In this document: piece by piece, positions 1 to 64,000 of the stretch
Position numbering within the stretch: position 1 is the first letter of the stretch
Layout: the number at the start of each line of letters is the position of its first letter
Source of the DNA: Streptomyces sp. NBC_01788
Lineage (GTDB): Bacteria > Actinomycetota > Actinomycetes > Streptomycetales > Streptomycetaceae
Length of the DNA stretch: 64,000 bases
Assembly: GCF_035917575.1 (NCBI RefSeq)
Contig: NZ_CP109090.1
Coordinates: forward strand, 2,976,001-3,040,000
Direction: 5' to 3'
The notes under the pieces: generated by a model
Databases searched by the model: none
The model's input: the letters and a program-made list of their open reading frames with translations, nothing else
What the model was told of the DNA's origin: nothing
Program-made: the position numbers and the translations under genes

Positions 1-677
1 TCACTCAGGTGCAGATGCAGCTCGTTGATCTTGTAGAGGGCGAGTTCGTCGATGTAGCGCTTGACCTGCGCGACGGTGAAGAAGTGCCGGGAGACGTCGA
101 GCATGGCGCCCCGGTAGGCGTAGCGCGGGCTGTCCTGGATGGTGCCGCCGGCGACCAGCCACGGGCCCGGCTGCACGGACTTCTTCTCGACGGCGGCGGG
201 CAGCAGCTGCCGCAGGGTCTGCACTCCGTGGAAGAGGCCGGCCGGCTCCCCCGCGGTGATCGTCACTCCGCTCGCCGCGCTGTCCAGCCGGTAGCCCTCG
301 GCGCCGTACGCCCCCTTGGCCAGCCGCAGGCGGATGCCGCCCTTGCCCTGGGTGGTCAGCGGCAGGCGGTAGCCGGTGGAGGGCCGCAGGACGTCCGCGA
401 GGTACTCGCCCACCCGGCGCGCCTCCGGGGAGCCGTCGACGCGGATGTGGGTGCCCGCCGTGACGCGGTACGGGTTTCCGCCCGCCTGGACGGAGGCCGG
501 GGCCGGGACCACCTGGCCCAGCGGTGTCGCGGCCGGCGCGGGCGCAGCCCCACCGGCGGGCGCCGCGCCCACGGCGAAGGCCCCGGCCGCGGCCACGAGC
601 AGCAGCGAACCCAGGGCCCGGCTGGTCCTGGGCATCCTCCGGATTCCGCGGGGAGTCGTGCTGTGGTGCCGTCTCAC
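1..677 (-). CDS. beta-N-acetylhexosaminidase, GH20 (N-terminal part; gene runs off the window)
   Basis: Secreted exo-enzyme that releases terminal N-acetylhexosamine from chitooligosaccharides. Reading leftward from a GTG at 677 there is an Arg-rich n-region and a hydrophobic signal segment (LGSLLLVAAAGAFAVGAA), then an Ala/Pro linker. The GH20 N-terminal domain follows, with VRVDGS-like strands and the phrase GLFHGVQTLRQLLP, running into the barrel start SPRYAYRGAMLDVSRHFF and INELHLHLS at the edge. The catalytic Asp-Glu pair lies outside the window. GTG 677 is preferred because GAAGGG lies about 9 nt upstream. The in-frame ATG at 635 has GGAGG directly touching it, which is too close. A dre-like site lies about 40 nt upstream, so DasR control by amino sugars is likely. 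Family call is secure, substrate inferred. Confidence 0.88.
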   Translation of the reverse strand, partial: MRRHHSTTPRGIRRMPRTSRALGSLLLVAAAGAFAVGAAPAGGAAPAPAATPLGQVVPAPASVQAGGNPYRVTAGTHIRVDGSPEARRVGEYLADVLRPSTGYRLPLTTQGKGGIRLRLAKGAYGAEGYRLDSAASGVTITAGEPAGLFHGVQTLRQLLPAAVEKKSVQPGPWLVAGGTIQDSPRYAYRGAMLDVSRHFFTVAQVKRYIDELALYKINELHLHLS

Positions 678-718
678 ATGCGCGCCCTTCGTTCGGCTCG
701 GGGACTCCACGGAGCCCC

Positions 719-734
719 GACGGTATAGACCACT
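719..734 (-). promoter_or_regulatory. DasR-type dre operator upstream of the hexosaminidase gene
   Basis: On the minus strand the 16-mer AGTGGTCTATACCGTC matches the dre consensus AGTGGTCTAGACCACT at 12 of 16 positions, with the left arm perfect. It sits about 42 nt upstream of the hexosaminidase start. DasR is the GntR-family repressor of chitin and GlcNAc genes in Streptomyces. The match is seen in sequence; binding is inferred. Confidence 0.7.
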
Positions 735-942
735 CTCCCGCAGATGCGGCGAAACAATCTCCCGATGACGGAAATCATCCAGAGCGACGGCAGGCGAGTC
801 CTGGACGACGGCGCCCGGGGCCCGCACACTCACGCTCGCCGGCATCGTCGCGGGCCTCCCCGAACGGCCCCACCGACACTCTCCTGCCCGAAATCGGGCA
901 GGTTTCTTGCGAAAGCCCGCCCCTTACTCCAGAATCCACCGG

Positions 943-1200
943 GTGCACGACGAACTTGTTGATCATCTGACGCGGTCCACGCCCCTGAACCGGGGCGAGG
1001 CACTCCGGGTGGTCCAGGACGTGCTCGCCTACTTCGACGAGACGACCGAGGGGTTCGTCCGTCGCCGCCACCGCGAACTCCAGGCCCAGGGCCTGGTGAA
1101 CGCGGAGATCTTCGAACGGATCGGGGCGGACCTGCAGTACCGCGCGGTGGCACCGCCGGAACTCTCCCTCCGGCAGCTGCGCCGGATCGTCTACGGCTGA
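943..1200 (+). CDS. small conserved hypothetical protein upstream of glmS
   Basis: An 85-residue acidic and basic protein (HDELVDHLTRSTPLNRGE ... SLRQLRRIVYG) with no recognisable domain, signal peptide or membrane segment. It is predicted all-helical. It ends 13 nt before glmS and points the same way, so the two are probably cotranscribed. The start is uncertain: GTG 943 was chosen, while an in-frame TTG at 907 would add 12 residues and has no better ribosome site. The C-terminal half with ERIGADLQYR looks like a structured helical bundle. Function is not recognised. The tight coupling to glmS suggests a role near amino-sugar supply, but that is inference only. Confidence 0.7.
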   Translation: MHDELVDHLTRSTPLNRGEALRVVQDVLAYFDETTEGFVRRRHRELQAQGLVNAEIFERIGADLQYRAVAPPELSLRQLRRIVYG

Positions 1201-1213
1201 GGGGTACCTGTAC

Positions 1214-3031
1214 ATGTGCGGAATCGTCGGATACATCGGCAAGCGTGACGTCGCTCCCCTGCTCCTGGAAGGCCTTCAGCGTCTGGAGTACCGCGGCTAC
1301 GACTCCGCGGGCATCGCCGTCACCTCGCCGAAGACGGCGGGTCTGAAGATGGTCAAGGCCAAGGGCCGGGTCCGCGACCTGGAGGCCAAGGTGCCGGCGC
1401 GCTTCAAGGGCACCACGGGCATCGCCCACACCCGCTGGGCCACCCACGGCGCCCCCTCCGACGTGAACGCCCACCCGCACATGTCGGCCGACAACAAGGT
1501 CGCCCTCGTGCACAACGGCATCATCGACAACGCCTCCGACCTGCGCCGCAAGCTTCAGGCGGACGGCGTGGAGTTCCTCTCCGAGACCGACACCGAGGTG
1601 CTCACCCACCTCATCGCCCGCTCCGAGGCGGAGACGCTGGAGGAGAAGGTCCGCGCCGCCGTCCGCATGGTCGAGGGCACCTACGGCATCGCCGTCCTGC
1701 ACGCCGATTTCCCCGACCGCATCGTGGTGGCCCGCAACGGCTCGCCGGTCGTGCTCGGCATCGGCGAGAAGGAGATGTTCGTCGCCTCCGACATCGCCGC
1801 GCTGGTCACCCACACCCGGCAGATCGTCACCCTCGACGACGGCGAGATGGCCACCCTCAAGGCCGACGACTTCCGTACGTACACCACCGAGGGCACCCGC
1901 ACCACCGCCGAGCCGACCACCGTGGAGTGGGAGGCGGCCTCCTACGACATGGGCGGCCACGACACCTACATGCACAAGGAGATCCACGAGCAGGCCGAGG
2001 CCGTGGACCGGGTGCTGCGCGGCCGGATCGACGACCGGTTCGCCACGGTGCACCTCGGCGGCATCAACCTCGACGCCCGCGAGGCGCGCGCGGTGCGCCG
2101 GGTGAAGATCCTCGGCTGCGGCACCTCCTACCACGCCGGCATGATCGGCGCCCAGATGATCGAGGAGCTGGCCCGCATCCCCGCCGACGCCGAGCCGGCC
2201 TCCGAGTTCCGCTACCGCAACGCGGTGGTCGACCCCGACACGCTGTACATCGCGGTCTCCCAGTCCGGTGAGACGTACGACGTGCTGGCGGCCGTGCAGG
2301 AGCTCAAGCGCAAGGGCGCGCGGGTGCTCGGCGTCGTCAACGTGGTGGGCTCCGCCATCGCCCGCGAGGCGGACGGCGGCATCTACGTCCACGCCGGGCC
2401 CGAGGTCTGCGTGGTGTCCACCAAGTGCTTCACCAACACCTGCGTCGCCTTCGCGCTGCTCGCCCTGCACCTGGGCCGCATCCGCGACCTGTCGGTGCGC
2501 GACGGCAAGCGGATCATCGAGGGACTGCGCAAGCTGCCTGAGCAGATCTCCGAGATCATGAAGCAGGAGGAGGAGATCGAGCGGCTGGCCCGGGACTACG
2601 CCGACGCGCGCTCGATGCTCTTCATCGGCCGGGTCCGGGGCTACCCGGTGGCCCGTGAGGCCTCCCTGAAGCTGAAGGAAGTCTCCTACATCCACGCCGA
2701 GGCCTACCCGGCCTCCGAGCTCAAGCACGGCCCGCTGGCCCTGATCGAGCCCGCCCTGCCGACGGTGGCGATCGTGCCGGACGACGACCTGCTGGAGAAG
2801 AACCGCGCGGCCATGGAGGAGATCAAGGCCCGCAGCGGCAGGATCCTCGCCGTCGCCCACCAGGAGCAGGAGAAGGCCGACCAGACGATCGTCGTGCCCA
2901 AGAACGAGGACGAGCTCGACCCCATCCTCATGGGCATCCCCCTCCAACTCCTCGCCTACCACACGGCCCTGGCCCTGGGCCGTGACATCGACAAGCCCAG
3001 GAACCTCGCCAAGTCGGTGACGGTGGAGTAG
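1214..3031 (+). CDS. glmS: glutamine--fructose-6-phosphate aminotransferase (isomerizing)
   Basis: Makes glucosamine-6-phosphate from fructose-6-phosphate and glutamine, the first step to UDP-GlcNAc for peptidoglycan. The protein has 605 residues, the normal length. The N-terminal class II glutamine amidotransferase domain begins MCGIVGYIG, so Cys2 becomes the catalytic N-terminal cysteine after Met removal. It continues with RLEYRGYDSAGIAV, HTRWATHG and HNGIIDN. Two SIS domains follow (ILGCGTSYHAG, SQSGETYDVLAA and ASLKLKEVSYIHAEAY), and the C-terminus ends DKPRNLAKSVTVE as in the family. GAGGGG precedes the ATG. It lies next to a hexosaminidase gene with a DasR site, so this looks like an amino-sugar locus. 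Streptomyces often carry a second glmS, so this may be the paralog. Confidence 0.97.
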   Translation: MCGIVGYIGKRDVAPLLLEGLQRLEYRGYDSAGIAVTSPKTAGLKMVKAKGRVRDLEAKVPARFKGTTGIAHTRWATHGAPSDVNAHPHMSADNKVALVHNGIIDNASDLRRKLQADGVEFLSETDTEVLTHLIARSEAETLEEKVRAAVRMVEGTYGIAVLHADFPDRIVVARNGSPVVLGIGEKEMFVASDIAALVTHTRQIVTLDDGEMATLKADDFRTYTTEGTRTTAEPTTVEWEAASYDMGGHDTYMHKEIHEQAEAVDRVLRGRIDDRFATVHLGGINLDAREARAVRRVKILGCGTSYHAGMIGAQMIEELARIPADAEPASEFRYRNAVVDPDTLYIAVSQSGETYDVLAAVQELKRKGARVLGVVNVVGSAIAREADGGIYVHAGPEVCVVSTKCFTNTCVAFALLALHLGRIRDLSVRDGKRIIEGLRKLPEQISEIMKQEEEIERLARDYADARSMLFIGRVRGYPVAREASLKLKEVSYIHAEAYPASELKHGPLALIEPALPTVAIVPDDDLLEKNRAAMEEIKARSGRILAVAHQEQEKADQTIVVPKNEDELDPILMGIPLQLLAYHTALALGRDIDKPRNLAKSVTVE

Positions 3032-3055
3032 CAGCCCCCTGTAGGTCGCCTCGCA

Positions 3056-3140
3056 GGGGCGCACCGAAGGGGCGCGGGGCTGCATCGACATGCGGCTCCG
3101 CCGCGTGGGCGCGACCAGCCCCCACGCACCCGCACGGGCA
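3056..3140. repeat. dispersed GC-rich intergenic repeat of the common Streptomyces type
   Basis: The stretch beginning AGGGGCGCACCG and containing GGGGCGCGGGGCTGCATC, TGCGGCTCCGCCGCG and GCGCGACCAGCCCCCACG resembles the short repeat found many times between Streptomyces genes, recognised from memory. It contains nested inverted repeats (CGGCTCCGCCG; GGGGCT/AGCCCC) and can fold into a long hairpin. It lies just after glmS and before a terminator. No protein is encoded. Confidence 0.55.
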
Positions 3141-3152
3141 GAACAAACAGAC

Positions 3153-3193
3153 CGGACCCCCACGTGTGCCTCCCACCACGCGGGGGTCCGTTT
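3153..3193. terminator. terminator between glmS and the convergent membrane-protein gene
   Basis: Perfect 9-bp arms CGGACCCCC (3153-3161) and GGGGGTCCG (3182-3190) with a 20-nt loop, followed by TTT. It lies between the glmS stop and the end of the oppositely oriented gene, so it may serve both. Confidence 0.75.
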
Positions 3194-3232
3194 CCGTGGC
3201 CGGGGAGCATCCCAACTCCCCAGCCCGCGCAG

Positions 3233-3799
3233 CTAACCGGTGGCCGTCACCCCCCGGCCCGCAGCGCGCCGCGGAAGTTCCGTGGGCCAGTGGGCGAGCG
3301 CCGCCGTCGCCGCGTACCAGGCGACCGCTCCCGCCGCCACGGCGAACCAGCCGCCCACCTTCGCCAGACCGCCGGTGTCGGCGAACCGTGCGATGGCGAG
3401 CAGCACCAGAGAGACGAAGAACAGACCGTAGGTGCCCTGGCCGAGGACATCGCCGCCGGCGAGCGTCAACGTCAGGGCCACGAGGGCGAACAGGAGCAGG
3501 AAGAGTCCCGCGCCGTTGGCGGACACCTGGCTTCCCGCCGAGACGGCCCAGGTGAACCAGAGGGCGCCAAGTGCGCCGTAGGCCGTACCGGTCGCGGTGT
3601 CGCGATCGCGGAAGGCCAGCAGTCCGGCGACGAACAGCGCGACGCCGCCCACATAGTGAGCGAGTGTCACCGCGTCGTTCGCCGTCACTCCGTTGATGAC
3701 TTCGGTGTACCCGAGGCCGAAGGCCAGCAGGGTCACACCGAGGGCGAGTCGGCCGAGGATGGTGGTCGTGGTGCTTCCCGCAGAGACGTCGTTGGCCAC
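3233..3799 (-). CDS. GPR1/FUN34/YaaH-like six-helix membrane protein
   Basis: A 188-residue integral membrane protein with six evenly spaced hydrophobic helices (e.g. LGRLALGVTLLAFGLGYTEV, YGALGALWFTWAVSA, GLFFVSLVLLAIARFA). The spacing and size fit the YaaH/SatP acetate-transporter family. The usual N-terminal NPAPLG motif is not obvious, here ILGRLALGV, so the family link is moderate. The start is GTG 3799 with AAGGGAG 8 nt upstream. The C-terminal tail is short and basic. It stands alone between two terminators or promoters. A role in acetate or other small-acid passage is possible but not shown. Confidence 0.7.
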   Translation of the reverse strand: MANDVSAGSTTTTILGRLALGVTLLAFGLGYTEVINGVTANDAVTLAHYVGGVALFVAGLLAFRDRDTATGTAYGALGALWFTWAVSAGSQVSANGAGLFLLLFALVALTLTLAGGDVLGQGTYGLFFVSLVLLAIARFADTGGLAKVGGWFAVAAGAVAWYAATAALAHWPTELPRRAAGRGVTATG

Positions 3800-3938
3800 G
3801 GCAAGCTCCCTTCATGCCTGCGCAGTTGTGCGGTGACCGGTATATGCCCTTCACAAGGGCACAAACACCTCTGCGTGCCGGTATTTTCGCGGAAACGTAC
3901 GCGCCGTGAAGAGAAGGGGAGTCAGCGGAGGGAGCCGG

Positions 3939-4466
3939 CTAGGGGATGACGACGACCGGCCGCTGCGCGCGCTTGGCGAGCCGGCCCGCCACCGAGCCGA
4001 ACAGGCGCCCCACGAGCCCGTGCGTGGAGCCCACGACGATCGCGTCCGCCTCGTACTCCTTGCCGACCTCTTCGAGTTCGTGGCAGATGTCGCCGCCGCG
4101 CTCGACGAGGATCCACGGCACCTCCGCCAGGTACTCCGCGCAGGCGAGTTCGAGGCCGAGGACCTCGGTGCGGTGGTCCGGCACGTCCACGAAGACGGGG
4201 GGCTCACACCCCGCCCACACCGTGGTGGGCAGCCGGTTGGCGACGTGGACGATGATCAGGCCCGAGTGGGTGCGATGCGCCATGCCGATCGCATAGGCGA
4301 GGGCACGTTCGCTGGAGGTGGACCCGTCGAAGCCGACGACGACGCCGTGCTTGAACGCCGGATCGCAGGGATGGCGTGACTCTTCCGCCGCCAGGGGATC
4401 GGCCGCCGTGGGGTCGGCGAGCGGTCGCTTGCGGTCCGCGGGTTCGAAGAATTCGTGACCGGCCAT
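3939..4466 (-). CDS. universal stress protein, UspA family
   Basis: A 175-residue single-domain USP. After a 40-residue polar N-terminus the fold begins HGVVVGFDGSTSSERALAY (the D of the ATP-binding loop) and ends VVGSTHGLVGRLFGSVAG followed by AKRAQRPVVVIP. The G-x-x-G and GS pieces of the nucleotide-binding loop are present, with a shorter spacing than in archaeal MJ0577. The ATG at 4466 was chosen as the first start giving only family-like sequence; no strong ribosome site is visible. It is likely cytosolic and induced by stress or oxygen limitation, by analogy with other actinobacterial USPs. Longer upstream extension lacks support. Confidence 0.88.
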   Translation of the reverse strand: MAGHEFFEPADRKRPLADPTAADPLAAEESRHPCDPAFKHGVVVGFDGSTSSERALAYAIGMAHRTHSGLIIVHVANRLPTTVWAGCEPPVFVDVPDHRTEVLGLELACAEYLAEVPWILVERGGDICHELEEVGKEYEADAIVVGSTHGLVGRLFGSVAGRLAKRAQRPVVVIP

Positions 4467-4819
4467 GGCTGTCTCGGCGAGGTGATCCTTTGTCGGGGAC
4501 GACAGTCTGCGGCGAAGCTGTGTCCGGGAATGGTCTTCCCGTCCCCATACCCCCAAGGGTACGGCGGCACGCCTCCTTAGCCCAGATCCCGCGCACTCTC
4601 CGTGGCGGTTCCCCGGAGCATGCACGAGCCACGCCCGTAACGCAATGGTTGCTGCCCCGTACAGGCGGTATGTGCGGGATTCACTTTCCGCGACGGGTGG
4701 GAACACGGTAGCGGAGGGCGCCGGCGGCCGGCCGCGGCGAGCCCGCCCCTGTGCCGCACAGTGACCGACCCCTGGAACACGCGTTGATCCCGGGGAGCCG
4801 CCGCAGTAGGGAGCACGCC
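4467..4819. other. intergenic region between divergent usp and the small membrane protein
   Basis: About 350 nt without a supported gene. It must hold the promoters for the two divergent genes. No clear DosR-type palindrome, tRNA or repeat was seen here. Confidence 0.6.
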
Positions 4820-5200
4820 GTGTCCGGACCTCGTACCGTTCCCGACCGAGGCCTGCCTCCCCCGCGGGACAGCGCGTCGGACACCGGGCAGGACACCGCG
4901 ACGCCCGGGGCCGCCACGGGCGACACCGCGGGCGAGGTGGTGCGCTGGGCCGCCTTCGCCTCCGCCCTCGTCCCCCTGGTCCTGCTCTGGTACGGCACGT
5001 CGTTCGCCGGCGCCGCCGGCACCGGCCTGGGTCTCGCGGCCGTCACCGGCGCCTGTGGCGTACTGCTGCGCCGCTGCGAGCGCGCGGCGGCCCGGCTCCG
5101 CGCCGAGGAACGCGCTGCGCACCACGGCCGCCACCACAGGACGGAACCCGGGGCACACCGGGGCGGTCGGGACCCGGGCGGAACGGCACCGGTCGGCTGA
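4820..5200 (+). CDS. small membrane protein upstream of adpA
   Basis: A 126-residue protein with a Pro-rich polar N-terminus and two closely packed hydrophobic segments around residues 40-80 (AFASALVPLVLLWYG and GLGLAAVTGACGVLL). A highly charged Arg/His-rich tail follows (RRCERAAARLRAEERAA). The GTG start at 4820 is set by AGGGAG six nt upstream. It lies just before the long adpA leader and is read in the same direction. A protein of this kind is found at the same place in S. coelicolor, from memory. Function is unknown; the tail could lie in the cytoplasm as a short coiled segment. Confidence 0.72.
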   Translation: MSGPRTVPDRGLPPPRDSASDTGQDTATPGAATGDTAGEVVRWAAFASALVPLVLLWYGTSFAGAAGTGLGLAAVTGACGVLLRRCERAAARLRAEERAAHHGRHHRTEPGAHRGGRDPGGTAPVG

Positions 5201-5578
5201 CCGGTTTTTGCGCACGCAGGCGCATCTTTTCAGCCAACTTCTCGAATCTGTGCATTCTCCGGCCGAAGCACCCCCCACCCCCCGTTCCACCTGCAAGGAA
5301 AGGGCCTCGGCGACCCCGCGCACCCTACGGGGATTGGCCACCACGACGAGGCGCACTTCCCTGCACGCTCCCCGAGTGCAACGCTTCGTGATCGAATGCT
5401 TCACGCCAAGTTGCCATGTCGACAATGTGCCGGGTGATGAACTGGCCAACACGGCACGGCGGGACGCAGTAGATTCGATCTTGACTGTCTTACGGCGGGG
5501 GACTCGTGCAGGACCGAGGGGAAACGTGCAGGAGCGACACAACCGAGGAGCCGCGACCACCGAGGGGGGCTTAGCAGT
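5201..5578 (+). promoter_or_regulatory. long adpA upstream region with a candidate AdpA site
   Basis: A 378-nt gene-free region ahead of adpA, as expected for this heavily controlled gene. On the minus strand TGGCGTGAAG (5399-5408) fits the AdpA consensus TGGCSNGWWY at nine of ten positions, so autoregulation is plausible. The region is less GC-rich than its surroundings near 5400-5500 (for example ATCTTGACTGTCTTACG). A G-rich ribosome site, GAGGGGGG, lies 10 nt before the ATG. A clear BldD box was not found. Confidence 0.5.
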
Positions 5579-6799
5579 ATGAGCCACGACTCCACTGCCG
5601 CGCCGGAAACGGCGGCCCGGAAGCTTTCCGGGCGACGCCGCAAGGAGATCGTCGCGGTGCTGCTGTTCAGCGGCGGCCCCATCTTCGAGAGTTCCATACC
5701 GTTGTCGGTGTTCGGGGTTGACCGCCAGGACGCCGGCGTACCGCGCTACCGACTGCTGGTGTGCGGGGGCGAGGACGGCCCCCTGCGGACCACCGGGGGC
5801 CTGGAACTCACCACGCCGAACGGCCTGGAGGCGATCTCACGGGCGGGCACGGTCGTCGTGCCGGCCTGGCGCTCGATCACCTCGCCGCCGCCGGCGGAGG
5901 CGCTCGACGCGCTGCGCCGTGCGCACGAGGAGGGGGCCCGCATCGTGGGCCTGTGCACCGGGGCGTTCGTACTCGCCGCGGCCGGCCTGCTGGACGGCCG
6001 GCCGGCGACCACGCACTGGATGTACGCGCCGACGCTGGCCAAGCGCTATCCGTCGGTGCACGTGGATCCCAGAGAGCTGTTCGTCGACGACGGCGACGTG
6101 CTGACGTCGGCGGGCACGGCGGCCGGAATCGACCTGTGCCTGCACATCGTGCGCTCGGACCACGGCAACGAGGCGGCGGGCGCGCTGGCCCGGCGGCTGG
6201 TGGTCCCGCCTCGCCGGAGCGGAGGCCAGGAACGCTACCTGGACCGCTCTTTACCGGAGGAGATCGGCGCCGACCCGCTCGCCGAGGTCGTCGCCTGGGC
6301 GCTGGAGCACCTCCACGAGCAGTTCGACGTGGAGACGCTGGCCGCGCGGGCGTACATGAGCCGGCGTACGTTCGACCGCCGCTTCCGTTCCCTGACCGGG
6401 AGCGCGCCGCTGCAGTGGCTGATCACCCAGCGGGTGCTCCAGGCGCAGCGGCTGCTGGAGACGTCCGACTACTCGGTCGACGAGGTGGCGGGCCGCTGCG
6501 GCTTCCGCTCCCCCGTGGCGCTGCGCGGCCACTTCCGGCGGCAGCTGGGTTCGTCCCCGGCGGCGTACCGGGCGGCCTACCGGGCACGGCGTCCGCAGAA
6601 CGAGCGGCAGGGCGACGGCGACCTCGCCTCGGGAACGGCCGGCATGCCGGGCGGCCCGGGACCGCACTCCGCGGCGCCCCCGGCCGGCCCCGTGTCGCCG
6701 CTGCCCTCCTTCCACCCGGAGAGCCAGGTTCCTCACCAGTCCCGCCGCACCGCGGCGGCGCTGTCGGTGAGCGTTCCGGGCCAGCGCGGCGGCTCCTGA
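5579..6799 (+). CDS. adpA: AdpA/BldH developmental master regulator (AraC family)
   Basis: Pleiotropic transcription factor for aerial growth and antibiotic genes. It has 406 residues, close to the family length. Residues about 20-200 form the DJ-1/PfpI-like glutamine-amidotransferase-fold dimerisation domain (VAVLLFSGGPIFESSIPLSVFG; GLCTGAFVLAAAGLLDGR; TTHW). Residues about 240-335 form the double HTH AraC DNA-binding domain (YMSRRTFDRRFRSLTGSAP; GFRSPVALRGHFRRQLG). The tail is Pro/Gly-rich. Codon 225 (6251-6253), in the linker between the domains, is TTA. This is the known mark that makes adpA translation depend on the bldA tRNA. It is followed by orn, as in S. coelicolor. Confidence 0.97.
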   Translation: MSHDSTAAPETAARKLSGRRRKEIVAVLLFSGGPIFESSIPLSVFGVDRQDAGVPRYRLLVCGGEDGPLRTTGGLELTTPNGLEAISRAGTVVVPAWRSITSPPPAEALDALRRAHEEGARIVGLCTGAFVLAAAGLLDGRPATTHWMYAPTLAKRYPSVHVDPRELFVDDGDVLTSAGTAAGIDLCLHIVRSDHGNEAAGALARRLVVPPRRSGGQERYLDRSLPEEIGADPLAEVVAWALEHLHEQFDVETLAARAYMSRRTFDRRFRSLTGSAPLQWLITQRVLQAQRLLETSDYSVDEVAGRCGFRSPVALRGHFRRQLGSSPAAYRAAYRARRPQNERQGDGDLASGTAGMPGGPGPHSAAPPAGPVSPLPSFHPESQVPHQSRRTAAALSVSVPGQRGGS

Positions 6800-6925
6800 C
6801 CCGCGACGGGCGGGCGGACGGACCTCCGGGTCCCGTCCACCCGCCCGTGCTGGCAGCGGCCGCTGTCGGACTAGGTCGCCGCACGGTCGGTCCGGGTCGC
6901 GGCGGGGCGCCGTAAGGTGAGACAC

Positions 6926-7534
6926 ATGAACGATCGCATGGTGTGGATCGACTGCGAGATGACCGGCCTCTCGCTGTCCGACGACGCGCTCATCGAGGTG
7001 GCCGCCCTCGTCACCGACTCCGAGCTGAACGTACTCGGCGAGGGAGTCGACATCGTCGTCCGGCCGCCGGACTCGGCGCTGGAGACGATGCCGGAGGTGG
7101 TGCGTGAGATGCACACCGCGTCCGGCCTGCTCGCCGAGCTGGCCGGCGGCACGACGCTCAAGGACGCCGAGGAGCAGGTCCTGGCCTACGTGCGGGAGCA
7201 CGTGAAGGAGCCCGGCAAGGCCCCGCTGTGCGGAAACTCGGTCGGCACCGACCGCGGCTTCCTGCTGCGCGACATGCCGGCGCTGGAGGGCTACCTGCAC
7301 TACCGGATCGTGGACGTGTCCTCGATCAAGGAGCTGGCCCGGCGCTGGTACCCGCGGGCGTACTTCAACAGCCCGGAGAAGAACGGCAACCACCGCGCCC
7401 TGGCCGACATCCGCGAGTCCATCGCGGAGTTGCGCTACTACCGCGAGGCCGTCTTCGTCCCGCAGCCCGGCCCCGACTCCGACACCGCCAAGGCGATCGC
7501 GGCGAAGCACGTCCTGCCTGCTCAGAAGGTCTAG
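6926..7534 (+). CDS. orn: oligoribonuclease
   Basis: 3'-to-5' exoribonuclease of the DEDDh family that clears 2-5-nt RNAs and, in bacteria using cyclic di-GMP, degrades pGpG. The 202 residues begin [17 protein letters not shown] (D and E of Exo I). They contain [16 protein letters not shown] (Exo II) and end with the Exo III block [18 protein letters not shown] carrying the H and D. The ATG at 6926 is used, with AAGGTGA about six nt upstream; a GTG nine nt earlier would lose this site. It lies just downstream of adpA. Orn links to the cyclic-di-GMP enzyme encoded at 34.1 kb. Loss of ornA delays development in S. coelicolor. Confidence 0.97.
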
Positions 7535-7644
7535 CGGGGTCCCTCGAAGGGGCGCCGCGAAACCTGTGCGCGAGCACCCCTTCGGACCCTGTAGACTTCT
7601 TCTCGGCCGGTCGGGGAAACCGCAGAATCCCTGTGACCGGTCAT

Positions 7645-7718
7645 GGTGGGTGTAGCTCAGCTGGTAGAGCACCTGGTTGTGGTCCAGGATGCCGCGGGTT
7701 CGAGTCCCGTCACTCACC
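7645..7718 (+). tRNA. tRNA-His (anticodon GTG)
   Basis: Cloverleaf with acceptor GTGGGTG/CACTCAC, D-arm AGCTCAGCTGGTAGAGC, anticodon loop TTGTGGT within CCTGG/CCAGG and T-arm GGGTTCGAGTCCC. The extra G at 7645 is the -1 guanosine typical of tRNA-His. No CCA is encoded. TAGACT at 7592-7597 could be its -10 element. Confidence 0.95.
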
Positions 7719-7725
7719 CTCCTCG

Positions 7726-7767
7726 AAGAGGCCGATGACCTGCAACAACAAGGTCATCGGCCTCTTT
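7726..7767 (+). terminator. rho-independent terminator after tRNA-His
   Basis: Perfect 15-bp stem AAGAGGCCGATGACC / GGTCATCGGCCTCTT with an 11-nt loop, running into TT. It starts eight nt after the tRNA. Confidence 0.95.
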
Positions 7768-7899
7768 CGTTCTCCTCATGCACAGCCGTGACGCCCGATG
7801 GCGGTAATATCAGCCGACTTTCCGGGGGGACGCGACGGCTGGGAGCCGGGTCGTCATGGACGACATCGCCCACCCCTCGGGCTTCTCGGAGGGGCATCC

Positions 7900-10800
7900 T
7901 TGTTCCGCAATGCCGTTGTGCACCACCGTGGTGCGAGACCCGCCGGTATCGTCGTCACCGCATTCGCTGCCCTACTGGCCGGTACCGGTCCGCTGGCACC
8001 CGGCGTCGCCTCCGCGGCGCCTGCCGTACCTCAGGAGACCGTCGTCCCGGCGGCCCTGCGCAACACCTACACCTCGGCCTCGCTCTATGCCGCCAACACC
8101 CTGACCGGCGCGGACGGCGCCGGCAGCCAGGGTTTCTTCCACCAGCTCGAGGGCTACTCCGGTCTCGTCTGGTCGCGTTACGGCGGCGGCGCGCCGGTCC
8201 CTGTACCGAAACCGGAAGGCTCGTACTTCAAGGAAGCGACGGGCAGCGACGTACTCGCGTACCGCTACCCCGACCGGGTGGAGTTGTGGGACGCCTCCGA
8301 CGGGACGACCCGTACGGTGCACGTCCCCGAGGGGCAGAGCGTGCTCTCCGTCTACGGCACCACCGTCGTCACCTTTCGCAACTCCGCCACCGGGGACGGG
8401 ACATCCACCCGGGTCATGCATCTGCTGACCAGCGGCCCTGACGGAACCACCCGCGACGTGCCGGTCGTCGGCGCGCCGGAGGACATGGTGCTCGGCCAGC
8501 CGCACGGGGCCGACGCGACCAGCGTGCTGTTCCAGAGCCGGCAGAGGGACGGCACGGACCGGATGGTCCTCGTCGACCGGGAGACGGGCCGGGTCCAGGG
8601 CTGGACGCAGCGGCTGCCCAGCGGCTACTACCGGGCGAGGATCTCCCCCGACCACATCGTGGTGTACAGCTCCACCGCGTCCACCGTGCTGGTGCTGCCC
8701 CGCTCCGACGTGTCGGCGACGCCGGTCGAGGTCGCGCTGGACAGTGGCTTCTCCAAACCGGGCCACGAACTGGCCCTCGTCGGCGACTGGTTGGTCTACC
8801 GCCCCGGTGCCATCACCACCCTCAAGGCGACGCCGGTCGCGGGCGGGCAGTCCATCGCCGTGGTCACGGGGTCGGGCACCGGCCTGGTGGCCGCCCCCGA
8901 CGGCACGGCCCTCGCCATCGGCCGCACGTCGGCCACCCTCGACGACCGCGGCATCCAGCACATCCGCCCCGGCGACGACAGCGCGCCCGTCGTCACCACG
9001 GTCAGGCCACTGCCCCGGCCGGTCGTCCCGGTCGAGGGGCTCGTCCTGAGTCAGGGCAGGCTCGTCGACGCCGAGATGGCGAACGGCCGCCGCACCCCCT
9101 ACGTCCGGAACGTGGCCGCGACCGGCACCCCCGAGTACGGCGAGCACACCCGCCTGACCCCGACATCCGATGTGGTCATGGACGACTGCCCGGTCGCAGA
9201 CCCCGGCTGCGCGTCGGTCTTCGACGTCGGCGACGGGCGCATCGCCTGGATCGAGCGCCGGAGCGGCGGATCGGACCTGCTCCGGGTCCACGGCCCCGGC
9301 AAGTACGACTACTACCAGCGCAGCGTGCCGGCCGGCGGACGGATCACCGACGTCTCGGGCAGGTACCTGATCCACACCACCCCCGAAAAGCAGTCCGTCT
9401 ACCGCCTGGACGACGACGTCCTTCTGACGCGCAGCCCCAGCGCCGCCGCCGTCTGGGAGAACCGGCTCTGGACGCCCGCTGCCACGCCGGGCGGCGTCTC
9501 GGCGCTCGACCTCGTCTCGAAGAAGGCGGTCGAGACCGTCGACACCGGCGCGAGCTGTGTTCCGCAGGAGTTGCAGGCCGTGGGCCGCTGGCTGTACTGG
9601 AGCTGCGGCGCCGACGGGCCCGCCGGGGTGTACGACCGTACGAACAAGACCGCGGTGGCCGTCCCTTCCGGGGAGGCGCTGCTCGGCGACGGCTACGTCG
9701 TCACCCACGACCGGCAGGCCGGGAAGCTGAACCTCACCACGGTGAGCTCCGGTTCTCCCAGCACCCGGGTCATCGGCGAACTGCCCGACACCGGGACCTC
9801 GCAGCGCCACGTCCGCTGGACCGTGGACAGGTACAGCGGCAACGTCGCGTACATGGACGCGCAGGAACGCATCCACCTCGTGCCGTCCGGGGGCACCACC
9901 ACCCAGTCCCTGATCACCCTGCGGGAGGCGGAGGCCACATCCGTCAACGCCGAATGGCCCGCGGATCGCGCGGGCATGCGCGGGACGGCGGTCTTCGACG
10001 GCGTGTTCTCCAAGCCGGTCGCGTCCTGGACGCTCGTGGTCCGGGACAAGAACACCAACCGGGTGGTCGACCGGCGCCAGGGCGGCGACACCCGCGGGCG
10101 GCTCGACGTGCAGTGGACGGGCATGGACCCGGCCAAGAAGTACAAGACCCCGCTGCCGAACGGCCGGTACACCTGGGAGCTCACCGCGAACCCGGCGGAC
10201 GGCCAGGGGGCGGCGCTGCGCCGCCAGGGGACGGTCCGGCTCCTCCGCGGTCAGCCCGTCCCGCGCGACTACGCGGGGTCCGGGGCGTCGCCCGACGCGA
10301 TCGCGGACCTGCTGACGCTCGACTCGCACGGGACCCTCACGTTTCACCACGGGAACGGCGCCGGGAAGTTCTCCGGCAAGACGTCGGGGCGCGGCTGGCC
10401 CACCTCAGTGGTCGCCGTGCCCTTCGGGGACCTGAACAAGGACAAGTGCAACGACGTCCTCGTACGGATGGCGAACGGATCGCTGCGGGCGTACCGGCCC
10501 GCATGCGGAAAACCGCTCACGCCTTCGACCCCGTACCGGACGCTGAGCGGCGGCACCGGCTGGAAGGCCTACGACATACTCACCGCGCCCGGGGACCTCA
10601 CCGGCGACGGGCTGACCGACCTGCTGGCGCGGAAGGCGTCGACGGGCGCGATGTACCTCTTCGCGGCGAAGCCGGACGGCACGCTGGCGGCCGGGAAGAA
10701 GATCGCCTCGGGCTGGGGCTCGTACACGAAGATCGTCGGAGTCGGCGACCTGAACGGCGACGGCCTCGGGGACGTGCTGGCACGGCACAAGAACGGCACT

Positions 10801-11043
10801 CTGTACCGGTACTACGGGACGAAGGGCGGGCTGTCGACGAAACGGGTCAAGCTGTTCTCGAAGTGGGGTGCCTCGTACAACGCGGTCGTCGGCGTCGGCG
10901 ACATCACCTCGGACGGGAGGCCCGACCTGGTGGCGCGCGACACCTCGGGGAACCTGTGGCTCCAGAAGGGCGACGGCCGGGGCTCGTTCGGGGCCCGCAC
11001 AAAGATCGCGACGGGCTGGAAGGGCTACAAGGGACTGTTCTGA
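7900..11043 (+). CDS. large secreted FG-GAP repeat protein
   Basis: Predicted exported protein of 1047 residues. TTG 7900 is chosen as start because GGAGGGG lies five nt upstream and a clean signal peptide follows (VVTAFAALLAGTGPLAPGV, then ASAAPA). Starting further upstream gives an Arg-rich non-signal leader. Residues about 50-700 are beta-rich propeller-like sequence. About residues 700-790 hold a FlgD-like Ig segment (SWTLVVRDKNTNRVVD; PLPNGRYTWELTA). The last 250 residues carry FG-GAP/VCBS repeats with calcium-type loops: GDLNKDKCNDVLVRM, GDLTGDGLTDLLARK, GDLNGDGLGDVLARH and GDITSDGRPDLVARD. An extracellular binding or adhesive role is inferred; no enzyme motif was seen. Confidence 0.82.
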   Translation: MFRNAVVHHRGARPAGIVVTAFAALLAGTGPLAPGVASAAPAVPQETVVPAALRNTYTSASLYAANTLTGADGAGSQGFFHQLEGYSGLVWSRYGGGAPVPVPKPEGSYFKEATGSDVLAYRYPDRVELWDASDGTTRTVHVPEGQSVLSVYGTTVVTFRNSATGDGTSTRVMHLLTSGPDGTTRDVPVVGAPEDMVLGQPHGADATSVLFQSRQRDGTDRMVLVDRETGRVQGWTQRLPSGYYRARISPDHIVVYSSTASTVLVLPRSDVSATPVEVALDSGFSKPGHELALVGDWLVYRPGAITTLKATPVAGGQSIAVVTGSGTGLVAAPDGTALAIGRTSATLDDRGIQHIRPGDDSAPVVTTVRPLPRPVVPVEGLVLSQGRLVDAEMANGRRTPYVRNVAATGTPEYGEHTRLTPTSDVVMDDCPVADPGCASVFDVGDGRIAWIERRSGGSDLLRVHGPGKYDYYQRSVPAGGRITDVSGRYLIHTTPEKQSVYRLDDDVLLTRSPSAAAVWENRLWTPAATPGGVSALDLVSKKAVETVDTGASCVPQELQAVGRWLYWSCGADGPAGVYDRTNKTAVAVPSGEALLGDGYVVTHDRQAGKLNLTTVSSGSPSTRVIGELPDTGTSQRHVRWTVDRYSGNVAYMDAQERIHLVPSGGTTTQSLITLREAEATSVNAEWPADRAGMRGTAVFDGVFSKPVASWTLVVRDKNTNRVVDRRQGGDTRGRLDVQWTGMDPAKKYKTPLPNGRYTWELTANPADGQGAALRRQGTVRLLRGQPVPRDYAGSGASPDAIADLLTLDSHGTLTFHHGNGAGKFSGKTSGRGWPTSVVAVPFGDLNKDKCNDVLVRMANGSLRAYRPACGKPLTPSTPYRTLSGGTGWKAYDILTAPGDLTGDGLTDLLARKASTGAMYLFAAKPDGTLAAGKKIASGWGSYTKIVGVGDLNGDGLGDVLARHKNGTLYRYYGTKGGLSTKRVKLFSKWGASYNAVVGVGDITSDGRPDLVARDTSGNLWLQKGDGRGSFGARTKIATGWKGYKGLF

Positions 11044-11057
11044 ACCGGGCTCGGGAC

Positions 11058-11087
11058 GGGGGCACACGACGACCGTGGTGTGCCCCC
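11058..11087. terminator. terminator after the FG-GAP gene
   Basis: Perfect 10-bp arms GGGGGCACAC and GTGTGCCCCC, with a 10-nt loop, 15 nt past the stop. A second GC hairpin, CCCGCCCGGCC / GGCCGGGCGGG (11108-11135), follows at the end of the convergent Nudix gene. Neither has a long T-run, as is usual in Streptomyces. Confidence 0.8.
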
Positions 11088-11120
11088 ACGGACGGGCCGC
11101 AGTCGTGCCCGCCCGGCCGT

Positions 11121-11624
11121 TCAGGGCCGGGCGGGTGGGTTTCGCAGAGCCTTCGCGATCACGTCGTGGATGAGGTGTTCGCCAGGGGCTCGGTTCTCCC
11201 TGAGCCGGGGAAGGTCGTCCGGGCCGAACCAGTCGTAGGCGGTGTGCTCGGACCATTCCAGGGCGGGGTGATTCAGGTCGCCGTCGACTTCGACGAGATA
11301 GTCGGCCTCCCGTCTCATGCCGCTGCCGTCGTCCCCGGTCCATGCGGTGATCCCGAGCAGGCGCCGCACCCGGCGCAGGCGCCAGCCGGTCTCTTCCTCG
11401 ACTTCGCGGGCGAGGGCGTCCAGCAAGGACTCGCCGGGCTCGACGTGGCCGCCGACGATGTCCCAGCAGTCGGGGAAGAGCCGCCGGTCCGGGCCGCGCC
11501 TCTGGGCGAAGGCCCGGCCGTCGCGGTCGAGGATGACCGCTCCGGCCGCCCAGACCTCCCCGCCGGCGGGGACCGGGATCTCGACTCCGCTGTCCACGGC
11601 CACCTTGTGCTGCTCTTCCGGCAT
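11121..11624 (-). CDS. Nudix hydrolase
   Basis: A 167-residue hydrolase of nucleoside-diphosphate-linked substrates. The Nudix box is complete: GGHVEPGESLLDALAREV followed by EEETGW, giving the metal-binding RExxEE residues. Upstream strands AAGAVILDRDGRAFAQRRG and the C-terminal DWFGPDDLPRLRENRAPG are typical of the MutT-like family. ATG 11624 is used, with GAGG close upstream. It converges on the FG-GAP gene and is divergent from the ankyrin gene. The substrate cannot be read from sequence. Confidence 0.92.
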   Translation of the reverse strand: MPEEQHKVAVDSGVEIPVPAGGEVWAAGAVILDRDGRAFAQRRGPDRRLFPDCWDIVGGHVEPGESLLDALAREVEEETGWRLRRVRRLLGITAWTGDDGSGMRREADYLVEVDGDLNHPALEWSEHTAYDWFGPDDLPRLRENRAPGEHLIHDVIAKALRNPPARP

Positions 11625-11756
11625 GGCCTCACTGTAGGGCGGGCACGCTGCCGTCTCCTCACTCCCGGCTCCGTCGGGTGCGACGGGAACGACGTGTTGG
11701 AGGCAGAGAGCTGATATCCATCGGCTCTCCGGACCGGAAGCCGCTACTCTCCGGCC

Positions 11757-12227
11757 ATGAACCGACGCCGGCGCAAGAAGCTCTCCCGGCATCTCGTCGA
11801 CGCGGCCATGCTGGGTCACACCGCCCGCGCGGAGGCGCTGTTGCGGCTCGGGGCCGATCCGGAGCGAGCGGACAGGGAGGGCACCACTCCGCTCTATGCG
11901 GCGTCCGTGCAAGGGGATGCCGAGACGGTCCGGCTGATTCTCGCGGCCGGGGCCCGTCCGGACACCGAGAGCGGGCGTGGGTCGGAGGGCACGCCCCTGT
12001 GCGCGGCCGCCTGCTGGGGGCACACCGAGACCGTGCGCGAACTGCTGGCGCACGGCGCCGATCCGAATCTCCGTGAGGATCACGGCACGGGCCGTACGCC
12101 CCTGGAGTGGGCGGTGGCCGATTCCCATGCCGAGACCGTCGCCCTTCTCGTCGCGGCGGGAGCCACCCACCGCGGCGAACCAGGGCCGGGGGCCGTTACG
12201 ACGACGCCCGCACCACCAGTTCCGTAG
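11757..12227 (+). CDS. ankyrin-repeat protein
   Basis: A 156-residue protein made almost wholly of ankyrin repeats: LVDAAMLGHTARAEALLRLG, TTPLYAASVQGDAETVRLIL, TPLCAAACWGHTETVRELLA and TPLEWAVADSHAETVALLVA. It starts with a basic patch, MNRRRRKKLSRH, and ends with a short disordered Pro tail. There is no signal peptide, so it is a cytosolic protein-protein interaction module. Its last 32 nt overlap the end of the convergent cebR gene. The partner is unknown. Confidence 0.9.
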   Translation: MNRRRRKKLSRHLVDAAMLGHTARAEALLRLGADPERADREGTTPLYAASVQGDAETVRLILAAGARPDTESGRGSEGTPLCAAACWGHTETVRELLAHGADPNLREDHGTGRTPLEWAVADSHAETVALLVAAGATHRGEPGPGAVTTTPAPPVP

Positions 12228-13251
12228 GCAGCACGAGTTGCCTGCGTTCCAGCCCGCGGGACACCGCCGGGCGGCGGTCGGCGATCTCGTTCAGCAGGAG
12301 GTCGATCATCGCGCGGCCCATCTCCTCGATGGGCTGGCGGACGCTGCTGAGGGGCGGGTCCATGTGGCGGGCTATGGCGGAGTCGTCGTAGCCGACAAGG
12401 GCCACGTCGTCGGGGATGCGGCGGCCCTCCTCGCGCAGCACCTGGCGGGCGCCGGCGGCCGTGACGTCGGAGGCGGCGAAGACGGCGTCCAGGTCGGGGC
12501 GGTGGGCCAGCAGGCGCGTCATCGCGCGGCGGCCGCCGCCCTCGGTGAAGTCACCCTGCGCCACGAGGAGTTCGTCCACCTCGTGGCCCGCGTCGCGCAG
12601 GGCGGCGCGGTAGCCGTCGACGCGGCGCTGGGCACCGTAGACGTCCATGTGGCCGGTGATGTGGGCGACGGTGCGGCAGCCGTGGGCCAGCAGGTGCTCC
12701 ACGGCGGAGCGGGCGCCTCCGTAGTTGTCGGAGTCCACCGAGGTCAGGGTCTCGCCCGCCGACCGCGGACCGCTGATCACGGCCGGGATCTCCAACTGGG
12801 ACAGCATGTCCGGCAGCGGGTCGTCGGCGTGCACCGAGACCAGCAGGACGCCGTCCACCCGGTGCGCGGCCAGGTACTGGGCCAGCCGCTGCCGCTTCTG
12901 GTCACTGCCGGCGAAGATCAGCAGCAGCTGCATCTCCGTGTCCGACAGTCCGGCTCCGACACCCCGCAGCATGTCCGAGAAGTAGGGCTCGGCGAAGAAG
13001 CGGGTCTCCGGCTCGGGCACGACGAGGGCGATCGCGTCGGTGCGGTTGGCGGCGAGGGCGCGGGCGGCCGTGTTGGGGACGTAGCCGAGTTCGGCGACCG
13101 CGGCCTCGACCGCGGCCCGGGTGGCGTCGCTGACCCGGGGCGAGCCGTTGATCACCCGTGAGACGGTGCCCCGGCCGACGCCGGCCCGCGCGGCGACCTC
13201 TTCGAGGGTCGGCCGACCGCCGCTCCGGCCCCGCGCTCCGTGGGCTGTCAT
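12196..13251 (-). CDS. cebR: LacI-family repressor CebR
   Basis: A 351-residue repressor of cellobiose uptake genes. The N-terminal LacI HTH reads PTLEEVAARAGVGRGTVSRV then INGSPRVSD and the hinge AARALAANRTDAIALVVP. The periplasmic-binding-protein-like sensor domain follows (RVDGVLLVSVHADD; DVALVGYDDSAIARHMDPP; SVRQPIEEMGR). It is divergent from cebEFG and lies beside a perfect TGGGAGCGCTCCCA operator, the known CebR box. In S. griseus and S. scabiei CebR, cellobiose or cellotriose release the repressor from DNA; here that is by homology. The ATG at 13251 has GGCGGAG upstream. Confidence 0.92.
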   Translation of the reverse strand: MTAHGARGRSGGRPTLEEVAARAGVGRGTVSRVINGSPRVSDATRAAVEAAVAELGYVPNTAARALAANRTDAIALVVPEPETRFFAEPYFSDMLRGVGAGLSDTEMQLLLIFAGSDQKRQRLAQYLAAHRVDGVLLVSVHADDPLPDMLSQLEIPAVISGPRSAGETLTSVDSDNYGGARSAVEHLLAHGCRTVAHITGHMDVYGAQRRVDGYRAALRDAGHEVDELLVAQGDFTEGGGRRAMTRLLAHRPDLDAVFAASDVTAAGARQVLREEGRRIPDDVALVGYDDSAIARHMDPPLSSVRQPIEEMGRAMIDLLLNEIADRRPAVSRGLERRQLVLPTELVVRASS

Positions 13252-13395
13252 TGGCTCCGCCTTTCCGCCGTCGAAACCGCCTTGGCCTGGAATGTAACAG
13301 TCTCCCGAGAACGCACGCCGTGCCCGGGGCCGCCGCGGCGGCCTCCGGGGAAGGAGCGGCTCCGCATGTCCGGGACGCGAACCTCACTCTCCCGC

Positions 13396-13405
13396 GTTAG
13401 CTAAC
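13396..13405. repeat. AT-rich palindrome in the cebR-cebE interval
   Basis: The perfect 10-bp palindrome GTTAGCTAAC stands out in very GC-rich surroundings, about 145 nt upstream of cebR and 211 nt upstream of cebE. It may be part of the cebR promoter or a site for a second regulator. No known consensus is assigned. Confidence 0.4.
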
Positions 13406-13443
13406 AGGCCGATAACTGAACGCATTTGTCCTCGCTCACACCC

Positions 13444-13501
13444 TTGACACCCCCGCTCGAACCCGCGACTCTTCAACACATCACTGGTGGGAGCGCTCCC
13501 A
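13444..13501 (+). promoter_or_regulatory. cebEFG promoter with CebR operator
   Basis: The 14-bp perfect palindrome TGGGAGCGCTCCCA (13488-13501) equals the CebR box. Upstream, TTGACA (13444-13449) is a good -35; the -10 would be the weak ACTCTT-like element near 13468-13473. That would place the operator over the start of the transcript. The operator is clear, the exact promoter less so. Confidence 0.85.
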
Positions 13502-13616
13502 CAGTACCTGACACATACACAACCCGCACGTTCCCCGCCCGAGCCGCAGCGAGTAGAAACGGGCCCAACATGCAGTTGGCCGGGGGGTCGGCACGTCAGG
13601 GCAACAGGAGGACGCA

Positions 13617-14981
13617 ATGCGAGCACGTTTCCTCGCCCATTCTCGGCTTCGTCCGAGTGGGGGCACACCCATCGCCCGCAAGGCGGTGGTCCTGGCGGCA
13701 GCCGCGTCGCTGGGGGCCGGACTGCTGGCCGGCTGCTCCAGCGACAGCGGAGGCGAGTCCGGCTCGTCCGGCGGCGGTGGCAACGGCGGTGACAAGGTCA
13801 CGATCACCTTGGGGCTCTTCGGCACCATGGGCTTCAAGGAGGCCGGCCTCTACACCGAGTACGAGAAGCTGCACTCCAACATCAGGATCCAGGAGAACGT
13901 CACCGAGCGCAATGAGAACTACTACCCGGCGCTCGTCAACCATCTGACCACCAACAGCGGCCTGATGGACGTCCAGGCCATCGAAGTCGGCAACATCGCC
14001 GAGGTCGTCGGCACCCAGGGGGCCAAGTTCGAGGACCTCTCCAAGGTCTCGGGCGTGGACAAGAGCAACTGGCTGGACTGGAAGTGGCAGCAGGCCACCA
14101 CCAAGGACGACCAGACCATCGGCCTCGGCACCGACATCGGCCCGATGGCGATCTGCTACCGCAAGGACCTCTTCGAGCAGGCCGGTCTGCCCACCGACCG
14201 CGAGGAGGTCGGCAAGCTCTGGGCGGGCGACTGGAACAAGTTCGTCGCGGCGGGCGAGACGTTCAAGAAGAAGGCGCCCAGCGGCACCTACTTCATGGAC
14301 TCCCCCGGCGGTCTGATCAACGCGATCCTCAGCAGTGAGAAGGAGAAGTTCTACGACGCCTCCGGCGAGGTCATCTACAAGAAGAATCCCGCCGTCAAGT
14401 CCGCCTTCAACCTGACGGCCAAGGCCGCCCAGGAGGGCCTGCTCCAGTCGCAGACGCAGTTCCAGCCGGCCTGGGACCAGACGATCGCGAACAGCAAGTT
14501 CGCCACCGTCGCCTGCCCGCCGTGGATGCTCGGCACCATCAAGGGCAAGTCGAAGCCGGACGCGGCCGGCAAGTGGGACGTGGCCGTGCCGCCGAAGGGC
14601 GGCAACTGGGGCGGTTCCTTCCTGGCCGTGCCCAAGAGCGGCAAGCATGTGAAGGAGGCGACGGACTTCATCACCTGGTTGACGGCTCCCGAGCAGCAGG
14701 CGAAGCTGTTCGCCGTCCAGGGCAGCTTCCCGAGCGCGCCGGGCGCGTACACCATGCCGGCGGTGACCGACGCGAAGAACGAGATGACCGGTGACGCGCC
14801 CATCGGCAAGATCTTCGCCGAGGCCGCCAAGTCCATCCCGGTCCAGGTGATCGGCCCGAAGGACCAGATCGTCCAGCAGGGCCTGACGGACAACGGTGTC
14901 TTCCTCGTGACGAAGGGCAAGTCGCCCGCCGACGCGTGGACGACGGCCACCAAGACCATCGACAACAACCTGGAGAAGTGA
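13617..14981 (+). CDS. cebE: cellobiose/cellooligosaccharide ABC transporter substrate-binding lipoprotein CebE
   Basis: Extracellular sugar-binding lipoprotein of 454 residues that hands cello-oligosaccharides to CebFG. The N-terminus is basic, then hydrophobic, then the lipobox LLAGC with Cys40 as the lipid anchor, followed by a Ser/Gly linker. The rest is a cluster 1 sugar-binding fold (NYYPALVNHLTTNSGLMDVQ; GTDIGPMAICYRKDLFEQAG; SFLAVPKSGKHVKEATDFI). AGGAGG precedes the ATG by five nt. It is the first gene of cebEFG-bglC and is controlled by the CebR box about 115 nt upstream. In the pathogen S. scabiei the same protein takes up cellotriose. Confidence 0.93.
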   Translation: MRARFLAHSRLRPSGGTPIARKAVVLAAAASLGAGLLAGCSSDSGGESGSSGGGGNGGDKVTITLGLFGTMGFKEAGLYTEYEKLHSNIRIQENVTERNENYYPALVNHLTTNSGLMDVQAIEVGNIAEVVGTQGAKFEDLSKVSGVDKSNWLDWKWQQATTKDDQTIGLGTDIGPMAICYRKDLFEQAGLPTDREEVGKLWAGDWNKFVAAGETFKKKAPSGTYFMDSPGGLINAILSSEKEKFYDASGEVIYKKNPAVKSAFNLTAKAAQEGLLQSQTQFQPAWDQTIANSKFATVACPPWMLGTIKGKSKPDAAGKWDVAVPPKGGNWGGSFLAVPKSGKHVKEATDFITWLTAPEQQAKLFAVQGSFPSAPGAYTMPAVTDAKNEMTGDAPIGKIFAEAAKSIPVQVIGPKDQIVQQGLTDNGVFLVTKGKSPADAWTTATKTIDNNLEK

Positions 14982-14986
14982 CCGGT

Positions 14987-15997
14987 ATGGCCACCCGGCA
15001 CGACACCGCCGCGCCCCCCGAGGAGGGGGGCGCGGCCCCGGGCCGCCCGGCGGAGACCGACGCCGCCGACGCGGAGCACCGGCGCCGGGCACGGCAGTCC
15101 CGGCGCTGGCAGCGGGACATGCGGTGGAGCCCGTACGCGTTCGTCTCGCCGTTCTTCCTCCTGTTCGTCGCCTTCGGGCTGTTCCCGCTGATCTACACCG
15201 CGTGGGCCTCGCTGCACACGGTGGAGCTGACGGCGCCGACCGACATGGAATGGGCCGGGCTGCGCAACTACACCCGGATCTTCGACGACGAGTTCTTCTG
15301 GAACGCGGCGCGCAACACCCTGACCATCGGCATCATCTCCACGGTCCCGCAGCTGCTGATGGCGATGGGCCTGGCGCACATCCTCAACTACCGGCTGCGC
15401 GCCACGACGTTCTACCGGGTCGCGATGCTCGCGCCGTACGCGACCTCGATCGCCGCCGCCTCGCTGGTCTTCGTGCTGCTCTTCGGCCGCGACTACGGCA
15501 TGATCAACTGGGTGCTGCACTCGGTCGGCTTCGACAACGTCGACTGGCAGAACGACAAGTGGCCCTCCCAGATAGCCGTCTCCACGATCATCATCTGGCG
15601 CTGGACGGGCTACAACGCGCTGATCTACCTCGCGGCGATGCAAGCCATCCCGAACGACCTGTACGAGTCGGCGGCCCTGGACGGCGCCAACCGGTTCCGG
15701 CAGTTCTTCCACGTCACCCTTCCGCAGCTGCGCCCGACCATCCTGTTCACCGCCGTGGTGTCGACCATCGGCGCCAGCCAGGTCTTCGGCGAGCCGCTGC
15801 TGTTCGACGCCAACAAGGGCGCCTCCGGCGGTGCCGAGCACCAGTTCCAGACGCTGGGTCTGTACCTGTACGAGCAGGGCTGGGTGAACCAGCACCTGGG
15901 CCGGGCCTCCGCGATCGCCTGGACGATGTTCCTGATCCTGATCGTGATCGGCGTGGTCAACTACGTCATCTCGCGCCGGCTGCGCGCCAGTAGTTAA
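14987..15997 (+). CDS. cebF: sugar ABC transporter permease CebF
   Basis: A 336-residue inner-membrane permease of the MalF type. After about 50 charged residues come six membrane helices (YAFVSPFFLLFVAFGLFPLI first, FLILIVIGVVNYVIS last). The EAA loop, YESAALDGANRFRQFFHVTL, near residue 235 docks the ATPase. ATG 14987 lies five nt after the cebE stop, so it is translationally coupled. No ATP-binding gene is in the operon. In Streptomyces the shared ATPase MsiK, encoded elsewhere, energises this importer. Confidence 0.94.
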   Translation: MATRHDTAAPPEEGGAAPGRPAETDAADAEHRRRARQSRRWQRDMRWSPYAFVSPFFLLFVAFGLFPLIYTAWASLHTVELTAPTDMEWAGLRNYTRIFDDEFFWNAARNTLTIGIISTVPQLLMAMGLAHILNYRLRATTFYRVAMLAPYATSIAAASLVFVLLFGRDYGMINWVLHSVGFDNVDWQNDKWPSQIAVSTIIIWRWTGYNALIYLAAMQAIPNDLYESAALDGANRFRQFFHVTLPQLRPTILFTAVVSTIGASQVFGEPLLFDANKGASGGAEHQFQTLGLYLYEQGWVNQHLGRASAIAWTMFLILIVIGVVNYVISRRLRASS

Positions 15998-16009
15998 GGA
16001 GTACCGGCC

Positions 16010-16915
16010 GTGACGACGACGACCCTGACCGAACCCGAGACGCCGACCGACGCGCCCCGCCGGACGCGCCGGCCCAAGGCCGCCCGCGCGGGCGGACAAC
16101 TGCACGCCGGCCCGATCGCCTACGTGATCCTGGCGCTGTTCACCATCGGCTCGCTGTTCCCGCTGGTGTGGACGGCGATCGCCGCCTCCCGGAACAACAA
16201 CCGGCTGGCGCAGACCCCGCCGCCCTTCTGGTTCGGCTCGAACCTGACGCACAACCTCCAGGTCGCCTGGACGGACGCCAATCTGGGCAAGGCCTTCGTC
16301 AACACCACGATCGTGGCGGGGACCTCCGCGGCGACGGTCGTGTTCCTGTCGACGATCGCCGGCTTCGCCTTCGCCAAGCTGCGCTTCAAGGGCCGGGGCG
16401 CGCTGATGCTGATCGTGATCGGCACGATGATGGTGCCGCCGCAGCTCAGCATCATCCCGCTGTACATGATGGTGGCCAAGCTGGACTGGACCGACCAGTT
16501 GCAGGCAGTGATCCTGCCGTCGCTGGTCAGCGCGTTCGGTGTGTTCTTCATGCGGCAGTACCTGCTTCAGGCGCTGCCGGACGAGATCATCGAGGCCGCC
16601 CGGGTGGACGGCGCGAGCAGTTGGCGTGTGGTGTGGCACGTGGTGTTCCCGGCGGCGCGACCCGCGATGGCCGTGCTGGGGATGCTGATGTTCGTGCAGA
16701 CCTGGAACGACTTCCTGTGGCCCTTCCTGGTCCTGACCCAGACCGGCAACCCGACCGTGCAGGTCGCCCTCGCGGGCCTGGGCCGCGGCTACACCCCCGA
16801 CCAGTCCCTGATCATGGCGGGCGCGCTGCTCGGCACACTGCCGCTGCTGCTCGTCTTCGCGATCTTCGGCAAGCAGATCGTGGGCGGCATCATGCAGGGC
16901 GCGGTCAAGGGCTGA
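16010..16915 (+). CDS. cebG: sugar ABC transporter permease CebG
   Basis: A 301-residue MalG-type permease forming the heterodimer with CebF. Six helices run from [20 protein letters not shown] to [15 protein letters not shown]. The EAA loop is [20 protein letters not shown]. The GTG start follows AAGGAG by eight nt, 12 nt after cebF. The N-terminus is Thr/Arg-rich and cytoplasmic. The 256 nt between this gene and bglC hold a GC hairpin (GCGGCCCG / CGGGCCGC, 16963-16998) and a pyrimidine-rich stretch. Confidence 0.94.
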
Positions 16916-17158
16916 CGCCCGCGACCGGTCCGCACCCGCCCGCGACTGTCCTCGCGGCGCCCGCGGCCCGTCCGCGTCCGCGCGTCGGCCCGGGCCGCCG
17001 CGCACGCCCCGCCTGTCCCGGGGCCGGGTCACCGTGGTCCCGGCCCCTCGCCTTCCCGTTCCCTCTGTCCCCTCCATCCCTTTTCCCTGCTTCCCTCTGC
17101 CCACATCGATCCCTGTCCACCCTCCCCTTTCGAATCGTCGGTCTTTCACGACCACCTA

Positions 17159-17172
17159 TGGGAGCGCTTCCA
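17159..17172 (+). promoter_or_regulatory. second CebR box overlapping the bglC ribosome site and start
   Basis: TGGGAGCGCTTCCA differs from the palindromic CebR box at one position. Its GGGAG half is also the ribosome binding site and its last base is the A of the bglC ATG. Repressor here would act as a roadblock or compete with the start of translation-linked transcription. A similar site at bglC is known in S. scabiei. Confidence 0.8.
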
Positions 17173-18608
17173 TGCCTGAGTCCGCACAGCCGGTGACCCC
17201 GGTGACCTTTCCGCCCGCATTCCTCTGGGGCGCCGCGACCTCCGCGTACCAGATCGAGGGGGCGGTGCGGGAGGACGGCCGCACGCCCTCGATCTGGGAC
17301 ACCTTCAGCCATACCCCGGGCAAGACCGCCGGAGGTGAGACCGGTGACATCGCTGTCGACCACTACCACCGCTACCGCGACGACGTGGCCCTGATGGCGG
17401 ACCTGGGCCTGAAGGCCTACCGCTTCTCCATCTCCTGGCCACGGGTGCAGCCCACCGGCCGGGGCCCCGCCGTCCAGGTGGGCCTGGACTTCTACCGCCG
17501 TCTCGTGGACGAGCTCCTGGACCACGGGATCAAGCCGGCGGTCACCCTCTACCACTGGGACCTGCCGCAGGAACTGGAGGACGCGGGCGGCTGGCCCGAG
17601 CGCGAGACCGCGCTGCGCTTCGCGGAGTACGCGCAGATCGTCGGTGAGGCGCTCGGCGACCGGGTGGAGCAGTGGATCACCCTCAACGAGCCGTGGTGCA
17701 CCGCCTTCCTGGGCTACGGCTCCGGGGTGCACGCCCCGGGCCGCACCGAGCCCGCGGCCACGCTGCGCGCGGCCCACCACCTGAACCTGGCCCACGGTCT
17801 GGGCACGCAGGCGCTGAGGTCGGTGATGCCGGCCCGCAACTCGGTCGCGGTCAGCCTCAACTCCTCGGTGGTCCGCACGGTCTCGCAGGACCCCGCGGAC
17901 CTGGCGGCGGCCCAGAAGATCGACGACCTGGCCAACGGGATCTTCCACGGCCCGATGCTGCACGGTGCGTACCCGGCCACGCTGCTGGAGGCGACCTCCT
18001 CCCTCACGGACTGGTCCTTCGTCCAGGACGGCGATGTGCGCACCGCCCACCAGCCGCTGGACGCGCTCGGCCTCAACTACTACACGCCGGCCCTGGTGTC
18101 GGCGGCGGACACGACGCTGGAGGGTCCGCGGGCCGACGGTCACGGGGCGAGCGAGCACTCGCCGTGGCCCGGCGCGGACGACGTGACGTTCCACCAGACG
18201 CCGGGCGACCGCACCGAGATGGGCTGGACGATCGACCCGAGCGGCCTGCACGAGCTGATCATGCGCTACTCCCGCGAGGCACCGGGGCTGGCCCTGTACG
18301 TCACCGAGAACGGCGCCGCCTACGACGACAAGGTGGACGCCGACGGCCGCGTGCACGACCCGGAGCGCGTCGCCTACCTGCACTCGCACCTGGCGGCGGT
18401 GCGCAGGGCCATCACGGACGGCGCGGACGTCCGCGGGTACTACCTGTGGTCCCTGATGGACAACTTCGAGTGGGCCTACGGGTACAGCAAGCGGTTCGGC
18501 GCGGTCTACGTCGACTACAGCACCCTCGCCCGGATCCCGAAGTCCAGCGCCCACTGGTACGGCAAGGCCGCCCGCACCGGGGAGCTGCCGTCGCCGGACG
18601 CCGTCTGA
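17172..18608 (+). CDS. bglC: beta-glucosidase, GH1
   Basis: Intracellular enzyme of 478 residues that splits imported cellobiose and cello-oligosaccharides to glucose. It has the full GH1 (beta/alpha)8 barrel: [14 protein letters not shown] at the start, acid/base Glu173 in TLNEP, nucleophile Glu379 in YVTENGAAY and the C-terminal sugar-site block [20 protein letters not shown]. There is no signal peptide. ATG 17172 is supported by GGGAG and by the family N-terminus; upstream in-frame sequence is non-homologous. It is the last gene of the ceb operon but has its own CebR box. In S. scabiei BglC also tempers the cellotriose signal. Confidence 0.96.
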
Positions 18609-18627
18609 CGGCCCGTCCGGCCCACAG

Positions 18628-18669
18628 CGCGTCCCGGCCGGCTCGGGGGTGAACCGGCCGGGGCGCTTT
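18628..18669 (+). terminator. terminator after bglC
   Basis: GC-rich hairpin with arms CCCGGCCGG (18633-18641) and CCGGCCGGG (18654-18662), extended by GCG/CGC, followed by TTT. It lies 20 nt past the stop and before the end of the convergent sensor kinase gene. Confidence 0.8.
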
Positions 18670-18703
18670 CCCCCCTGAGCGGCCGCACGGTGGGAGCGGT
18701 CGC

Positions 18704-20107
18704 TCAGGGAAGGGACCGGGTACGGCCGAGGCGTGCGGCCGATCTGCCCGGCCGGCGGCGGCGCACCGCTCCCCGGTGTCCTGAACGGACCGGGGAGCGT
18801 GCGTCGAGCTGGATCCAGATCCGCACCTCCGTGCCGCCGAGCACGGAGGAGCCGATCCGCACGTCCCCGCCGGTGGACTCCGCGAGCCTGCGCACGATGT
18901 CCAGGCCGAGTCCCGTGGAGCCGTCGTTCCCCGAACCGCGCCCGCGCAGTATCGCCGCGTCCGGGTCGGGTATACCCGGTCCGGCGTCGGAGACCAGCAC
19001 GATCACCGCGTCGTCGCCGTTGTGCACGTCGACGGCGAACGCGGTGCCCTCGGCGGTGTGCCGGAAGACGTTGCCGAGCAGGGCGTCCAGCGCGGCCGCG
19101 AGGTCGGCGCGGGCCACGGGTATGCGCACCGGCCGCTCGACGCCGGCCAGCCGCCACTTGCGGCCCTCGTCCTCGGCGAGCGCCGACCAGAACTCCATCC
19201 GCTCGCGGACGACTTCGGCCGCGTCGCACCCGGCGCCCGGACCGGCGGCCGCCGTCTGCGGCTTGGCCTCCCGGGCGGTGCGGATGATCGTGTCGACCTC
19301 CCGCTCCAGCTGGGCGACCGCCGTCCGGGTCTGCTCGGCGGCGGGCCCGTCTCCGAGCGAGGCCGCGTTCAGGCGCAGCACGGTGAGCGGCGTACGCAGC
19401 CGGTGGGACAGGTCGGCCGCCAGTTCGCGTTCGTTCGCGAGCAGTTGGACGACCTGGTCGGCCATGGAGTTGAACGCGACGGCGGCGAGCCGCAGTTCGG
19501 TCGGTCCGTCCTCGGGCACCCGGGCGCCCAGCCTGCCCTCGCCCAGTTCGTGCGCGCCCTCGGCCAGCCGCTGCGCGGGCCCCACCATCCGTACGCCGAG
19601 CCGGTCGGCGACGGCGACCGAGCCGACGACGAGCGCCGCGCCCACGCCGGCGAGCACCGCCCAGGCCGTGCCCACGCCCTTGCCGACCTCGGCCTCGGGG
19701 ACGTAGACCTCGACGACCGCGATGGCGCCGGAGCTCAGCGCGACCGGCTGGAGCAGCGTGGATCCGCCGGGTACGTCGGCGGTGGAGGCGCGGCCCGTCC
19801 GCCGCACGGTCGCGACGTCCTCGCCGGTGGCCCGGGCACGGCCGATCTCGACGGGAGCGGCGCCGTCGACGGCCGGTACGTGCACGGCCATCCGGGCGTC
19901 GGAGCCCGCCGAGGCGACGACCCGCTCCAACGGCTCGCGCTCGGTGGTGATGGACAGGGCGGGCGCGACCGCCGCGGCCTGGCGCTCGGCGTTGGAGAAG
20001 GCGCGGTCCCGGGCCATCTCCTGGATGACCAGGGCGAGCGGGACGGCGAAGGCGATCACGACCATCGTGGTGACCGCGAGGCAGACCTTGACCAGTGCCC
20101 ATCTCAT
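18704..20107 (-). CDS. two-component sensor histidine kinase
   Basis: A 467-residue membrane kinase. TM1 is near residues 5-30 (VCLAVTTMVVIAFAVPLALV). A roughly 110-residue extracytoplasmic sensor follows, then TM2 (VLAGVGAALVVGSVAVA), HAMP (RMVGPAQRLAEGAHELGEGR) and HisKA with phospho-His in LSHRLRTPLTVLRLNA. HATPase boxes are N (ALLGNVFRHTAEGTAF), G1 (VSDAGPGIPD) and G2 (GSTGLGLDIVRR). The tail is Arg-rich and disordered. Its ATG overlaps the stop of the response-regulator gene (ATGA), so the pair is coupled. The signal is unknown. Confidence 0.95.
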   Translation of the reverse strand: MRWALVKVCLAVTTMVVIAFAVPLALVIQEMARDRAFSNAERQAAAVAPALSITTEREPLERVVASAGSDARMAVHVPAVDGAAPVEIGRARATGEDVATVRRTGRASTADVPGGSTLLQPVALSSGAIAVVEVYVPEAEVGKGVGTAWAVLAGVGAALVVGSVAVADRLGVRMVGPAQRLAEGAHELGEGRLGARVPEDGPTELRLAAVAFNSMADQVVQLLANERELAADLSHRLRTPLTVLRLNAASLGDGPAAEQTRTAVAQLEREVDTIIRTAREAKPQTAAAGPGAGCDAAEVVRERMEFWSALAEDEGRKWRLAGVERPVRIPVARADLAAALDALLGNVFRHTAEGTAFAVDVHNGDDAVIVLVSDAGPGIPDPDAAILRGRGSGNDGSTGLGLDIVRRLAESTGGDVRIGSSVLGGTEVRIWIQLDARSPVRSGHRGAVRRRRPGRSAARLGRTRSLP

Positions 20108-20808
20108 CGCGGCGGCTCCCCTCCGGGCGGCTCCAGCTTCACGCCCACACCCCGAAGGGTGTGCAGATAGCGGGGCCGGGCGGCGGTCTCGCCCAACTTC
20201 CGCCTGAGCCAGGACAGATGGACGTCTATCGTCTGGTCGTCGCCGTAGGACTGCCGCCACACCTCGGCGAGCAGCTCCTTGCGCGCCACGACCACTCCCG
20301 GCCGTCCGGCGAGGAAGGCGAGCAGGTCGAACTCGCGGCGGGTCAGGTCCAGCCGCACGCCGTCCAACTCGGCCTGGCGGCGCAGCGGGTCGACGGTCAG
20401 GCCGCCGACCCGGAGCACGGTGGACGGCGGCTGCCCGCCGGTGGCGGAGCGGGCCCGGCGCAGCACGGCGGCCATGCGCGCGGACAGGTGCTCGACGGAG
20501 AACGGCTTGGTCAGGTAGTCGTCCGCCCCGGCGTTGAGCAGCCGGACGATCTCCGCCTCGTCGTCCCGGGCGGTGGCGATGATGACGGGCACGTCGGTGA
20601 TGCCGCGCAGCATCTTCAGCGCCTCGGAGCCGTCCAGATCGGGCAGTCCGAGATCCAGTACGACCAGGTCGAAGCGGAGGTGGGCGACCTCGCGCAGCGC
20701 TTCGAGCGCCGTGCCGACACTGCGCACGGTGTGCGAGGCGTCGGTCAGGTGCCGGATGAGCGCGGAGCGCACGAACGGGTCGTCCTCGACCACGAGAACA
20801 CTTGCCAT
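20104..20808 (-). CDS. two-component response regulator, OmpR family
   Basis: A 234-residue regulator. The receiver domain begins ASVLVVEDDPFVRSALIRHL (acidic pair) with phospho-Asp in LVVLDLGLPDLDG, the Thr of IIATAR and the Lys of YLTKPF. The C-terminal winged helix contains LTRREFDLLAFLAGRPG, DDQTIDVHLSWLRRKLGE and YLHTLRGVGVKLE. ATG 20808 is the start consistent with the family; the ribosome site is weak. It is the first gene of the pair. Targets are unknown; the divergent secreted-protein gene 131 nt away is one candidate. Confidence 0.95.
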   Translation of the reverse strand: MASVLVVEDDPFVRSALIRHLTDASHTVRSVGTALEALREVAHLRFDLVVLDLGLPDLDGSEALKMLRGITDVPVIIATARDDEAEIVRLLNAGADDYLTKPFSVEHLSARMAAVLRRARSATGGQPPSTVLRVGGLTVDPLRRQAELDGVRLDLTRREFDLLAFLAGRPGVVVARKELLAEVWRQSYGDDQTIDVHLSWLRRKLGETAARPRYLHTLRGVGVKLEPPGGEPPR

Positions 20809-20939
20809 GCGCCGCACCGTACGCCATGCGGGCGGACCCGGCCGGGGCCTGTGGACAACCCCGCCCGGGCTCCGGCCGCCTGTGGACAACCTCACCCCGG
20901 CCGGCGTTCCCGCGACACCGTGGGGACGGGTGGGGCAGG

Positions 20940-21488
20940 ATGGCGGCGATGCTGAGAGGACTCGTACACCTGCTGGCCTGGTCGCTCGCCACGGGCGCGG
21001 CGGCCACCCTGTCGTGGTGGGGCGTCCACACGGTGATGGCGGGCACGGCCTACGATCCGCCGCGCGCCCTGCCCATCACCGCGGCCGAGGTGGCGCCCCG
21101 TCAGGAGTCGGCACCGGCCGCCTCCCCCACCCCAACCGCTCCGCCGACCGCGTCCAGGACGCCCTCCGCCAGTCCGAGCGTGCCGTCCGGCGGACCGGCG
21201 GTGACGCCCGTCCCCTCCCGGCCGGCGCGCCCCGCGAGCAGTCCCGCCCCCTCCCCCACCGCCTCCGGCCAGGTGCGGGGTTACGACACCGAGGGGGGCC
21301 GGGTGGTCTTCGACCTCGGCGAGGTCTCGGCGAACCTGGTCTCCGCGACCCCGGGCACGAACTGGTCGATGCAGGTGTGGAAGACGGAGACCTGGATCCG
21401 CGTCGAGTTCACCTCCGGCACGGACCGGGTGTCGGTCATCTGCGCCTGGCACGACGGGCCGCCGCATGTGGAGGTCGGCAACTACTAG
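20940..21488 (+). CDS. secreted or membrane-anchored hypothetical protein
   Basis: A 182-residue protein with an N-terminal hydrophobic segment (LVHLLAWSLATGAAATLSWWG). A 75-residue Pro/Ser/Thr-rich linker follows, then a compact 60-residue C-terminal beta domain (GGRVVFDLGEVSANLVSATP; TWIRVEFTSGTDRVSVICAW). The first helix may be a signal anchor because no clear cleavage site follows. Starts at ATG 20940 or 20949 are both possible. It is divergent from the two-component genes and may be their target or partner. No family is recognised. Confidence 0.7.
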   Translation: MAAMLRGLVHLLAWSLATGAAATLSWWGVHTVMAGTAYDPPRALPITAAEVAPRQESAPAASPTPTAPPTASRTPSASPSVPSGGPAVTPVPSRPARPASSPAPSPTASGQVRGYDTEGGRVVFDLGEVSANLVSATPGTNWSMQVWKTETWIRVEFTSGTDRVSVICAWHDGPPHVEVGNY

Positions 21489-21526
21489 ATCGGTGTGCGT
21501 GGTTGAGTGGGCCTGGGCCGGCCTGA

Positions 21527-22396
21527 TCAGCGGAAGGCGTTCGGCGGCGGGGCCGGTGAGGCGACCGCCGCGGTGTCGGTGACCGGTGCGGCCCCTCCGG
21601 TGAAGTCGGTGAGGGCGCGGCCGTGTTCGACGCGGCCCGGGTGCGGGTCGGTGGCGGCCCGGCGGGTCAGTTCGGCGACCGGCAGCGGGAGGTCGCAAGC
21701 CACGAGTACCGCGTTGCCGAAGCGCTTGCCGCGCAGCACGGTCGGGTCGGCGACCAGCGCGAGTTCGGCGAACCGGGCGGCCGCGGTGGCGATCTGGCCG
21801 CGCAGATGGGCCAGCGGCGGGCCGTCGGCGAGGTTGGCGGCGTAGACACCGCCCGGCTTGAGGACCCTGCGCACCCCGTCGAGGAACTCCGTCGAGGTGA
21901 GGTGGGCGGGCGTACGGGCGCCACTGAACACGTCCGCGATGACCAGGTCGGCCCAGCCGTCCGGCACTTTGGCGAGCCCCTCGCGGGCGTCCGCCGACCG
22001 CACCCGAAGACGGGCTCCGTAATCCAACGGCAGCTCCCGACGCACCAGTTGGACGAGGGCCGCGTCCCGCTCGACCACCTGCTGGGTGGAACGGGGCCTG
22101 GTGGCGGCGACGTAGCGGGCCAGGGTGAACGCCCCTCCGCCGAGGTGTACCGCGTGGACGGGCCGGCCGGCCGGTGCGGCGAGGTCGATCACGTGCCCGA
22201 GCCGGCGCTGGTACTCGAAGGAGAGGTACGCCGGATCGTCGAGGTCGACGTAGGACTGCGGGGCGCCGTCGATCAGCAGGGTCCAGGCCCGCGCCCGCTC
22301 CCGGTCGGGTATGAGCTGTGCGAGCCCGCCGTCGACCTGTTCGGCGACGGCTTCGACGGCTCCTCGCCCGCGGCGGGGGCTCCTGGTCCTTCCCAT
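21527..22396 (-). CDS. spermidine-synthase-like SAM/dcSAM-fold protein
   Basis: A 289-residue soluble Rossmann protein related to spermidine synthase. It shows the substrate-loop start QSYVDLDDPAYLSFEYQRR, glycine motif HAVHLGGGAFTLARY, acidic end of beta-2 QQVVERDAALVQLVRRELP, DAREGLAKVPDG and DLVIADVFSG. In true spermidine synthases the last motif is YDxIxxDxxDP; here it is ADVFSGARTP. So it may act on another substrate, as in the many actinobacterial homologs annotated spermidine synthase. ATG 22396 starts after an in-frame upstream GTG; the N-terminus is basic. It converges on the secreted-protein gene. Confidence 0.8.
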   Translation of the reverse strand: MGRTRSPRRGRGAVEAVAEQVDGGLAQLIPDRERARAWTLLIDGAPQSYVDLDDPAYLSFEYQRRLGHVIDLAAPAGRPVHAVHLGGGAFTLARYVAATRPRSTQQVVERDAALVQLVRRELPLDYGARLRVRSADAREGLAKVPDGWADLVIADVFSGARTPAHLTSTEFLDGVRRVLKPGGVYAANLADGPPLAHLRGQIATAAARFAELALVADPTVLRGKRFGNAVLVACDLPLPVAELTRRAATDPHPGRVEHGRALTDFTGGAAPVTDTAAVASPAPPPNAFR

Positions 22397-22487
22397 GGGC
22401 CCATTGTCGCAAGCGGCGCGGTGTGCCACCCACAGGTGGCGGGATCCGTCGACGGGCGTCGGGCGTCCGGGCGGGGGGACGCCGGGG

Positions 22488-22883
22488 TCAGCAGCAGCTG
22501 TCCGCCGCCTCGATCATCCGGGCCGCCTCCCCCAGAGCCCGCCGCAGCACCGCGGGGTCCGTCGCGAGGTCGGCCTCGTCGGGCGGGACCAGCCAGTCCG
22601 AGCCCTCCACCGGCGGCTGGGGGGCCAGCCGCAGTCCCCGTCCGTCGGTCCCGGTGCAGGTGCTTCCGGGTACGTCCCAGGCCGCGGCCGTGCCCGCCGG
22701 CACCACGAAGCCGAGCGTGTCGCCCCCGTCGTCGTGCAGTACGGGACCCACCGCGTCGCCCGGCCCGCGACGCAGGATGTCGACCGCCTCGAGCCCCTGC
22801 CTGGCCGGCACCGTGACCACGTCGCACGGGGGCGGCGTACAAGGGTCGGCACTGCGCGGGGTTTCCATCCCGGCCTCCATCAC
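22488..22883 (-). CDS. conserved hypothetical protein, 131 residues
   Basis: A small soluble acidic protein with paired cysteines (DPCTPPPCDVVTVPARQG; STCTGTDGRG) and a C-terminal helix ending AADSCC. GTG 22883 is well supported by GAGGAGGG six nt upstream. An internal ATG 15 nt later also has GGAGG. Parts of it (WDVPGSTCTGTDGRGLRLAP) recall small Streptomyces proteins sometimes annotated as primase/polymerase-like, but no catalytic motif is visible. The four Cys near the ends could bind metal. Function is unknown. Confidence 0.7.
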   Translation of the reverse strand: MMEAGMETPRSADPCTPPPCDVVTVPARQGLEAVDILRRGPGDAVGPVLHDDGGDTLGFVVPAGTAAAWDVPGSTCTGTDGRGLRLAPQPPVEGSDWLVPPDEADLATDPAVLRRALGEAARMIEAADSCC

Positions 22884-23208
22884 GAAAATCCCTCCTCGTG
22901 AACGAGCGGGCCCGCAAGCCCGGCGGCTCCCGGCCCACGGGGTTCAACGCGGCAGGGCGTCAACGGCTACGGGCGAAGTCCGCCGTGAAGAGTGGCACTT
23001 CATGGCAGATCACGGTTGAGATATCCGGTTTGTAGCCAAACACAGCGTGTCCGGGCGGACACAGCAGGTACTTTCTTGCTCGCCGGAAACAGGGCGTCAC
23101 CCGGTCGACCGGGACGACTCGGGCGGCGGGTGACGGGACGACCGGATGACTCGGGCGACTTCCCCTGGGTCCGGCATGGTTCGACGGTTCGCACGAGAGG
23201 GCCCGGCC
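22884..23208. other. divergent promoter region with two dyads
   Basis: This 325-nt interval between a small gene and the HTH/TPR regulator encodes nothing supported. It contains the 16-bp dyad GTGTCCGGGCGGACAC (23047-23062) and, just upstream, GTTTG-TAGC-CAAAC. Both are candidate operator sequences, possibly for the neighbouring regulator. Confidence 0.5.
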
Positions 23209-24642
23209 ATGACGTCGTCGACGGTGACCTCGCCTCACTCCCCCCGCCCGCCACGGCCGAATCTCGCCTTCCGGCGCCTGCGCGGACAGCGCTCGCCGGC
23301 CGAGTTCGCCGCGGCGGTACGGCGGGCCGCCCACGAGATCGGTGAGCGGGTCAGCTGTGACGCCCGCTACATCGGCCGGGTGGAGGCGGGTGAGATCCGT
23401 TGCCCCAACTACGCCTATGAACGTGTGTTCTTGCACATGTTCCCGGACCTCACCCTGACCGACCTGGGGTTCGCCCCCCGGTCGGCCGTTCGGGGACGCG
23501 CCTCGCGCGCCGTGCCCGAGGCACGGGCGGGGGACGGCCCGTACCACTCCGCCGATCCACCGGACCCGTACGACCCGCACGATCCGTACCACCCGCACGA
23601 AGTCCACGAGAACCACGAGGAGAGCGACGTGCTGCGTCGCGCATTCATGACCCGCGGGGGCGCCACGGTGGCCGCCGCCTCGCTGGGCCCCATGGGACCC
23701 GCCTTCGACGCCTGGGCCGCGGACCGCCCCGCGCGCCGCGCCGGCGCGAGCGACGCCGGCGCCGTCGAAGAGGCCGTCCGCAGGATCCGGTTGCTCGACG
23801 ACCGGCACGGAGCGGACGGTCTCTACCGCCGCGCGGCCGCTCCGCTGCGCGCCGCCTACGCGCTGCTCGACGCCGGCACGACCCGGCAGACCACCGCCGA
23901 CCGACTGCACTCGGGCGCGGGTGAACTGGCCATCTCGGTGGGCTGGCTGGCCCACGACTCCGGACGTTTCGACGACGCGCGCTCGCACTACGCCGAGGCA
24001 CTGGCCACCGCGCGCATGACCGGTGACCCGGCCCTGGAGGCGCACGCCTTCTGCAACACCGCGTTCCTCGCACGGGACGCCGGACGGCCCCGCGAGGCGG
24101 TACGGGCGGCACAGGCCGCACAGCGCGTCGGGCGCGGGCTGGGCTCGGCGCGGCTGATGTCGCTGGTCTCGCTGCGGGAGGCGGGCGGCTGGGCCGGGCT
24201 CGCCGACCGCACCGGCTGCGAGCGGGCGCTCGCGCGGGCGCGGGCCCTGTACGACCGGGGCGCGTCGGACGCCGATCCCGAGTGGATGAGCTTCTACGGC
24301 GAGGCCGAGCTGGCGGGGCTCGAGGCGCAGTGCTGGTCCACGCTGGGCGACTGGCCGCGGGCGGCCCGGTACGCGCGGCGTGCCACGCAGCTTCAGGATC
24401 CCCACTTCACGCGGAACATCGCGCTCTACACGGCCGAGCTGGCCGACGACCTCGCGCGCGGGGGCCGGCCGGACGAGGCGGCCGCCGCCGGAATGCGGGT
24501 GCTGGACCTGCTGGACCAGGTCCAGTCGTCCCGCATCCAGTCGATACTGGCGGGAACGGCACGGGTACTGCTTCCGCACCGCCGGGCGACCGGCGTCTCC
24601 TTCTTCCTGGAAAGGCACGCGAGCGCCCCTCGGCCGGTGTGA
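23209..24642 (+). CDS. HTH/TPR regulator of the NsdA-like type
   Basis: A 477-residue protein. Residues about 15-85 are a degenerate XRE-like HTH (NLAFRRLRGQRSPAEFAAAV; SCDARYIGRVEAGEIRCPNY). An Asp/His/Pro-rich low-complexity hinge follows (PYDPHDPYHPHEVHENHEE). The C-terminal 280 residues are TPR-like helical pairs (AISVGWLAHDSGRFDDARSH; LEAHAFCNTAFLARDAGRPR). A Tat-like RRAFMTRGGATVAAASLG patch sits between the parts, as in Streptomyces NsdA-type regulators that repress sporulation and antibiotics. ATG 23209 is preferred with GAGAGGG upstream. The exact orthology is not certain, and the regulated genes are unknown. Confidence 0.78.
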   Translation: MTSSTVTSPHSPRPPRPNLAFRRLRGQRSPAEFAAAVRRAAHEIGERVSCDARYIGRVEAGEIRCPNYAYERVFLHMFPDLTLTDLGFAPRSAVRGRASRAVPEARAGDGPYHSADPPDPYDPHDPYHPHEVHENHEESDVLRRAFMTRGGATVAAASLGPMGPAFDAWAADRPARRAGASDAGAVEEAVRRIRLLDDRHGADGLYRRAAAPLRAAYALLDAGTTRQTTADRLHSGAGELAISVGWLAHDSGRFDDARSHYAEALATARMTGDPALEAHAFCNTAFLARDAGRPREAVRAAQAAQRVGRGLGSARLMSLVSLREAGGWAGLADRTGCERALARARALYDRGASDADPEWMSFYGEAELAGLEAQCWSTLGDWPRAARYARRATQLQDPHFTRNIALYTAELADDLARGGRPDEAAAAGMRVLDLLDQVQSSRIQSILAGTARVLLPHRRATGVSFFLERHASAPRPV

Positions 24643-24667
24643 CGACCCCGGATCACCCGGCGGCCGG

Positions 24668-25261
24668 CTAGGCGAGGTGGCCCACGTCGTTCCAGTGTTC
24701 GAGGGCCGGTTCTCCGTATGCCCAGCCCAGCACCGACAGCGATGTGGGGTTGAGGCGGATGCGGGCCGCGAAGTCGAGCGGCAGGCCGAGCCATCGCGCG
24801 CCGATCGACCGCAGGATGTGGCCGTGGGCGAAGACCAGGACGTCGCGGTCCTCGGCGCGGGCCCAGGCCACCACCTCGTCGGCGCGGGCGGTCACCTCGG
24901 CGAGCGTCTCCCCGCGCGGGACCCCGTCGCGCCAGATCAGCCAGCCGGGCCGCTCGGCCTGGATCTCCCCGGGCGTCAGGCCCTCGTACGCGCCGTAGTC
25001 CCATTCCATCAGCGTGTCCCAGCACATCGCGCGGTCGCCGAAGTCGGCGAGCTCGCACGTCTCACGCGCGCGTACCAGCGGGCTGGTGCGGACCTCGACC
25101 CCGGGCAGGCCGTCGAAGGGCGCCCGATGGAGCCGCTCCCCGAGCAGCTTGGCGCCGAGCCGGCCCTCCTCCAGGAGGGGAACGTCGGTCCTGCCGGTGT
25201 GCCTGCCGGACAGCGACCACTCGGTCTGTCCGTGGCGGGCCAACAGGATGCGCGGTGCCAT
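24668..25261 (-). CDS. histidine phosphatase (phosphoglycerate mutase-like)
   Basis: A 197-residue enzyme of the histidine phosphatase superfamily. The catalytic RHG motif is at the N-terminus ([20 protein letters not shown]). The second Arg is in [17 protein letters not shown], the acid in [18 protein letters not shown] and the second His in [19 protein letters not shown]. Probably cytosolic and acts on a small phosphorylated metabolite; the EWDYGxYEG signature is seen in many actinobacterial members. ATG 25261 has GGAAGG six nt upstream. Substrate not assigned. Confidence 0.92.
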
Positions 25262-25462
25262 GGAGAACCTTCCGGAAAAAAGTCGGATCTTCGGACGGAA
25301 TCCCTCCATCATCGCGCACGCCGTCCGGCGGCAACCCGGGGGGCGGTCTCTGCGTCTATCAGCTCCGGGGGCACCCCGAGGTGGCCACGTCGGACACCGT
25401 AAAGTGGCACGACTGTCCGGGCACCGCCGGACAGCGCAGCGACGGAGGGGGAGGGGCATCGG

Positions 25463-26461
25463 ATGCCGCAGACCGAGGCACCGGCACGGCGCACCGAGAC
25501 GGCCCCGCACACCCGGCCACGCTGGTGGACCGAGCTGCCGCTGATCCTGCTGGTCTACGGCTGCTACTCGGCGGGCCGGCTGCTGGCCCGCGGCGACGTC
25601 ACCACGGCCGTCGACCACGGCCTGGCGATCCTGCGCGTCGAGAAGCTGCTGCGCCTCAACGCGGAGCACCCCCTCAACCGCCTGTTCACCCGTGAGCCGT
25701 GGCTGGGCATACCCGCCGACTTCTGGTACGCGTCACTGCACTACCTGGTCACCCCCGTGATCCTGGTGTGGCTGTTCAGAGCGCGCACCACTCACTACCG
25801 GGCGGCCCGCACCTGGCTGATGACGTCCACGTTCATAGGACTGATCGGCTTCACCCTGCTGCCCACCTGCCCGCCCCGCCTGCTCTCCCCGGACCACGGG
25901 TTCGTGGACACGATGGCCCAGTACAGCTCGTACGGCTGGTGGGGCGGTGAGGCCAGCGCGCCGCGGGGCATGGGTGGCATGACCAACCAGTACGCGGCCA
26001 TGCCGAGCCTGCACGTGGGCTGGGCCCTGTGGTGCGGGGTGATGCTGTGGCGCCACGGCGGCACGCGCACGGCGAAGGCGGCGGGCGTCGCCTACCCGCT
26101 GCTGACCGCGCTGGTCGTGATGGGCACCGCCAACCACTACCTCCTGGACGCGGCCGCGGGCGTGGCCGTCATGGGGATCGGCATGCTGCTCGCGCCGTTC
26201 GTGATGCGGGGCGCGGACCGTGCCAAGGCACTCCTGACACCCGGCGCCACGGCCGTCCCAGAGGCCTCCGGTGCCGCGGGGTCCCCGATTGTCAGTGGTG
26301 GATGCCAGACTTCGGCGGGTGAGCGAATTCCACGGCAGCGCGAAGCACGGTTCGGTCCCGGAGCCGAACCGGGTGCCGTCCCCGAGGACGCGGGAGACGG
26401 CGCTCAAGCCTGGGGCCTTGCCGGCCCGAGCGACGTCGAGAGCTTGGGCAAGGCTCGCTGA
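25463..26461 (+). CDS. PAP2/AUR1-type membrane phosphatase with long C-terminal tail
   Basis: A 332-residue membrane protein. Six helices occupy residues 20-255 ([47 protein letters not shown]). The PAP2 signature appears as [11 protein letters not shown] and [15 protein letters not shown], with the catalytic His of each. It resembles AUR1/inositol phosphoryl transferases of mycobacteria and Streptomyces that act on polyprenyl or inositol lipids. The last 75 residues are polar and disordered, and their codons overlap the nuclease gene by 143 nt in another frame. That overlap is unusual, so the true C-terminus or the next start may be misplaced. Confidence 0.87.
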
Positions 26462-27545
26462 GCTGCGCGGTCCCGGCGTACCGCCCCGGGCGCTCGACGC
26501 CCGTGCCCTGGCCGCGCTCGCCGCGAACCCCGGCTGCGGACGACGCGCGGTCCTGGACGGCGCCGGCGTGGACAAGGCGGCGCTCGCGGAGGCGCTGGGG
26601 GCGCCCGCCGCCTTCGGGCAGTCGCAGTTCGCCTTCATGCGGGGCAACGCGTTCGAGGCGCGGGTCAAGGCGGACGGCGGCGCCGAGCTGCTGAGGCTGG
26701 CGCACACCAGGCTGGACCCGGGCGCCGAACCACCGCAAGAGGGCCGGGTGCCCGACCTGAGCGCCGTCGGCCCCGAGGGGCGTACGGCGCGTACGGCGCT
26801 GGCGCTGCGCGAGGCCACGCAGGCGGGCACCTGGACGCTCCTCGACCACCCGATGCTCGCCCTGGAGGTGGCCGGCTCGCCCGTCCATCTGGAGCCGGAC
26901 GCGGTGGTGGTGCACCCGGACGGGAGCTGGACGGTGGTGGAGATCAAGTCCTTCCCGATGCTGGACGGCTCCGCCGACCCGGCCAAGGTGGGGGCGGCCG
27001 CCCGCCAGTCGGCGGTGTACGTGCTGGCGCTGGAGGACGTCGCCGCGCGCCTCGACCCCGCCCCGCGCGTGCGGCACCGGGTGCTCCTGGTGTGCCCCAA
27101 GGACTTCTCCAACCTGCCGACCGCGTCCGCCGTCGACGTCCGCAAGCAGCGCGCGGTGACCGCCCGCCAGCTGACCCGGCTGGCCCGTGTCGAGGACATC
27201 GCGGACGCCCTGCCCGAGGGCGTGTGCTTCTCCCCCGAGCTGTCCCCGGAAGAGCTGACGACCGCGGTGGAGGCGGTCCCGGCGACGTACGCGCCCGAGT
27301 GCCTGGCCGCGTGCGAGCTGGCCTTCCACTGCCGTACGCGGTCCCGCGAGCGGGGCGCGGTGACGGCGCTGGGCCGCTCGGTCCGCGCCGACCTGGGCGG
27401 CCTCTCGACGGTCGAGGACGTGCTGGCGGCCGCCCACGGCGAGGCGGGCGACCCGGACGACCCGGCGGTGGCGGCGCTGCGCCGGGCCGCCGCGCTGCGG
27501 GCCGAGGCCCTGGAGGCGGCCGGGCGGGAGGCGGTGTGTCGCTGA
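26319..27545 (+). CDS. RecB/Cas4-family PD-(D/E)XK nuclease with four candidate Fe-S cysteines
   Basis: A predicted 408-residue DNA exonuclease. Seen in sequence: motif RGNAFE (Glu113), Asp194 in LEPDAVVV, the E-x-K pair Glu208/Lys210 in WTVVEIKSF and the RecB motif QxxxY (Gln230, Tyr234). Together these make a complete PD-(D/E)XK site. Cys73 (NPGCGRRAVLDG) lies before the nuclease fold; Cys328, Cys332 and Cys338 (PECLAACELAFHC) lie after it. This is the arrangement of the 4Fe-4S staple in Cas4, AddB and Dna2. GTG 26319 is a weak start and it overlaps the PAP2 gene. The stop overlaps the next gene by 10 nt. With the helicase two genes on, it forms a split Dna2-like system; that is inference. 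Confidence 0.85.
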   Translation: MSEFHGSAKHGSVPEPNRVPSPRTRETALKPGALPARATSRAWARLAELRGPGVPPRALDARALAALAANPGCGRRAVLDGAGVDKAALAEALGAPAAFGQSQFAFMRGNAFEARVKADGGAELLRLAHTRLDPGAEPPQEGRVPDLSAVGPEGRTARTALALREATQAGTWTLLDHPMLALEVAGSPVHLEPDAVVVHPDGSWTVVEIKSFPMLDGSADPAKVGAAARQSAVYVLALEDVAARLDPAPRVRHRVLLVCPKDFSNLPTASAVDVRKQRAVTARQLTRLARVEDIADALPEGVCFSPELSPEELTTAVEAVPATYAPECLAACELAFHCRTRSRERGAVTALGRSVRADLGGLSTVEDVLAAAHGEAGDPDDPAVAALRRAAALRAEALEAAGREAVCR

Positions 27546-29140
27546 TCGCCACCCTGGGCCGTCTGGAGGCCGTGCGGTCCGGGCGGGCCCAGCCCGCCGC
27601 GACCGTCCGGCACCGGCACCTGTCGGAGCGGCCGCTGGTGTTCGTGCCGCTCACCACCGCCGGTGAGGCGGGCGCCCCGCTCGGCGCGCTGGTCGGCACG
27701 GACCGTGCCGCGCCGCGGCTGCTGGCCGTGCCGCAGCCACGCGACCGCGACCTGCGGTTCGCGTTCCTGGCCGAACTGGCCGGCATCGTCCTGCCGTACA
27801 TCGACTCCTTCGCCGACGTGGTCGAGGGCGCAGAGCGCAACGAGACCGACCCGGAGAGCGGCAAGCGGGTCAAGGTCGAGGTGGAGCTGTGCGCGGACGC
27901 GCCCCAGCTGATCCTGCCGAGCCGCGCGGGCATCGACTTCGTACGGCTCCTCGGACGCTCGATGCGCTTCCGCCGCACCGCCGAGCAGGACCCGGAGACC
28001 CCGCATCCGGCGCCGCCGCGGGTGCCGTTGCTCGGGCGGTGGCTGACCCACTTCGGGGAGCGGGCGCGGGTGCCCGGTTCCTCGCTGCTGCCGGCGATGA
28101 CCGACCTGCTGGCCCAGCACTGGACGACCGGCCAGTCCAGCCTGGAGGACCAGCACCTGGGGGCGCTGCTGGCGTGGATCGCCCCGCCGGACGGCGCGTC
28201 GGGTGCCGAGGCCGCGCTGCGTGCCGAGCTCGCCCGCGCCTCCGACGGCCAGTTGGAGTGCCCGCCCGCGGGCCCCGCCACCGATCCGGCCTTCGACAAC
28301 AAGCTGCTGGCGCCCGCGATCGAGCGCTACGACCGTGCCCGCACCGCGTTCGCCGCCGCCGAGGACGGCATGGAGGCCGACGCGCGGCTCGGCACCCTCG
28401 CCGAGGCCGAGCAGCACATCCGCGACCTGGTCGAGAAGTGCGCCCGCCCCACCTGGGACAACGTCTGGCGCGGCCTGGACCTGCTGCGGACACTGCCCGA
28501 GGGCGCGCACGTCGAGGAGCGCTGGACGCGCGACCGCTGGTCGTTCACCGGCCACCGCGACCGGGTGCTGGCCGGCGAACCGCCGCAGCCGCGTCGCGAC
28601 GACGCGGTCACCGCGGCGAACAAGCTGGCCACGCGCGAGCGTGAGCAGGCCCGTCTGGAGGCGCAGGAGGCGCTGGACGACCCGCTGGTCATGGCGGGGC
28701 GGCGGCTGGCCGGGGAGGCGTTCGCGGGCGAGGTCACGGACGTCGTCATGGCCTACAGCGAGGGCAAGCGGCCCAGTCCGCGCCCGCTGGTCACCGTGCG
28801 CACCGACGACGGGCCGCATCTGGGCGAGCGGGCCAGGGTGTACCGCTCGCTGGACGGCAAGCCGCAGTCGGCGGAGTTCGTCGCCTGCGAGGAGGACACC
28901 GCCGAAGGGACGCTCGTCGTCCTGCGGATCCTGGACAGGATGGGCCGCGGCAAGGAGCCCGCGGCCGGTTCCGTGCCGGACAAGGGCGACCGCCTGTGCT
29001 TCACGCTGTTCGAGCACGAGCAGCGCGGCGGCGCGAAGCTGCCCGACCCGGAGCAGACCCCATGGACGCACGGCGGCCCGCCGGGCGAGGAGAGCACGCC
29101 GGAGGCCCCGGACCCGGTGACCGAGGAGGATCTTCTGTGA
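27536..29140 (+). CDS. unknown middle protein of the nuclease-helicase operon
   Basis: A soluble 534-residue protein without a recognised domain. The N-terminal half is beta-rich (ERPLVFVPLTTAGEAGAPLG; RVKVEVELCADAPQLILP) and the middle is helical, with a Trp/Arg-rich stretch (RPTWDNVWRGLDLLRTLPEG). The region near residue 360-400 is a charged helix (AANKLATREREQARLEAQEA). The last 130 residues look like an OB- or SH3-like beta domain (GPHLGERARVYRSLDGKPQS; GTLVVLRILDRMGRGKEPAA). GTG 27536 has GGGAGG five nt upstream. It overlaps both neighbours (10 nt and 4 nt), so all three proteins should be made together. A DNA-binding or scaffold role is a guess. Confidence 0.85.
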   Translation: MSLIATLGRLEAVRSGRAQPAATVRHRHLSERPLVFVPLTTAGEAGAPLGALVGTDRAAPRLLAVPQPRDRDLRFAFLAELAGIVLPYIDSFADVVEGAERNETDPESGKRVKVEVELCADAPQLILPSRAGIDFVRLLGRSMRFRRTAEQDPETPHPAPPRVPLLGRWLTHFGERARVPGSSLLPAMTDLLAQHWTTGQSSLEDQHLGALLAWIAPPDGASGAEAALRAELARASDGQLECPPAGPATDPAFDNKLLAPAIERYDRARTAFAAAEDGMEADARLGTLAEAEQHIRDLVEKCARPTWDNVWRGLDLLRTLPEGAHVEERWTRDRWSFTGHRDRVLAGEPPQPRRDDAVTAANKLATREREQARLEAQEALDDPLVMAGRRLAGEAFAGEVTDVVMAYSEGKRPSPRPLVTVRTDDGPHLGERARVYRSLDGKPQSAEFVACEEDTAEGTLVVLRILDRMGRGKEPAAGSVPDKGDRLCFTLFEHEQRGGAKLPDPEQTPWTHGGPPGEESTPEAPDPVTEEDLL

Positions 29141-30513
29141 CCGCCCCCGCCCAGGACCCCGCGGTCGGCCCCGCCGGCCTCCGGACGCCCTTCGACCCCG
29201 GGGCGGCGGCCGCCCGCGCGACGGACGCGATCCTCCGCGACACGCTGCACGGCACGGACCGCGGGGTCGTCGTCGACTCCCCGCCCGGCGCGGGGAAGTC
29301 GACCCTGGTCGTGCGCGCGGCGCTGGAGCTGGCCGCCGCCGGACGGCCGCTGATGGTGGTCGCGCAGACCAACGCCCAGGTCGACGACCTGGTGCTGCGG
29401 CTGGCGGAGAAGAACCCCGAACTGCCCGTGGGCCGGCTGCACAGCAGCGACACCGACCCGTACGACAAGGCACTCGACGGTCTGCCGAACGTACGGAAGT
29501 CGGCGAAGGCCGCCGACCTCACGGGACTCGACGTGGTCCTGTCGACCGCCGCGAAGTGGGCGCATGTGAAGGTCGACGAGCCGTGGCGGCACGCGATCGT
29601 CGACGAGGCGTACCAAATGCGCTCGGACGCCCTGCTCGCGGTGGCCGGGCTGTTCGAGCGGGCGCTGTTCGTGGGCGATCCGGGTCAGCTCGACCCGTTC
29701 GCGATCGTCGGCAGCGAGCAGTGGGCGGGCCTGTCCTACGACCCGTCGGCGTCCGCGGTGACGACGCTGCTGGCCCACAATCCGCGGCTGCCCCAGCACC
29801 GGCTGCCCGTGTCCTGGCGGCTTCCGGCGTCGGCGGCGCCGCTGGTCTCCGACGCGTTCTACCCGTACACGCCGTTCCGCAGCGGCACGTCGGCCGGGGA
29901 CCGGCGGCTGACGTTCGCGGTCCCCTCGGACGGCTCCGGTCCCGACCGGGTGCTCGACGAGGCCGCCGAGTCCGGCTGGGGCCTGCTGGAGCTGCCCGCG
30001 CGGCACACTCCGCGCACCGATCCGGAGGCGGTGCGGGCGGTGGCGGCGGTCGTACGGCGGCTGCTGGAGCGGGGCGGGGCGGCCGTCTCGGAGCGGTCGC
30101 CAGACCCTGCGCCGCTGACCGCGGACCGGATCGCCGTCGGCACGGCGCACCGCGACCAGGCAGCCGCCGTGCGGGCGGCGCTGGCGGAACTGGGCGTGAC
30201 GGATGTCATCGTGGACACGGCGAACCGCCTCCAGGGCCGTGAGTTCGACGTGACCGTCGTCCTGCACCCGTTGTCCGGGCGCCCGGACGCCACCGCCTTC
30301 CACCTGGAGACCGGCCGCCTGTGCGTCCTCGCCTCCCGCCACCGGCACGCCTGCGTCGTGGTCTGCCGCGCGGGTGTGACCGACCTCCTGGACGACCACC
30401 CGTCCACGGAACCGGTCCAACTGGGAGTGACGGTGAAGTTCCCGGACGGCTGGGAAGCGAACCACGCGGTACTGGCCCACCTGCGAGAACACCGGGTGCC
30501 CTGGCGGCCCTGA
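29137..30513 (+). CDS. superfamily 1 helicase (Dna2/Upf1-like)
   Basis: A predicted 458-residue ATP-dependent helicase. Walker A is SPPGAGKST (48-56), motif Ia is VVAQTNAQVDDL, and motif II is AIVDEAYQM with Asp156-Glu157. Motif III is FVGDPGQLDPF and an Arg finger candidate is in LPVSWRLP. Motif V is VDTANRLQGREFDVTVV and motif VI is CVLASRHRHACVVV. The DEA box and GDPGQL point to the SF1B Dna2/Upf1 group. GTG 29137 overlaps the previous stop (GTGA). The last 21 codons fall inside the first copy of a 136-bp tandem repeat. With the Fe-S nuclease at 26.3 kb it makes a split Dna2-like pair. Confidence 0.9.
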   Translation: MTAPAQDPAVGPAGLRTPFDPGAAAARATDAILRDTLHGTDRGVVVDSPPGAGKSTLVVRAALELAAAGRPLMVVAQTNAQVDDLVLRLAEKNPELPVGRLHSSDTDPYDKALDGLPNVRKSAKAADLTGLDVVLSTAAKWAHVKVDEPWRHAIVDEAYQMRSDALLAVAGLFERALFVGDPGQLDPFAIVGSEQWAGLSYDPSASAVTTLLAHNPRLPQHRLPVSWRLPASAAPLVSDAFYPYTPFRSGTSAGDRRLTFAVPSDGSGPDRVLDEAAESGWGLLELPARHTPRTDPEAVRAVAAVVRRLLERGGAAVSERSPDPAPLTADRIAVGTAHRDQAAAVRAALAELGVTDVIVDTANRLQGREFDVTVVLHPLSGRPDATAFHLETGRLCVLASRHRHACVVVCRAGVTDLLDDHPSTEPVQLGVTVKFPDGWEANHAVLAHLREHRVPWRP

Positions 30514-30934
30514 CCGGCACCCGGCCTCCCGCCGGACGGAGTCCGGCACGCCGCCGGAGGCGGCCGTCGAACACAGCCCGGACGGCTGGGAAGCGAACCA
30601 CGCGGTACTGGCCCACCTGCGAGAACACCGGGTGCCCTGGCGACCCTGACCGGCACCCGGCCTCCCGCCGGACGGAGTCCGCCACGCCGCCGGAGGCGGC
30701 CGTCGAACACAGCCCCGACGGCTGGGAGGCGAACCACGCCGTGATGGCCCACCTGCGAGAACACCGGGTGCCCTGGCGGCCCTGACCGGCACCCGGCCTC
30801 CCGCCGGACGGAGTCCGCCACGCCGCCGGAGGCGGCCGTCGAACACAGCCCCGACGGCTGGGAAGCGAACCACGCGGTCCTGGCCCACCTGCGAGAACAC
30901 CGGGTGCCCTGGCGGCCCTGACCGGCGCCCCCGG
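30445..30934 (+). repeat. four-copy 136-bp tandem repeat made from the helicase 3' end
   Basis: Copies start at 30445, 30581, 30717 and 30853, an exact 136-bp period, the last being partial. Copy 1 is the real end of the helicase gene (DGWEANHAVLAHLREHRVPW then stop). Later copies keep the same words, with differences that are mostly synonymous (GAA/GAG, CGG/CGA, GTA/GTG/GTC; one Leu to Met). Each unit folds three hairpins: CCGGGTGCC/GGCACCCGG across the stop codon, GGAC-GGA-GTCC, and GCCGCC-GGA-GGCGGC. As 136 is not a multiple of three, copies fall in different frames. It is not a CRISPR array. Confidence 0.95.
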
Positions 30935-31072
30935 CGCCGGATCCCAGGTGGTCCTGAGAAGTTGTGAGTGGGGTGGGGTCGGGGCCTTGCGTTCGCGGGA
31001 CACAATGGAGGGTGGCCCTTTCGCAGGGCGGTGTCATCCGGACCCTTCCGAACCGTACGAGGAGGTCGAGAC

Positions 31073-31447
31073 ATGGCGGAGCCAACGCCGCGTCGTGACG
31101 AACAGCGGCTACGCCCCGCGCCCCTGCTCTTCGAGCCCGCCGAGGCGGCCGCCGACCCCGAGCACTTCTTCGACCTGGAGTCGATCGACGATCCGCGGGC
31201 GCTGCTCTCGCGGGCGACGGAGCTGACGGTCGCGTTCCGCGCGGCGGCGGACCGGGCGGTGGAGTTCCAGGCGATCGCGGCGGCGCAACTCGCCGACCCG
31301 CGGCGGTTCGACCGGCTGACCGCGGCGGCCATCGCCGAGCGGGCCGACTGGACCGAGGACTACGCCAAGAAGATGGTGGAGTTCGGCCGGGACCTGCTGA
31401 GCGGAGCCGAGGGCGGCGTGCACGCCAACCCGGCCGACCCGGTCTGA
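31073..31447 (+). CDS. small conserved helical protein
   Basis: A 124-residue acidic, mostly helical protein (DDPRALLSRATELTVAFRAA; RAVEFQAIAAAQLADPRRFD; WTEDYAKKMVEFGRDLLSG) with no membrane segment and no known motif. ATG 31073 follows GAGGAGG by seven nt, an excellent ribosome site. It lies 140 nt after the tandem repeats and is probably transcribed from its own promoter. Function is unknown. Confidence 0.82.
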   Translation: MAEPTPRRDEQRLRPAPLLFEPAEAAADPEHFFDLESIDDPRALLSRATELTVAFRAAADRAVEFQAIAAAQLADPRRFDRLTAAAIAERADWTEDYAKKMVEFGRDLLSGAEGGVHANPADPV

Positions 31448-31593
31448 CCCCACACGCCTCCCGCGCCCCGCGTGCGCCGTCCCCCGACGCTGGCATATGC
31501 CGGGCGGGCAAGATACCCCCACCCACCGTTCCATGTCCCGATTTCCCGCAACCCTGGGGAATCGCCCACTCACAGCGGGTAGATATATCCGCC

Positions 31594-32232
31594 ATGAGCC
31601 GCACAGGGAACCATCCCTTCGCCGACCACCTCGACCAACGGGCAGGCCACCGCTCCGACGCCTCGGGCGTCACCGCGGACGGCGCCGCCTGGCTGGCCTC
31701 GGCGGGCGCGTATCCCCGCAGCACGCTCGCCCTCTGGCAGGAGCGGCCGGACGCCCCGCTCGTACTGGCCTGCGGCACCGTCTTCGACGTGGTGAACGTG
31801 CCCGCGATCTTCGGCCGCCGGATGCTGGACCGACTGTGGGACGAGGGCCCGGGGTCGGGTCCGGTGGCCGTCCACCGGGGACGGATGCTGCTCTTCGCCG
31901 CGGCCGGCACCGCACACCGGCTGCCCTCGCTGCTGGAGTGGGAGGAGTGGGGCTGCCGCGGCCGGGACGACGGCCGCAAGGAGGGCATCCCGCCCCTGCT
32001 GTGCCACGGCAACGGCGACGCGGTGACCCTCCCGGCCCTGTCCGGCGAGGCTCTGCCCATGCGGCCCGCCTCCCGCTGGCTCGTCGCCCCGGACACCCGC
32101 CACCCCTGGCTGCCGGGCCCGGAGATCATGCTCTGGGCGGCCGTGCGGGCAGCCCGCGCGGCGGTGCGGATATCGATTTTTCCTCCCAGCGACCAGGATG
32201 CTAAGGTCTACGACGTCAGCAGGCGCCGCTAG
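31594..32232 (+). CDS. conserved hypothetical protein, possibly primase/polymerase-like
   Basis: A 212-residue soluble protein (TADGAAWLASAGAYPRSTLA; PLVLACGTVFDVVNVPAIFG; PVAVHRGRMLLFAAAGTAHR; IPPLLCHGNGDAVTLPALSG). It resembles short Streptomyces proteins that databases label bifunctional DNA primase/polymerase, from memory; the acidic catalytic triad cannot be confirmed here. No ribosome site is visible, and TAGATA 8 nt upstream looks like a -10, so the mRNA may be leaderless. The conserved part appears to end near LWAAVRAARAAVR. The remaining codons run through the tRNA promoter, and the stop lies 10 nt inside tRNA-Lys. Confidence 0.68.
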   Translation: MSRTGNHPFADHLDQRAGHRSDASGVTADGAAWLASAGAYPRSTLALWQERPDAPLVLACGTVFDVVNVPAIFGRRMLDRLWDEGPGSGPVAVHRGRMLLFAAAGTAHRLPSLLEWEEWGCRGRDDGRKEGIPPLLCHGNGDAVTLPALSGEALPMRPASRWLVAPDTRHPWLPGPEIMLWAAVRAARAAVRISIFPPSDQDAKVYDVSRRR

Positions 32233-32296
32233 CTCAGTTGGTTAGAGCAGCTGACTCTTAATCAGCGGGTCCGGGGTTCGAGTCCCTGGCGGCGCA
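32223..32296 (+). tRNA. tRNA-Lys (anticodon CTT), copy 1
   Basis: Complete cloverleaf with acceptor GCGCCGC/GCGGCGC, D-arm AGCTCAGTTGGTTAGAGC, anticodon loop ACTCTTAAT and T-arm CCGGGGTTCGAGTCCCTGG. No CCA encoded. TAAGGT (32202-32207) ends 15 nt before it and is the likely -10. The 74-nt sequence is identical to the copies at 46.9 and 51.1 kb. Confidence 0.97.
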
Positions 32297-32302
32297 CGAC
32301 GA

Positions 32303-32347
32303 CGATGGCGAGACAAGGTCGCGAAGAGCGATCCGGTCTCGCCATCG
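32303..32347 (+). terminator. terminator after tRNA-Lys copy 1
   Basis: Perfect 12-bp stem CGATGGCGAGAC / GTCTCGCCATCG with a 21-nt loop that can pair further internally. There is no T-run. It lies six nt after the tRNA and just before the end of the convergent protease gene. Confidence 0.75.
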
Positions 32348-32378
32348 CTGTATGTACGCGACATGCGCGCGACAGGCG

Positions 32379-33716
32379 TCACGCCGTGGTGATCTTGACG
32401 GTGTACGCGCCGGACGCCGTGCGGTTCTCCACCTCCACCCGGACCCCGTCGCCCGGCACGGTGAAGCTCTCCCCCACGTCGATCGGGGCGTCGGCGAGCG
32501 CGGGCTGGACCGAGGACTCCTCGCAGGCCCCGGTGCGCGGATGGGCGTCGATCACCTCGATCGGGCCGCCACCGGACTCCGCCCCGCTGCGCACCCGGTA
32601 CACCAGCACCCCCTGCCGGCACCCGGTCACGTCGTTGCCGATCGACGCCCGCGCCTCGATGGCCAGCACGCTGTCGCTCCCGGTGCGCACCACCACCAGC
32701 TTCGTTCCGCCGCCGAGCCCGAACAGCGGCGGCCCGGCGGCGGCCGTCACCGACGGACCCTCCTCCGGCGGGCTCGCTCCCGCCGGGCCCGCCTCCACTG
32801 GCTCCAGGGTCACCCGGGTCGGCCCGCCTCCCCGCACACAGGTCACCTGACGGGGGTTCAGCCAGCCGAGCTTCCACTTGTGCCAGGCGAAGAGATCGGG
32901 CGACAGGCCGAACTGGCTGCCCATCAGGTCCCAGTCCCCGACATAGGTGTCCCAGTCGCCCTTGCCGTCCGCGGGCCGGTGGTACAGGTCGGGCAGGTCG
33001 AAGACGTGCCCGGTCTCGTGGGCGAGCACCAGCCGGTCCGGCGGGTGCCGTTCGAAGACGGTCACCACCCGCCGGATCTCCTTGCCGTCGGCCACCAGCG
33101 GGGTGTCCAGGTTGACGACCTTCGTCGCGTCCGAGTCGACGCCGGGCGCGTCCGGGTCGGCGACGAAGTAGACGACGTCGTAGCGCGAGAAGTCGACCTG
33201 GGGGTCGGCCGCGGCGAGCGCGTCCCGCAGATACGCGGTGCGGTCCCGGGCGTTCCAGTCGCGGTGCACGGCGTACGCGGTGGACGGGCGCGGCATCCGG
33301 ATCCAGCGCCGCAGCGGGTGGGGGCGCAGGGTGAACCTGCCGTACGACGCCTGTTCGAAGTACCGGCTGGTGGCCGGGAAGTGGTCGGCGGCGAGTTCGG
33401 CCGGGGTGGTCCGCGGGGTGGAGTCCGGGAAGGACAGGAACACGAGAACGGCGTTCAGCGTCCGGGTCGGCCGTACGTAGGCGGGGTTCCAGGTGTCCAG
33501 CCCCTCCGAGTGGTGGGCGTCCGTGCGTCGCAGGGCGCAGGGCGCGGGGGAGAACGGTTCGGCGACCGAAGGGCCGCCCAGGATCGAGGTGGCGGCGACC
33601 GCCGACATGGTGGTGAACACGGCCGCGGTACTGCGCAGCCTGGGATGTACCCCGGCCAGGTTCAGCGCGTTACGGACGTCATGGCCGAGTGCCTTCAGGG
33701 GCGGCTGACACGGCAC
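32379..33716 (-). CDS. secreted M6-family metalloprotease (immune inhibitor A-like)
   Basis: A 445-residue exported zinc protease. GTG 33716 is set by GGAGG five nt upstream. A signal peptide follows (TAAVFTTMSAVAATSILGG). The mature part has the M6 zinc motif His233-Glu-Thr-Gly-His237 (VLAHETGHVFDLPDLY) and the GDWDLMGSQFGLSPDLFAWH segment. The third ligand is probably within DLPDLY. The C-terminal part is beta-rich (VLAIEARASIGNDVTG; VLVYRVRSGAESGGG). The enzyme probably degrades extracellular protein. It is divergent from cdgA with a 400-nt interval. Confidence 0.9.
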   Translation of the reverse strand: MPCQPPLKALGHDVRNALNLAGVHPRLRSTAAVFTTMSAVAATSILGGPSVAEPFSPAPCALRRTDAHHSEGLDTWNPAYVRPTRTLNAVLVFLSFPDSTPRTTPAELAADHFPATSRYFEQASYGRFTLRPHPLRRWIRMPRPSTAYAVHRDWNARDRTAYLRDALAAADPQVDFSRYDVVYFVADPDAPGVDSDATKVVNLDTPLVADGKEIRRVVTVFERHPPDRLVLAHETGHVFDLPDLYHRPADGKGDWDTYVGDWDLMGSQFGLSPDLFAWHKWKLGWLNPRQVTCVRGGGPTRVTLEPVEAGPAGASPPEEGPSVTAAAGPPLFGLGGGTKLVVVRTGSDSVLAIEARASIGNDVTGCRQGVLVYRVRSGAESGGGPIEVIDAHPRTGACEESSVQPALADAPIDVGESFTVPGDGVRVEVENRTASGAYTVKITTA

Positions 33717-34116
33717 GGGGACCTCCGGGGGCGGTTCACGGGACACCGACCCCAGCCTGTGGGAGTTTGGAGAAGTACGCCCTGTTTGTCTGCACCGGAA
33801 GGGTGAGGGAGGCGAGTTCACGGCAGGACGGCCCGACAGAGGTCCGGGAAAAGAACACCTCCGGACCGCTCACGGAACGTCACAGATGGTCAGCCGTACA
33901 AAGAACTCGTCCATGTGTGGTCGAAAACAATGTCGGTGAGTGGCCGGTCGTCGCGCGGGACAGGCGAGTGGCTGGAAGGGGTTCGCCGACGGCATCTATG
34001 ATCGACACACTTTTCCTGCACTTTCCTGCGCGGACACGGGCCGGGACGCCGTCCACCAGCCGGCGGACCACCCGACGAGACCGAAAAGAAGACCGAGTGC
34101 ACTGCGGGAGCGAGCG
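33717..34116 (+). promoter_or_regulatory. cdgA upstream region with BldD-like dyads
   Basis: A 400-nt gene-free interval between the divergent protease gene and cdgA. It holds TCACAGATGGTCA (33880-33892), a dyad that fits the BldD pattern TNACNCWGNGTNA with two mismatches. A better match, TCACGGAGAGTGA with one mismatch, lies at 34172-34184, 55 nt inside cdgA. cdgA is a known BldD target in S. coelicolor; these exact sites are inferred. GGGAG precedes the GTG start by six nt. Confidence 0.5.
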
Positions 34117-36225
34117 GTGAGCGGAACGTCCGAAGGGCCGACGCCCGCGGCAGACCTCATCCGACCTACTGTCACGGAGAGTGATGCCGCGAGGCCTCCG
34201 GGTACGGACCCGGTCGCGGCGGTCGCCGCCGAGCGGGCCGTGGCCCCCACCGCGCCCGCGCCCTCCGGAACCGGTCCCGCCGGGTTCCTGCCCGCCCACG
34301 GCCTCACCCGGATGGCGGAACCGGCCCCGGCGGCCCCCCGATTCACCGTCCTGGCCGAATCCGCACCGGCCGTCGTCGACCTGCTCGGGTCCGCACCGCC
34401 GCCGGCCGGCACCGTCCCGGAACCGGAATCAGTCCCGGATTCCCACCCGGACGCCGACGCCGTCTCGGAGCCCGGCCCGGACGCCGGGGCCGAGCGTCCC
34501 TTTCGGTCCGCCTTCTCCGCGGCGCCGTTGGCGATGGCCGTCGTCGACCCCGAGGGCCTGGTCGTCAGTGCCAACGAGACCCTCGGCGCGCTCCTCGGCA
34601 CCGCCCCCGACGAGCTGACCGGCCGGCCCGCCGCCGAGCTGGTGGACCTCGCCTCCGACGCGCGCACCCGCCACGCCTACGCGGAGGTGCTGCGCGGCCG
34701 GCAGGCCCGGCTGCGCTGCGCCCGCCGGCTCAAGCACCCGGACGGCCACCGGCTGTGGGTCCAGGTGACGGTCGCGCCGCTGACCCCCGGCTCCCCCGGC
34801 GTGCTGCTGTCCGTGGCGGACATCAGCGCCCGGCGCGAACTCCAGGCCCGGCTGCGGCACTTGAAGAACCACGACCCGGTGACCCGGCTGCCCAACCGCA
34901 CCCTGTTCTTCGAGCGCCTGTCGGCCGCGCTGGAGACGGAGTCGTACGAGGGGGGCGGGAGCGGCCGGATCGGCCTGTGCTCCCTGGATCTCGATGGCTT
35001 CAAGGCGGTCAACGACACCCTCGGCCACCGCGTCGGCGACCGGCTGCTCGCCGCCGTGGCCGAACGGCTGACCCGGTGCGCGGACGCGGCAGGGCACGGC
35101 CGGACCAGCACGCCGCTGGTGGCCAGGCTCGGCGGCGACGAGTTCGCGCTGCTCGTCGAGGACTCGACCGGCACCGAGCAGCTCGCGGAGCTGGCGGAAT
35201 CGGTGCTCTCGGCCCTCCAGGAGCCCTTCGAGGTCGCCGGCCGGCGCCTGTCGGTGTCGGCGTCCATCGGCGTGGTCGAGCGGCGCGCGGCCGGTTCGTC
35301 GGCCACCGCGCTGATGCAGGCCGCCGACACGACGCTGTACTGGGCGAAGGCCGACGGCAAGGCCCGCTGGACCCTGTTCGACCCCGAGCGCAACGCGCAC
35401 CGCATGACCCGCCAGGCCCTGGTCTCCACCCTGCGCGCGGCCGTGGAGCGCGGCGAGTTCGCCCTGGAGTACCAGCCGCTGGTCGGCATGGAGGACGGGC
35501 GGCTGCGCGGGGTCGAGGCCCTCGTCCGCTGGCGGCACCCGGAGTTCGGCACGCTGACGCCGAATCGGTTCATCGCCCTGGCGGAGGAGGACGGCTCGAT
35601 CGTCCCGCTGGGCCGCTGGATCCTGGGCACCGCCTGCCACCAGGCCCGCCGATGGCAGCTCGACCACCCGGACGAGCCGCCGATCTTCGTCAGCGTCAAC
35701 GTGGCCGTCCGCCAGGTGTGGGACTCCGACCTGGTCGCGGACGTGGCCGAGGTGCTGGCCGAGACCGGTCTCGCGCCGCACCTGCTCCAACTGGAGCTGA
35801 CCGAGTCGGCCGTGATGGGCTCGGCCGGCCGGCCGCTCGAGGCGCTGCGCTCGCTGAACGACATGGGCGTCCACATCGCCATCGACGACTTCGGCACCGG
35901 GTACTCCAACCTCGCCTACCTCAGCCGACTGCCGGTGTCGGCGCTGAAGCTGGACGGCTCCTTCGTACGCGGATTCCAGCACGAGGAGCCGGAGGGCGCC
36001 GCGAGACGGCCGAACCCCGCGGACGAGGTCATCGTGGAGGCGATGATCCAGCTCGCGCACCGGCTGGGGCTGACCGTCACCGCCGAGTGCGTGGAGACGT
36101 CCGACCAGGCGAGCAGGCTGCGCCGGATCGGCTGCGACACCGGGCAGGGGTGGCTGTACTCCCGGCCGGTGTCGCCGGACCGCATCTCCGAGCTGCTGGG
36201 CGGCCGCGCCTGCGGACGCGGTTGA
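34117..36225 (+). CDS. cdgA: CdgA, PAS-GGDEF-EAL cyclic-di-GMP enzyme
   Basis: A 702-residue cytosolic protein controlling cyclic di-GMP. Residues 1-125 are Pro/Ala-rich and disordered. PAS is about residues 128-245 (SAFSAAPLAMAVVDPEGLVV). The GGDEF domain begins near 250 (HDPVTRLPNRTLFFERL) with intact GGDEF at 339-343. The EAL domain has EAL at 467-469, LELTESAVM and DDFGTGYSNL from residue 590, so both catalytic sites look intact. The RxxD inhibitory site is not present before GGDEF. In S. coelicolor CdgA overexpression blocks development and BldD represses the gene. GTG 34117 is set by GGGAG. It ends six nt from the convergent LLM gene. Confidence 0.94.
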   Translation: MSGTSEGPTPAADLIRPTVTESDAARPPGTDPVAAVAAERAVAPTAPAPSGTGPAGFLPAHGLTRMAEPAPAAPRFTVLAESAPAVVDLLGSAPPPAGTVPEPESVPDSHPDADAVSEPGPDAGAERPFRSAFSAAPLAMAVVDPEGLVVSANETLGALLGTAPDELTGRPAAELVDLASDARTRHAYAEVLRGRQARLRCARRLKHPDGHRLWVQVTVAPLTPGSPGVLLSVADISARRELQARLRHLKNHDPVTRLPNRTLFFERLSAALETESYEGGGSGRIGLCSLDLDGFKAVNDTLGHRVGDRLLAAVAERLTRCADAAGHGRTSTPLVARLGGDEFALLVEDSTGTEQLAELAESVLSALQEPFEVAGRRLSVSASIGVVERRAAGSSATALMQAADTTLYWAKADGKARWTLFDPERNAHRMTRQALVSTLRAAVERGEFALEYQPLVGMEDGRLRGVEALVRWRHPEFGTLTPNRFIALAEEDGSIVPLGRWILGTACHQARRWQLDHPDEPPIFVSVNVAVRQVWDSDLVADVAEVLAETGLAPHLLQLELTESAVMGSAGRPLEALRSLNDMGVHIAIDDFGTGYSNLAYLSRLPVSALKLDGSFVRGFQHEEPEGAARRPNPADEVIVEAMIQLAHRLGLTVTAECVETSDQASRLRRIGCDTGQGWLYSRPVSPDRISELLGGRACGRG

Positions 36226-36231
36226 GCCCGC

Positions 36232-37338
36232 TCAGTCGCCGGGCTGGGTACTGACGTCGGCCGGCAGTCCGTAGGCGTCCGCGATGAGTTCGTAGCTGCG
36301 CAGGCGTACGGCGCCGCTGTGCGCGTTGCTCGTGATCATCAACTCGTCGGCTCCGGTGCGCTTTTGCAGGTCGTCGAGACCGGAGCGAACCTCGTCGGGG
36401 GTGCCGTGGACCACGTTGGCGTTCCAGGAGTCGACGAACTCCCGCTCCATCGGGCTGAACTCGTACGCCTCCGCCTCCTCGGGGGTGGGCACGAGACCGG
36501 GGCGGCCGGTGCGCAGCCGGACCATGTTCAGGGCGGCGGCCAGCACCTGGCGACGCGCCTCGCGCTCGTCCTCGGTGGCGAGGGCCGCGACACCGATGAG
36601 GGCGTACGGGGCGTCCAGCACCGCGCTCGGGCGGAACGAGTCGCGGTAGAGGTCGAGGGCGGGGACGGTGTTCTGCGCGGAGAAGTGGTGGGCGAAGGCG
36701 AACGGCAGGCCGAGTGTGCCGGCCAGGCGGGCGCTGAAGCCGGAGGAGCCGAGCAGCCAGACCGGCGGGCGGTGCGGGGACTGCACGCCACCCGGGGAGG
36801 TCGCCTGGACCGGGCCGGGGACGGCGTGGATGCGGCGGTAGGGGTGGCCGTCGGGGAAGTCGTCGTCGAGGAAGCGGATCAGCTCGGCGAGCTGCTGGGG
36901 GAAGTCGTCGGCGCCCCGGTCGAGGTCGGTGCGGCGCAGGGCGGCGGCGGTGGCGCCGTCCGTGCCGGGGGCGCGGCCGAGGCCCAGGTCGACCCGGCCG
37001 GGGGCCATGGCCTCCAGGGTGCCGAACTGCTCCGCGATGACGAGCGGGGCGTGGTTGGGCAGCATGACGCCGCCGGAGCCGAGGCGGATGCGTTCGGTGT
37101 GGGCGGCGAGGTGGGCGAGGATCACGGCCGGGGAGGAGGAGGCGACGCCCGGCATCGAGTGGTGTTCGGCGACCCAGTAGCGGTGGTAGCCGCGGGACTC
37201 CGCTGTCTTCGACAGGGCGACGCTGGTGCGCAGCGCGTCGGTGGCGGTGTGGCCCGCGCCCACGGTCACCAGGTCCAGTACGGACAGGGGTACCGGGGCG
37301 GTCCCGTGTGTGGTGCCCTTGATCTCGTCTCCCGCCAC
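36232..37338 (-). CDS. LLM-class flavin-dependent oxidoreductase
   Basis: A 368-residue bacterial-luciferase-like monooxygenase, probably using FMNH2. It contains [52 protein letters not shown] and [17 protein letters not shown], the barrel strands and flavin-site blocks of the MsnO8/YwcH-like group. GTG 37338 follows GGAGG by about seven nt. The natural substrate is not known. It is convergent with cdgA and upstream of nothing co-directional within 180 nt. Confidence 0.93.
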
Positions 37339-37518
37339 GGGTGCCTCCAGCTGGTTGACCGTTCACTTTCCTGATCGGGGTCAACAGGGCACCGCTGCCG
37401 TTTGTTCCTTTCCCGCCCACCCGCCTGTCCCGGTTGCGTTCGGAGGAACCGCCACAAGGCTCCGCCCCGGGCCCCCGGCGGGGCTCGGGGCGGATGTGAC
37501 GGCTGCCTCGGACCGTGT

Positions 37519-38673
37519 TCAGGCCGCGAGCGCGTGACCCGGGTGGAGGACCACCTTGGTGTAGCCCTCGATCCGCTTGTCGAACTTCTGGTACGCCTGG
37601 GGCGCGTCGGCCAGCGGCAGCTCGTGGGAGACCACGAAGCTGGGCTTGGCGCGCCCGGCGATGATCAGATCGCGCAGCTGCCGGTTGTACTGCTTGACGT
37701 TGCACTGGCCGGTGCCCATCTGCTGGCCCTTCTCGAACATCTTGCCGATGGAGACCAGCAGCTGGCCGTGCTTGGCGTGCTCGTCGGGCCCGCCCGGGTC
37801 GGAGGGCACGTACAGACCCGGTACGCCGAGCATGCCGGTGGGCCGCACCGTCATGACGAGCGTGTTCAGGACGACGGCGGGCTCCTCGTGGCTGACGTCC
37901 TTGTGCGACTGGGCCTGGTAGCCGACGGCGTCCACACCCTTGTCGGTGCCCTCGCCGTTGGTCATCTCCTTGATCTGCTCGGCAGGGTCGCCCCTGGTGA
38001 AGTCGATGGGGATGGCCCCGATCTCCTCCGCCTTGGCGAGCCGCTCGGGCACCCGGTCGACCGAGAACACCTTCGACGCGCCGCGCAGCAGCGCCGAGTA
38101 GGCGGCCATGAGGCCCACCGGTCCTGCGCCGAAGACGGCGACGGACTCGCCGGGCTTCACCTGGGCGAGTTCGCAGCCGTGGTAGCCGGTCGGGAAGATG
38201 TCCGCGAGCAGGACGAAGTCCGTCTCGAACTCTTCGCCCGGCGGCAGCTTCAGGCAGTTGAAGTCGGCGAACGGCACCCTCAGCCGCTCGGCCTGGCCGC
38301 CGGTGTAGGGGCCCATCGCCACGTATCCGTAGGCGCCTCCGGCGAAGCCGGGGTTCACCGTGAGGCAGAACCCGGTCTTCCCGGCGAGACAGTTCTTGCA
38401 GAACCCGCAGGCCACGTTGAACGGCATCACGACCCGGTCGCCCCGGGACAGCGACGTCACGCCGTCCCCGGTCTCCTCGACGATGCCGAGGTTCTCGTGG
38501 CCGAAGACGATGCCGGACTGGGCGGCCGTGCGGCCCTCGTACATGTGCAGGTCGGACCCGCAGATCGCGGTGGACGTGACCCGTACGATCACATCGTTCG
38601 GGTGCTGGATCTGGGGGTCGTCGACATCCCTCACCGTGACGTTGAAGGGCTTTTCGTAGACGACGGCTTTCAC
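37519..38673 (-). CDS. zinc-dependent dehydrogenase, glutathione-independent formaldehyde dehydrogenase-like
   Basis: A 384-residue MDR enzyme. Catalytic zinc ligands are in TAICGSDLHMYEG and FGHENLGIVEE. The structural-zinc lobe is ACGFCKNCLAGKTGFC. The NAD Rossmann motif is VAVFGAGPVGLMAA. The insertion LTVNPGFAGGAYGYVAMGPY is typical of the FdhA group from Pseudomonas and actinobacteria that dismutate or oxidise formaldehyde without thiol cofactor. GTG 38673 follows GGAGG by eight nt. It probably detoxifies aldehydes. It lies downstream of the racemase pair but after a 187-nt gap, so it is likely a separate unit. Confidence 0.92.
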   Translation of the reverse strand: MKAVVYEKPFNVTVRDVDDPQIQHPNDVIVRVTSTAICGSDLHMYEGRTAAQSGIVFGHENLGIVEETGDGVTSLSRGDRVVMPFNVACGFCKNCLAGKTGFCLTVNPGFAGGAYGYVAMGPYTGGQAERLRVPFADFNCLKLPPGEEFETDFVLLADIFPTGYHGCELAQVKPGESVAVFGAGPVGLMAAYSALLRGASKVFSVDRVPERLAKAEEIGAIPIDFTRGDPAEQIKEMTNGEGTDKGVDAVGYQAQSHKDVSHEEPAVVLNTLVMTVRPTGMLGVPGLYVPSDPGGPDEHAKHGQLLVSIGKMFEKGQQMGTGQCNVKQYNRQLRDLIIAGRAKPSFVVSHELPLADAPQAYQKFDKRIEGYTKVVLHPGHALAA

Positions 38674-38860
38674 CTGGGTCACCTCCGCGTCGAACGCTGG
38701 ACGACGGCGGCGACCACGGGCCGTTGCCGGGGGACACCAACCAGGGGGATGACACAGGAAGGCGGGGGCGCTCGGTCGTCCCGGGCCCCGGGCGTTCTCG
38801 CTGCACCGCCGGACACTTCCAGGGTCCGCCCGCGTGAGCGCGACCGCAACCGCGCCGGTG

Positions 38861-39592
38861 TCACGCCTGGACGATCGGCTCCCGTGTGAACAGCGCACCC
38901 AGAGCGGGGGCGTTGACGCGGCGGTCGGTGAGCCGCAGCGCCTCCCAGACGGACACCTGGTTCGCCGTGAGGACGGGCTTGCCGAGCTGCTTCTCCAGGG
39001 CGGGCAGGTGGGACACCGTGTGCAGGGCGGTGTCGGGCAGCAGGACCGCGTCCGCCTCGGGGACGTCCGCCTCGCGCGCCAGGGCCAGGATCTCCGCCTC
39101 GCCCCAGGCGCCCGCCTCGGCGGCGGTGACGATCCCGGCGCTGCGGGCGGCGGCCACCTCCACCTTCCCCGCGTGCAGGAAGTCCGTGAACAGGCGGGTG
39201 ACGTCCTCGGGGTAGGTCGCCGCGACCGCGACCCGGCGGGCGCCGACCTCGGCCGCCGCGTGCACGAAGGCGAACGAGGTCGAGGAGGCCGGCGTGCCCG
39301 CCGCCCGTGCCAGCTCGCGGACCTGCTCGTGCGCGCCCTCCCAGCCGCGTACGAAGCTGCCGCTGGTGCACGCCCACACCACCGCCTCCGCGCCGGACAG
39401 CCGCAGCCCCTCCACGCCCCGGGCGAGCCGCTCGGGCGCGCCCATCTCGTACAGCGCGTCCACCCGGTGGACGTCCTCGCCGATGTCGGTGTGGACCAGG
39501 TCCACCCGGATGTCGCTGCCCAGGAGCTGCTCGATGCGCGGATAGTCGTCCTCTGCGGAGTGGCCCGGGTAGAGGAATCCGAGTGCGGTCAT
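38861..39592 (-). CDS. Asp/Glu racemase-family protein, paralog 2 (lacks second Cys)
   Basis: A 243-residue member of the Asp/Glu racemase, maleate isomerase and arylmalonate decarboxylase superfamily. The first catalytic position is Cys75 (AVVWACTSGSFVRG). The second is not cysteine: the block reads AVLLPDTALHTVSHLP, with Asp187 where its neighbour has Cys204. The family normally uses two cysteines for racemisation or isomerisation and one for decarboxylation, though the decarboxylase keeps the other one. So the chemistry may differ. The ATG overlaps the stop of paralog 1 (ATGA), so both are made together. Transport and degradation genes lie next door. Confidence 0.88.
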   Translation of the reverse strand: MTALGFLYPGHSAEDDYPRIEQLLGSDIRVDLVHTDIGEDVHRVDALYEMGAPERLARGVEGLRLSGAEAVVWACTSGSFVRGWEGAHEQVRELARAAGTPASSTSFAFVHAAAEVGARRVAVAATYPEDVTRLFTDFLHAGKVEVAAARSAGIVTAAEAGAWGEAEILALAREADVPEADAVLLPDTALHTVSHLPALEKQLGKPVLTANQVSVWEALRLTDRRVNAPALGALFTREPIVQA

Positions 39593-40434
39593 GGCCTGCC
39601 TTCCTGCGGTTCGTCGGACAGTGCGGGCCAGGCGCCGCCGTCCTCGTGCCGCGGCCTGGGCGGCGCGGGAGGCACACCGGACGGCAGCGCCTGGTACGGC
39701 CCCACGGGTCGGGTACCCAGCCGGCGCAGGGCAGCCCACATCGTGACCTGGTTGGCCGAGATCACCGGTATGCGCAGTTCGGCCTCCATCTGCGGGATCA
39801 CGTCGTAGGTCGGCAGGTTCGTGCAGGACAGGAACAGCGCCTGCGGCTGGTCGCCGCGGGCGGCGCGACGGGCCATGTCGGCCACGCCGCGGTACGGCAC
39901 CTTCCAGATGTGCCGGGTCAGCCCCATGCAGGCGCACCCGGTGACGGTGACGCCGGCCTCGGCCAGGTAGTCCTGGAGGGAGCGCGTCAAGGACACCGTG
40001 TACGGGGTCACCAGTGCCACCCGCCGGGTGCCGAGCTCCGTGAGCGCCTCCAGGAGGGCCCCGGAGGTGGTGACCGCGGCCACCGCGCCCGCCCGTGTCA
40101 TCGCCGCGCGCATGGCGCGCTCGCCGGCGATGCCGCCGACGAAGCTGCCCGAGGCGCAGGCGTAGGCGACGACCTCGGGCGTGACAGCGGTCAGGGTGCG
40201 CACCGCGGCGGCGAGCGTCCGGTGCTCGCTGACCAGCCGGGCCAGGTCCAGGCTCACCTCGACCGGCACGAACGGCGTCCGGGTCAGGTGCAGCGAGACC
40301 TCGTCCGGCACCCACCGCCACAGCTCGCGGTCCAGCGCGAAGTCGAAGGGGGCGACGACCCCGACTCCGCGCTGCGGGCAGGGTCCGCCGAGGAAGGAGA
40401 TCCCCGTGCCGTTCATGTCGTTCGTGGCGTCCAT
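39589..40434 (-). CDS. Asp/Glu racemase-family protein, paralog 1 (maleate isomerase-like)
   Basis: A 281-residue enzyme of the same superfamily with both catalytic cysteines: Cys93 (VAYACASGSFVGG) and Cys204 (LFLSCTNLPTYDVIP). Their spacing of 111 is close to that of maleate cis-trans isomerase. GVVAPFDFALDRELWRWVP near the N-terminus is the first strand and substrate loop. EutA of ectoine degradation belongs to this group, so both maleate isomerase and EutA-like roles are possible. ATG 40434 has AGGTG upstream. It is divergent from the dehydrogenase-amidase genes, sharing a 182-nt promoter region. Confidence 0.88.
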   Translation of the reverse strand: MDATNDMNGTGISFLGGPCPQRGVGVVAPFDFALDRELWRWVPDEVSLHLTRTPFVPVEVSLDLARLVSEHRTLAAAVRTLTAVTPEVVAYACASGSFVGGIAGERAMRAAMTRAGAVAAVTTSGALLEALTELGTRRVALVTPYTVSLTRSLQDYLAEAGVTVTGCACMGLTRHIWKVPYRGVADMARRAARGDQPQALFLSCTNLPTYDVIPQMEAELRIPVISANQVTMWAALRRLGTRPVGPYQALPSGVPPAPPRPRHEDGGAWPALSDEPQEGRP

Positions 40435-40616
40435 GGCAGACACCTGCCTCACGTGCGGGAGACGGAGGGGCGCCGCCGACGGCCGGTGAACGACACGGTG
40501 GGACGGCGGAGAGCAACCGTCCGTACGGGCGCCCGTGTTGACGATGGTGGATTCGGGTGCGAGCGTGGTCAATCCGTGCACGTCAGACGGCCGCCCCTTT
40601 CGAGAAACGGCTCGCC

Positions 40617-41564
40617 ATGAGTGTCCCCGTCCTGCTCGTCCTGGATGCCGATCCGCCGCCGCGTCTGGGCCGGCTCACCGGCCGCGCCCGGATCGTGCGC
40701 ACGGACGCGGCCGGGCTGGCCGCGCGGCTGCCCGAAGCGGACGTGCTGCTCGTGTGGGACTTCGCCTCCACCGCGGTGCGGGACGCCTGGCCGGGCGAGG
40801 GGCCGCGGCCGCGCTGGGTGCACACGGCGAGCGCGGGTGTGGACCATCTGATGTGTCCGGAACTCGCGGCGTCCCCCGCGGTGGTGACCAACGCCCGGGG
40901 CGTGTTCGACGAGCCGATCGCCGAGTACGTCGCCGCGCTGGTCCTCGCCCTGGCCAAGGACCTGCCGCGGACCCTGGACCTCCAGCGCGAGGGGCGGTGG
41001 CGGCACCGCGAGTCGCAGCGGGTGGCCGGTACGCGCGCGTGTGTCGTGGGCTCCGGGCCGATCGGCCGGGCGATCGCGCGCACGCTGGGCGCGCTGGGGG
41101 TGCGGGCGGCGGTCGTCGGCCGTGCCGCGCGCGCCGGTGTGCACGGCCCGGAGGACCTGGACCGGCTCGTCGCCCGCGCCGACTGGGTGGTCGCGGCGGC
41201 TCCGCTGACCGAGGAGACCCGCGGCATGTTCGACGCCCGCCGGTTCGGGCTCATGCAGCCCTCAGCGCGCTTCGTCAACGTCGGCCGGGGACAGCTCGTC
41301 GACGAGGAGGCGCTCGTCCGGGCGCTCACGGACCGCTGGATCGCGGGCGCCGCCCTGGACGTCTTCCAGGACGAACCCCTCACCCCCGACAGCCCGTTGT
41401 GGCGGGTGCCGGGCCTGGTCGTGTCCCCGCACATGAGCGGTGACACGGTCGGCTGGCGGGACGAACTGTCGGCCCAGTTCGTCGAGTTGTACGGCCGCTG
41501 GGAGGCGGGCGAGCCGCTGCCGAACATCGTCGACAAGCAGCGCGGGTACGTACCGGGACACTGA
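40617..41564 (+). CDS. D-2-hydroxyacid dehydrogenase
   Basis: A 315-residue NAD(P)-dependent 2-hydroxyacid dehydrogenase. The dinucleotide motif is CVVGSGPIGRAIARTLG. The catalytic Arg is in VNVGRGQLVDEEAL, the Glu in LDVFQDEPLTPDSPLW and the His in VSPHMSGD. N-terminal VHTASAGVDHLMCPEL and GVFDEPIAEYVAAL are typical of the group that reduces 2-oxoacids. It is followed after 18 nt by the amidase and is probably part of the same catabolic island, converting a 2-oxoacid or hydroxyacid intermediate. The ribosome site is weak. Confidence 0.93.
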   Translation: MSVPVLLVLDADPPPRLGRLTGRARIVRTDAAGLAARLPEADVLLVWDFASTAVRDAWPGEGPRPRWVHTASAGVDHLMCPELAASPAVVTNARGVFDEPIAEYVAALVLALAKDLPRTLDLQREGRWRHRESQRVAGTRACVVGSGPIGRAIARTLGALGVRAAVVGRAARAGVHGPEDLDRLVARADWVVAAAPLTEETRGMFDARRFGLMQPSARFVNVGRGQLVDEEALVRALTDRWIAGAALDVFQDEPLTPDSPLWRVPGLVVSPHMSGDTVGWRDELSAQFVELYGRWEAGEPLPNIVDKQRGYVPGH

Positions 41565-41582
41565 CCCCTGTCTGGAGGCGCG

Positions 41583-42986
41583 ATGACCGAGCTCACCGAG
41601 CTGACCGCGGGAGAACTGCTCGACGGCTACCGCAAGGGCGAGTTCAGCCCCGTGGAGGCCACCCGGGCGGCCCTGGAACGGGCCGAGCGGATCCAGCCGG
41701 AGGTGAACGCGTTCGTCCGGATCACCGCCGAGGACGCCCTGGCACGGGCCCGGGAGTCGGCGGACCGGTGGCGGCGCGGAAGCCCGTCGGGGCTGCTGGA
41801 CGGGGTGCCGGTCACCGTCAAGGACATCCTGCTGCTGCGCGGCCACCCCACCCTGCGCGGCTCCAGGACCGTGCAGGAGGAGGGCCGTTGGGACGAGGAC
41901 GCCCCCTCGGTGGCCCGGCTGCGCGAGCACGGCGCGGTCTTCCTCGGCAAGACCACGACCCCCGAGTTCGGCTGGAAGGGCGTCACCGACTCACCGCTGA
42001 CCGGCGTCACCCGCAACCCGTACGACCCGTCGCGCACCGCGGGCGGTTCCAGCGGTGGCAGCGCGGCGGCCGTGGCGCTCGGCGCGGGCCCGCTGTCGCT
42101 GGGCACGGACGGCGGCGGCAGTGTGCGCATCCCGGCCGCGATGTGCGGGATCTTCGGGATGAAGCCGACGTACGGGCGGGTCCCGCTGTATCCGCCCAGC
42201 GCCTTCGGCACGCTGTCCCACGTGGGTCCGATGACCCGGGACGCGGCGGACGCGGCGCTGCTGCTCGACGTGATCGGGGTGCCCGACGCGCGGGACTGGT
42301 CGGCGCTCGGACCGGCCGCCGGCTCGTTCACTCAGGCGCTGGCCGGCGGGGTGCGGGGGCTGCGGGTCGCCTACTCGCCGTCCCTGGGCGGACAGGTGCC
42401 GGTGCGTCCGGCGGTCGCCACGGCGGTGCGCCGGGCGGTGGCGGAGCTGGCGGACCTCGGCGCGTACGTCATCGAGAGCGACCCGGACTTCGCGGAGCCG
42501 GTGGAGGCCTTCCACACCCTGTGGTTCAGCGGCGCGGCCCGTGTCGTCCAGCATCTGGGGCCCCAGCGGCGACAGTTGCTCGACCCGGGGCTGCGGGAGA
42601 TCTGCGCGGCCGGCGCCCGGCTGTCGGCGCTCGACTACCTGGCGGCCGTGGACGTGCGCATGGAACTCGGCCGCACCATGGGCCACTTCCACCAGAGCTA
42701 CGACCTGCTGGTCACGCCGACGCTGCCCATCACGGCGTTCGAGGCGGGCGCGGAGGTCCCGAAGGGTTCGGGGCACCGGCGCTGGACCGGGTGGACGCCG
42801 TTCACGTACCCGTTCAACATGACCCAGCAGCCGGCGGCGTCCGTGCCCGTGGGCAGCGACGAGGACGGGCTGCCGGTCGGTCTCCAGATCGTGGCCGCGC
42901 GGCACCGCGACGAGTTGGTGCTGCGGGCGGCCCACGCGCTGTACGAGGCGGGGGTGGCGACCCGGCTCACGCCCGCCGGAAGGTGA
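41583..42986 (+). CDS. amidase, amidase-signature family
   Basis: A 467-residue amide hydrolase of the GatA/FAAH type. The Ser-cisSer-Lys triad is visible: Lys80 (PVTVKDILLLRG), cis-Ser156 in the glycine-serine box AGGSSGGSAAAVA and nucleophile Ser180 (GTDGGGSVRIPA). The C-terminal FNMTQQPAASVPVG is also family-typical. No gatB or gatC genes are near, so it is a catabolic amidase rather than the tRNA amidotransferase. GGAGG lies five nt upstream of the ATG. It overlaps the end of the convergent DUF3830 gene by 20 nt. In the island it would free a carboxylate and ammonia from an imported amide. Confidence 0.94.
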   Translation: MTELTELTAGELLDGYRKGEFSPVEATRAALERAERIQPEVNAFVRITAEDALARARESADRWRRGSPSGLLDGVPVTVKDILLLRGHPTLRGSRTVQEEGRWDEDAPSVARLREHGAVFLGKTTTPEFGWKGVTDSPLTGVTRNPYDPSRTAGGSSGGSAAAVALGAGPLSLGTDGGGSVRIPAAMCGIFGMKPTYGRVPLYPPSAFGTLSHVGPMTRDAADAALLLDVIGVPDARDWSALGPAAGSFTQALAGGVRGLRVAYSPSLGGQVPVRPAVATAVRRAVAELADLGAYVIESDPDFAEPVEAFHTLWFSGAARVVQHLGPQRRQLLDPGLREICAAGARLSALDYLAAVDVRMELGRTMGHFHQSYDLLVTPTLPITAFEAGAEVPKGSGHRRWTGWTPFTYPFNMTQQPAASVPVGSDEDGLPVGLQIVAARHRDELVLRAAHALYEAGVATRLTPAGR

Positions 42987-43461
42987 GGGTCTCCCCCGCG
43001 GCGCCGGAGCGCCACAGGTCGTTGCAGGCCCGGGCCATGGCGTCCAGGCCCTCGGTGACCTGGCCCCAGACGATGCCGGGCACCCAGCCGACGTCGCCGT
43101 TGAGCAGGAGGTTGTTGCGCTCGTAGAACAGGGCGAGGTCCACGACCGTCGGCCCGGCGCCGGGTACGCGGTCGTAGCCGTAGGCCTGCGTGCCCAGTTC
43201 GGCGCCGGCGAACGAGAAGTAGCAGAGGTCGCCCGGGATCGGAGTGACCGTCGGATTCTCCAGCGGTGGCTCCGCCCGGGCGAACGGCTCGAAGAGCGCG
43301 TAGATCTCGTTGCGCGCGTACTTCGCGTGGAAGACGTCCCCGCTCAGCGGGAGCGCGTCCCAGACCGCGGCGCAGGTGCGCGGCGCCCGGTCGTCCAGCA
43401 GTCGTGCCGTGCAGCGGATTCCGCGCCGGTCCAGCGCGACTTCGACGTGGCGTTCCGCCAT
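42967..43461 (-). CDS. DUF3830 family protein
   Basis: A 164-residue protein matching the DUF3830 family, which adopts a cyclophilin-like barrel (IRCTARLLDDRAPRTCAAVW; GDVFHAKYARNEIYALFEPF; PGDLCYFSFAG; LALFYERNNLLLNGDVGWVP). Members recur beside amidases and amino-acid-type transporters in actinobacteria and have no proven activity. ATG 43461 starts it; the gene is convergent with the amidase and divergent from the ABC importer. It may help bind or process the same substrate, which is inferred from context only. Confidence 0.85.
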   Translation of the reverse strand: MAERHVEVALDRRGIRCTARLLDDRAPRTCAAVWDALPLSGDVFHAKYARNEIYALFEPFARAEPPLENPTVTPIPGDLCYFSFAGAELGTQAYGYDRVPGAGPTVVDLALFYERNNLLLNGDVGWVPGIVWGQVTEGLDAMARACNDLWRSGAAGETLTFRRA

Positions 43462-43558
43462 GGCGCCTCCTCACGGTCGCTGAGGGCCCGTCTGCCCGAA
43501 GGCACGGGAGTTCACACCCGCCCCGCGCCTCCGCGTCCGCCTCCGCGCCCGGACACGG

Positions 43559-43582
43559 AACGGTGTCTCCCCGGACACCGTT
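43559..43582. promoter_or_regulatory. perfect inverted repeat upstream of the ABC importer
   Basis: AACGGTGTC-TCCCCG-GACACCGTT is a perfect 9-bp dyad about 108 nt before ehuB. Just to its left another GACAC half-site (43552-43556) makes a row of three alternating half-sites. It is a good candidate operator for an unlinked regulator; none is encoded in the island. Confidence 0.55.
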
Positions 43583-43689
43583 GGATCACATCCCCAAGTC
43601 CACCCGCATAGACCACTCAGAGCGGGCAGGCGCCACCACTGTCCGCGAAGGGCCCGAGCCGGCGAGGCCCTCTTGGAGGGTGAGTATCC

Positions 43690-44589
43690 ATGTCCGAGTT
43701 CCCCAACCTGTCCCGCCGGGGCTTTCTGACCAGGACGGCGGCCGTGGGCGGCATGCTCACCGTCCCCGGGCTGCTGACCGCCTGCAGCAGGACGGACAGC
43801 GGCGACGGCAAGGGCTCGAAGCTGGAACAACTGAGGAAACAGGGCTATGTGAAGGTGGCCTACGCCAACGAGTCCCCGTACGGATTCGAGGAGGGCGGGC
43901 AGCTCAAGGGCGAGGCGCCGACGCTGCACAGAGAGATCTTCAAGGCGCTGGGAGTGGACGAGCTGAAGCCGGCCTTCTCCGAGTGGGACGGTCTGATCCC
44001 CGGACTCCAGGCCGGCAAGTACGACGTGATCAGCGCGGGCATGGCCATCATCCCGGAGCGCTGCCGGAAGGCACTGTTCTCCGAGCCGGAGTTCGTCTCG
44101 CCCACCGCGATGATGGTGAAGAAGGGCAACCCGAAGAACCTGACCGACCTCGCCTCCGCCAAGGCGGCCGGGGCGACCCTCGGCGTGATGTCGGGCGCGG
44201 TGGAGAAGGGGTACGTCACCGCCGCCGGGATCTCCGAGAGCGGCATACGGACGCTGCAGAAGCCGCAGGACGGCGCGGACGCGGTCGCGCAGGGCAGGAT
44301 CGACGCCTTCGTGCTGACGGGCATCTCGCTGCGCTGGCTGGCCAGGACCAACCCGAAGGTCGAGGTCACCGAGTCGTTCGTGCCGGTGGTGAACGGCGTG
44401 AAGCAGTACAGCCCGGGCGGCGCCGTCTTCCGCAAGGGCAGCGAGGAACTCCGGGACGCCTTCGACGAGCAGCTGAAGAAGATCACCTCGGATCCGGACC
44501 GGTACGTGCGGCTCGTCGGGGAGTACGGGTTCGGCAAGGACACGATCCCGCCGGCGGACCTGAAGACCGCCGACCTGTGCAAGGGCTGA
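43690..44589 (+). CDS. ehuB: amino-acid/ectoine-type ABC transporter substrate-binding lipoprotein
   Basis: A 299-residue binding protein. It has a twin-arginine motif (SRRGFLTRT) and a lipobox LLTAC with Cys32, so it is probably a Tat-exported lipoprotein. The binding fold is family 3 of polar amino-acid binding proteins (VKVAYANESPYGFEEGGQLK; WDGLIPGLQAGKYDVISAGM; IIPERCRKALFSEPEFVSPT). The closest named family from memory is EhuB for ectoine/hydroxyectoine. No ectoine-degradation hydrolase (eutD, eutE) is present, so the ligand could be another cyclic or amide compound. First of four overlapping transporter genes. Confidence 0.88.
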   Translation: MSEFPNLSRRGFLTRTAAVGGMLTVPGLLTACSRTDSGDGKGSKLEQLRKQGYVKVAYANESPYGFEEGGQLKGEAPTLHREIFKALGVDELKPAFSEWDGLIPGLQAGKYDVISAGMAIIPERCRKALFSEPEFVSPTAMMVKKGNPKNLTDLASAKAAGATLGVMSGAVEKGYVTAAGISESGIRTLQKPQDGADAVAQGRIDAFVLTGISLRWLARTNPKVEVTESFVPVVNGVKQYSPGGAVFRKGSEELRDAFDEQLKKITSDPDRYVRLVGEYGFGKDTIPPADLKTADLCKG

Positions 44590-44604
44590 CGGGGTCGCCT
44601 GCCC

Positions 44605-45348
44605 ATGGCTGACTTCTACTCGTACTTCTTCGACCACATGTCCGCCGTGTGGTCGGGTCTCCTGGTGACGGTCGAGGCCACGGTCCTCGGATCGGTCGTC
44701 GCGCTCGCCCTGTCCTTCGTCTTCGGCTTCGCGGCCGGCAGCAGGCTTCCGCTCGCCCGGGGCGTGTCGCGGGTGGTCGTGGAGTTCCTCCGCGGCACCT
44801 CGCTGTACGTCCAGCTCTTCTGGCTCTACTACGCCTTCCCGCTGCTGGCCGGGTACGAGCTGTCGCCGCTGTTCTGCGGTGTGGTGGCGTTGGGCATGAA
44901 CTACGGCGCCTACGGCTCCGAGGTGGTGCGCGGCGCGCTGAACGCCGTGCCCAAGGCGCAGTGGGAGGCCGCCGTCGCGCTGAACATGACGCCCCTGCAG
45001 CGCATGCGCCGGGTGATCCTGCCGCAGGCGTGGGTGCAGATGATCCCCTCGTTCACGAACCTGCTGATCCAGTTGCTGAAGTGCACTCCGCTGCTGTGGC
45101 TGATCTCCGCGGCCGACCTGACGACGGTGGTCCAGCAGATGCGTGACCGCACCGGCGCGACCACCTGGGCCTATCTGACCCTGCTGGTGATCTACTTCGT
45201 CCTCGCCTACGCGCTGACCCTGCTGATGAACGCCCTGGAGCGACACGCCAAGTCGCGGCTCGGCCTGCGCACGGACCGCCGCTCGCTGCTGCGCCGCCGC
45301 GGCGCCGGGCCGGCGCGCGAGCCCGAGACGGCGGGAGGCCCCTCGTGA
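44605..45348 (+). CDS. ehuC: ABC transporter permease EhuC-like
   Basis: A 247-residue polar-amino-acid-type permease with five predicted helices (LVTVEATVLGSVVALALSFV; LYVQLFWLYYAFPLLAG; WAYLTLLVIYFVLAYALTLL). The EAA-type loop is VPKAQWEAAVALNMTPLQRM. The C-terminus is basic. It starts 15 nt after ehuB and its stop overlaps the next GTG (GTGA). It forms the heterodimeric channel with EhuD. Confidence 0.92.
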   Translation: MADFYSYFFDHMSAVWSGLLVTVEATVLGSVVALALSFVFGFAAGSRLPLARGVSRVVVEFLRGTSLYVQLFWLYYAFPLLAGYELSPLFCGVVALGMNYGAYGSEVVRGALNAVPKAQWEAAVALNMTPLQRMRRVILPQAWVQMIPSFTNLLIQLLKCTPLLWLISAADLTTVVQQMRDRTGATTWAYLTLLVIYFVLAYALTLLMNALERHAKSRLGLRTDRRSLLRRRGAGPAREPETAGGPS

Positions 45349-45989
45349 GCTACGAATGGGACTGGGACGCGGTCCGCGACTCGCTGCCGCTGCTGTGGCA
45401 CGGCTTTCTCACCACGCTGCTGGCCACGGTCCTCGGCACCGCGGTGGCAGCCGTGCTCGGCCTGCTCGTGGCCGTGGCCGGGCGGGTGCCGACCCGGCTG
45501 GTCACCGTGCCGGTGCGGGCGGTCACCGAGTTCGTCCGGTCCACCCCGCTGCTGGTGCAGCTGGTCGGCGCCTACGCGGTCTTCAACACGGTTGATCCGC
45601 TGACCATCGGCGTCGCGGTGCTCGGCATCCACTACGCCTCCTACCTGTCGGAGGTGTACCGGGCGGGCATCGACGCCGTGCCGAAGGGCCAGTGGGAGGC
45701 CTGCCGGGCGCTGTCCATGTCGCCGCGCCGCACCTGGCAGGCGGTGATCCTGCCGCAGGCGGTGCGCAAGGTGCTGCCGGCGCTGGGCAACTACGGCATC
45801 TCGATGTTCAAGGAGACCCCGTTCCTGGCCGTCATCACGGTCCAGGAGATGGTCGCCAAGGCCCGGGAGTACGGCGCGGACCACTTCACCTACGCCGAGA
45901 CGTTCACGCTCGCGGGCCTGTTCTTCCTGGCGGCAAGCTATCCGACCTCGCTTCTGATGAGAAAGCTGGAGAAGCGCCTTGGCCACTGA
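45345..45989 (+). CDS. ehuD: ABC transporter permease EhuD-like
   Basis: A 214-residue permease of the same family. Helices include LLWHGFLTTLLATVLGTAVA and YAETFTLAGLFFLAASYPTS. The coupling loop is DAVPKGQWEACRALSMSPRR. The GTG start overlaps the previous stop by four nt, and the stop overlaps the ATPase gene by 11 nt. So permease and ATPase should be made in equal amounts. Confidence 0.92.
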   Translation: MSYEWDWDAVRDSLPLLWHGFLTTLLATVLGTAVAAVLGLLVAVAGRVPTRLVTVPVRAVTEFVRSTPLLVQLVGAYAVFNTVDPLTIGVAVLGIHYASYLSEVYRAGIDAVPKGQWEACRALSMSPRRTWQAVILPQAVRKVLPALGNYGISMFKETPFLAVITVQEMVAKAREYGADHFTYAETFTLAGLFFLAASYPTSLLMRKLEKRLGH

Positions 45990-46812
45990 CCCTTTGCAGA
46001 AGACGCCGCCGCAGGCGCCCGAGAACGTGACGCCGGACGCGCCGCCCGCGGATCTGGTCCGCTTCGACCAGGTGGTCAAGCGCTTCGGCGACCACGTCGT
46101 CCTCGACCGGCTGGACTTCGCCGTCCAGCGCGGTGAGCACGTGACGCTGATCGGGCCGAGCGGCTCGGGCAAGACGACCATCCTGCGGTTGCTGATGACG
46201 CTGGAGCGCGTCAGCGACGGCGTGATCCACGTGGACGGCGAGCCGCTGTCCCACATGCCCGGCCCGGACGGGACCCTGCGGCCGGCGGACGAGAGGCATC
46301 TGCGCCGGATCCGCAGGAAGATCGGGATGGTCTTCCAGCAGTTCAACCTGTTCCCGAACATGAAGGTGCTCCAGAACATCACGGAGGCGCCCGTCAACGT
46401 GCTCGGGATCGGCCGCGAGGAGGCGGAGGAGCGGGCCCGGGAACTCCTCGACCTCGTCGGACTCGCGGACAAGACCGACGCCCATCCCTCGCAGCTGTCC
46501 GGCGGCCAGCAGCAGCGGGTGGCGATCGCCCGGGCGCTCGCCATGCGGCCGGAGATCCTGCTTCTGGACGAGGTGACCTCGGCCCTGGACCCGGAGCTGG
46601 TGGCCGGTGTGCTCGACCTGCTGAGGGAGATCGCGCACACCACCGACATCACATTGCTGTGCGTGACCCACGAGATGAACTTCGCCCGGGACATCTCCGA
46701 CCAGGTGCTGATGTTCGACTCGGGCCGGGTGATCGAGTCCGGGCCGCCCCAGAAACTCTTCGGCGACCCCGACCACGAGCGGACCCGGGAGTTCCTGAGC
46801 GCTGTCCTGTAG
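45979..46812 (+). CDS. ehuA: ABC transporter ATP-binding protein EhuA-like
   Basis: A 277-residue ATPase of the polar amino acid uptake family. Walker A is GPSGSGKTT, the Q-loop VFQQFNLFPNMKV, the signature LSGGQQQRVAIARAL, Walker B EILLLDEVTSALDPE and the H-loop CVTHEMNFARD. It starts at a TTG with GGAG seven nt upstream; the first 25 residues are a Pro-rich extension. It powers the EhuBCD importer and closes the operon, with a GC terminator hairpin 10 nt downstream. Confidence 0.95.
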   Translation: MATDPLQKTPPQAPENVTPDAPPADLVRFDQVVKRFGDHVVLDRLDFAVQRGEHVTLIGPSGSGKTTILRLLMTLERVSDGVIHVDGEPLSHMPGPDGTLRPADERHLRRIRRKIGMVFQQFNLFPNMKVLQNITEAPVNVLGIGREEAEERARELLDLVGLADKTDAHPSQLSGGQQQRVAIARALAMRPEILLLDEVTSALDPELVAGVLDLLREIAHTTDITLLCVTHEMNFARDISDQVLMFDSGRVIESGPPQKLFGDPDHERTREFLSAVL

Positions 46813-46822
46813 GGGCCTCTCC

Positions 46823-46861
46823 GGGGGCGCCGGCGGTCTTCCGGGCCGCCGCGGCGCCCCC
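46823..46861 (+). terminator. terminator hairpin after the ABC operon
   Basis: Arms GGGGGCGCC (46823-46831) and GGCGCCCCC (46853-46861), with further GGCGG/CCGCC pairing inside. No T-run follows, as often in Streptomyces. TAGTAT at 46898-46903 is a likely -10 for the next tRNA. Confidence 0.75.
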
Positions 46862-46945
46862 GGCCTCCGGGTGGTCGAAGCACCCCCGAGGACCAGGTAG
46901 TATTTTCTTCGTCGCCGGCCGCGGGAAGCGGACGGCGGGAGTCAT

Positions 46946-47019
46946 GCGCCGCTAGCTCAGTTGGTTAGAGCAGCTGACTCTTAATCAGCGGGTCCGGGGT
47001 TCGAGTCCCTGGCGGCGCA
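46946..47019 (+). tRNA. tRNA-Lys (anticodon CTT), copy 2
   Basis: Identical over all 74 nt to the copies at 32.2 and 51.1 kb; anticodon loop ACTCTTAAT. No CCA encoded. It lies between the ABC operon and a convergent small gene. Confidence 0.97.
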
Positions 47020-47025
47020 CGGATG

Positions 47026-47057
47026 AAGGGCCCCTCGTGATCACGAGGGGCCCTTTT
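47026..47057. terminator. terminator after tRNA-Lys copy 2
   Basis: Nearly loopless palindrome AAGGGCCCCTCGTGA / TCACGAGGGGCCCTT followed by TT, seven nt past the tRNA. Also suited to stop the convergent DUF3592 gene. Confidence 0.93.
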
Positions 47058-47062
47058 CGCGC

Positions 47063-47524
47063 CTACGGCAGGAAGCCGTCCGCCGCCGAGAAGGACGCGT
47101 GGACGACGACCATGAAGATCACGCAGCCGGTGATGAACACGCCCAGGAAAGCCAGCAGGCAGCCCGACTCCGCCGCGAGCTTCCCGCGCGCCGGGGCATG
47201 GGCCGTCGCCCGCTCCGGCCACTCCGCCACGTAGTGCACGGTGACGATGTCGCCCTCGACGACCGTCGCGGACCCGTTGCTCTCCTCGAAGCGGACGCTG
47301 CGGCCGTCACGCGTGGTGAACTCGTAGACGTGGTGCAGCCTCGTGCTCGCCATGGTCTCCCCGCCGCCGCTGGTCGTGGTGTACGTCCGCAGACACCGCG
47401 CCTCGGCCGTGAGCCCGCTGCCCCAGGCGCCGCGCACCTCCCGGGCCCGGCGGAGGACCCTGGTCAGCATGAGGACCGCGGCGCCGATCATGAGCAGCGG
47501 CACGATGTAGAACAACGCTTCCAT
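47063..47524 (-). CDS. DUF3592 membrane protein
   Basis: A 153-residue protein with an N-terminal helix (FYIVPLLMIGAAVLMLTRVL), a beta-rich extracellular domain (EARCLRTYTTTSGGGE; HHVYEFTTRDGRSVRFEESN; GDIVTVHYVAEWPERA) and a C-terminal helix (LAFLGVFITGCVIFMVVVHA). This is the usual plan of DUF3592 proteins, which recur in Streptomyces. ATG 47524 with GGGGAT upstream. Function unknown; it is located between tRNA-Lys and lpmP. Confidence 0.87.
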   Translation of the reverse strand: MEALFYIVPLLMIGAAVLMLTRVLRRAREVRGAWGSGLTAEARCLRTYTTTSGGGETMASTRLHHVYEFTTRDGRSVRFEESNGSATVVEGDIVTVHYVAEWPERATAHAPARGKLAAESGCLLAFLGVFITGCVIFMVVVHASFSAADGFLP

Positions 47525-47623
47525 GACATCCCCCGAACTCCGGTGCCGCCGTGATCGGCCGGCGTGGGGGGAATCTACCCACGCCGGCCGGCCCGGCGGC
47601 TCAGGGAATGCTCAGATCCGCGC

Positions 47624-48229
47624 TCAGAACGTGACGTCGGAGCAGGCGTAGAACGCGTTGCCCGTGTCGGCGATCGTCCAGACCGCGAGGATGACGTGGT
47701 GGCCGCTCAGCCCGCTGGGCAGGTTGCCGCTGTGGCTGAGGGTGGACGGCGGGCGCTGTCCGTTGTAGGGCACCGTCAGGAACGGGGTGGTGTTCAGGTC
47801 GGCGCGGGTCAGGGCGTGGTTCTGGTTCCAGCCCTGCTTGGTCACGTAGTACTTGAAGTCCGTCGTGGCGTGCATGGCCGTGAACTGCCAGCGGAAGGTG
47901 TAGCTCTGGCCGCCGTTGACCTTGGTGGTCGGCCAGGCGCCGCCCGAGGGGGTCTTGGGGCTGTCGAGCTGGCTGAACCGGGTGTTGTTCCCGGAACAGA
48001 GCTGCCCGTCGGACGCCCCGGAGGCCGGGAAGCCCTTGGGGCCCTCGACGCTCTGCGGCTCCCACTGGATGTCGCCGCAGTTGGCGACGGTCCCGTTGTT
48101 GCAGAGCTTCTGCCGGCTGATGGGCAGGTCGGTGTAGCCGTGGCTGCTCGCGCCGCCGGTGGAGAGCACGAAGGCTCCGGCGGTCGCGATGCCGAGCACG
48201 GCTGCGGAGATCTTGGCCTTGGTGCGCAT
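47624..48229 (-). CDS. lpmP: AA10 lytic polysaccharide monooxygenase, LpmP-like
   Basis: Secreted copper monooxygenase of 201 residues that cuts crystalline polysaccharide oxidatively. The signal peptide (ISAAVLGIATAGAFVLSTGG) ends just before His30 (ASS-HGYTDLPISRQ), which becomes the N-terminal copper ligand. The second histidine-brace ligand is His120 (QFTAMHATTDFKYY). GHHVILAVWTIADTGNAFY is the family's C-terminal block. No extra binding module. From memory this position corresponds to S. coelicolor LpmP, needed with CslA/GlxA for tip glycan and development. A DasR dre site lies 41 nt upstream. Confidence 0.92.
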   Translation of the reverse strand: MRTKAKISAAVLGIATAGAFVLSTGGASSHGYTDLPISRQKLCNNGTVANCGDIQWEPQSVEGPKGFPASGASDGQLCSGNNTRFSQLDSPKTPSGGAWPTTKVNGGQSYTFRWQFTAMHATTDFKYYVTKQGWNQNHALTRADLNTTPFLTVPYNGQRPPSTLSHSGNLPSGLSGHHVILAVWTIADTGNAFYACSDVTF

Positions 48230-48269
48230 ACTGCCGCTCCTGGAGACGTGGGGGAGGTTCAGTGAGCTT

Positions 48270-48285
48270 GCAGGTCTAGACCAAG
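48270..48285. promoter_or_regulatory. DasR-type dre operator upstream of lpmP
   Basis: The core GGTCTAGACC is a perfect palindrome; the 16-mer GCAGGTCTAGACCAAG keeps most of the dre consensus AGTGGTCTAGACCACT. It is 41 nt from the LPMO start. DasR control of a chitin-active or glycan-active enzyme is expected; binding is inferred. Confidence 0.75.
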
Positions 48286-48346
48286 TTCAGGCTATTGCCG
48301 TTACTTGAACATGTCCATACCAAAGGCGGGACCTCCCCCGCGCCCG

Positions 48347-49492
48347 TCACGACCCCGGTTCCCGGCCTCCCGCGCAGAACGCCACCGTCAAGTCCCGTAC
48401 CAGCAGCTTGCGTTCGTAGTCGTCGAGATCGACAAGACCCCGCGTGGTCAGCCGGGTCACCGTGTCCTCCACCGAGTCCACCACCGAAGTGAGCATGGTC
48501 GCCCGGTGCCGCGCGTCCAGTGCGGCGACGCTGCGCCGGTGCATGGCGGCGGCGACCTCGGGCGCGTACTCGACCCGGACCGGCCGCACCGAGAACACCT
48601 CGAGACCGACCGGCGCCACCTCCCGCGCCACCAGCCGGGTCAGCGTGTCCGCGGGGGCCGCCCCGCCCCGCGCGGCGCCCGGCGGGTCCACCGGCACCCG
48701 GGCCAGCGCCGCCTCGACGCACTCGCGCAGATACGTCTCGTGGTCGTCGATCGCGAGCGTGGCCCGCGCGGTGTCCCGCACCCGCCACACCACCAGCACC
48801 ACCACCCGCAGCGCGACCCCGCCCGGATCGGCGGCGGGCATCGGCTCGCTGCGCCAGTGCCGCAGCCTGACGTCGATCGGGCGGCGCGGCATCAGCGGAT
48901 TGAGCCACAGCAGCCCGGTGCGCCGGACGGTCCCCCGGTAGCGGCCGAACAGGCCGAGCACCCAGGCCCGCCCGGTCCCGCCCCGGGCCAGTCCGCCGAA
49001 GCCGAACAGGGCGAGCGCTCCCGCCCCGGCGTACGCGGCCCACTGCGGTCCGCCGAGTCCGGCGCCCGCCGGCTCCGGCAGCCGCAGCGCCTGCGCCGCG
49101 ACGTCCGGCAGCACCCCGGCCCACCACGAGGTGAGCACACAGCCCGCCGCCCCGCAGGCCCCGGCCAGCACCCCGGCCGCGCCGGGCAGCACGCGCGCCG
49201 GGTGCTCCGCCAGTTCGGGGTCCACCTCCGGCACCGGGCGGGCCGGCGCGGGCACCCGGCGCCCGCGCCCCAGCCGCGGCTGCTCGCCCGTGCCCTTCCT
49301 GCTGCCCACCACCGCGGGCCTGGGCGGCAGCGGGGCCGGACCGGGTTCGTCGCGGAACAGCAGATGGACGGGGATCTCGGTGGTCGACTCGTTCTGGATG
49401 AGCCGGGGGACACAGCGGCCCGCCCGGCCGTCCGGTGCCGTCATCGCCTCGCACCCGTCGGATTCGGGTGTGGGGGACGTGGTCGTACTCAT
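48347..49492 (-). CDS. SPFH/band-7 domain membrane protein
   Basis: A 381-residue protein. The N-terminal 90 residues are polar and Pro-rich. Two hydrophobic segments follow (GVLAGACGAAGCVLTSWWAG; WAAYAGAGALALFGFGGLA). The SPFH (stomatin/prohibitin) domain comes next: RTGLLWLNPLMPRRPIDVRL, GVALRVVVLVVWRVRDTARA, CVEAALARVPVDPPG and VGLEVFSVRPVRVEYAPEVA. Such proteins organise membrane microdomains; in Streptomyces flotillin-like scaffolds affect tip growth. ATG 49492 with GGAGG five nt upstream. It sits beside the tip-glycan genes, which supports but does not prove a link. Confidence 0.86.
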   Translation of the reverse strand: MSTTTSPTPESDGCEAMTAPDGRAGRCVPRLIQNESTTEIPVHLLFRDEPGPAPLPPRPAVVGSRKGTGEQPRLGRGRRVPAPARPVPEVDPELAEHPARVLPGAAGVLAGACGAAGCVLTSWWAGVLPDVAAQALRLPEPAGAGLGGPQWAAYAGAGALALFGFGGLARGGTGRAWVLGLFGRYRGTVRRTGLLWLNPLMPRRPIDVRLRHWRSEPMPAADPGGVALRVVVLVVWRVRDTARATLAIDDHETYLRECVEAALARVPVDPPGAARGGAAPADTLTRLVAREVAPVGLEVFSVRPVRVEYAPEVAAAMHRRSVAALDARHRATMLTSVVDSVEDTVTRLTTRGLVDLDDYERKLLVRDLTVAFCAGGREPGS

Positions 49493-49565
49493 ACCTGCCT
49501 CCAGCCTCCGCGCCAGATGGTTCAGACGTTCGTACGGTGGGTCGGCGGCCCCGCGGGGACCGCGG

Positions 49566-50867
49566 TCATGCGAAGAGCCGGCGCCAGGTGTCCGGCCCCG
49601 GCAGGCCGTCCGCCGCGCCGCCCCGCCACCCCTGGGCTCGCTGGAAGGCCTCGACGGCCCACCGGTCCGCGTCCGACCAGCGCGGCCCCGGCCCGTTCCG
49701 GTAGAAGCGGCCGTACCCCTTCCGCACGAGCTGCCGGCCCAGCTCGGTGACGTAGCGGTTCTCGGCGCCGGGCCGGAACATCTCCCGTCCCGGATAGCCG
49801 GGCACCCCGTGCGAGGCGGGGGCCGCGGCCTTGATGTCCTTGCCCTTCCCGGTCACCAGCAGCCGCCACGTCCCCGGCCCCGGCAGCCCGTTCGCGGCCG
49901 CCCCGGTCCAGCCCTGGGCCCGCTGGAAGGCCCGGGTGGCCCGCCGGTCCGCGTCCGACCAGCGCGAGCCGGGCCCCTTGGCGTAGTAGGAGGCGCCGCC
50001 GCGGGCTGCGAGCATCCGGCCGAGGCGGCTGACATGCGGGTTGTCGGCGCCGGGACCGAAGTACGCCGCTCCCGGGTACGGCACGGAAGAGGGCGCGGCG
50101 GGGGCGGCCAGTTCCCGGGTCAGGCCCTTGTAGCGGTAGGGGACGTACCGCTTGGAGTTGGTCCAGTAGGCGTACGGGGTGGTGATGCGGCGGGTGTGCG
50201 GCGGCACCTGCTCGTAGGCGGTGTACGAGATGTGCCGCGGGTCCTTCCAGCCGCCGAAGAGCACCACGTGCGAGCCCTTCTGGGGGTTGTCGGGGTTGTG
50301 GAAGAGCAGGATGTCGCCGGGCTGGAGCTGGTCCTTGGTGATCCGCACCGCGTACTGGCCGAGACTGCCCGTCCACTCGTTGCGCGGCAGGTTCCAGGCC
50401 ATCGAGACGTAGCCCGAGCAGTCCTGGCGGTATCCGTCGCGCCAGAAGCGGCTCATGCTGTACGGCACCCGGGCGTCCAGCCACTTCTTGGCCCGGCCGA
50501 CGATCAGCGACCGGGTGGTGGCGCCGATCGCGAGCGGCTCCCCCTCCTTGACCGGCTGGTACGGCCCGTCCGGCCCGAACAGCCCGCTCACGCCGCCCTG
50601 CGGGGTCTCGGACTCGCCGCCCGGGGGCTGGTCGGCCCGCAGGGCGGGCGGCCGGCCCGCGGTGTGGGTGGCTGCCGCCGCCGGTACCGCCTGGCCCGCG
50701 CCGAGGGCCGCGGCGGTGACGGCCGCCACGACCAGCGCCCGGTGCGCGGCGGCCGGACGGGCCGGGGTGCGGCCGGCCGGGGAGCGGAAGAGGCCGCGTC
50801 CGCGCACGCACCCGGGGCAGTCGCAGTCGCTCGCGGGATCGATGTCCTCGAACACCGGAGACCTCAT
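49566..50867 (-). CDS. NlpC/P60-like cell-wall protein with two C-terminal binding repeats
   Basis: A 433-residue exported protein. The N-terminus carries CDCPGC, then a hydrophobic signal-like segment (ALVVAAVTAAALGAGQAVPA). The NlpC/P60-like part has Cys in RQDCSGYVSMAWNLP, His in KGSHVVLFGGW and a third-ligand region. It is followed by two tandem 70-residue repeats, each with RWSDADR-AxxAFQRAQGW and GLPGPxTWR, a peptidoglycan-binding pattern. It probably cuts or binds wall peptides. ATG 50867 is set by GAGGAAG. Upstream of the CslA/GlxA genes, on the other strand. Confidence 0.87.
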   Translation of the reverse strand: MRSPVFEDIDPASDCDCPGCVRGRGLFRSPAGRTPARPAAAHRALVVAAVTAAALGAGQAVPAAAATHTAGRPPALRADQPPGGESETPQGGVSGLFGPDGPYQPVKEGEPLAIGATTRSLIVGRAKKWLDARVPYSMSRFWRDGYRQDCSGYVSMAWNLPRNEWTGSLGQYAVRITKDQLQPGDILLFHNPDNPQKGSHVVLFGGWKDPRHISYTAYEQVPPHTRRITTPYAYWTNSKRYVPYRYKGLTRELAAPAAPSSVPYPGAAYFGPGADNPHVSRLGRMLAARGGASYYAKGPGSRWSDADRRATRAFQRAQGWTGAAANGLPGPGTWRLLVTGKGKDIKAAAPASHGVPGYPGREMFRPGAENRYVTELGRQLVRKGYGRFYRNGPGPRWSDADRWAVEAFQRAQGWRGGAADGLPGPDTWRRLFA

Positions 50868-51053
50868 GCGATCTTCCTCACAGTCAATAGGTGTATATCC
50901 CGATCTGTGCACGTTGATCATTGCCACAACTGTCCACCGGGCGCGAACATTGACGGTCCGAATGATGTACGGGGCGGCCCGGCCGGCCCCGGGGGCCGGA
51001 CACAGGTGGTCGGGAGGCCCCCGCAGGTCATGTAAAGTGAACGATGTCAGTAG

Positions 51054-51127
51054 GCGCCGCTAGCTCAGTTGGTTAGAGCAGCTGACTCTTAATCAGCGGG
51101 TCCGGGGTTCGAGTCCCTGGCGGCGCA
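51054..51127 (+). tRNA. tRNA-Lys (anticodon CTT), copy 3
   Basis: Identical over all 74 nt to copies 1 and 2. Here the next three bases are CCA. TAAAGT (51033-51038) starts 21 nt before, the same spacing as TAAGGT before copy 1, so these are likely -10 elements. Confidence 0.97.
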
Positions 51128-51135
51128 CCACGACA

Positions 51136-51177
51136 AAGGCGAGCACGGTCCCACAGGACCGGGCTCGCCTTCGCGTT
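51136..51177 (+). terminator. terminator after tRNA-Lys copy 3
   Basis: AAGGCGAGC paired with GCTCGCCTT, with an inner ACGGTCC/GGACCG stem, ending in TTTT at 51174-51177. Confidence 0.88.
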
Positions 51178-51579
51178 TTGGCGGCCGAACCCCCTCGACG
51201 CACGTTCTTCCCGCAATGCGCGCGTATGGCCGGTAAACTCCGAGTTTCGCGTCTTGCGATCATGCTGAGCACCGTAGAACCCTGGATGTCGAACTGCCGC
51301 CTCTTTGGCGGCACTTGGGGGGTGTGAGGGATGTTGGGGGGTGTTGGGGGGTTGTAGGAGCCGGTTGTCCGGCGGCGCGGTGAGCCGTGACTCCCGCGCG
51401 CCGACGGCTGCCATGCGGCGGCCGGACAACCGGCGGGCCGCGCTGCCTGTCTCCAGGGTGGGACCGACGACCAGGTGATCCGCGGCCGGCACGCACACGT
51501 CCGTCACGGGCCGAGGGGGGCCTCGAACGGGCGAAGGAACCGACGAACACGCGCTCGCATGCGTGTGGGGGGATGAGTC
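51178..51579 (+). promoter_or_regulatory. cslA upstream region with G-quadruplex motif and 14-bp inverted repeat
   Basis: A 400-nt gene-free region before cslA. On the coding strand G-runs at 51317-51322, 51328-51330, 51336-51341 and 51346-51351 can form a four-stranded G-quadruplex. Ten nt later a perfect 14-bp inverted repeat (GCCGGTTGTCCGGC at 51360-51373 and GCCGGACAACCGGC at 51421-51434) encloses a 47-nt structured spacer. Both could be DNA sites or parts of a folded mRNA leader. GGGGGG precedes the cslA ATG. Confidence 0.7.
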
Positions 51580-53604
51580 ATGACGTCGACGCCGACGGGC
51601 GCCCGGCACGAATCCGATCCTTCTGAGACGACCCGGCCGAGAGTGCCGGGACACCGCACCGGCACCACGAGGACCTTCCGCAGAATCAAGAAGTCCCTGC
51701 CGAAGTACGACTACGAGCACTACAGCCGGCTCGCCGGCCCTCTCACCGAGCCCGACCCGGACAAGCCGTACACGGTGCAGTACCGCTCGCTGATCTCACA
51801 GGAGCCGCACCGCATCCGGGTCGCGCTGATGCTCGCGGCCGCGCCGCTGCTGTCGCTCGTCCTGCTGGCCTGGCTGCTCCAGCCCGCGCACTGGACCGTA
51901 CGCGACTACCCGGCCTACGGCTTCCTGCCGGCGCTCGACATGGTGATGCTGGTCTCGATCGGCCTGATCGAGTTCTTCCGCTGCATGAACGTGCTGTCCA
52001 ACGCGCACGCCACCCTGGTCGCCCGCGACCCGGTCCCGGTGGTGCCGCAGAGCGGCACGCGGGTCGCGTTCCTGACCTCCTTCGTGCCCGGCAAGGAACC
52101 GCTGGAGATGGTGACCAGGACCCTGGAGGCCGCCGTACTGCTGCGCCACCGGGGCCTGCTGCACATCTGGCTGCTCGACGAGGGCGACGACCCGGAGGTG
52201 AAGGAGGTCTGCGCGCGCCTGGGCGTGCACCACTTCAGCCGCAAGGGCGTCGAGCGCTGGAACCAGGCCAAGGGCCCGCACCGCGCCAAGACCAAGCACG
52301 GCAACTACAACGCCTGGCTCCAGGCGCACGGCGACGAGTACGACTTCTTCGCCTCCGTCGACACCGACCACGTGCCGCTGCCCAACTACCTGGAGCGGAT
52401 GCTGGGCTACTTCCGCGACCCGGACGTCGGCTTCGTGATCGGCCCGCAGGTCTACGGCAACTACGACACGTTCGTCACCAAGGCCGCCGAGTCGCAGCAG
52501 TTCCTGTTCCACGCGCTGATCCAGCGGGCCGGCAACCGCTACGGCGCGCCCATGTTCGTCGGCACCTCGAACGCCGTGCGGATCAAGGCGCTCAAGCAGA
52601 TCGGCGGACTGTACGACTCGATCACCGAGGACATGGCCACCGGCTTCGAGATGCACCGCGCCAAGAACCCGGCGACCGGCCACAAGTGGAAGTCGGTGTA
52701 CACCCCGGACGTGCTCGCGGTCGGCGAGGGCCCGAACGCCTGGACCGACTTCTTCACCCAGCAGCTGCGCTGGTCGCGGGGCACCTACGAGACGATCCTC
52801 AAGCAGTACTGGAAGGGCTTCGGCACCCTGCCCGCGGGCAAGCTCTTCAACTACACGATGATGATCATCTTCTATCCGATGTCCGCCCTCAACTGGATCC
52901 TGGCCGCGCTGAGCTGCGCGCTGTTCCTGGGCCTCGGCGCCTCGGGCGTGAACATCGACCCGACCGTGTGGCTGATGCTGTACGGCAACGCCTCCGCGCT
53001 CCAGATCGGCCTGTACGTCTGGAACCGGCGCCACAACGTCTCCCCGCACGAGCCGGAGGGCTCCGGCGGGGTGGCCGGCATGGTGATGTCGGCGCTGTCG
53101 GCGCCGATCTACGCCCGCTCGCTGATGGACGCCGCGCTGCGCCGCAAGAGCAAGTTCGTGGTGACCCCGAAGGGCGAGTCGGCGAGCCCCGACACGCTGT
53201 TCGGGACGTTCCGCATCCACTGGTTCTTCATCCTGGTCTTCGGCGGCTCGCTCGTCGCGGGCTTCGCCCTCGGGCACTCCCACCCGGCGATGGTCACCTG
53301 GGCGATCTTCGCCATGCTCGTCACCGCCGCACCGATTTTCGCCTGGCGGTGGACCCTGCGGCAGGAGCGGCGCCGGCGGGCGACCGCGTCCGCCGCGCCT
53401 CAGCCGCCGGCCGCGGTCCCGGCGCACCCGCACCGGGCGCACACACCGGCCCAGGGGACGCCGGTCCCGGCGGCGGAGGTACCGCCGGGACAGGGACCGG
53501 GCAACGCGGGCAGGCAGGGGCCGAGTTGGGCCGGAAAAGACGCGGCGACGGGCGAGCACACCATGGAGATCGCCCTCGGTGGACTGGGGGGACGTAAGGA
53601 ATGA
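51580..53604 (+). CDS. cslA: cellulose synthase-like glycosyltransferase CslA
   Basis: A membrane GT2 synthase of 674 residues that polymerises a beta-(1,4) glycan at hyphal tips. About 70 polar residues precede two helices (VALMLAAAPLLSLVLLAWLL; LPALDMVMLVSIGLIEFF). Catalytic motifs are DEGDD, D-x-D at 261-263 (SVDTDHVPLP), TED at 349-351 (SITEDMATGFEM) and Q-x-x-R-W at 394-398 (QQLRW). Five or more helices follow, then a 90-residue Pro-rich cytoplasmic tail. It overlaps glxA by four nt, so the two are coupled. In S. coelicolor it interacts with DivIVA and is needed for morphogenesis and attachment. Confidence 0.96.
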   Translation: MTSTPTGARHESDPSETTRPRVPGHRTGTTRTFRRIKKSLPKYDYEHYSRLAGPLTEPDPDKPYTVQYRSLISQEPHRIRVALMLAAAPLLSLVLLAWLLQPAHWTVRDYPAYGFLPALDMVMLVSIGLIEFFRCMNVLSNAHATLVARDPVPVVPQSGTRVAFLTSFVPGKEPLEMVTRTLEAAVLLRHRGLLHIWLLDEGDDPEVKEVCARLGVHHFSRKGVERWNQAKGPHRAKTKHGNYNAWLQAHGDEYDFFASVDTDHVPLPNYLERMLGYFRDPDVGFVIGPQVYGNYDTFVTKAAESQQFLFHALIQRAGNRYGAPMFVGTSNAVRIKALKQIGGLYDSITEDMATGFEMHRAKNPATGHKWKSVYTPDVLAVGEGPNAWTDFFTQQLRWSRGTYETILKQYWKGFGTLPAGKLFNYTMMIIFYPMSALNWILAALSCALFLGLGASGVNIDPTVWLMLYGNASALQIGLYVWNRRHNVSPHEPEGSGGVAGMVMSALSAPIYARSLMDAALRRKSKFVVTPKGESASPDTLFGTFRIHWFFILVFGGSLVAGFALGHSHPAMVTWAIFAMLVTAAPIFAWRWTLRQERRRRATASAAPQPPAAVPAHPHRAHTPAQGTPVPAAEVPPGQGPGNAGRQGPSWAGKDAATGEHTMEIALGGLGGRKE

Positions 53605-55535
53605 AGGACCAGGCCGGCCTCCGGCGCGCCCGACGGCTCGGGATCGGCGCGGTGGTGGTAGTCGCTCTGGCCGGGATGAACGGGCCGTGGCTCTACCGCT
53701 TCGGCACGGAGCGCTATCACGAGTACAAGATCAACAAGCCGGAGTACAAGGCCGAGAACGGCCACTGGGAGATCGTCGAGTTCCCCGAGGAGTACCGGCA
53801 GAACACCATCCACGCCGTGCTGCTGCACACCGGCAAGGTGCTGATGGTCGCGGGTTCGGGCAACAACAAGGAGAACTTCGACGCGCGGCGGTTCGACACC
53901 CGGATCTGGGACCCGGTCAAGGGCACGATCAGGAAGGTGCCCACGCCCGAGGACCTGTTCTGCACGGGCCACACCCAGCTCGCCGACGGCAACATCCTGA
54001 TCGCCGGCGGCACCAAGCGCTACGAGAAGCTCCAGGGCGACGTCACCAAGGCCGGCGGCCTGATGGTCGTCCACAACGAGAACCCGGACAAGCCGATCAC
54101 GCTGCCCGCGGGCACGACGTTCACCGGGAAGGAGAACGGCAGGACGTTCGTCTCCAAGGACCCGGTGCTGGTGCCGCGCGCCAAGAAGAACTTCGACAAG
54201 GCCGGCCGGTTCCTGGGCAACACCCCGGGCCTGGGCCGCATCTACGTCGAGGCGCAGAAGAGCGGCGCCCGGTACGAGACGGGCAGCCAGGACAACTACC
54301 GGATCCAGGGGCTGTCCGGCGACGACGAGCGCAACACCTACGGCATCGCGGAGAAGCTCGCCCTGGACAAGAAGGACTTCCAGGGGATCCGGGACGCCTA
54401 CGAGTTCGACCCGGTCGCCGAGAAGTACATCAAGGTCGACCCGATGAACGAGGCCCGCTGGTACCCGACGCTCACCACCCTGAGCGACGGGAAGGTCCTC
54501 AGCGTCTCCGGCCTGGACGACATCGGCCAGCTGGTCCCGGGCAAGAACGAGGTCTTCGACCCCGGGACCAAGAAGTGGACGTACACGCCGAAGGTCCGCC
54601 AGTTCCCGACCTACCCGGCGCTGTTCCTGCTGCAGAACGGCAAGCTGTTCTACTCCGGCTCCAACGCGGGGTACGGTCCGGCCGACGTGGGCCGCGACCC
54701 GGGCGTCTGGGACGTGGACAGCAACGAGTTCACCAAGCTGCCCGGTCTGAGCGACGCGCAGATGATGGAGACCTCCGGCACGGTGCTGCTGCCGCCCGCG
54801 CAGGACGAGCGGTTCATGGTGATCGGCGGCGGCGGGGTGGGCGAGTCCAAGCTGGCCAGCCGGAAGACCCGGATCATCGACCTGAAGTCGAAGAACCCGC
54901 GCTTCACGGACGGCCCGACGCTGGAGAAGGGCACTCGCTACCCGCAGACATCGATCCTGCCCGACGACTCCGTCCTGGTCTCGGGCGGCTCGGAGGACTA
55001 CCGGGGCCGGGGCGACTCCAACATCCTCCAGGCCCGGCTCTACGACCCGGCGACCAGCACCTTCAAGCGGGTCGCCGACCCGCTGGTGGGCCGCAACTAC
55101 CACGCCGGCTCGATCCTGCTGCCGGACGGCCGCTTGCTGTTCTTCGGCTCCGACTCGCTCTACGGCGACAGGGCCGACACCAAGCCCGGCACTTTCGAGC
55201 AGCGCGTCGAGATCTACACGCCGCCGTATCTGTACCGGGACGCGCGGCCCTCACTGTCGGGCGGCCCGCAGACCATCGCGCGGGGCGCCTCCGGCACGTT
55301 CACCTCGCAGCACGCCGGCACGGTCAAGAAGGTCCGGCTGATCCGCCCGAGTGCCTCCACGCACGTGACGGACGTCGACCAGCGCTCGATCGCGCTGGAC
55401 TACACCACGTCCGGCGACAAGATCACGGTGACGGTGCCGAAGGGCCGGAACCTGGTGCAGTCGGGGTGGTACATGCTGTTCGTCGACGACGACCAGGGAA
55501 CGCCCAGCGAGGCGCAGTGGGTGAAGGTCCCGTAG
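53601..55535 (+). CDS. glxA: copper radical oxidase GlxA
   Basis: A 644-residue galactose-oxidase-like enzyme held by an N-terminal hydrophobic segment (GIGAVVVVALAGMNGPWLY). It has a seven-blade kelch fold and a C-terminal Ig-like domain. Cys121 (DLFCTGHTQL) is the cysteine expected in the Tyr-Cys radical cofactor; Tyr141 is one candidate partner. The axial Tyr500 and ligand His501 are in GRNYHAGS, and the last ligand His588 is in STHVTDVDQR. GlxA acts with CslA to modify the tip glycan and is copper-dependent; copper lack blocks development. The ATG overlaps the cslA stop. Confidence 0.96.
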   Translation: MKDQAGLRRARRLGIGAVVVVALAGMNGPWLYRFGTERYHEYKINKPEYKAENGHWEIVEFPEEYRQNTIHAVLLHTGKVLMVAGSGNNKENFDARRFDTRIWDPVKGTIRKVPTPEDLFCTGHTQLADGNILIAGGTKRYEKLQGDVTKAGGLMVVHNENPDKPITLPAGTTFTGKENGRTFVSKDPVLVPRAKKNFDKAGRFLGNTPGLGRIYVEAQKSGARYETGSQDNYRIQGLSGDDERNTYGIAEKLALDKKDFQGIRDAYEFDPVAEKYIKVDPMNEARWYPTLTTLSDGKVLSVSGLDDIGQLVPGKNEVFDPGTKKWTYTPKVRQFPTYPALFLLQNGKLFYSGSNAGYGPADVGRDPGVWDVDSNEFTKLPGLSDAQMMETSGTVLLPPAQDERFMVIGGGGVGESKLASRKTRIIDLKSKNPRFTDGPTLEKGTRYPQTSILPDDSVLVSGGSEDYRGRGDSNILQARLYDPATSTFKRVADPLVGRNYHAGSILLPDGRLLFFGSDSLYGDRADTKPGTFEQRVEIYTPPYLYRDARPSLSGGPQTIARGASGTFTSQHAGTVKKVRLIRPSASTHVTDVDQRSIALDYTTSGDKITVTVPKGRNLVQSGWYMLFVDDDQGTPSEAQWVKVP

Positions 55536-55568
55536 CCCCGCACACAGTCCGGTAGCCCGACAGGCAAA

Positions 55569-55599
55569 GGGGGCGCCCTCCGTTTCGGGGGGCGCCCCC
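55569..55599. terminator. bidirectional terminator between glxA and cslZ
   Basis: Arms GGGGGCGCCC and GGGCGCCCCC with a short loop, between two convergent genes, AAA on one side. Confidence 0.85.
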
Positions 55600-55618
55600 A
55601 AGTCATCCATTCACGCGG

Positions 55619-56647
55619 CTACTTGCCGGCCCCCGCCAGCTTCAGGGCGTAGTCGGCCCACCAGTCCCCCGCCTTCGGGCCGCCCTTGCAGGTGCCGTCG
55701 GACTCGCCTGGCCGCTTGACCCACAGATACGCGTCGGCGAGCGGGTCGTCCGTGCTGGTCGTGGGCGTCTCGCCGAGAGCCCGCCCCGGCGGGTTGCACC
55801 AGCGTTCGGCCGGATCCCCGCCGTCGTAGGGGCCGTTGCCGTTGCGGCTGGTGTCGACGACGAAGTGCGTGCCGCCGAGCCTGGCGGACAACTGCCTGCC
55901 GTAGGCGAGGGAGTCCCGGGTGGAGTAGAAGTTGGAGACGTTGACCGCGAAGCCGTCGGCCCGGTCCACGCCCGCGCGGCGCAGCGGCTCGAAGATCTGG
56001 TCCGGGTGGCCCCAGCCCGCGTTGCCCGCGTCCACGTACACCTTGGTGTTCTTCAGGGACTTGAGCCGTTCGACCGCGCCCTTGAGCAGGTCGTAGCGCT
56101 CGTCCTGGAACTCCTCAGGGGTGCAGCCGTCCACCAGGTGCAGCAGGGCGTCCGGCTCCAGGACCACCGTGGCCGGGCGGTCGCCGATACCCCGCGCCAC
56201 GCCGTCCACCCAGGCGCGGTAGGTGTCCCCGTCGGCGGCGCCGCCCTGCGAGTACTGGCCGCAGTCGCGGTGCGGGATGTTGTAGAGGACGAGCAGCGCG
56301 GTGCGGCCCGCCTTGTCCGCGGCCTCGGTGAAGCCGCGGGCCTCCGGCTCGGGGTTCTCCGGGCCGATCCACTCGCCGGTCGGCTGCCCGGCGATCTTCC
56401 GGATCTGCTCGGCCTCGGCCTTCTTCCCGGACTTGAGGTAGGCGGCGACCTGACGGGCCGCGCCGCTGTCCGGGTTGACCCAGAACGGGTCGGCCTCCCT
56501 GGGCTGTTGGGTGATCGCGGCGCCGTCGTCCTTGTCATCGCCCCCGGAGGTGCACCCGGCGGCCAGCAGTGCCGCCCCCAGCACCGCCACGGACGCCCGG
56601 ACTCCCGCCGCACGGGCACACGAGAGGGCCCCCCTCATGCCGTACAT
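55619..56647 (-). CDS. cslZ: GH6 endoglucanase-like lipoprotein CslZ
   Basis: A 342-residue exported glycosidase. The signal ends in the lipobox LLAAGC, so it is likely a lipoprotein. GH6 motifs are present: LLVLYNIPHRDCGQYSQGG, TVVLEPDALLHLVDGC (the catalytic acid Asp), VYVDAGNAGWG, FAVNVSNFYST, FVVDTSRNGNGP and AYLWVKRPGESDGTC. No carbohydrate-binding module. ATG 56647 follows AAGGGGG by six nt. Convergent with glxA; in S. coelicolor the equivalent gene is grouped with the tip glycan genes, where it is thought to trim or free the polymer. Confidence 0.93.
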   Translation of the reverse strand: MYGMRGALSCARAAGVRASVAVLGAALLAAGCTSGGDDKDDGAAITQQPREADPFWVNPDSGAARQVAAYLKSGKKAEAEQIRKIAGQPTGEWIGPENPEPEARGFTEAADKAGRTALLVLYNIPHRDCGQYSQGGAADGDTYRAWVDGVARGIGDRPATVVLEPDALLHLVDGCTPEEFQDERYDLLKGAVERLKSLKNTKVYVDAGNAGWGHPDQIFEPLRRAGVDRADGFAVNVSNFYSTRDSLAYGRQLSARLGGTHFVVDTSRNGNGPYDGGDPAERWCNPPGRALGETPTTSTDDPLADAYLWVKRPGESDGTCKGGPKAGDWWADYALKLAGAGK

Positions 56648-56731
56648 GCCATCCCCCTTGGTGCACTCGGCCGGTTCCCATGCTGTCACAGCTCACAGAT
56701 CGTCCGAGGGCTCTCGACGGGCCCGGGGGGC

Positions 56732-57409
56732 TCATTGACCGGCGCCCGTGAGGTGCGCGGACACGACCACGTGCGCCGTGCAGCCGCCGCTCTCCCGGTC
56801 GGCGGTGGCGCCGCAGCCGATCAGCCGCAGCTCGGCGCGGCCCGGCTGCCGTGCGCCGGACGCCTGCCGGACGCCGAGACCGTCGCGGGGCAGGACCTCG
56901 ACGTCGTCGACGGTGAAGTCGGCGACGCTGCCGTCGTCGCGGACCACCCGGACCGCCTCGCCGGGACGCAGCGAGCCGATCCGGTCGAACGCCCCGGTCC
57001 GGCTTCCGGCGCCGAGGTCGCCCACCAGCAGCGCGGTCCCGGACGCGCCCGGTTTCACTCCGGCGCCGTACCAGCCGACCGTGCCGGACCGGTCCGCCGG
57101 CGGCGGTTCGACGGCGCCCCGCGCGTCCAGGCCGCGGGCCACCACGGGTGCCCGTACTCCCAGGCCGGGGATGTCCAGGCGCCGCGGCGGGGCGTCGGCC
57201 GGCGGGTCGGCCGCCGCGGGCGGCCGGTCCGCGGCGGGCCGGCCGGCCGCGGCCATGTCCCCGGTGGCCGACGGGGCCAGGGACTCCCGTACGTCGGCCA
57301 GATCGCGTCCCCACAGCCACAGCCCGAGCAGCAGCACCACCCAGGCCAGGCCGGCCAGGAGGCGCCCGGTGCAGCGGGAGCGGGTCGGGGTGCCGTCGTG
57401 GTCGGACAT
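56732..57409 (-). CDS. class F sortase-like protein lacking the catalytic His
   Basis: A 225-residue membrane-anchored protein. The N-terminal helix is LAGLAWVVLLLGLWLWG; an Ala/Pro linker leads to the sortase barrel (RRLDIPGLGVRAPVVARGLD; GTVGWYGAGVKPGASGTALL). Cys199 (LRLIGCGAT) occupies the catalytic position. Where active enzymes have VGHVD, this one has VGDLG, with Asp131 in place of the His. No Arg follows Cys at the usual distance (ending AHVVVSAHL). So it is likely inactive or altered. The gene lies 13 nt after a Pro-rich membrane protein on the same strand. Confidence 0.83.
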   Translation of the reverse strand: MSDHDGTPTRSRCTGRLLAGLAWVVLLLGLWLWGRDLADVRESLAPSATGDMAAAGRPAADRPPAAADPPADAPPRRLDIPGLGVRAPVVARGLDARGAVEPPPADRSGTVGWYGAGVKPGASGTALLVGDLGAGSRTGAFDRIGSLRPGEAVRVVRDDGSVADFTVDDVEVLPRDGLGVRQASGARQPGRAELRLIGCGATADRESGGCTAHVVVSAHLTGAGQ

Positions 57410-57422
57410 GACGGTCCCGCCC

Positions 57423-57791
57423 TCAGTGCGATCCGCGGTCGCGACGGCCGCGCGCCCGTGGGAGAAGGACGGCCGCCCCGGCGGCACCGGCGAGCACCAG
57501 CCCGGTCACCTCGTGCGCCGCACCGGGCGCGGGCGGAGCGGCGGGTGCGGGGGTGGCCCCGGGGGCCCGGCCGGCTGGAACGAACAGTGCCGGTGGTGTG
57601 CGTGGTGGGCTCGGGGGAGCCGCGGCCGCGGGTGGCTTCGACGGCGCTACGGCGGCGCGGGCGCCCGGGGCCGCCGGAGGGCCGGGCGGAAGCGGACCGC
57701 CCGTGCCCGTTCCGTCCACGGCGTCGGCCGCCGGGACGAGTGCCGCGGCCGCCAGAAGTCCCGTGCAGAGTGTGAGGCGCAATGGACCCAT
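57423..57791 (-). CDS. Pro/Ala-rich secreted protein with C-terminal membrane anchor
   Basis: A 122-residue protein: signal peptide (LTLCTGLLAAAALVPAADA), about 60 residues of Pro/Ala/Gly low complexity, then a hydrophobic segment (VTGLVLAGAAGAAVLL) and a basic tail (PRARGRRDRGSH). The end looks like a wall-sorting tail, but no LPXTG or LAXTG motif is seen. ATG 57791 is set by GGAGG seven nt upstream. It precedes the sortase-like gene by 13 nt and may be its partner. No further function can be read. Confidence 0.78.
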   Translation of the reverse strand: MGPLRLTLCTGLLAAAALVPAADAVDGTGTGGPLPPGPPAAPGARAAVAPSKPPAAAAPPSPPRTPPALFVPAGRAPGATPAPAAPPAPGAAHEVTGLVLAGAAGAAVLLPRARGRRDRGSH

Positions 57792-57912
57792 CGTGAAACC
57801 TCCGCCATCAGGAGACTCCTGACGGGCCCGGGCCGCATCCGCTGGGGTGCGGTGCTGCTCTGTACGGGTGAGAAGAGGTTTGTGAACGGGAAGCGGTTCG
57901 CGGACGGGGCTC

Positions 57913-58692
57913 TCAGATCCGCTCGACGAGGTCCGCGATCGAGTCGACGACGTGGGACGGCCGGAACGGGTAGCGGTCGATCTCGCCCGGCTGCGTGACA
58001 CCGCTGAGCACCAGGAACGTCCGCATCCCGGCCTCCAGGCCCGCGAGCACATCGGTGTCCATACGGTCGCCGATCATCGCGGAGGTCTCCGAGTGGGCAC
58101 CGATCGCGTTCAGCCCGGCGCGCATCATCAGCGGGTTGGGCTTGCCGATGAAGTACGGCTTCCTGCCGGTCGCCGCGGTGATCAGGGCGGCGACCGAGCC
58201 GGTCGCGGGCAGGGCGCCCTCGGCGGACGGGCCCACGTTGTCCGGGTTGGTGGCGATGAACCGGGCGCCGTCGTTGATCAGCCGCACGGCCTTCGTCATG
58301 GCCTCGAACGAGTACGTCCGGGTCTCGCCCAGGATCACGAAGTCGGGGTCGTGGTCGGTGAGGATGTAGCCGATGTCGTGCAGCGCGGTGGTCAGGCCGG
58401 CCTCGCCGATGACGTAGGCGCTGCCGCCGGGCCGCTGGTCGTCGAGGAACTGGGCGGTGGCCAGGGCGGACGTCCAGATGTTCTCCATCGGCACGTCCAG
58501 GCCCATGCGCTGCAGGCGGGCGTGCAGGTCGCGCTGGGTGTAGATGGAGTTGTTGGTCAGCACCAGGAACGGCCGGCCGGAATCACGCAGCTTCTTCAGG
58601 AAGGCGTCGGCACCGGGGATCGGAACACCCTCGTGGATCAGGACACCGTCCATGTCGGTGAGCCACGACTCGATGGGCTTGCGGTCTGCCAT
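57913..58692 (-). CDS. HAD-IIA phosphatase, NagD-like
   Basis: A 259-residue phosphatase. HAD motif I is WLTDMDGVLIHEG (Asp nucleophile and acid), motif II FLVLTNNS, motif III Lys in IGKPNPLMM and motif IV MIGDRMDTDVLAG. The cap of class IIA lies between II and III (YVIGEAGLTTALHDIG; ETRTYSFEAMTKAVRLI). It acts on a small phosphate ester, typically a nucleoside or sugar phosphate. Located between the sortase pair and the phosphonate remnant, with its own 76-nt leader. Confidence 0.93.
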   Translation of the reverse strand: MADRKPIESWLTDMDGVLIHEGVPIPGADAFLKKLRDSGRPFLVLTNNSIYTQRDLHARLQRMGLDVPMENIWTSALATAQFLDDQRPGGSAYVIGEAGLTTALHDIGYILTDHDPDFVILGETRTYSFEAMTKAVRLINDGARFIATNPDNVGPSAEGALPATGSVAALITAATGRKPYFIGKPNPLMMRAGLNAIGAHSETSAMIGDRMDTDVLAGLEAGMRTFLVLSGVTQPGEIDRYPFRPSHVVDSIADLVERI

Positions 58693-58768
58693 GTGCTTCG
58701 GCCTCCTGCCGTACGCGTTCTTGCGTGAGTCCAGCCTAGCCAGTGGCCGGATCCTGCCGGTGGCCGGT

Positions 58769-58888
58769 TCAGCTGATGGACGGCCCGAGCAGCGCCATGA
58801 CCTCGCCGGGTTCGACGGTGAGGTCGAGGGCGTCCAGGACGACCGTGCCGTCGTACGCGACGGTGACGGAGTCGAAGCGGATTCCCAT
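58769..58888 (-). pseudogene. truncated ABC transporter ATPase (39 codons, stops at Walker A)
   Basis: The frame reads MGIRFDSVTVAYDGTVVLDA then LDLTVEPGEVMALLGPSIS and stop. This is the exact beginning of an ABC ATPase, but the P-loop GPSGSGKTT is cut after GPS. The rest of the gene and any permease genes are absent. Its ATG overlaps the stop of the phosphonatase-like gene (TGATG), showing that it was once a coupled member of this operon. It probably belonged to an aminophosphonate importer. Confidence 0.88.
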
Positions 58889-59589
58889 CAGTCGGCTTCC
58901 CTGAACAGGGCGGGCAACTCGGCCACGGAGCCGAGGACATGGGTGGCGCCGGCGTCGTGGAGGTCCTGGGCGCCGTGCGCGCCGGTCAGCACTCCGGCGA
59001 CGACGCCCGCCCCGGCGCGGACGCCGCTGAGCACGTCGTAGGAGGTGTCGCCGACGACGGCCACCTGCCGCACGCCGTCGGCCGCCTTGGTGCGGACGAA
59101 CGCCTCCAGGACCATGTCGGGGTAGGGCCGCCCGCGCCCGCCGGCGTCGGCCGGGCAGAGGGTGAGCGGCACGAGATCCCGCCAGCCGAGCGCGTCGAGG
59201 ATCGCGTCCTGGGTGACGCGTGCGAAGCCGGTGGTCAGCACGACCGTGCGGCCGTCGGCCCGCAGCTCCTCGACGGCTTCGCGGGCGCCGGGGACCGGGG
59301 CGATGAGGCCTCCGTCGACGAGGCCGCCGTACGCCTCCTCGAAGGCGGCGTTCGCGCGCTGGGCCAGGTCCTCGGCGCCGAACAGGTGCCGGAAGACGGA
59401 GATCTTGGACTCGCCCATGGTGGCGCGGACGTAGGCGAGCCTGCCGGCGTGGTCGGCGGAGCCGGGCTCGACGCCGGGTTCGGCGGCGGCCGCGGCGAAG
59501 GCGCGCTCGACCAGGCCGCCGTCGGCGACGGTGGTGCCCGCCATGTCCAGCACGACGAGGCGGATGTCGTTGGTCGTCAGGTCGGTCAT
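58888..59589 (-). CDS. phosphonatase-like HAD hydrolase
   Basis: A 233-residue HAD hydrolase of the group called phosphonatase-like (TIGR03351 in my memory). Motif I is LVVLDMAGTTVADGG (Asp nucleophile; Ala-Gly-Thr-Thr as in phosphonatases), motif II VVLTTGFARVTQDAI, motif III RGRPYPDMVLEAF and motif IV VAVVGDTSYDVLSG. It is expected to split the C-P bond of a phosphonoacetaldehyde-like compound made by the adjacent flavin oxidoreductase. Here the gene is intact, but both neighbours are broken, so it may have no substrate. The ATG is placed at the family start. Confidence 0.9.
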   Translation of the reverse strand: MTDLTTNDIRLVVLDMAGTTVADGGLVERAFAAAAAEPGVEPGSADHAGRLAYVRATMGESKISVFRHLFGAEDLAQRANAAFEEAYGGLVDGGLIAPVPGAREAVEELRADGRTVVLTTGFARVTQDAILDALGWRDLVPLTLCPADAGGRGRPYPDMVLEAFVRTKAADGVRQVAVVGDTSYDVLSGVRAGAGVVAGVLTGAHGAQDLHDAGATHVLGSVAELPALFREAD

Positions 59590-59596
59590 CGGTTCC

Positions 59597-60412
59597 TCAC
59601 CAGTCCAGTTCGTCAGCGGTCTGCTCGGCGATCGCGGGTGCGCAGGTCATGCCGCGCCCGCCGGGCCCGGTGACCAGCCATACCCCGTCGCGCACCTGCT
59701 GCCGGTGCACGACCCGGCCGGGGTCGGTGCACTGCGCGTACACGCCGGCCCAGCGGCGGCGGACCTTCGGCAGCGGACGGCCGAGGAGGGACTCCACGAC
59801 ACGGGTGAGGTGCTCGTAGGGGTCCTCGACGGTGTCGAAGGCGAAGGGGTGCTCGTACTCGTGGGTGTCGCCGATGGTGAGTCCGCCGTCGGCGCGCTGC
59901 ACCATGAGGAGCTGCATCCGGTGGGCGGCGGCGATCTCGGCCTGCGGCCGGCCGGCGTTGAGCTCGTCCAGGGCCTCGGACGCGTAGGCCGGGTAGTACC
60001 GGAAGCTGTCGGCGTCCGCGACCGAGGTCGGCAGCGGCTCGCCGAGCGGGTCGGTCTGCATCATCTGGAGCCGTACGCGGCGGACCGGCAGGCCGGGGCC
60101 GGCGAGTTCCCGTACGAGTCCGCCGAGCCAGGCTCCCGTGCACAGCACCACCGCGTCGGCGGTGTGGACGTCGCCGTGGTCGTCGCGGACGGCGCCCTCG
60201 CCGACGACGTCCCGGACCTCACGCCCGGGCAGGAAGGTGTAGTTCGGGTGCTTGAGCAGTTCGGCGCGCAGGGCGAGCTGGGCGGTGCGCGGCTCGACGG
60301 CCGCGTCGCGCTCGCAGTACAGGGCCGCGTCGAACTCGCCGCGCAGGGCGGGGTTGAGGGCGCGGGCCTCGTCCGGGGTCAGCAGCTTGCGGCCGCGGAC
60401 GGCGGCGGCCGC
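59597..60412 (-). pseudogene. FAD-dependent oxidoreductase fragment lacking its N-terminus
   Basis: The C-terminal two thirds of a glycine-oxidase-like flavin enzyme (the TIGR03364 group tied to phosphonatase-like genes). The frame is homologous from about VRGRKLLTPDEARALNPALR through VVLCTGAWLGGLVRELAG to HRQQVRDGVWLVTGPGGRGM. The N-terminal GxGxxG FAD loop is absent, and the frame runs upstream into the truncated gntR without a start. Possible internal GTG at 60151 would give only 184 residues. A deletion joined this gene to the regulator near 60400-60425. Non-functional as an oxidase. Confidence 0.85.
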
Positions 60413-60723
60413 CGTACGCCTTCGGTGTAGCTGACCAGGGACAGTGGCTGCTCCAGCTTGGGGCCCGCGACGACCGTGCCGCGGCCCTGGCGCCGCAGCT
60501 TGCCCTCCAGGACGAGTTCGCGCACCGCCTGCCGCACGGTCTCGCGGGCGACCCCGTACTCCTCGGACAGATCGCGCTCGGTGGGGATCGGCCGGCCCTC
60601 GTCCAGTCCGCCGACGAGGTCGTCGATCCTCGCCTTCACCGCGTAGTACTTGGGAATGCGGCCGTGCTCCGGAATCCCGGAACGCACGGGGGCGCCGGGG
60701 GCCTGGTCGTTGGGGTAGTCCAC
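60379..60723 (-). pseudogene. truncated GntR-family regulator
   Basis: A complete winged-helix GntR DNA-binding domain (YYAVKARIDDLVGGLDEG; IPTERDLSEEYGVARETVRQ; VRELVLEGKLRRQGRGT). Then comes the first strand of the UTRA effector domain (KLEQPLSLVSYTEGVR), after which the frame turns into RPPPSAAASC and stops. The UTRA domain of about 140 residues is missing. The break lies at the same point where the oxidoreductase homology begins, in another frame. GTG 60723 is the likely start. The stub could still bind DNA without an inducer. Confidence 0.85.
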
Positions 60724-60788
60724 GCGGGAGATCGTCGCAGATCCGGGCGGGGGCTCGAGCGGTGGCTCGGGGTCGGGGCCGGCTCGGA

Positions 60789-61523
60789 TCAGCCGCGTCT
60801 GCGGGTCAGCGTCAGGGCGCCGCCGGTGGCGAGCAGCGCGGCGGCGACCGTGAGCGCTCCGGGCGGGGTGACCGGGCCCGTGCGGGCGAGTTCGTCGGCG
60901 TGGGGGACGTGGTCGCCGGGGGCGTGGGGGCCGCGGGGCGGCCCGTGGTGGTGCGGGCCGGTGTCGGCGTCGCCGGGGTCCGTGTCGATGCGGAACGCGT
61001 AGTCGTCGGACTGGCCGACCCAGTCCCCGTTGCCGCCGTGCCGCTGCACCACGGCGGCCGTCGCGGTGACCTCGTCGGCGACGGCGTCGGAGGTGATCTC
61101 CAGCCGGACCGTCACGGTGACGGTCTCGCCCGGGCCGACGGTGAAACCGGGCAGACCGGCGTCGAAGGGACCGACGAGTTCCTGCTGATCGGTGGTCTCG
61201 AAGGACACCGGATGCGCTTCGGAGCCGTTGTAGAACTCCATGTGGGCCTGGTCCGCCCTGAGAGCGCGCCGGGTGTCGACGAGCACCACGACCGGATGGA
61301 TGGCGGAACAGGTGCGGGAGGTCGTGTTGGTGAGGTCGATGAGGAAGTCGTCGTAGCCGCCGCCCGCCCGGTAGGTGTCGGGGCCCCCGCGGATCCGGCT
61401 GGTGATCGGGAACTGACGGTCGTCCGCCCCGGCGCAGGTGGGCCCCGCCACGGCATGGGCCGGTACGGCCGGAAGGGCGACGGCTGCGGCAAGGCAGAGG
61501 AACAGGGACGTGCACAGGCGCAT
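60789..61523 (-). CDS. LAXTG-anchored cell-wall protein
   Basis: A 244-residue surface protein. Signal peptide (LFLCLAAAVALPAVPAHA) at the N-terminus. The mature part is a beta-rich domain (ITSRIRGGPDTYRAGGGYDD; VTVTVRLEITSDAVADEVTA). A His/Pro-rich stretch follows (GPHHHGPPRGPHAPGDHVPH). Then come the sorting signal LARTG (212-216), a hydrophobic helix (ALTVAAALLATGGALTL) and TRRRG. LAXTG is the motif used by class E sortases in Streptomyces, the enzymes that attach chaplins. The His-rich patch may bind metal. Confidence 0.87.
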   Translation of the reverse strand: MRLCTSLFLCLAAAVALPAVPAHAVAGPTCAGADDRQFPITSRIRGGPDTYRAGGGYDDFLIDLTNTTSRTCSAIHPVVVLVDTRRALRADQAHMEFYNGSEAHPVSFETTDQQELVGPFDAGLPGFTVGPGETVTVTVRLEITSDAVADEVTATAAVVQRHGGNGDWVGQSDDYAFRIDTDPGDADTGPHHHGPPRGPHAPGDHVPHADELARTGPVTPPGALTVAAALLATGGALTLTRRRG

Positions 61524-61649
61524 GAACACATGACCGTGCCGGACAGCCCGGCCCCGGCAGGTCAGCCACCCCGGCACGCCCACGAACGCCGCCACAAGTC
61601 CGCCCGATCGGCCCCGGGGACACGTGTAGGTCCGGGCCGGGCACGCCTG

Positions 61650-62825
61650 TCAGCCGTCCCCCCGGCCGAACACCGGCGCGAGCAGCAACTGGGCCGCGCC
61701 CTCCGCGACCCCGCGCTCGCCTCCCGGCGCGATCCGGACCGGCACCGCGTCGCCCGGCGCGCCCTCCCGCCGGGCCCGCGCCGCGAGCACGTCGGCCACG
61801 CCCGTCACGAACGCCTCCGGCGCCGCCGCCACCGTACGGCCGCCGAGCAGCACCAACTCGATGTCCAGCAGGCCGACGAGGTTCGCGGCCCCGGCCCCCA
61901 GCACGCGTGCCGCCTCCGCGATCTCCCCCCGTTCCACGGCCGCGAGGCACAACACCTCGACGCACCCCCGGTCCCCGCACCCGCACAGCGGCCCGTCCAG
62001 CTGGATCACCTGGTGCCCGAACTCACCCGCCCCGGTCCGCGCCCCGCGGTGCACGCTCCCTGCGATCACCAGCCCGGCCCCGAGCCCGGTTCCGAGGTGG
62101 AGGTACGCGAACGAACGGCCCTCCCCCGCGACCGCCAACCCAAGCGCCGCCGCGTTCGTGTCCTTGTCGACCACGACCGGCACCCCGAGCCGCCGCGCGA
62201 GCGCGTCCCGCAACGGAAACCCGTCCCACTCCGGAAACCCGGTCACCCGATGCAGCACCCCCCGCCGATGGTCAAGCGGTCCGGGCAACGCCACCCCGAC
62301 TCCGAGGAGGGTCCGGACGTCGGAGGGCCGGGCGCGAGTTCCCTCGGCCGCGGCCGCCCCGGCCTCCGCCGCTCCGCCCCCCAGCGCCTCCCCCACCAGC
62401 CCCTCCACCTCGCGCGCCACCGTCGCCACGACGGACTCCGCGCCCGCGCCGAGGTTCAGCGGGCCACGGCGTTCGCCGGTCACGGTGCCGTTCAGGTCGA
62501 CGACGACCAGACGGAGTTCGTCGCGCTCGACATGGACCCCCACCGCGTGCCCCGCCTCCGGCACCAGTCGCAGCACCGTGCGCGGTTTGCCGCCCGTCGA
62601 CGCCCGCCGGCCCGCCTCCGCCGCGAGGCCCTGCTGCCGCAGCCGTGCCGTGATCTTGCTGACCGCCTGCGGAGTCAGCCCGGTCCACTCCGCGAGTTCC
62701 AGCCGGCTGATCCCCTCCGCGCCCGCCCCGCGCAGCAGATCGAGCACCAGCGCGGCGTTGTGGCTGCGCAGGGCCGGCAGGTTCACCCCCGCCGTCCCCC
62801 TGCCCGTCACTCCAGAGACCGTCAC
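61650..62825 (-). CDS. ROK-family transcriptional regulator
   Basis: A 391-residue sugar-responsive repressor. The N-terminal winged helix is LRSHNAALVLDLLRGAGAEG, ISRLELAEWTGLTPQAVSKI. The ROK domain has VGVALPGPLDHRRGVL, VVVDKDTNAAALG (Asp that binds sugar), FAYLHLGTGLGAGLVI and the zinc motif CGCGDRGCVE. GTG 62825 has GGAG about eight nt upstream. It is divergent from the Gfo/Idh/MocA dehydrogenase gene, with a dyad between them that could be its operator. The inducing sugar is unknown. Confidence 0.92.
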   Translation of the reverse strand: MTVSGVTGRGTAGVNLPALRSHNAALVLDLLRGAGAEGISRLELAEWTGLTPQAVSKITARLRQQGLAAEAGRRASTGGKPRTVLRLVPEAGHAVGVHVERDELRLVVVDLNGTVTGERRGPLNLGAGAESVVATVAREVEGLVGEALGGGAAEAGAAAAEGTRARPSDVRTLLGVGVALPGPLDHRRGVLHRVTGFPEWDGFPLRDALARRLGVPVVVDKDTNAAALGLAVAGEGRSFAYLHLGTGLGAGLVIAGSVHRGARTGAGEFGHQVIQLDGPLCGCGDRGCVEVLCLAAVERGEIAEAARVLGAGAANLVGLLDIELVLLGGRTVAAAPEAFVTGVADVLAARARREGAPGDAVPVRIAPGGERGVAEGAAQLLLAPVFGRGDG

Positions 62826-62935
62826 CGCGTCCGCTCCGCCCTTCCACCGCTCACACAGCACTACTCACACAGCACTGCTCACAGAACACGGTCCACGCAG
62901 CACCGCTCTCACAGCTATTCTGCCCGCCGCTTGCA

Positions 62936-62958
62936 CTTCAGCAACAGCGTTGCGAAAG
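62936..62958. promoter_or_regulatory. candidate operator between the ROK and Gfo/Idh/MocA genes
   Basis: Dyad CTTCAGCAAC-AGC-GTTGCGAAAG, eight of ten arm positions paired, nine nt before the dehydrogenase ATG. The CTTnnGCAAC pattern is AT-richer than the area and fits the style of ROK operators. Confidence 0.55.
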
Positions 62959-62966
62959 TAGGACCC

Positions 62967-64000
62967 ATGACTGGCACCCCCCTCCGCGTCGGCCTCGTCG
63001 GCTATGGCCTCGCCGGCTCCGCCTTCCACGCCCCGCTGATCGCCGCGACAGAGGGCCTGGCCCTGGACACGGTCGTCACCTCGAACCCGCAGCGGCAGGA
63101 GCAGGCCCGCGCGGACTTCCCGGACATCCGCCTCGCCGCCGCCCCCGACGAGCTGTTCGCCCGCGCCGGCGAGCTGGACCTGGTCGTCCTCGCCTCCCCG
63201 AACAAGACGCACGTCCCGCTCGCCGCGGCCGCCCTGAAGGCTGGCCTGCCGGTGGTCGTGGACAAGCCGATCGCCGGGACCGCGGCCGAGGCCCGCGATC
63301 TCGCCGCCCTGGCCGACGAACGCGGACTGCTCCTGTCCGTCTTCCAGAACCGCCGCTGGGACAACGACTTCCTCACCCTGCGCCGGCTGCTCACCGAGGG
63401 CGAGCTGGGCGACGTATGGCGGTTCGAGTCCCGTTTCGAGCGCTGGCGTCCGCAGCCGAAGGGCGGCTGGCGCGAGTCCGGCGACCCCGCGGAGATCGGA
63501 GGCCTGCTGTACGACCTCGGCAGTCACGTGGTCGACCAGGCCCTGGTGCTGTTCGGCCCCGCCACCCTGGTGTACGCCGAGTCGGTGGTGCGCCGCGCGG
63601 GCGCCGAGGCGGACGACGACACCTTCATCGCGATCACCCACGCCAATGGCGTCCGCTCCCACCTCCACGTCTCCGCGACGGCTGCCCAACTCGGCCCCCG
63701 TTTCCGGGTGCTGGGCTCCCGGGCGGGCTATGTGAAGTACGGCCTGGACCCGCAGGAGGCCGCGCTGCGGGAAGGCACCCGCCCGAACACCGACGGCTGG
63801 GGCGTCGAGGACGAGGCTCTGTGGGGCCGCGTCGGCTCCGGCGACTCGCCGCTGACCGGCGGCGGCCGTCCCGTACCGAGCGTGCCCGGCGACTACCCGG
63901 CGTACTACGCGGCCGTCGCCGCCGCCCTCCGCGACGGCGCCCCGAATCCGGTGACCGCCCAGGAGGCAGCCGCCGCCCTCGACGTCCTGGAGGCGGCCCG
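62967..64000 (+). CDS. Gfo/Idh/MocA-family oxidoreductase (C-terminus cut by window)
   Basis: NAD(P)-dependent sugar or polyol dehydrogenase. The Rossmann motif is VGLVGYGLAGSAFHAPL, followed by VVLASPNKTHVPLAAAALKA and the conserved catalytic-Lys block GLPVVVDKPIAG. The C-terminal beta-sheet domain includes GGLLYDLGSHVVDQALVLFG with the active-site Asp/His. About 344 residues are in view, and the frame is still open at the window end near the usual family C-terminus. GTAGGA lies upstream of the ATG. Divergent from the ROK regulator, which probably represses it. Confidence 0.93.
   Translation, partial: MTGTPLRVGLVGYGLAGSAFHAPLIAATEGLALDTVVTSNPQRQEQARADFPDIRLAAAPDELFARAGELDLVVLASPNKTHVPLAAAALKAGLPVVVDKPIAGTAAEARDLAALADERGLLLSVFQNRRWDNDFLTLRRLLTEGELGDVWRFESRFERWRPQPKGGWRESGDPAEIGGLLYDLGSHVVDQALVLFGPATLVYAESVVRRAGAEADDDTFIAITHANGVRSHLHVSATAAQLGPRFRVLGSRAGYVKYGLDPQEAALREGTRPNTDGWGVEDEALWGRVGSGDSPLTGGGRPVPSVPGDYPAYYAAVAAALRDGAPNPVTAQEAAAALDVLEAA

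Follow-up and report, generated by a model that had tools for sequence, protein, structure and literature searches.

A three-gene operon of Streptomyces sp. NBC_01788 probably encodes a DNA-damage-inducible, three-subunit helicase-nuclease of the Dna2 type. The operon lies in a 64,000-nucleotide stretch of DNA (hereafter the window) from a genome that comprises 8.27 Mb in a single contig. All three genes are on the plus strand, and the ORF coordinates agree with the proposal that they overlap by 10 nucleotides (genes 1 and 2) and 4 nucleotides (genes 2 and 3). Fold, motifs, cysteine pattern, co-occurrence and conserved gene order lend good support to the original prediction that the operon represents a split Dna2-like nuclease and helicase. 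Its suggestion of a role in either end processing or defense requires adjustment, because seemingly both apply: the core copy has a damage-type promoter, and mobile relatives reside in defense islands.

The nuclease and motor families are already known. Searches of open-licence PubMed Central papers listed none that we recognized as describing the three-way split, the gene 2 family, a fourth gene carried by mobile relatives, or linkage to SbcCD and Wadjet. Nearly every sampled Streptomyces genome carries the core helicase-nuclease behind a damage-type promoter, apparently without a name or a described function. The operon can be viewed as Dna2 dismantled into separate subunits, which can be joined anew to different partners. 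In addition, its mobile relatives connect Mre11-Rad50-type end processing to Wadjet, which offers a testable answer to the question of what becomes of DNA after Wadjet cuts it.

Architecture of the three predicted subunits

Protein searches, each with about 8000 scored candidates, yielded 3033 relatives for gene 1, 3491 for gene 2 and 4635 for gene 3. Among the 120 matches listed per gene, all named organisms are Streptomyces. The listed relatives of genes 1 and 2 are mostly annotated as hypothetical proteins, and those of gene 3 mostly as AAA proteins or helicases. In DNA2 proper, nuclease and helicase share one polypeptide, whereas the window carries three separate ORFs. The same is true of the relatives whose loci were fetched, where the ORFs mostly overlap.

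Gene 1 (26319..27545, plus strand; alternative start at 26373) encodes a PD-(D/E)XK nuclease of the RecB/Cas4 family with the four-cysteine layout of an iron staple. Numbered from the GTG at 26319, the predicted active site is complete and consists of Asp194, Glu208, Lys210, Gln230 and Tyr234 (LEPD...VVEIK...QSAVY). The site is flanked, as had also been predicted, by an N-terminal Cys73 and the C-terminal Cys328, Cys332 and Cys338. Loss of the E-x-K or cysteine positions from most homologs had been set beforehand as the refutation test, and all nine residues are retained in 129 of 139 distinct full-length gene 1 proteins. Each of the four cysteines is present in 138 of these proteins, and the catalytic residues in 135 (D), 135 (E), 136 (K), 137 (Q) and 137 (Y), with certain lineages being catalytically degenerate. 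From this pattern we infer that the protein carries an Fe-S cluster. The last three cysteines are spaced C-X3-C-X5-C, whereas Cas4 and AddB use C-X2-C-X5-C.

An AlphaFold model of the gene 1 protein has the PD-(D/E)XK fold of Cas4, Exo5 and Dna2 nucleases, and Cas4 and the Argonaute-associated, Cas4-like ACE1 are among its nearest nuclease folds (VIA, Foldseek). At a cutoff of E <= 1, Pfam, NCBIfam and PADLOC contain no family that matches gene 1. A profile search of the PDB returned only repeat proteins and one viral protein (E 0.21), which were rejected.

Gene 3 (29137..30513, plus strand) encodes a short SF1B helicase composed of RecA1 and RecA2 only. The predicted set of SF1B motifs, which we take to be Walker A, DEA, GDPGQL, SWR, QG and R-x-R-type residues, is invariant in a 39-row alignment. 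Pfam identifies the protein as a DNA2/NAM7-type AAA protein (AAA_11, 5e-12; AAA_12, 9.5e-8), and a sequence profile search matches it to IGHMBP2, DNA2, UPF1 and NAM7. Starting from position 19-20 of the gene 3 profile, the alignments cover residues 198-257 of IGHMBP2 and 635-807 of DNA2. According to the profile, therefore, gene 3 starts at the RecA1 domain, with no 1B beta-barrel in the same chain. A 136-bp tandem array (3.6 copies; 30441..30930, plus strand) is located at the end of this gene, wherein its conserved 3' terminus and the adjoining flank are repeated downstream.

A barrel of the 1B shape is located instead in the model of gene 2 (27536..29140, plus strand), which codes for an unnamed subunit of 534 amino acids. 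The original prediction described this protein as matching no known family. This description holds for Pfam, NCBIfam and PADLOC at E <= 1, apart from a sub-threshold match to the cytochrome assembly family CtaG (Pfam, E 0.039) that we dismiss as chance, and for the PDB, where a profile search gave no matches. The description can now be sharpened, since residues 387-493 (28694..29014, plus strand) resemble the barrel that gene 3 is missing. The model suggests that the C-terminal end of gene 2 is the 1B beta-barrel typical of SF1B helicases. Other barrel families match the AlphaFold model as well as Sen1 does, and so this reading draws partly on context. With the barrel in gene 2, the order of the genes would be the order of domains in Dna2: nuclease, barrel, motor. 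Residues 31-378 (27626..28669, plus strand) may resemble the 3'-5' exonuclease domain of a family B DNA polymerase. Such a domain may be dead, and its first strand is without conserved acidic residues.

Conservation and a damage-type promoter

Across 394 evenly sampled Actinomycetes genomes, genes 1, 2 and 3 occur in the same 70. Carriers include 39 of the 40 same-genus genomes among those listed (the window genome counted) and 31 genomes of other genera. The Streptomyces genome that lacks the triplet (G504) is missing all three genes together. Of 296 genomes sampled phylum-wide, 11 contain gene 2. At 63 of 66 loci, the genes follow the order 1-2-3 on a single strand. One of the exceptions is a contig end, and the other two are genomes of a single genus wherein gene 3 resides 37-50 kb away. 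The median overlap at both junctions is 4 nucleotides. Retention of gene 3 even after its departure from the operon suggests that the three genes function together.

The Streptomyces core copies form one clade of 31 rows (local support 99) in a FastTree phylogeny of gene 2. This tree has 132 rows, with long branches flagged and with 13 named rows (duplicates or near-identical) and rows shorter than 380 residues omitted. The neighborhood of the core copy is largely conserved in Streptomyces. Searches of phage records yielded no relatives, and none of five pattern stretches in viral contigs was confirmed as a relative.

RecA-NDp promoters, which respond to DNA damage independently of LexA, have the consensus TTGTCRGTG-N8-TANNNT. 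The window carries what we take to be a motif of this type, TTGTCAGTG-N8-CAGACT (26289..26311, plus strand), which ends 7 nucleotides before the GTG of gene 1. This site has one mismatch (C for T) and is the sole match with at most one mismatch in the 64 kb. With up to two mismatches, the motif precedes 29 of 31 Streptomyces core loci, a frequency explained in part by the relatedness of these loci, versus 21 of 1788 random windows. The 31 loci exclude one (L088) that is not from Streptomyces and lies at a contig end.

An in-frame GTG follows the motif by 7 nucleotides in 28 of the 31 core loci. The first in-frame GTG after the recA motif is also 7 nucleotides downstream, although it is not the usual recA start. 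This shared geometry supports 26319 as the start of gene 1 over 26373, the start that would be set by its closest relatives among the matches listed (390 amino acids). It also suggests that the operon message is leaderless.

A relaxed pattern (YAG for TAN) matches the genome at 22 sites, versus none for a reversed control. Besides the site of the operon itself, nine precede recA, ruvC, uvrA, a gene for a Y-family polymerase and five further repair-type genes (two for uracil-DNA glycosylases, two for UvrD-type helicases and one of the exonuclease III type). The remaining 12 precede other or unclear genes. RecA-NDp promoters have been reported upstream of numerous damage-response genes in Actinomycetales (PMC5087735). 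An initial search described in PMC9380542 indicated that the PafBC motif of Mycobacterium smegmatis is seemingly not conserved in Streptomyces venezuelae, and for this reason we name the motif rather than its regulator.

Based on the promoter motif, we infer that the operon is inducible by DNA damage. LexA control was considered and rejected. Sites resembling the SOS box CGAAC-N4-GTTCG with up to two mismatches occur in the window at a number near chance (55 versus 45 expected), and SOS boxes upstream of the operon in relatives are likewise near chance. One site with a single mismatch, at 26341, lies inside gene 1.

Mobile relatives and linkage to Wadjet

Outside the Streptomyces core clade, many loci carry a fourth gene directly upstream of the triplet (median 277 amino acids). 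Its product has a conserved LRRDE motif, and its N-terminus matches helical and coiled-coil proteins, with the better profile matches falling on such stretches. Scanning 84,980 species genomes with the fourth protein uncovered 354 relatives, of which the best 80 were analyzed. All four genes are side by side at 75 of these 80 loci, in 25 named genera, and the other five loci are incomplete in the sequence examined. Genes for SbcD and SbcC adjoin 41 of the 80 loci, with 35 pairs divergent upstream and six co-directional downstream. A search of the window genome, run without a positive control, did not find the fourth gene. The only SbcD that was detected in this genome (35% identity) is unlinked, being encoded about 1.5 Mb from the operon.

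Wadjet genes are nearby at 18 of 41 SbcCD-linked loci versus 0 of 39 other fourth-gene loci (p 7e-7). Loci are not independent and were therefore also clustered at 80% gene 2 identity, which gave 14 of 24 versus 0 of 18 clusters (p 4e-5). The 18 loci were counted by tblastn with Jet proteins identified by PADLOC and with related ORFs, such that the query loci match themselves at 100%. PADLOC identified JetA1, JetB1 and JetC1 in L177, JetA2, JetB2 and JetC2 in L179, JetA3 in L146 and JetC3 in L113, and these four loci thus represent Wadjet types I, II and III. The weak members are L160 and L166, which have JetC2 at 30% identity only, and L155, L124 and L184 (30-39%). Without L160 and L166, the count is 16 of 41.

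The Wadjet-linked loci have varied layouts in 12 genera, and the Wadjet label requires at least nine changes (gains or losses) on the gene 2 tree. Thus, repeated linkage to Wadjet is more likely than a single inheritance. On two Streptomyces plasmids, sbcCD, the four genes and jetABCD are arranged in a row, with the sbcCD genes of the first plasmid annotated as fragments. In the core loci that were read, no Jet gene was present, and the JetC1 model has no match in the window genome.

Wadjet is the most common partner seen, but it is not the only one, as judged from PADLOC neighbor scans of part of the loci. Nine mobile loci adjoin TnsB-like transposase genes. A PADLOC match backs this assignment only in L122 (E 1.4e-8), and the labels tnsC and tniQ given to neighboring genes are guesses. 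Other neighbors include type I RM, pPIWI-RE, QatA, PDC-S73 and HmaA. A gene 2-like/gene 3-like pair is also found on plasmids beside MoxR and VWA genes, where there is no obvious nuclease.

Proposed function and relation to known systems

In the model that we favor, gene 1 would be an iron-staple nuclease of the RecB family and gene 3 would contribute the motor of an SF1B helicase, made up of two RecA-like domains. Gene 2 would provide the 1B barrel missing from gene 3, and its N-terminal domain, which perhaps has the fold of a dead exonuclease, would join nuclease to motor. The subunits would be co-translated and would assemble at a DNA end or at a single-strand/double-strand junction. The motor would presumably travel 5' to 3' while unwinding DNA, and the nuclease would cleave the displaced strand. 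The Streptomyces copy would be a core repair enzyme with the same type of promoter as recA, and relatives with the fourth gene, often with SbcCD, would perform related end processing within defense islands.

A more tentative proposal, to which we give somewhat less than even weight, concerns the mobile form as a unit of SbcC, SbcD, the fourth protein and genes 1-3. With its own Mre11-Rad50, this form looks like the same machine used in defense, where it might destroy DNA ends alongside SMC-type systems. Wadjet has been reported to cleave circular but not linear DNA (PMC10586767), and an end-processing module would therefore be its natural partner. Wadjet would open circular DNA, and the mobile module would resect and degrade the linear product. 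The core operon would then be a domesticated, damage-inducible version of this module and a bacterial counterpart of the eukaryotic MRN-DNA2 pair, with Dna2 split into three subunits.

The occurrence of relatives on plasmids and in defense islands, near Wadjet, type I RM, pPIWI-RE, QatA, HmaA and TnsB-like genes, might suggest that the core operon, too, defends against phages or plasmids and is not a repair enzyme. We consider this unlikely because the core copy is carried by 39 of the 40 same-genus genomes listed, forms one well-supported clade (99) in a largely conserved neighborhood, and has no adjacent fourth gene or SbcCD. Moreover, its repair-type promoter motif is mostly missing from mobile copies, being found with up to two mismatches at 0 of 48 fourth-gene loci with SbcCD linkage and at 2 of 55 without it, with some loci counted twice. 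It is also rather doubtful that the helicase consists of the gene 2 and gene 3 products while gene 1 acts apart from it, such that the operon reflects co-regulation and not a single machine. The plasmid pairs beside MoxR and VWA genes and the degenerate gene 1 lineages would fit this arrangement, whereas the presence of all three genes in the same 70 genomes, the median 4-nucleotide overlaps and the Dna2-like gene order argue for one complex.

Eukaryotic DNA2 processes Okazaki fragments (PMC7430649) and Streptomyces chromosomes are linear, and so the operon might serve flap or end maturation of these chromosomes (telomere patching) instead of damage repair. The damage-type promoter makes this very improbable. 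The triplet is also present in 31 genomes of other genera, from families that to our knowledge are not noted for linear chromosomes.

A damage-inducible Dna2-type enzyme is therefore the preferred interpretation, and its closest counterparts are DNA2 and the single-chain bacterial DNA2 called Bad from Geobacillus stearothermophilus (PMC7430649). These proteins likewise combine a RecB-family nuclease that has four cysteines with an SF1B helicase in the identical domain order. The operon differs from them in its division into three genes, the additional N-terminal domain of gene 2, the C-X3-C-X5-C spacing and the damage-type promoter. Cas4 and ACE1 share the nuclease fold of gene 1, but the operon adds a helicase partner, and neither Cas1/Cas2 nor an Argonaute was noted among its neighbors. 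AddAB and AdnAB have SF1A motors fused to nuclease, whereas the motor of the operon is of the SF1B type and separate from the nuclease. Wadjet (JetABCD) of types I-III shares no subunits with the operon and is a frequent neighbor of the mobile SbcCD-linked form, unlike the copy in the window, which has no such linkage. Finally, SbcCD (Mre11-Rad50) is not adjacent to the core copy, whereas a dedicated copy resides beside many of the mobile forms in two distinct layouts.

Sequences flanking the operon

The end of gene 3, the short SF1B helicase, lies within a 136-bp tandem array (window 30441-30930), wherein each unit comprises the last ~24 codons of the gene and its 3' flank, and copies of this segment recur downstream of the stop codon. 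The C-terminal tail carried by the unit (PDGWEAN...) is conserved throughout the gene 3 family. Farther downstream are an unnamed gene for a 124-aa protein (31073-31447) and a primase-polymerase-like (PF09250) gene (31594-32232), both of which are retained in many Streptomyces core loci.

The window also carries three identical copies of tRNA-Lys(CTT) (32223-32297, 46946-47020 and 51054-51130), all inside 19 kb; the third is followed by CCA.

Degenerate nucleases and mobile cassettes

In L021 and L082, in L163, L172 and L180, and in L071, the copy of gene 1, the RecB/Cas4-family nuclease, has lost catalytic residues and retained all four Cys. One of these, L021, is adjoined by an HmaA-type helicase gene.

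TnsB-like transposase genes adjoin SbcCD and the four-gene cassette in L117, L122, L123, L127, L128, L134-L136 and L186. On the opposite side of the L134 cassette is a large NACHT/AAA gene, and similar ORFs are present in L127, L135 and L136.

Genes behind the damage-type motif

In this genome, a RecA-NDp-type motif is also located 6-7 nt upstream of genes for a DUF6461 protein (L213 1531-2187) and a pentapeptide-repeat protein (L218 820-1494, reverse strand). This placement makes both genes candidates for as yet unrecognised damage-response genes.

Plasmid relatives of the helicase pair

Actinobacterial plasmids carry a row (L200 3035-8137; L201 2991-8134; L202 3022-8128) made up of genes for a MoxR-like AAA ATPase and a VWA protein, a small ORF, and genes for a gene 2-like protein and a short SF1B helicase. 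Such rows possibly represent a second, nuclease-free role for helicase pairs of the gene 2/gene 3 type.
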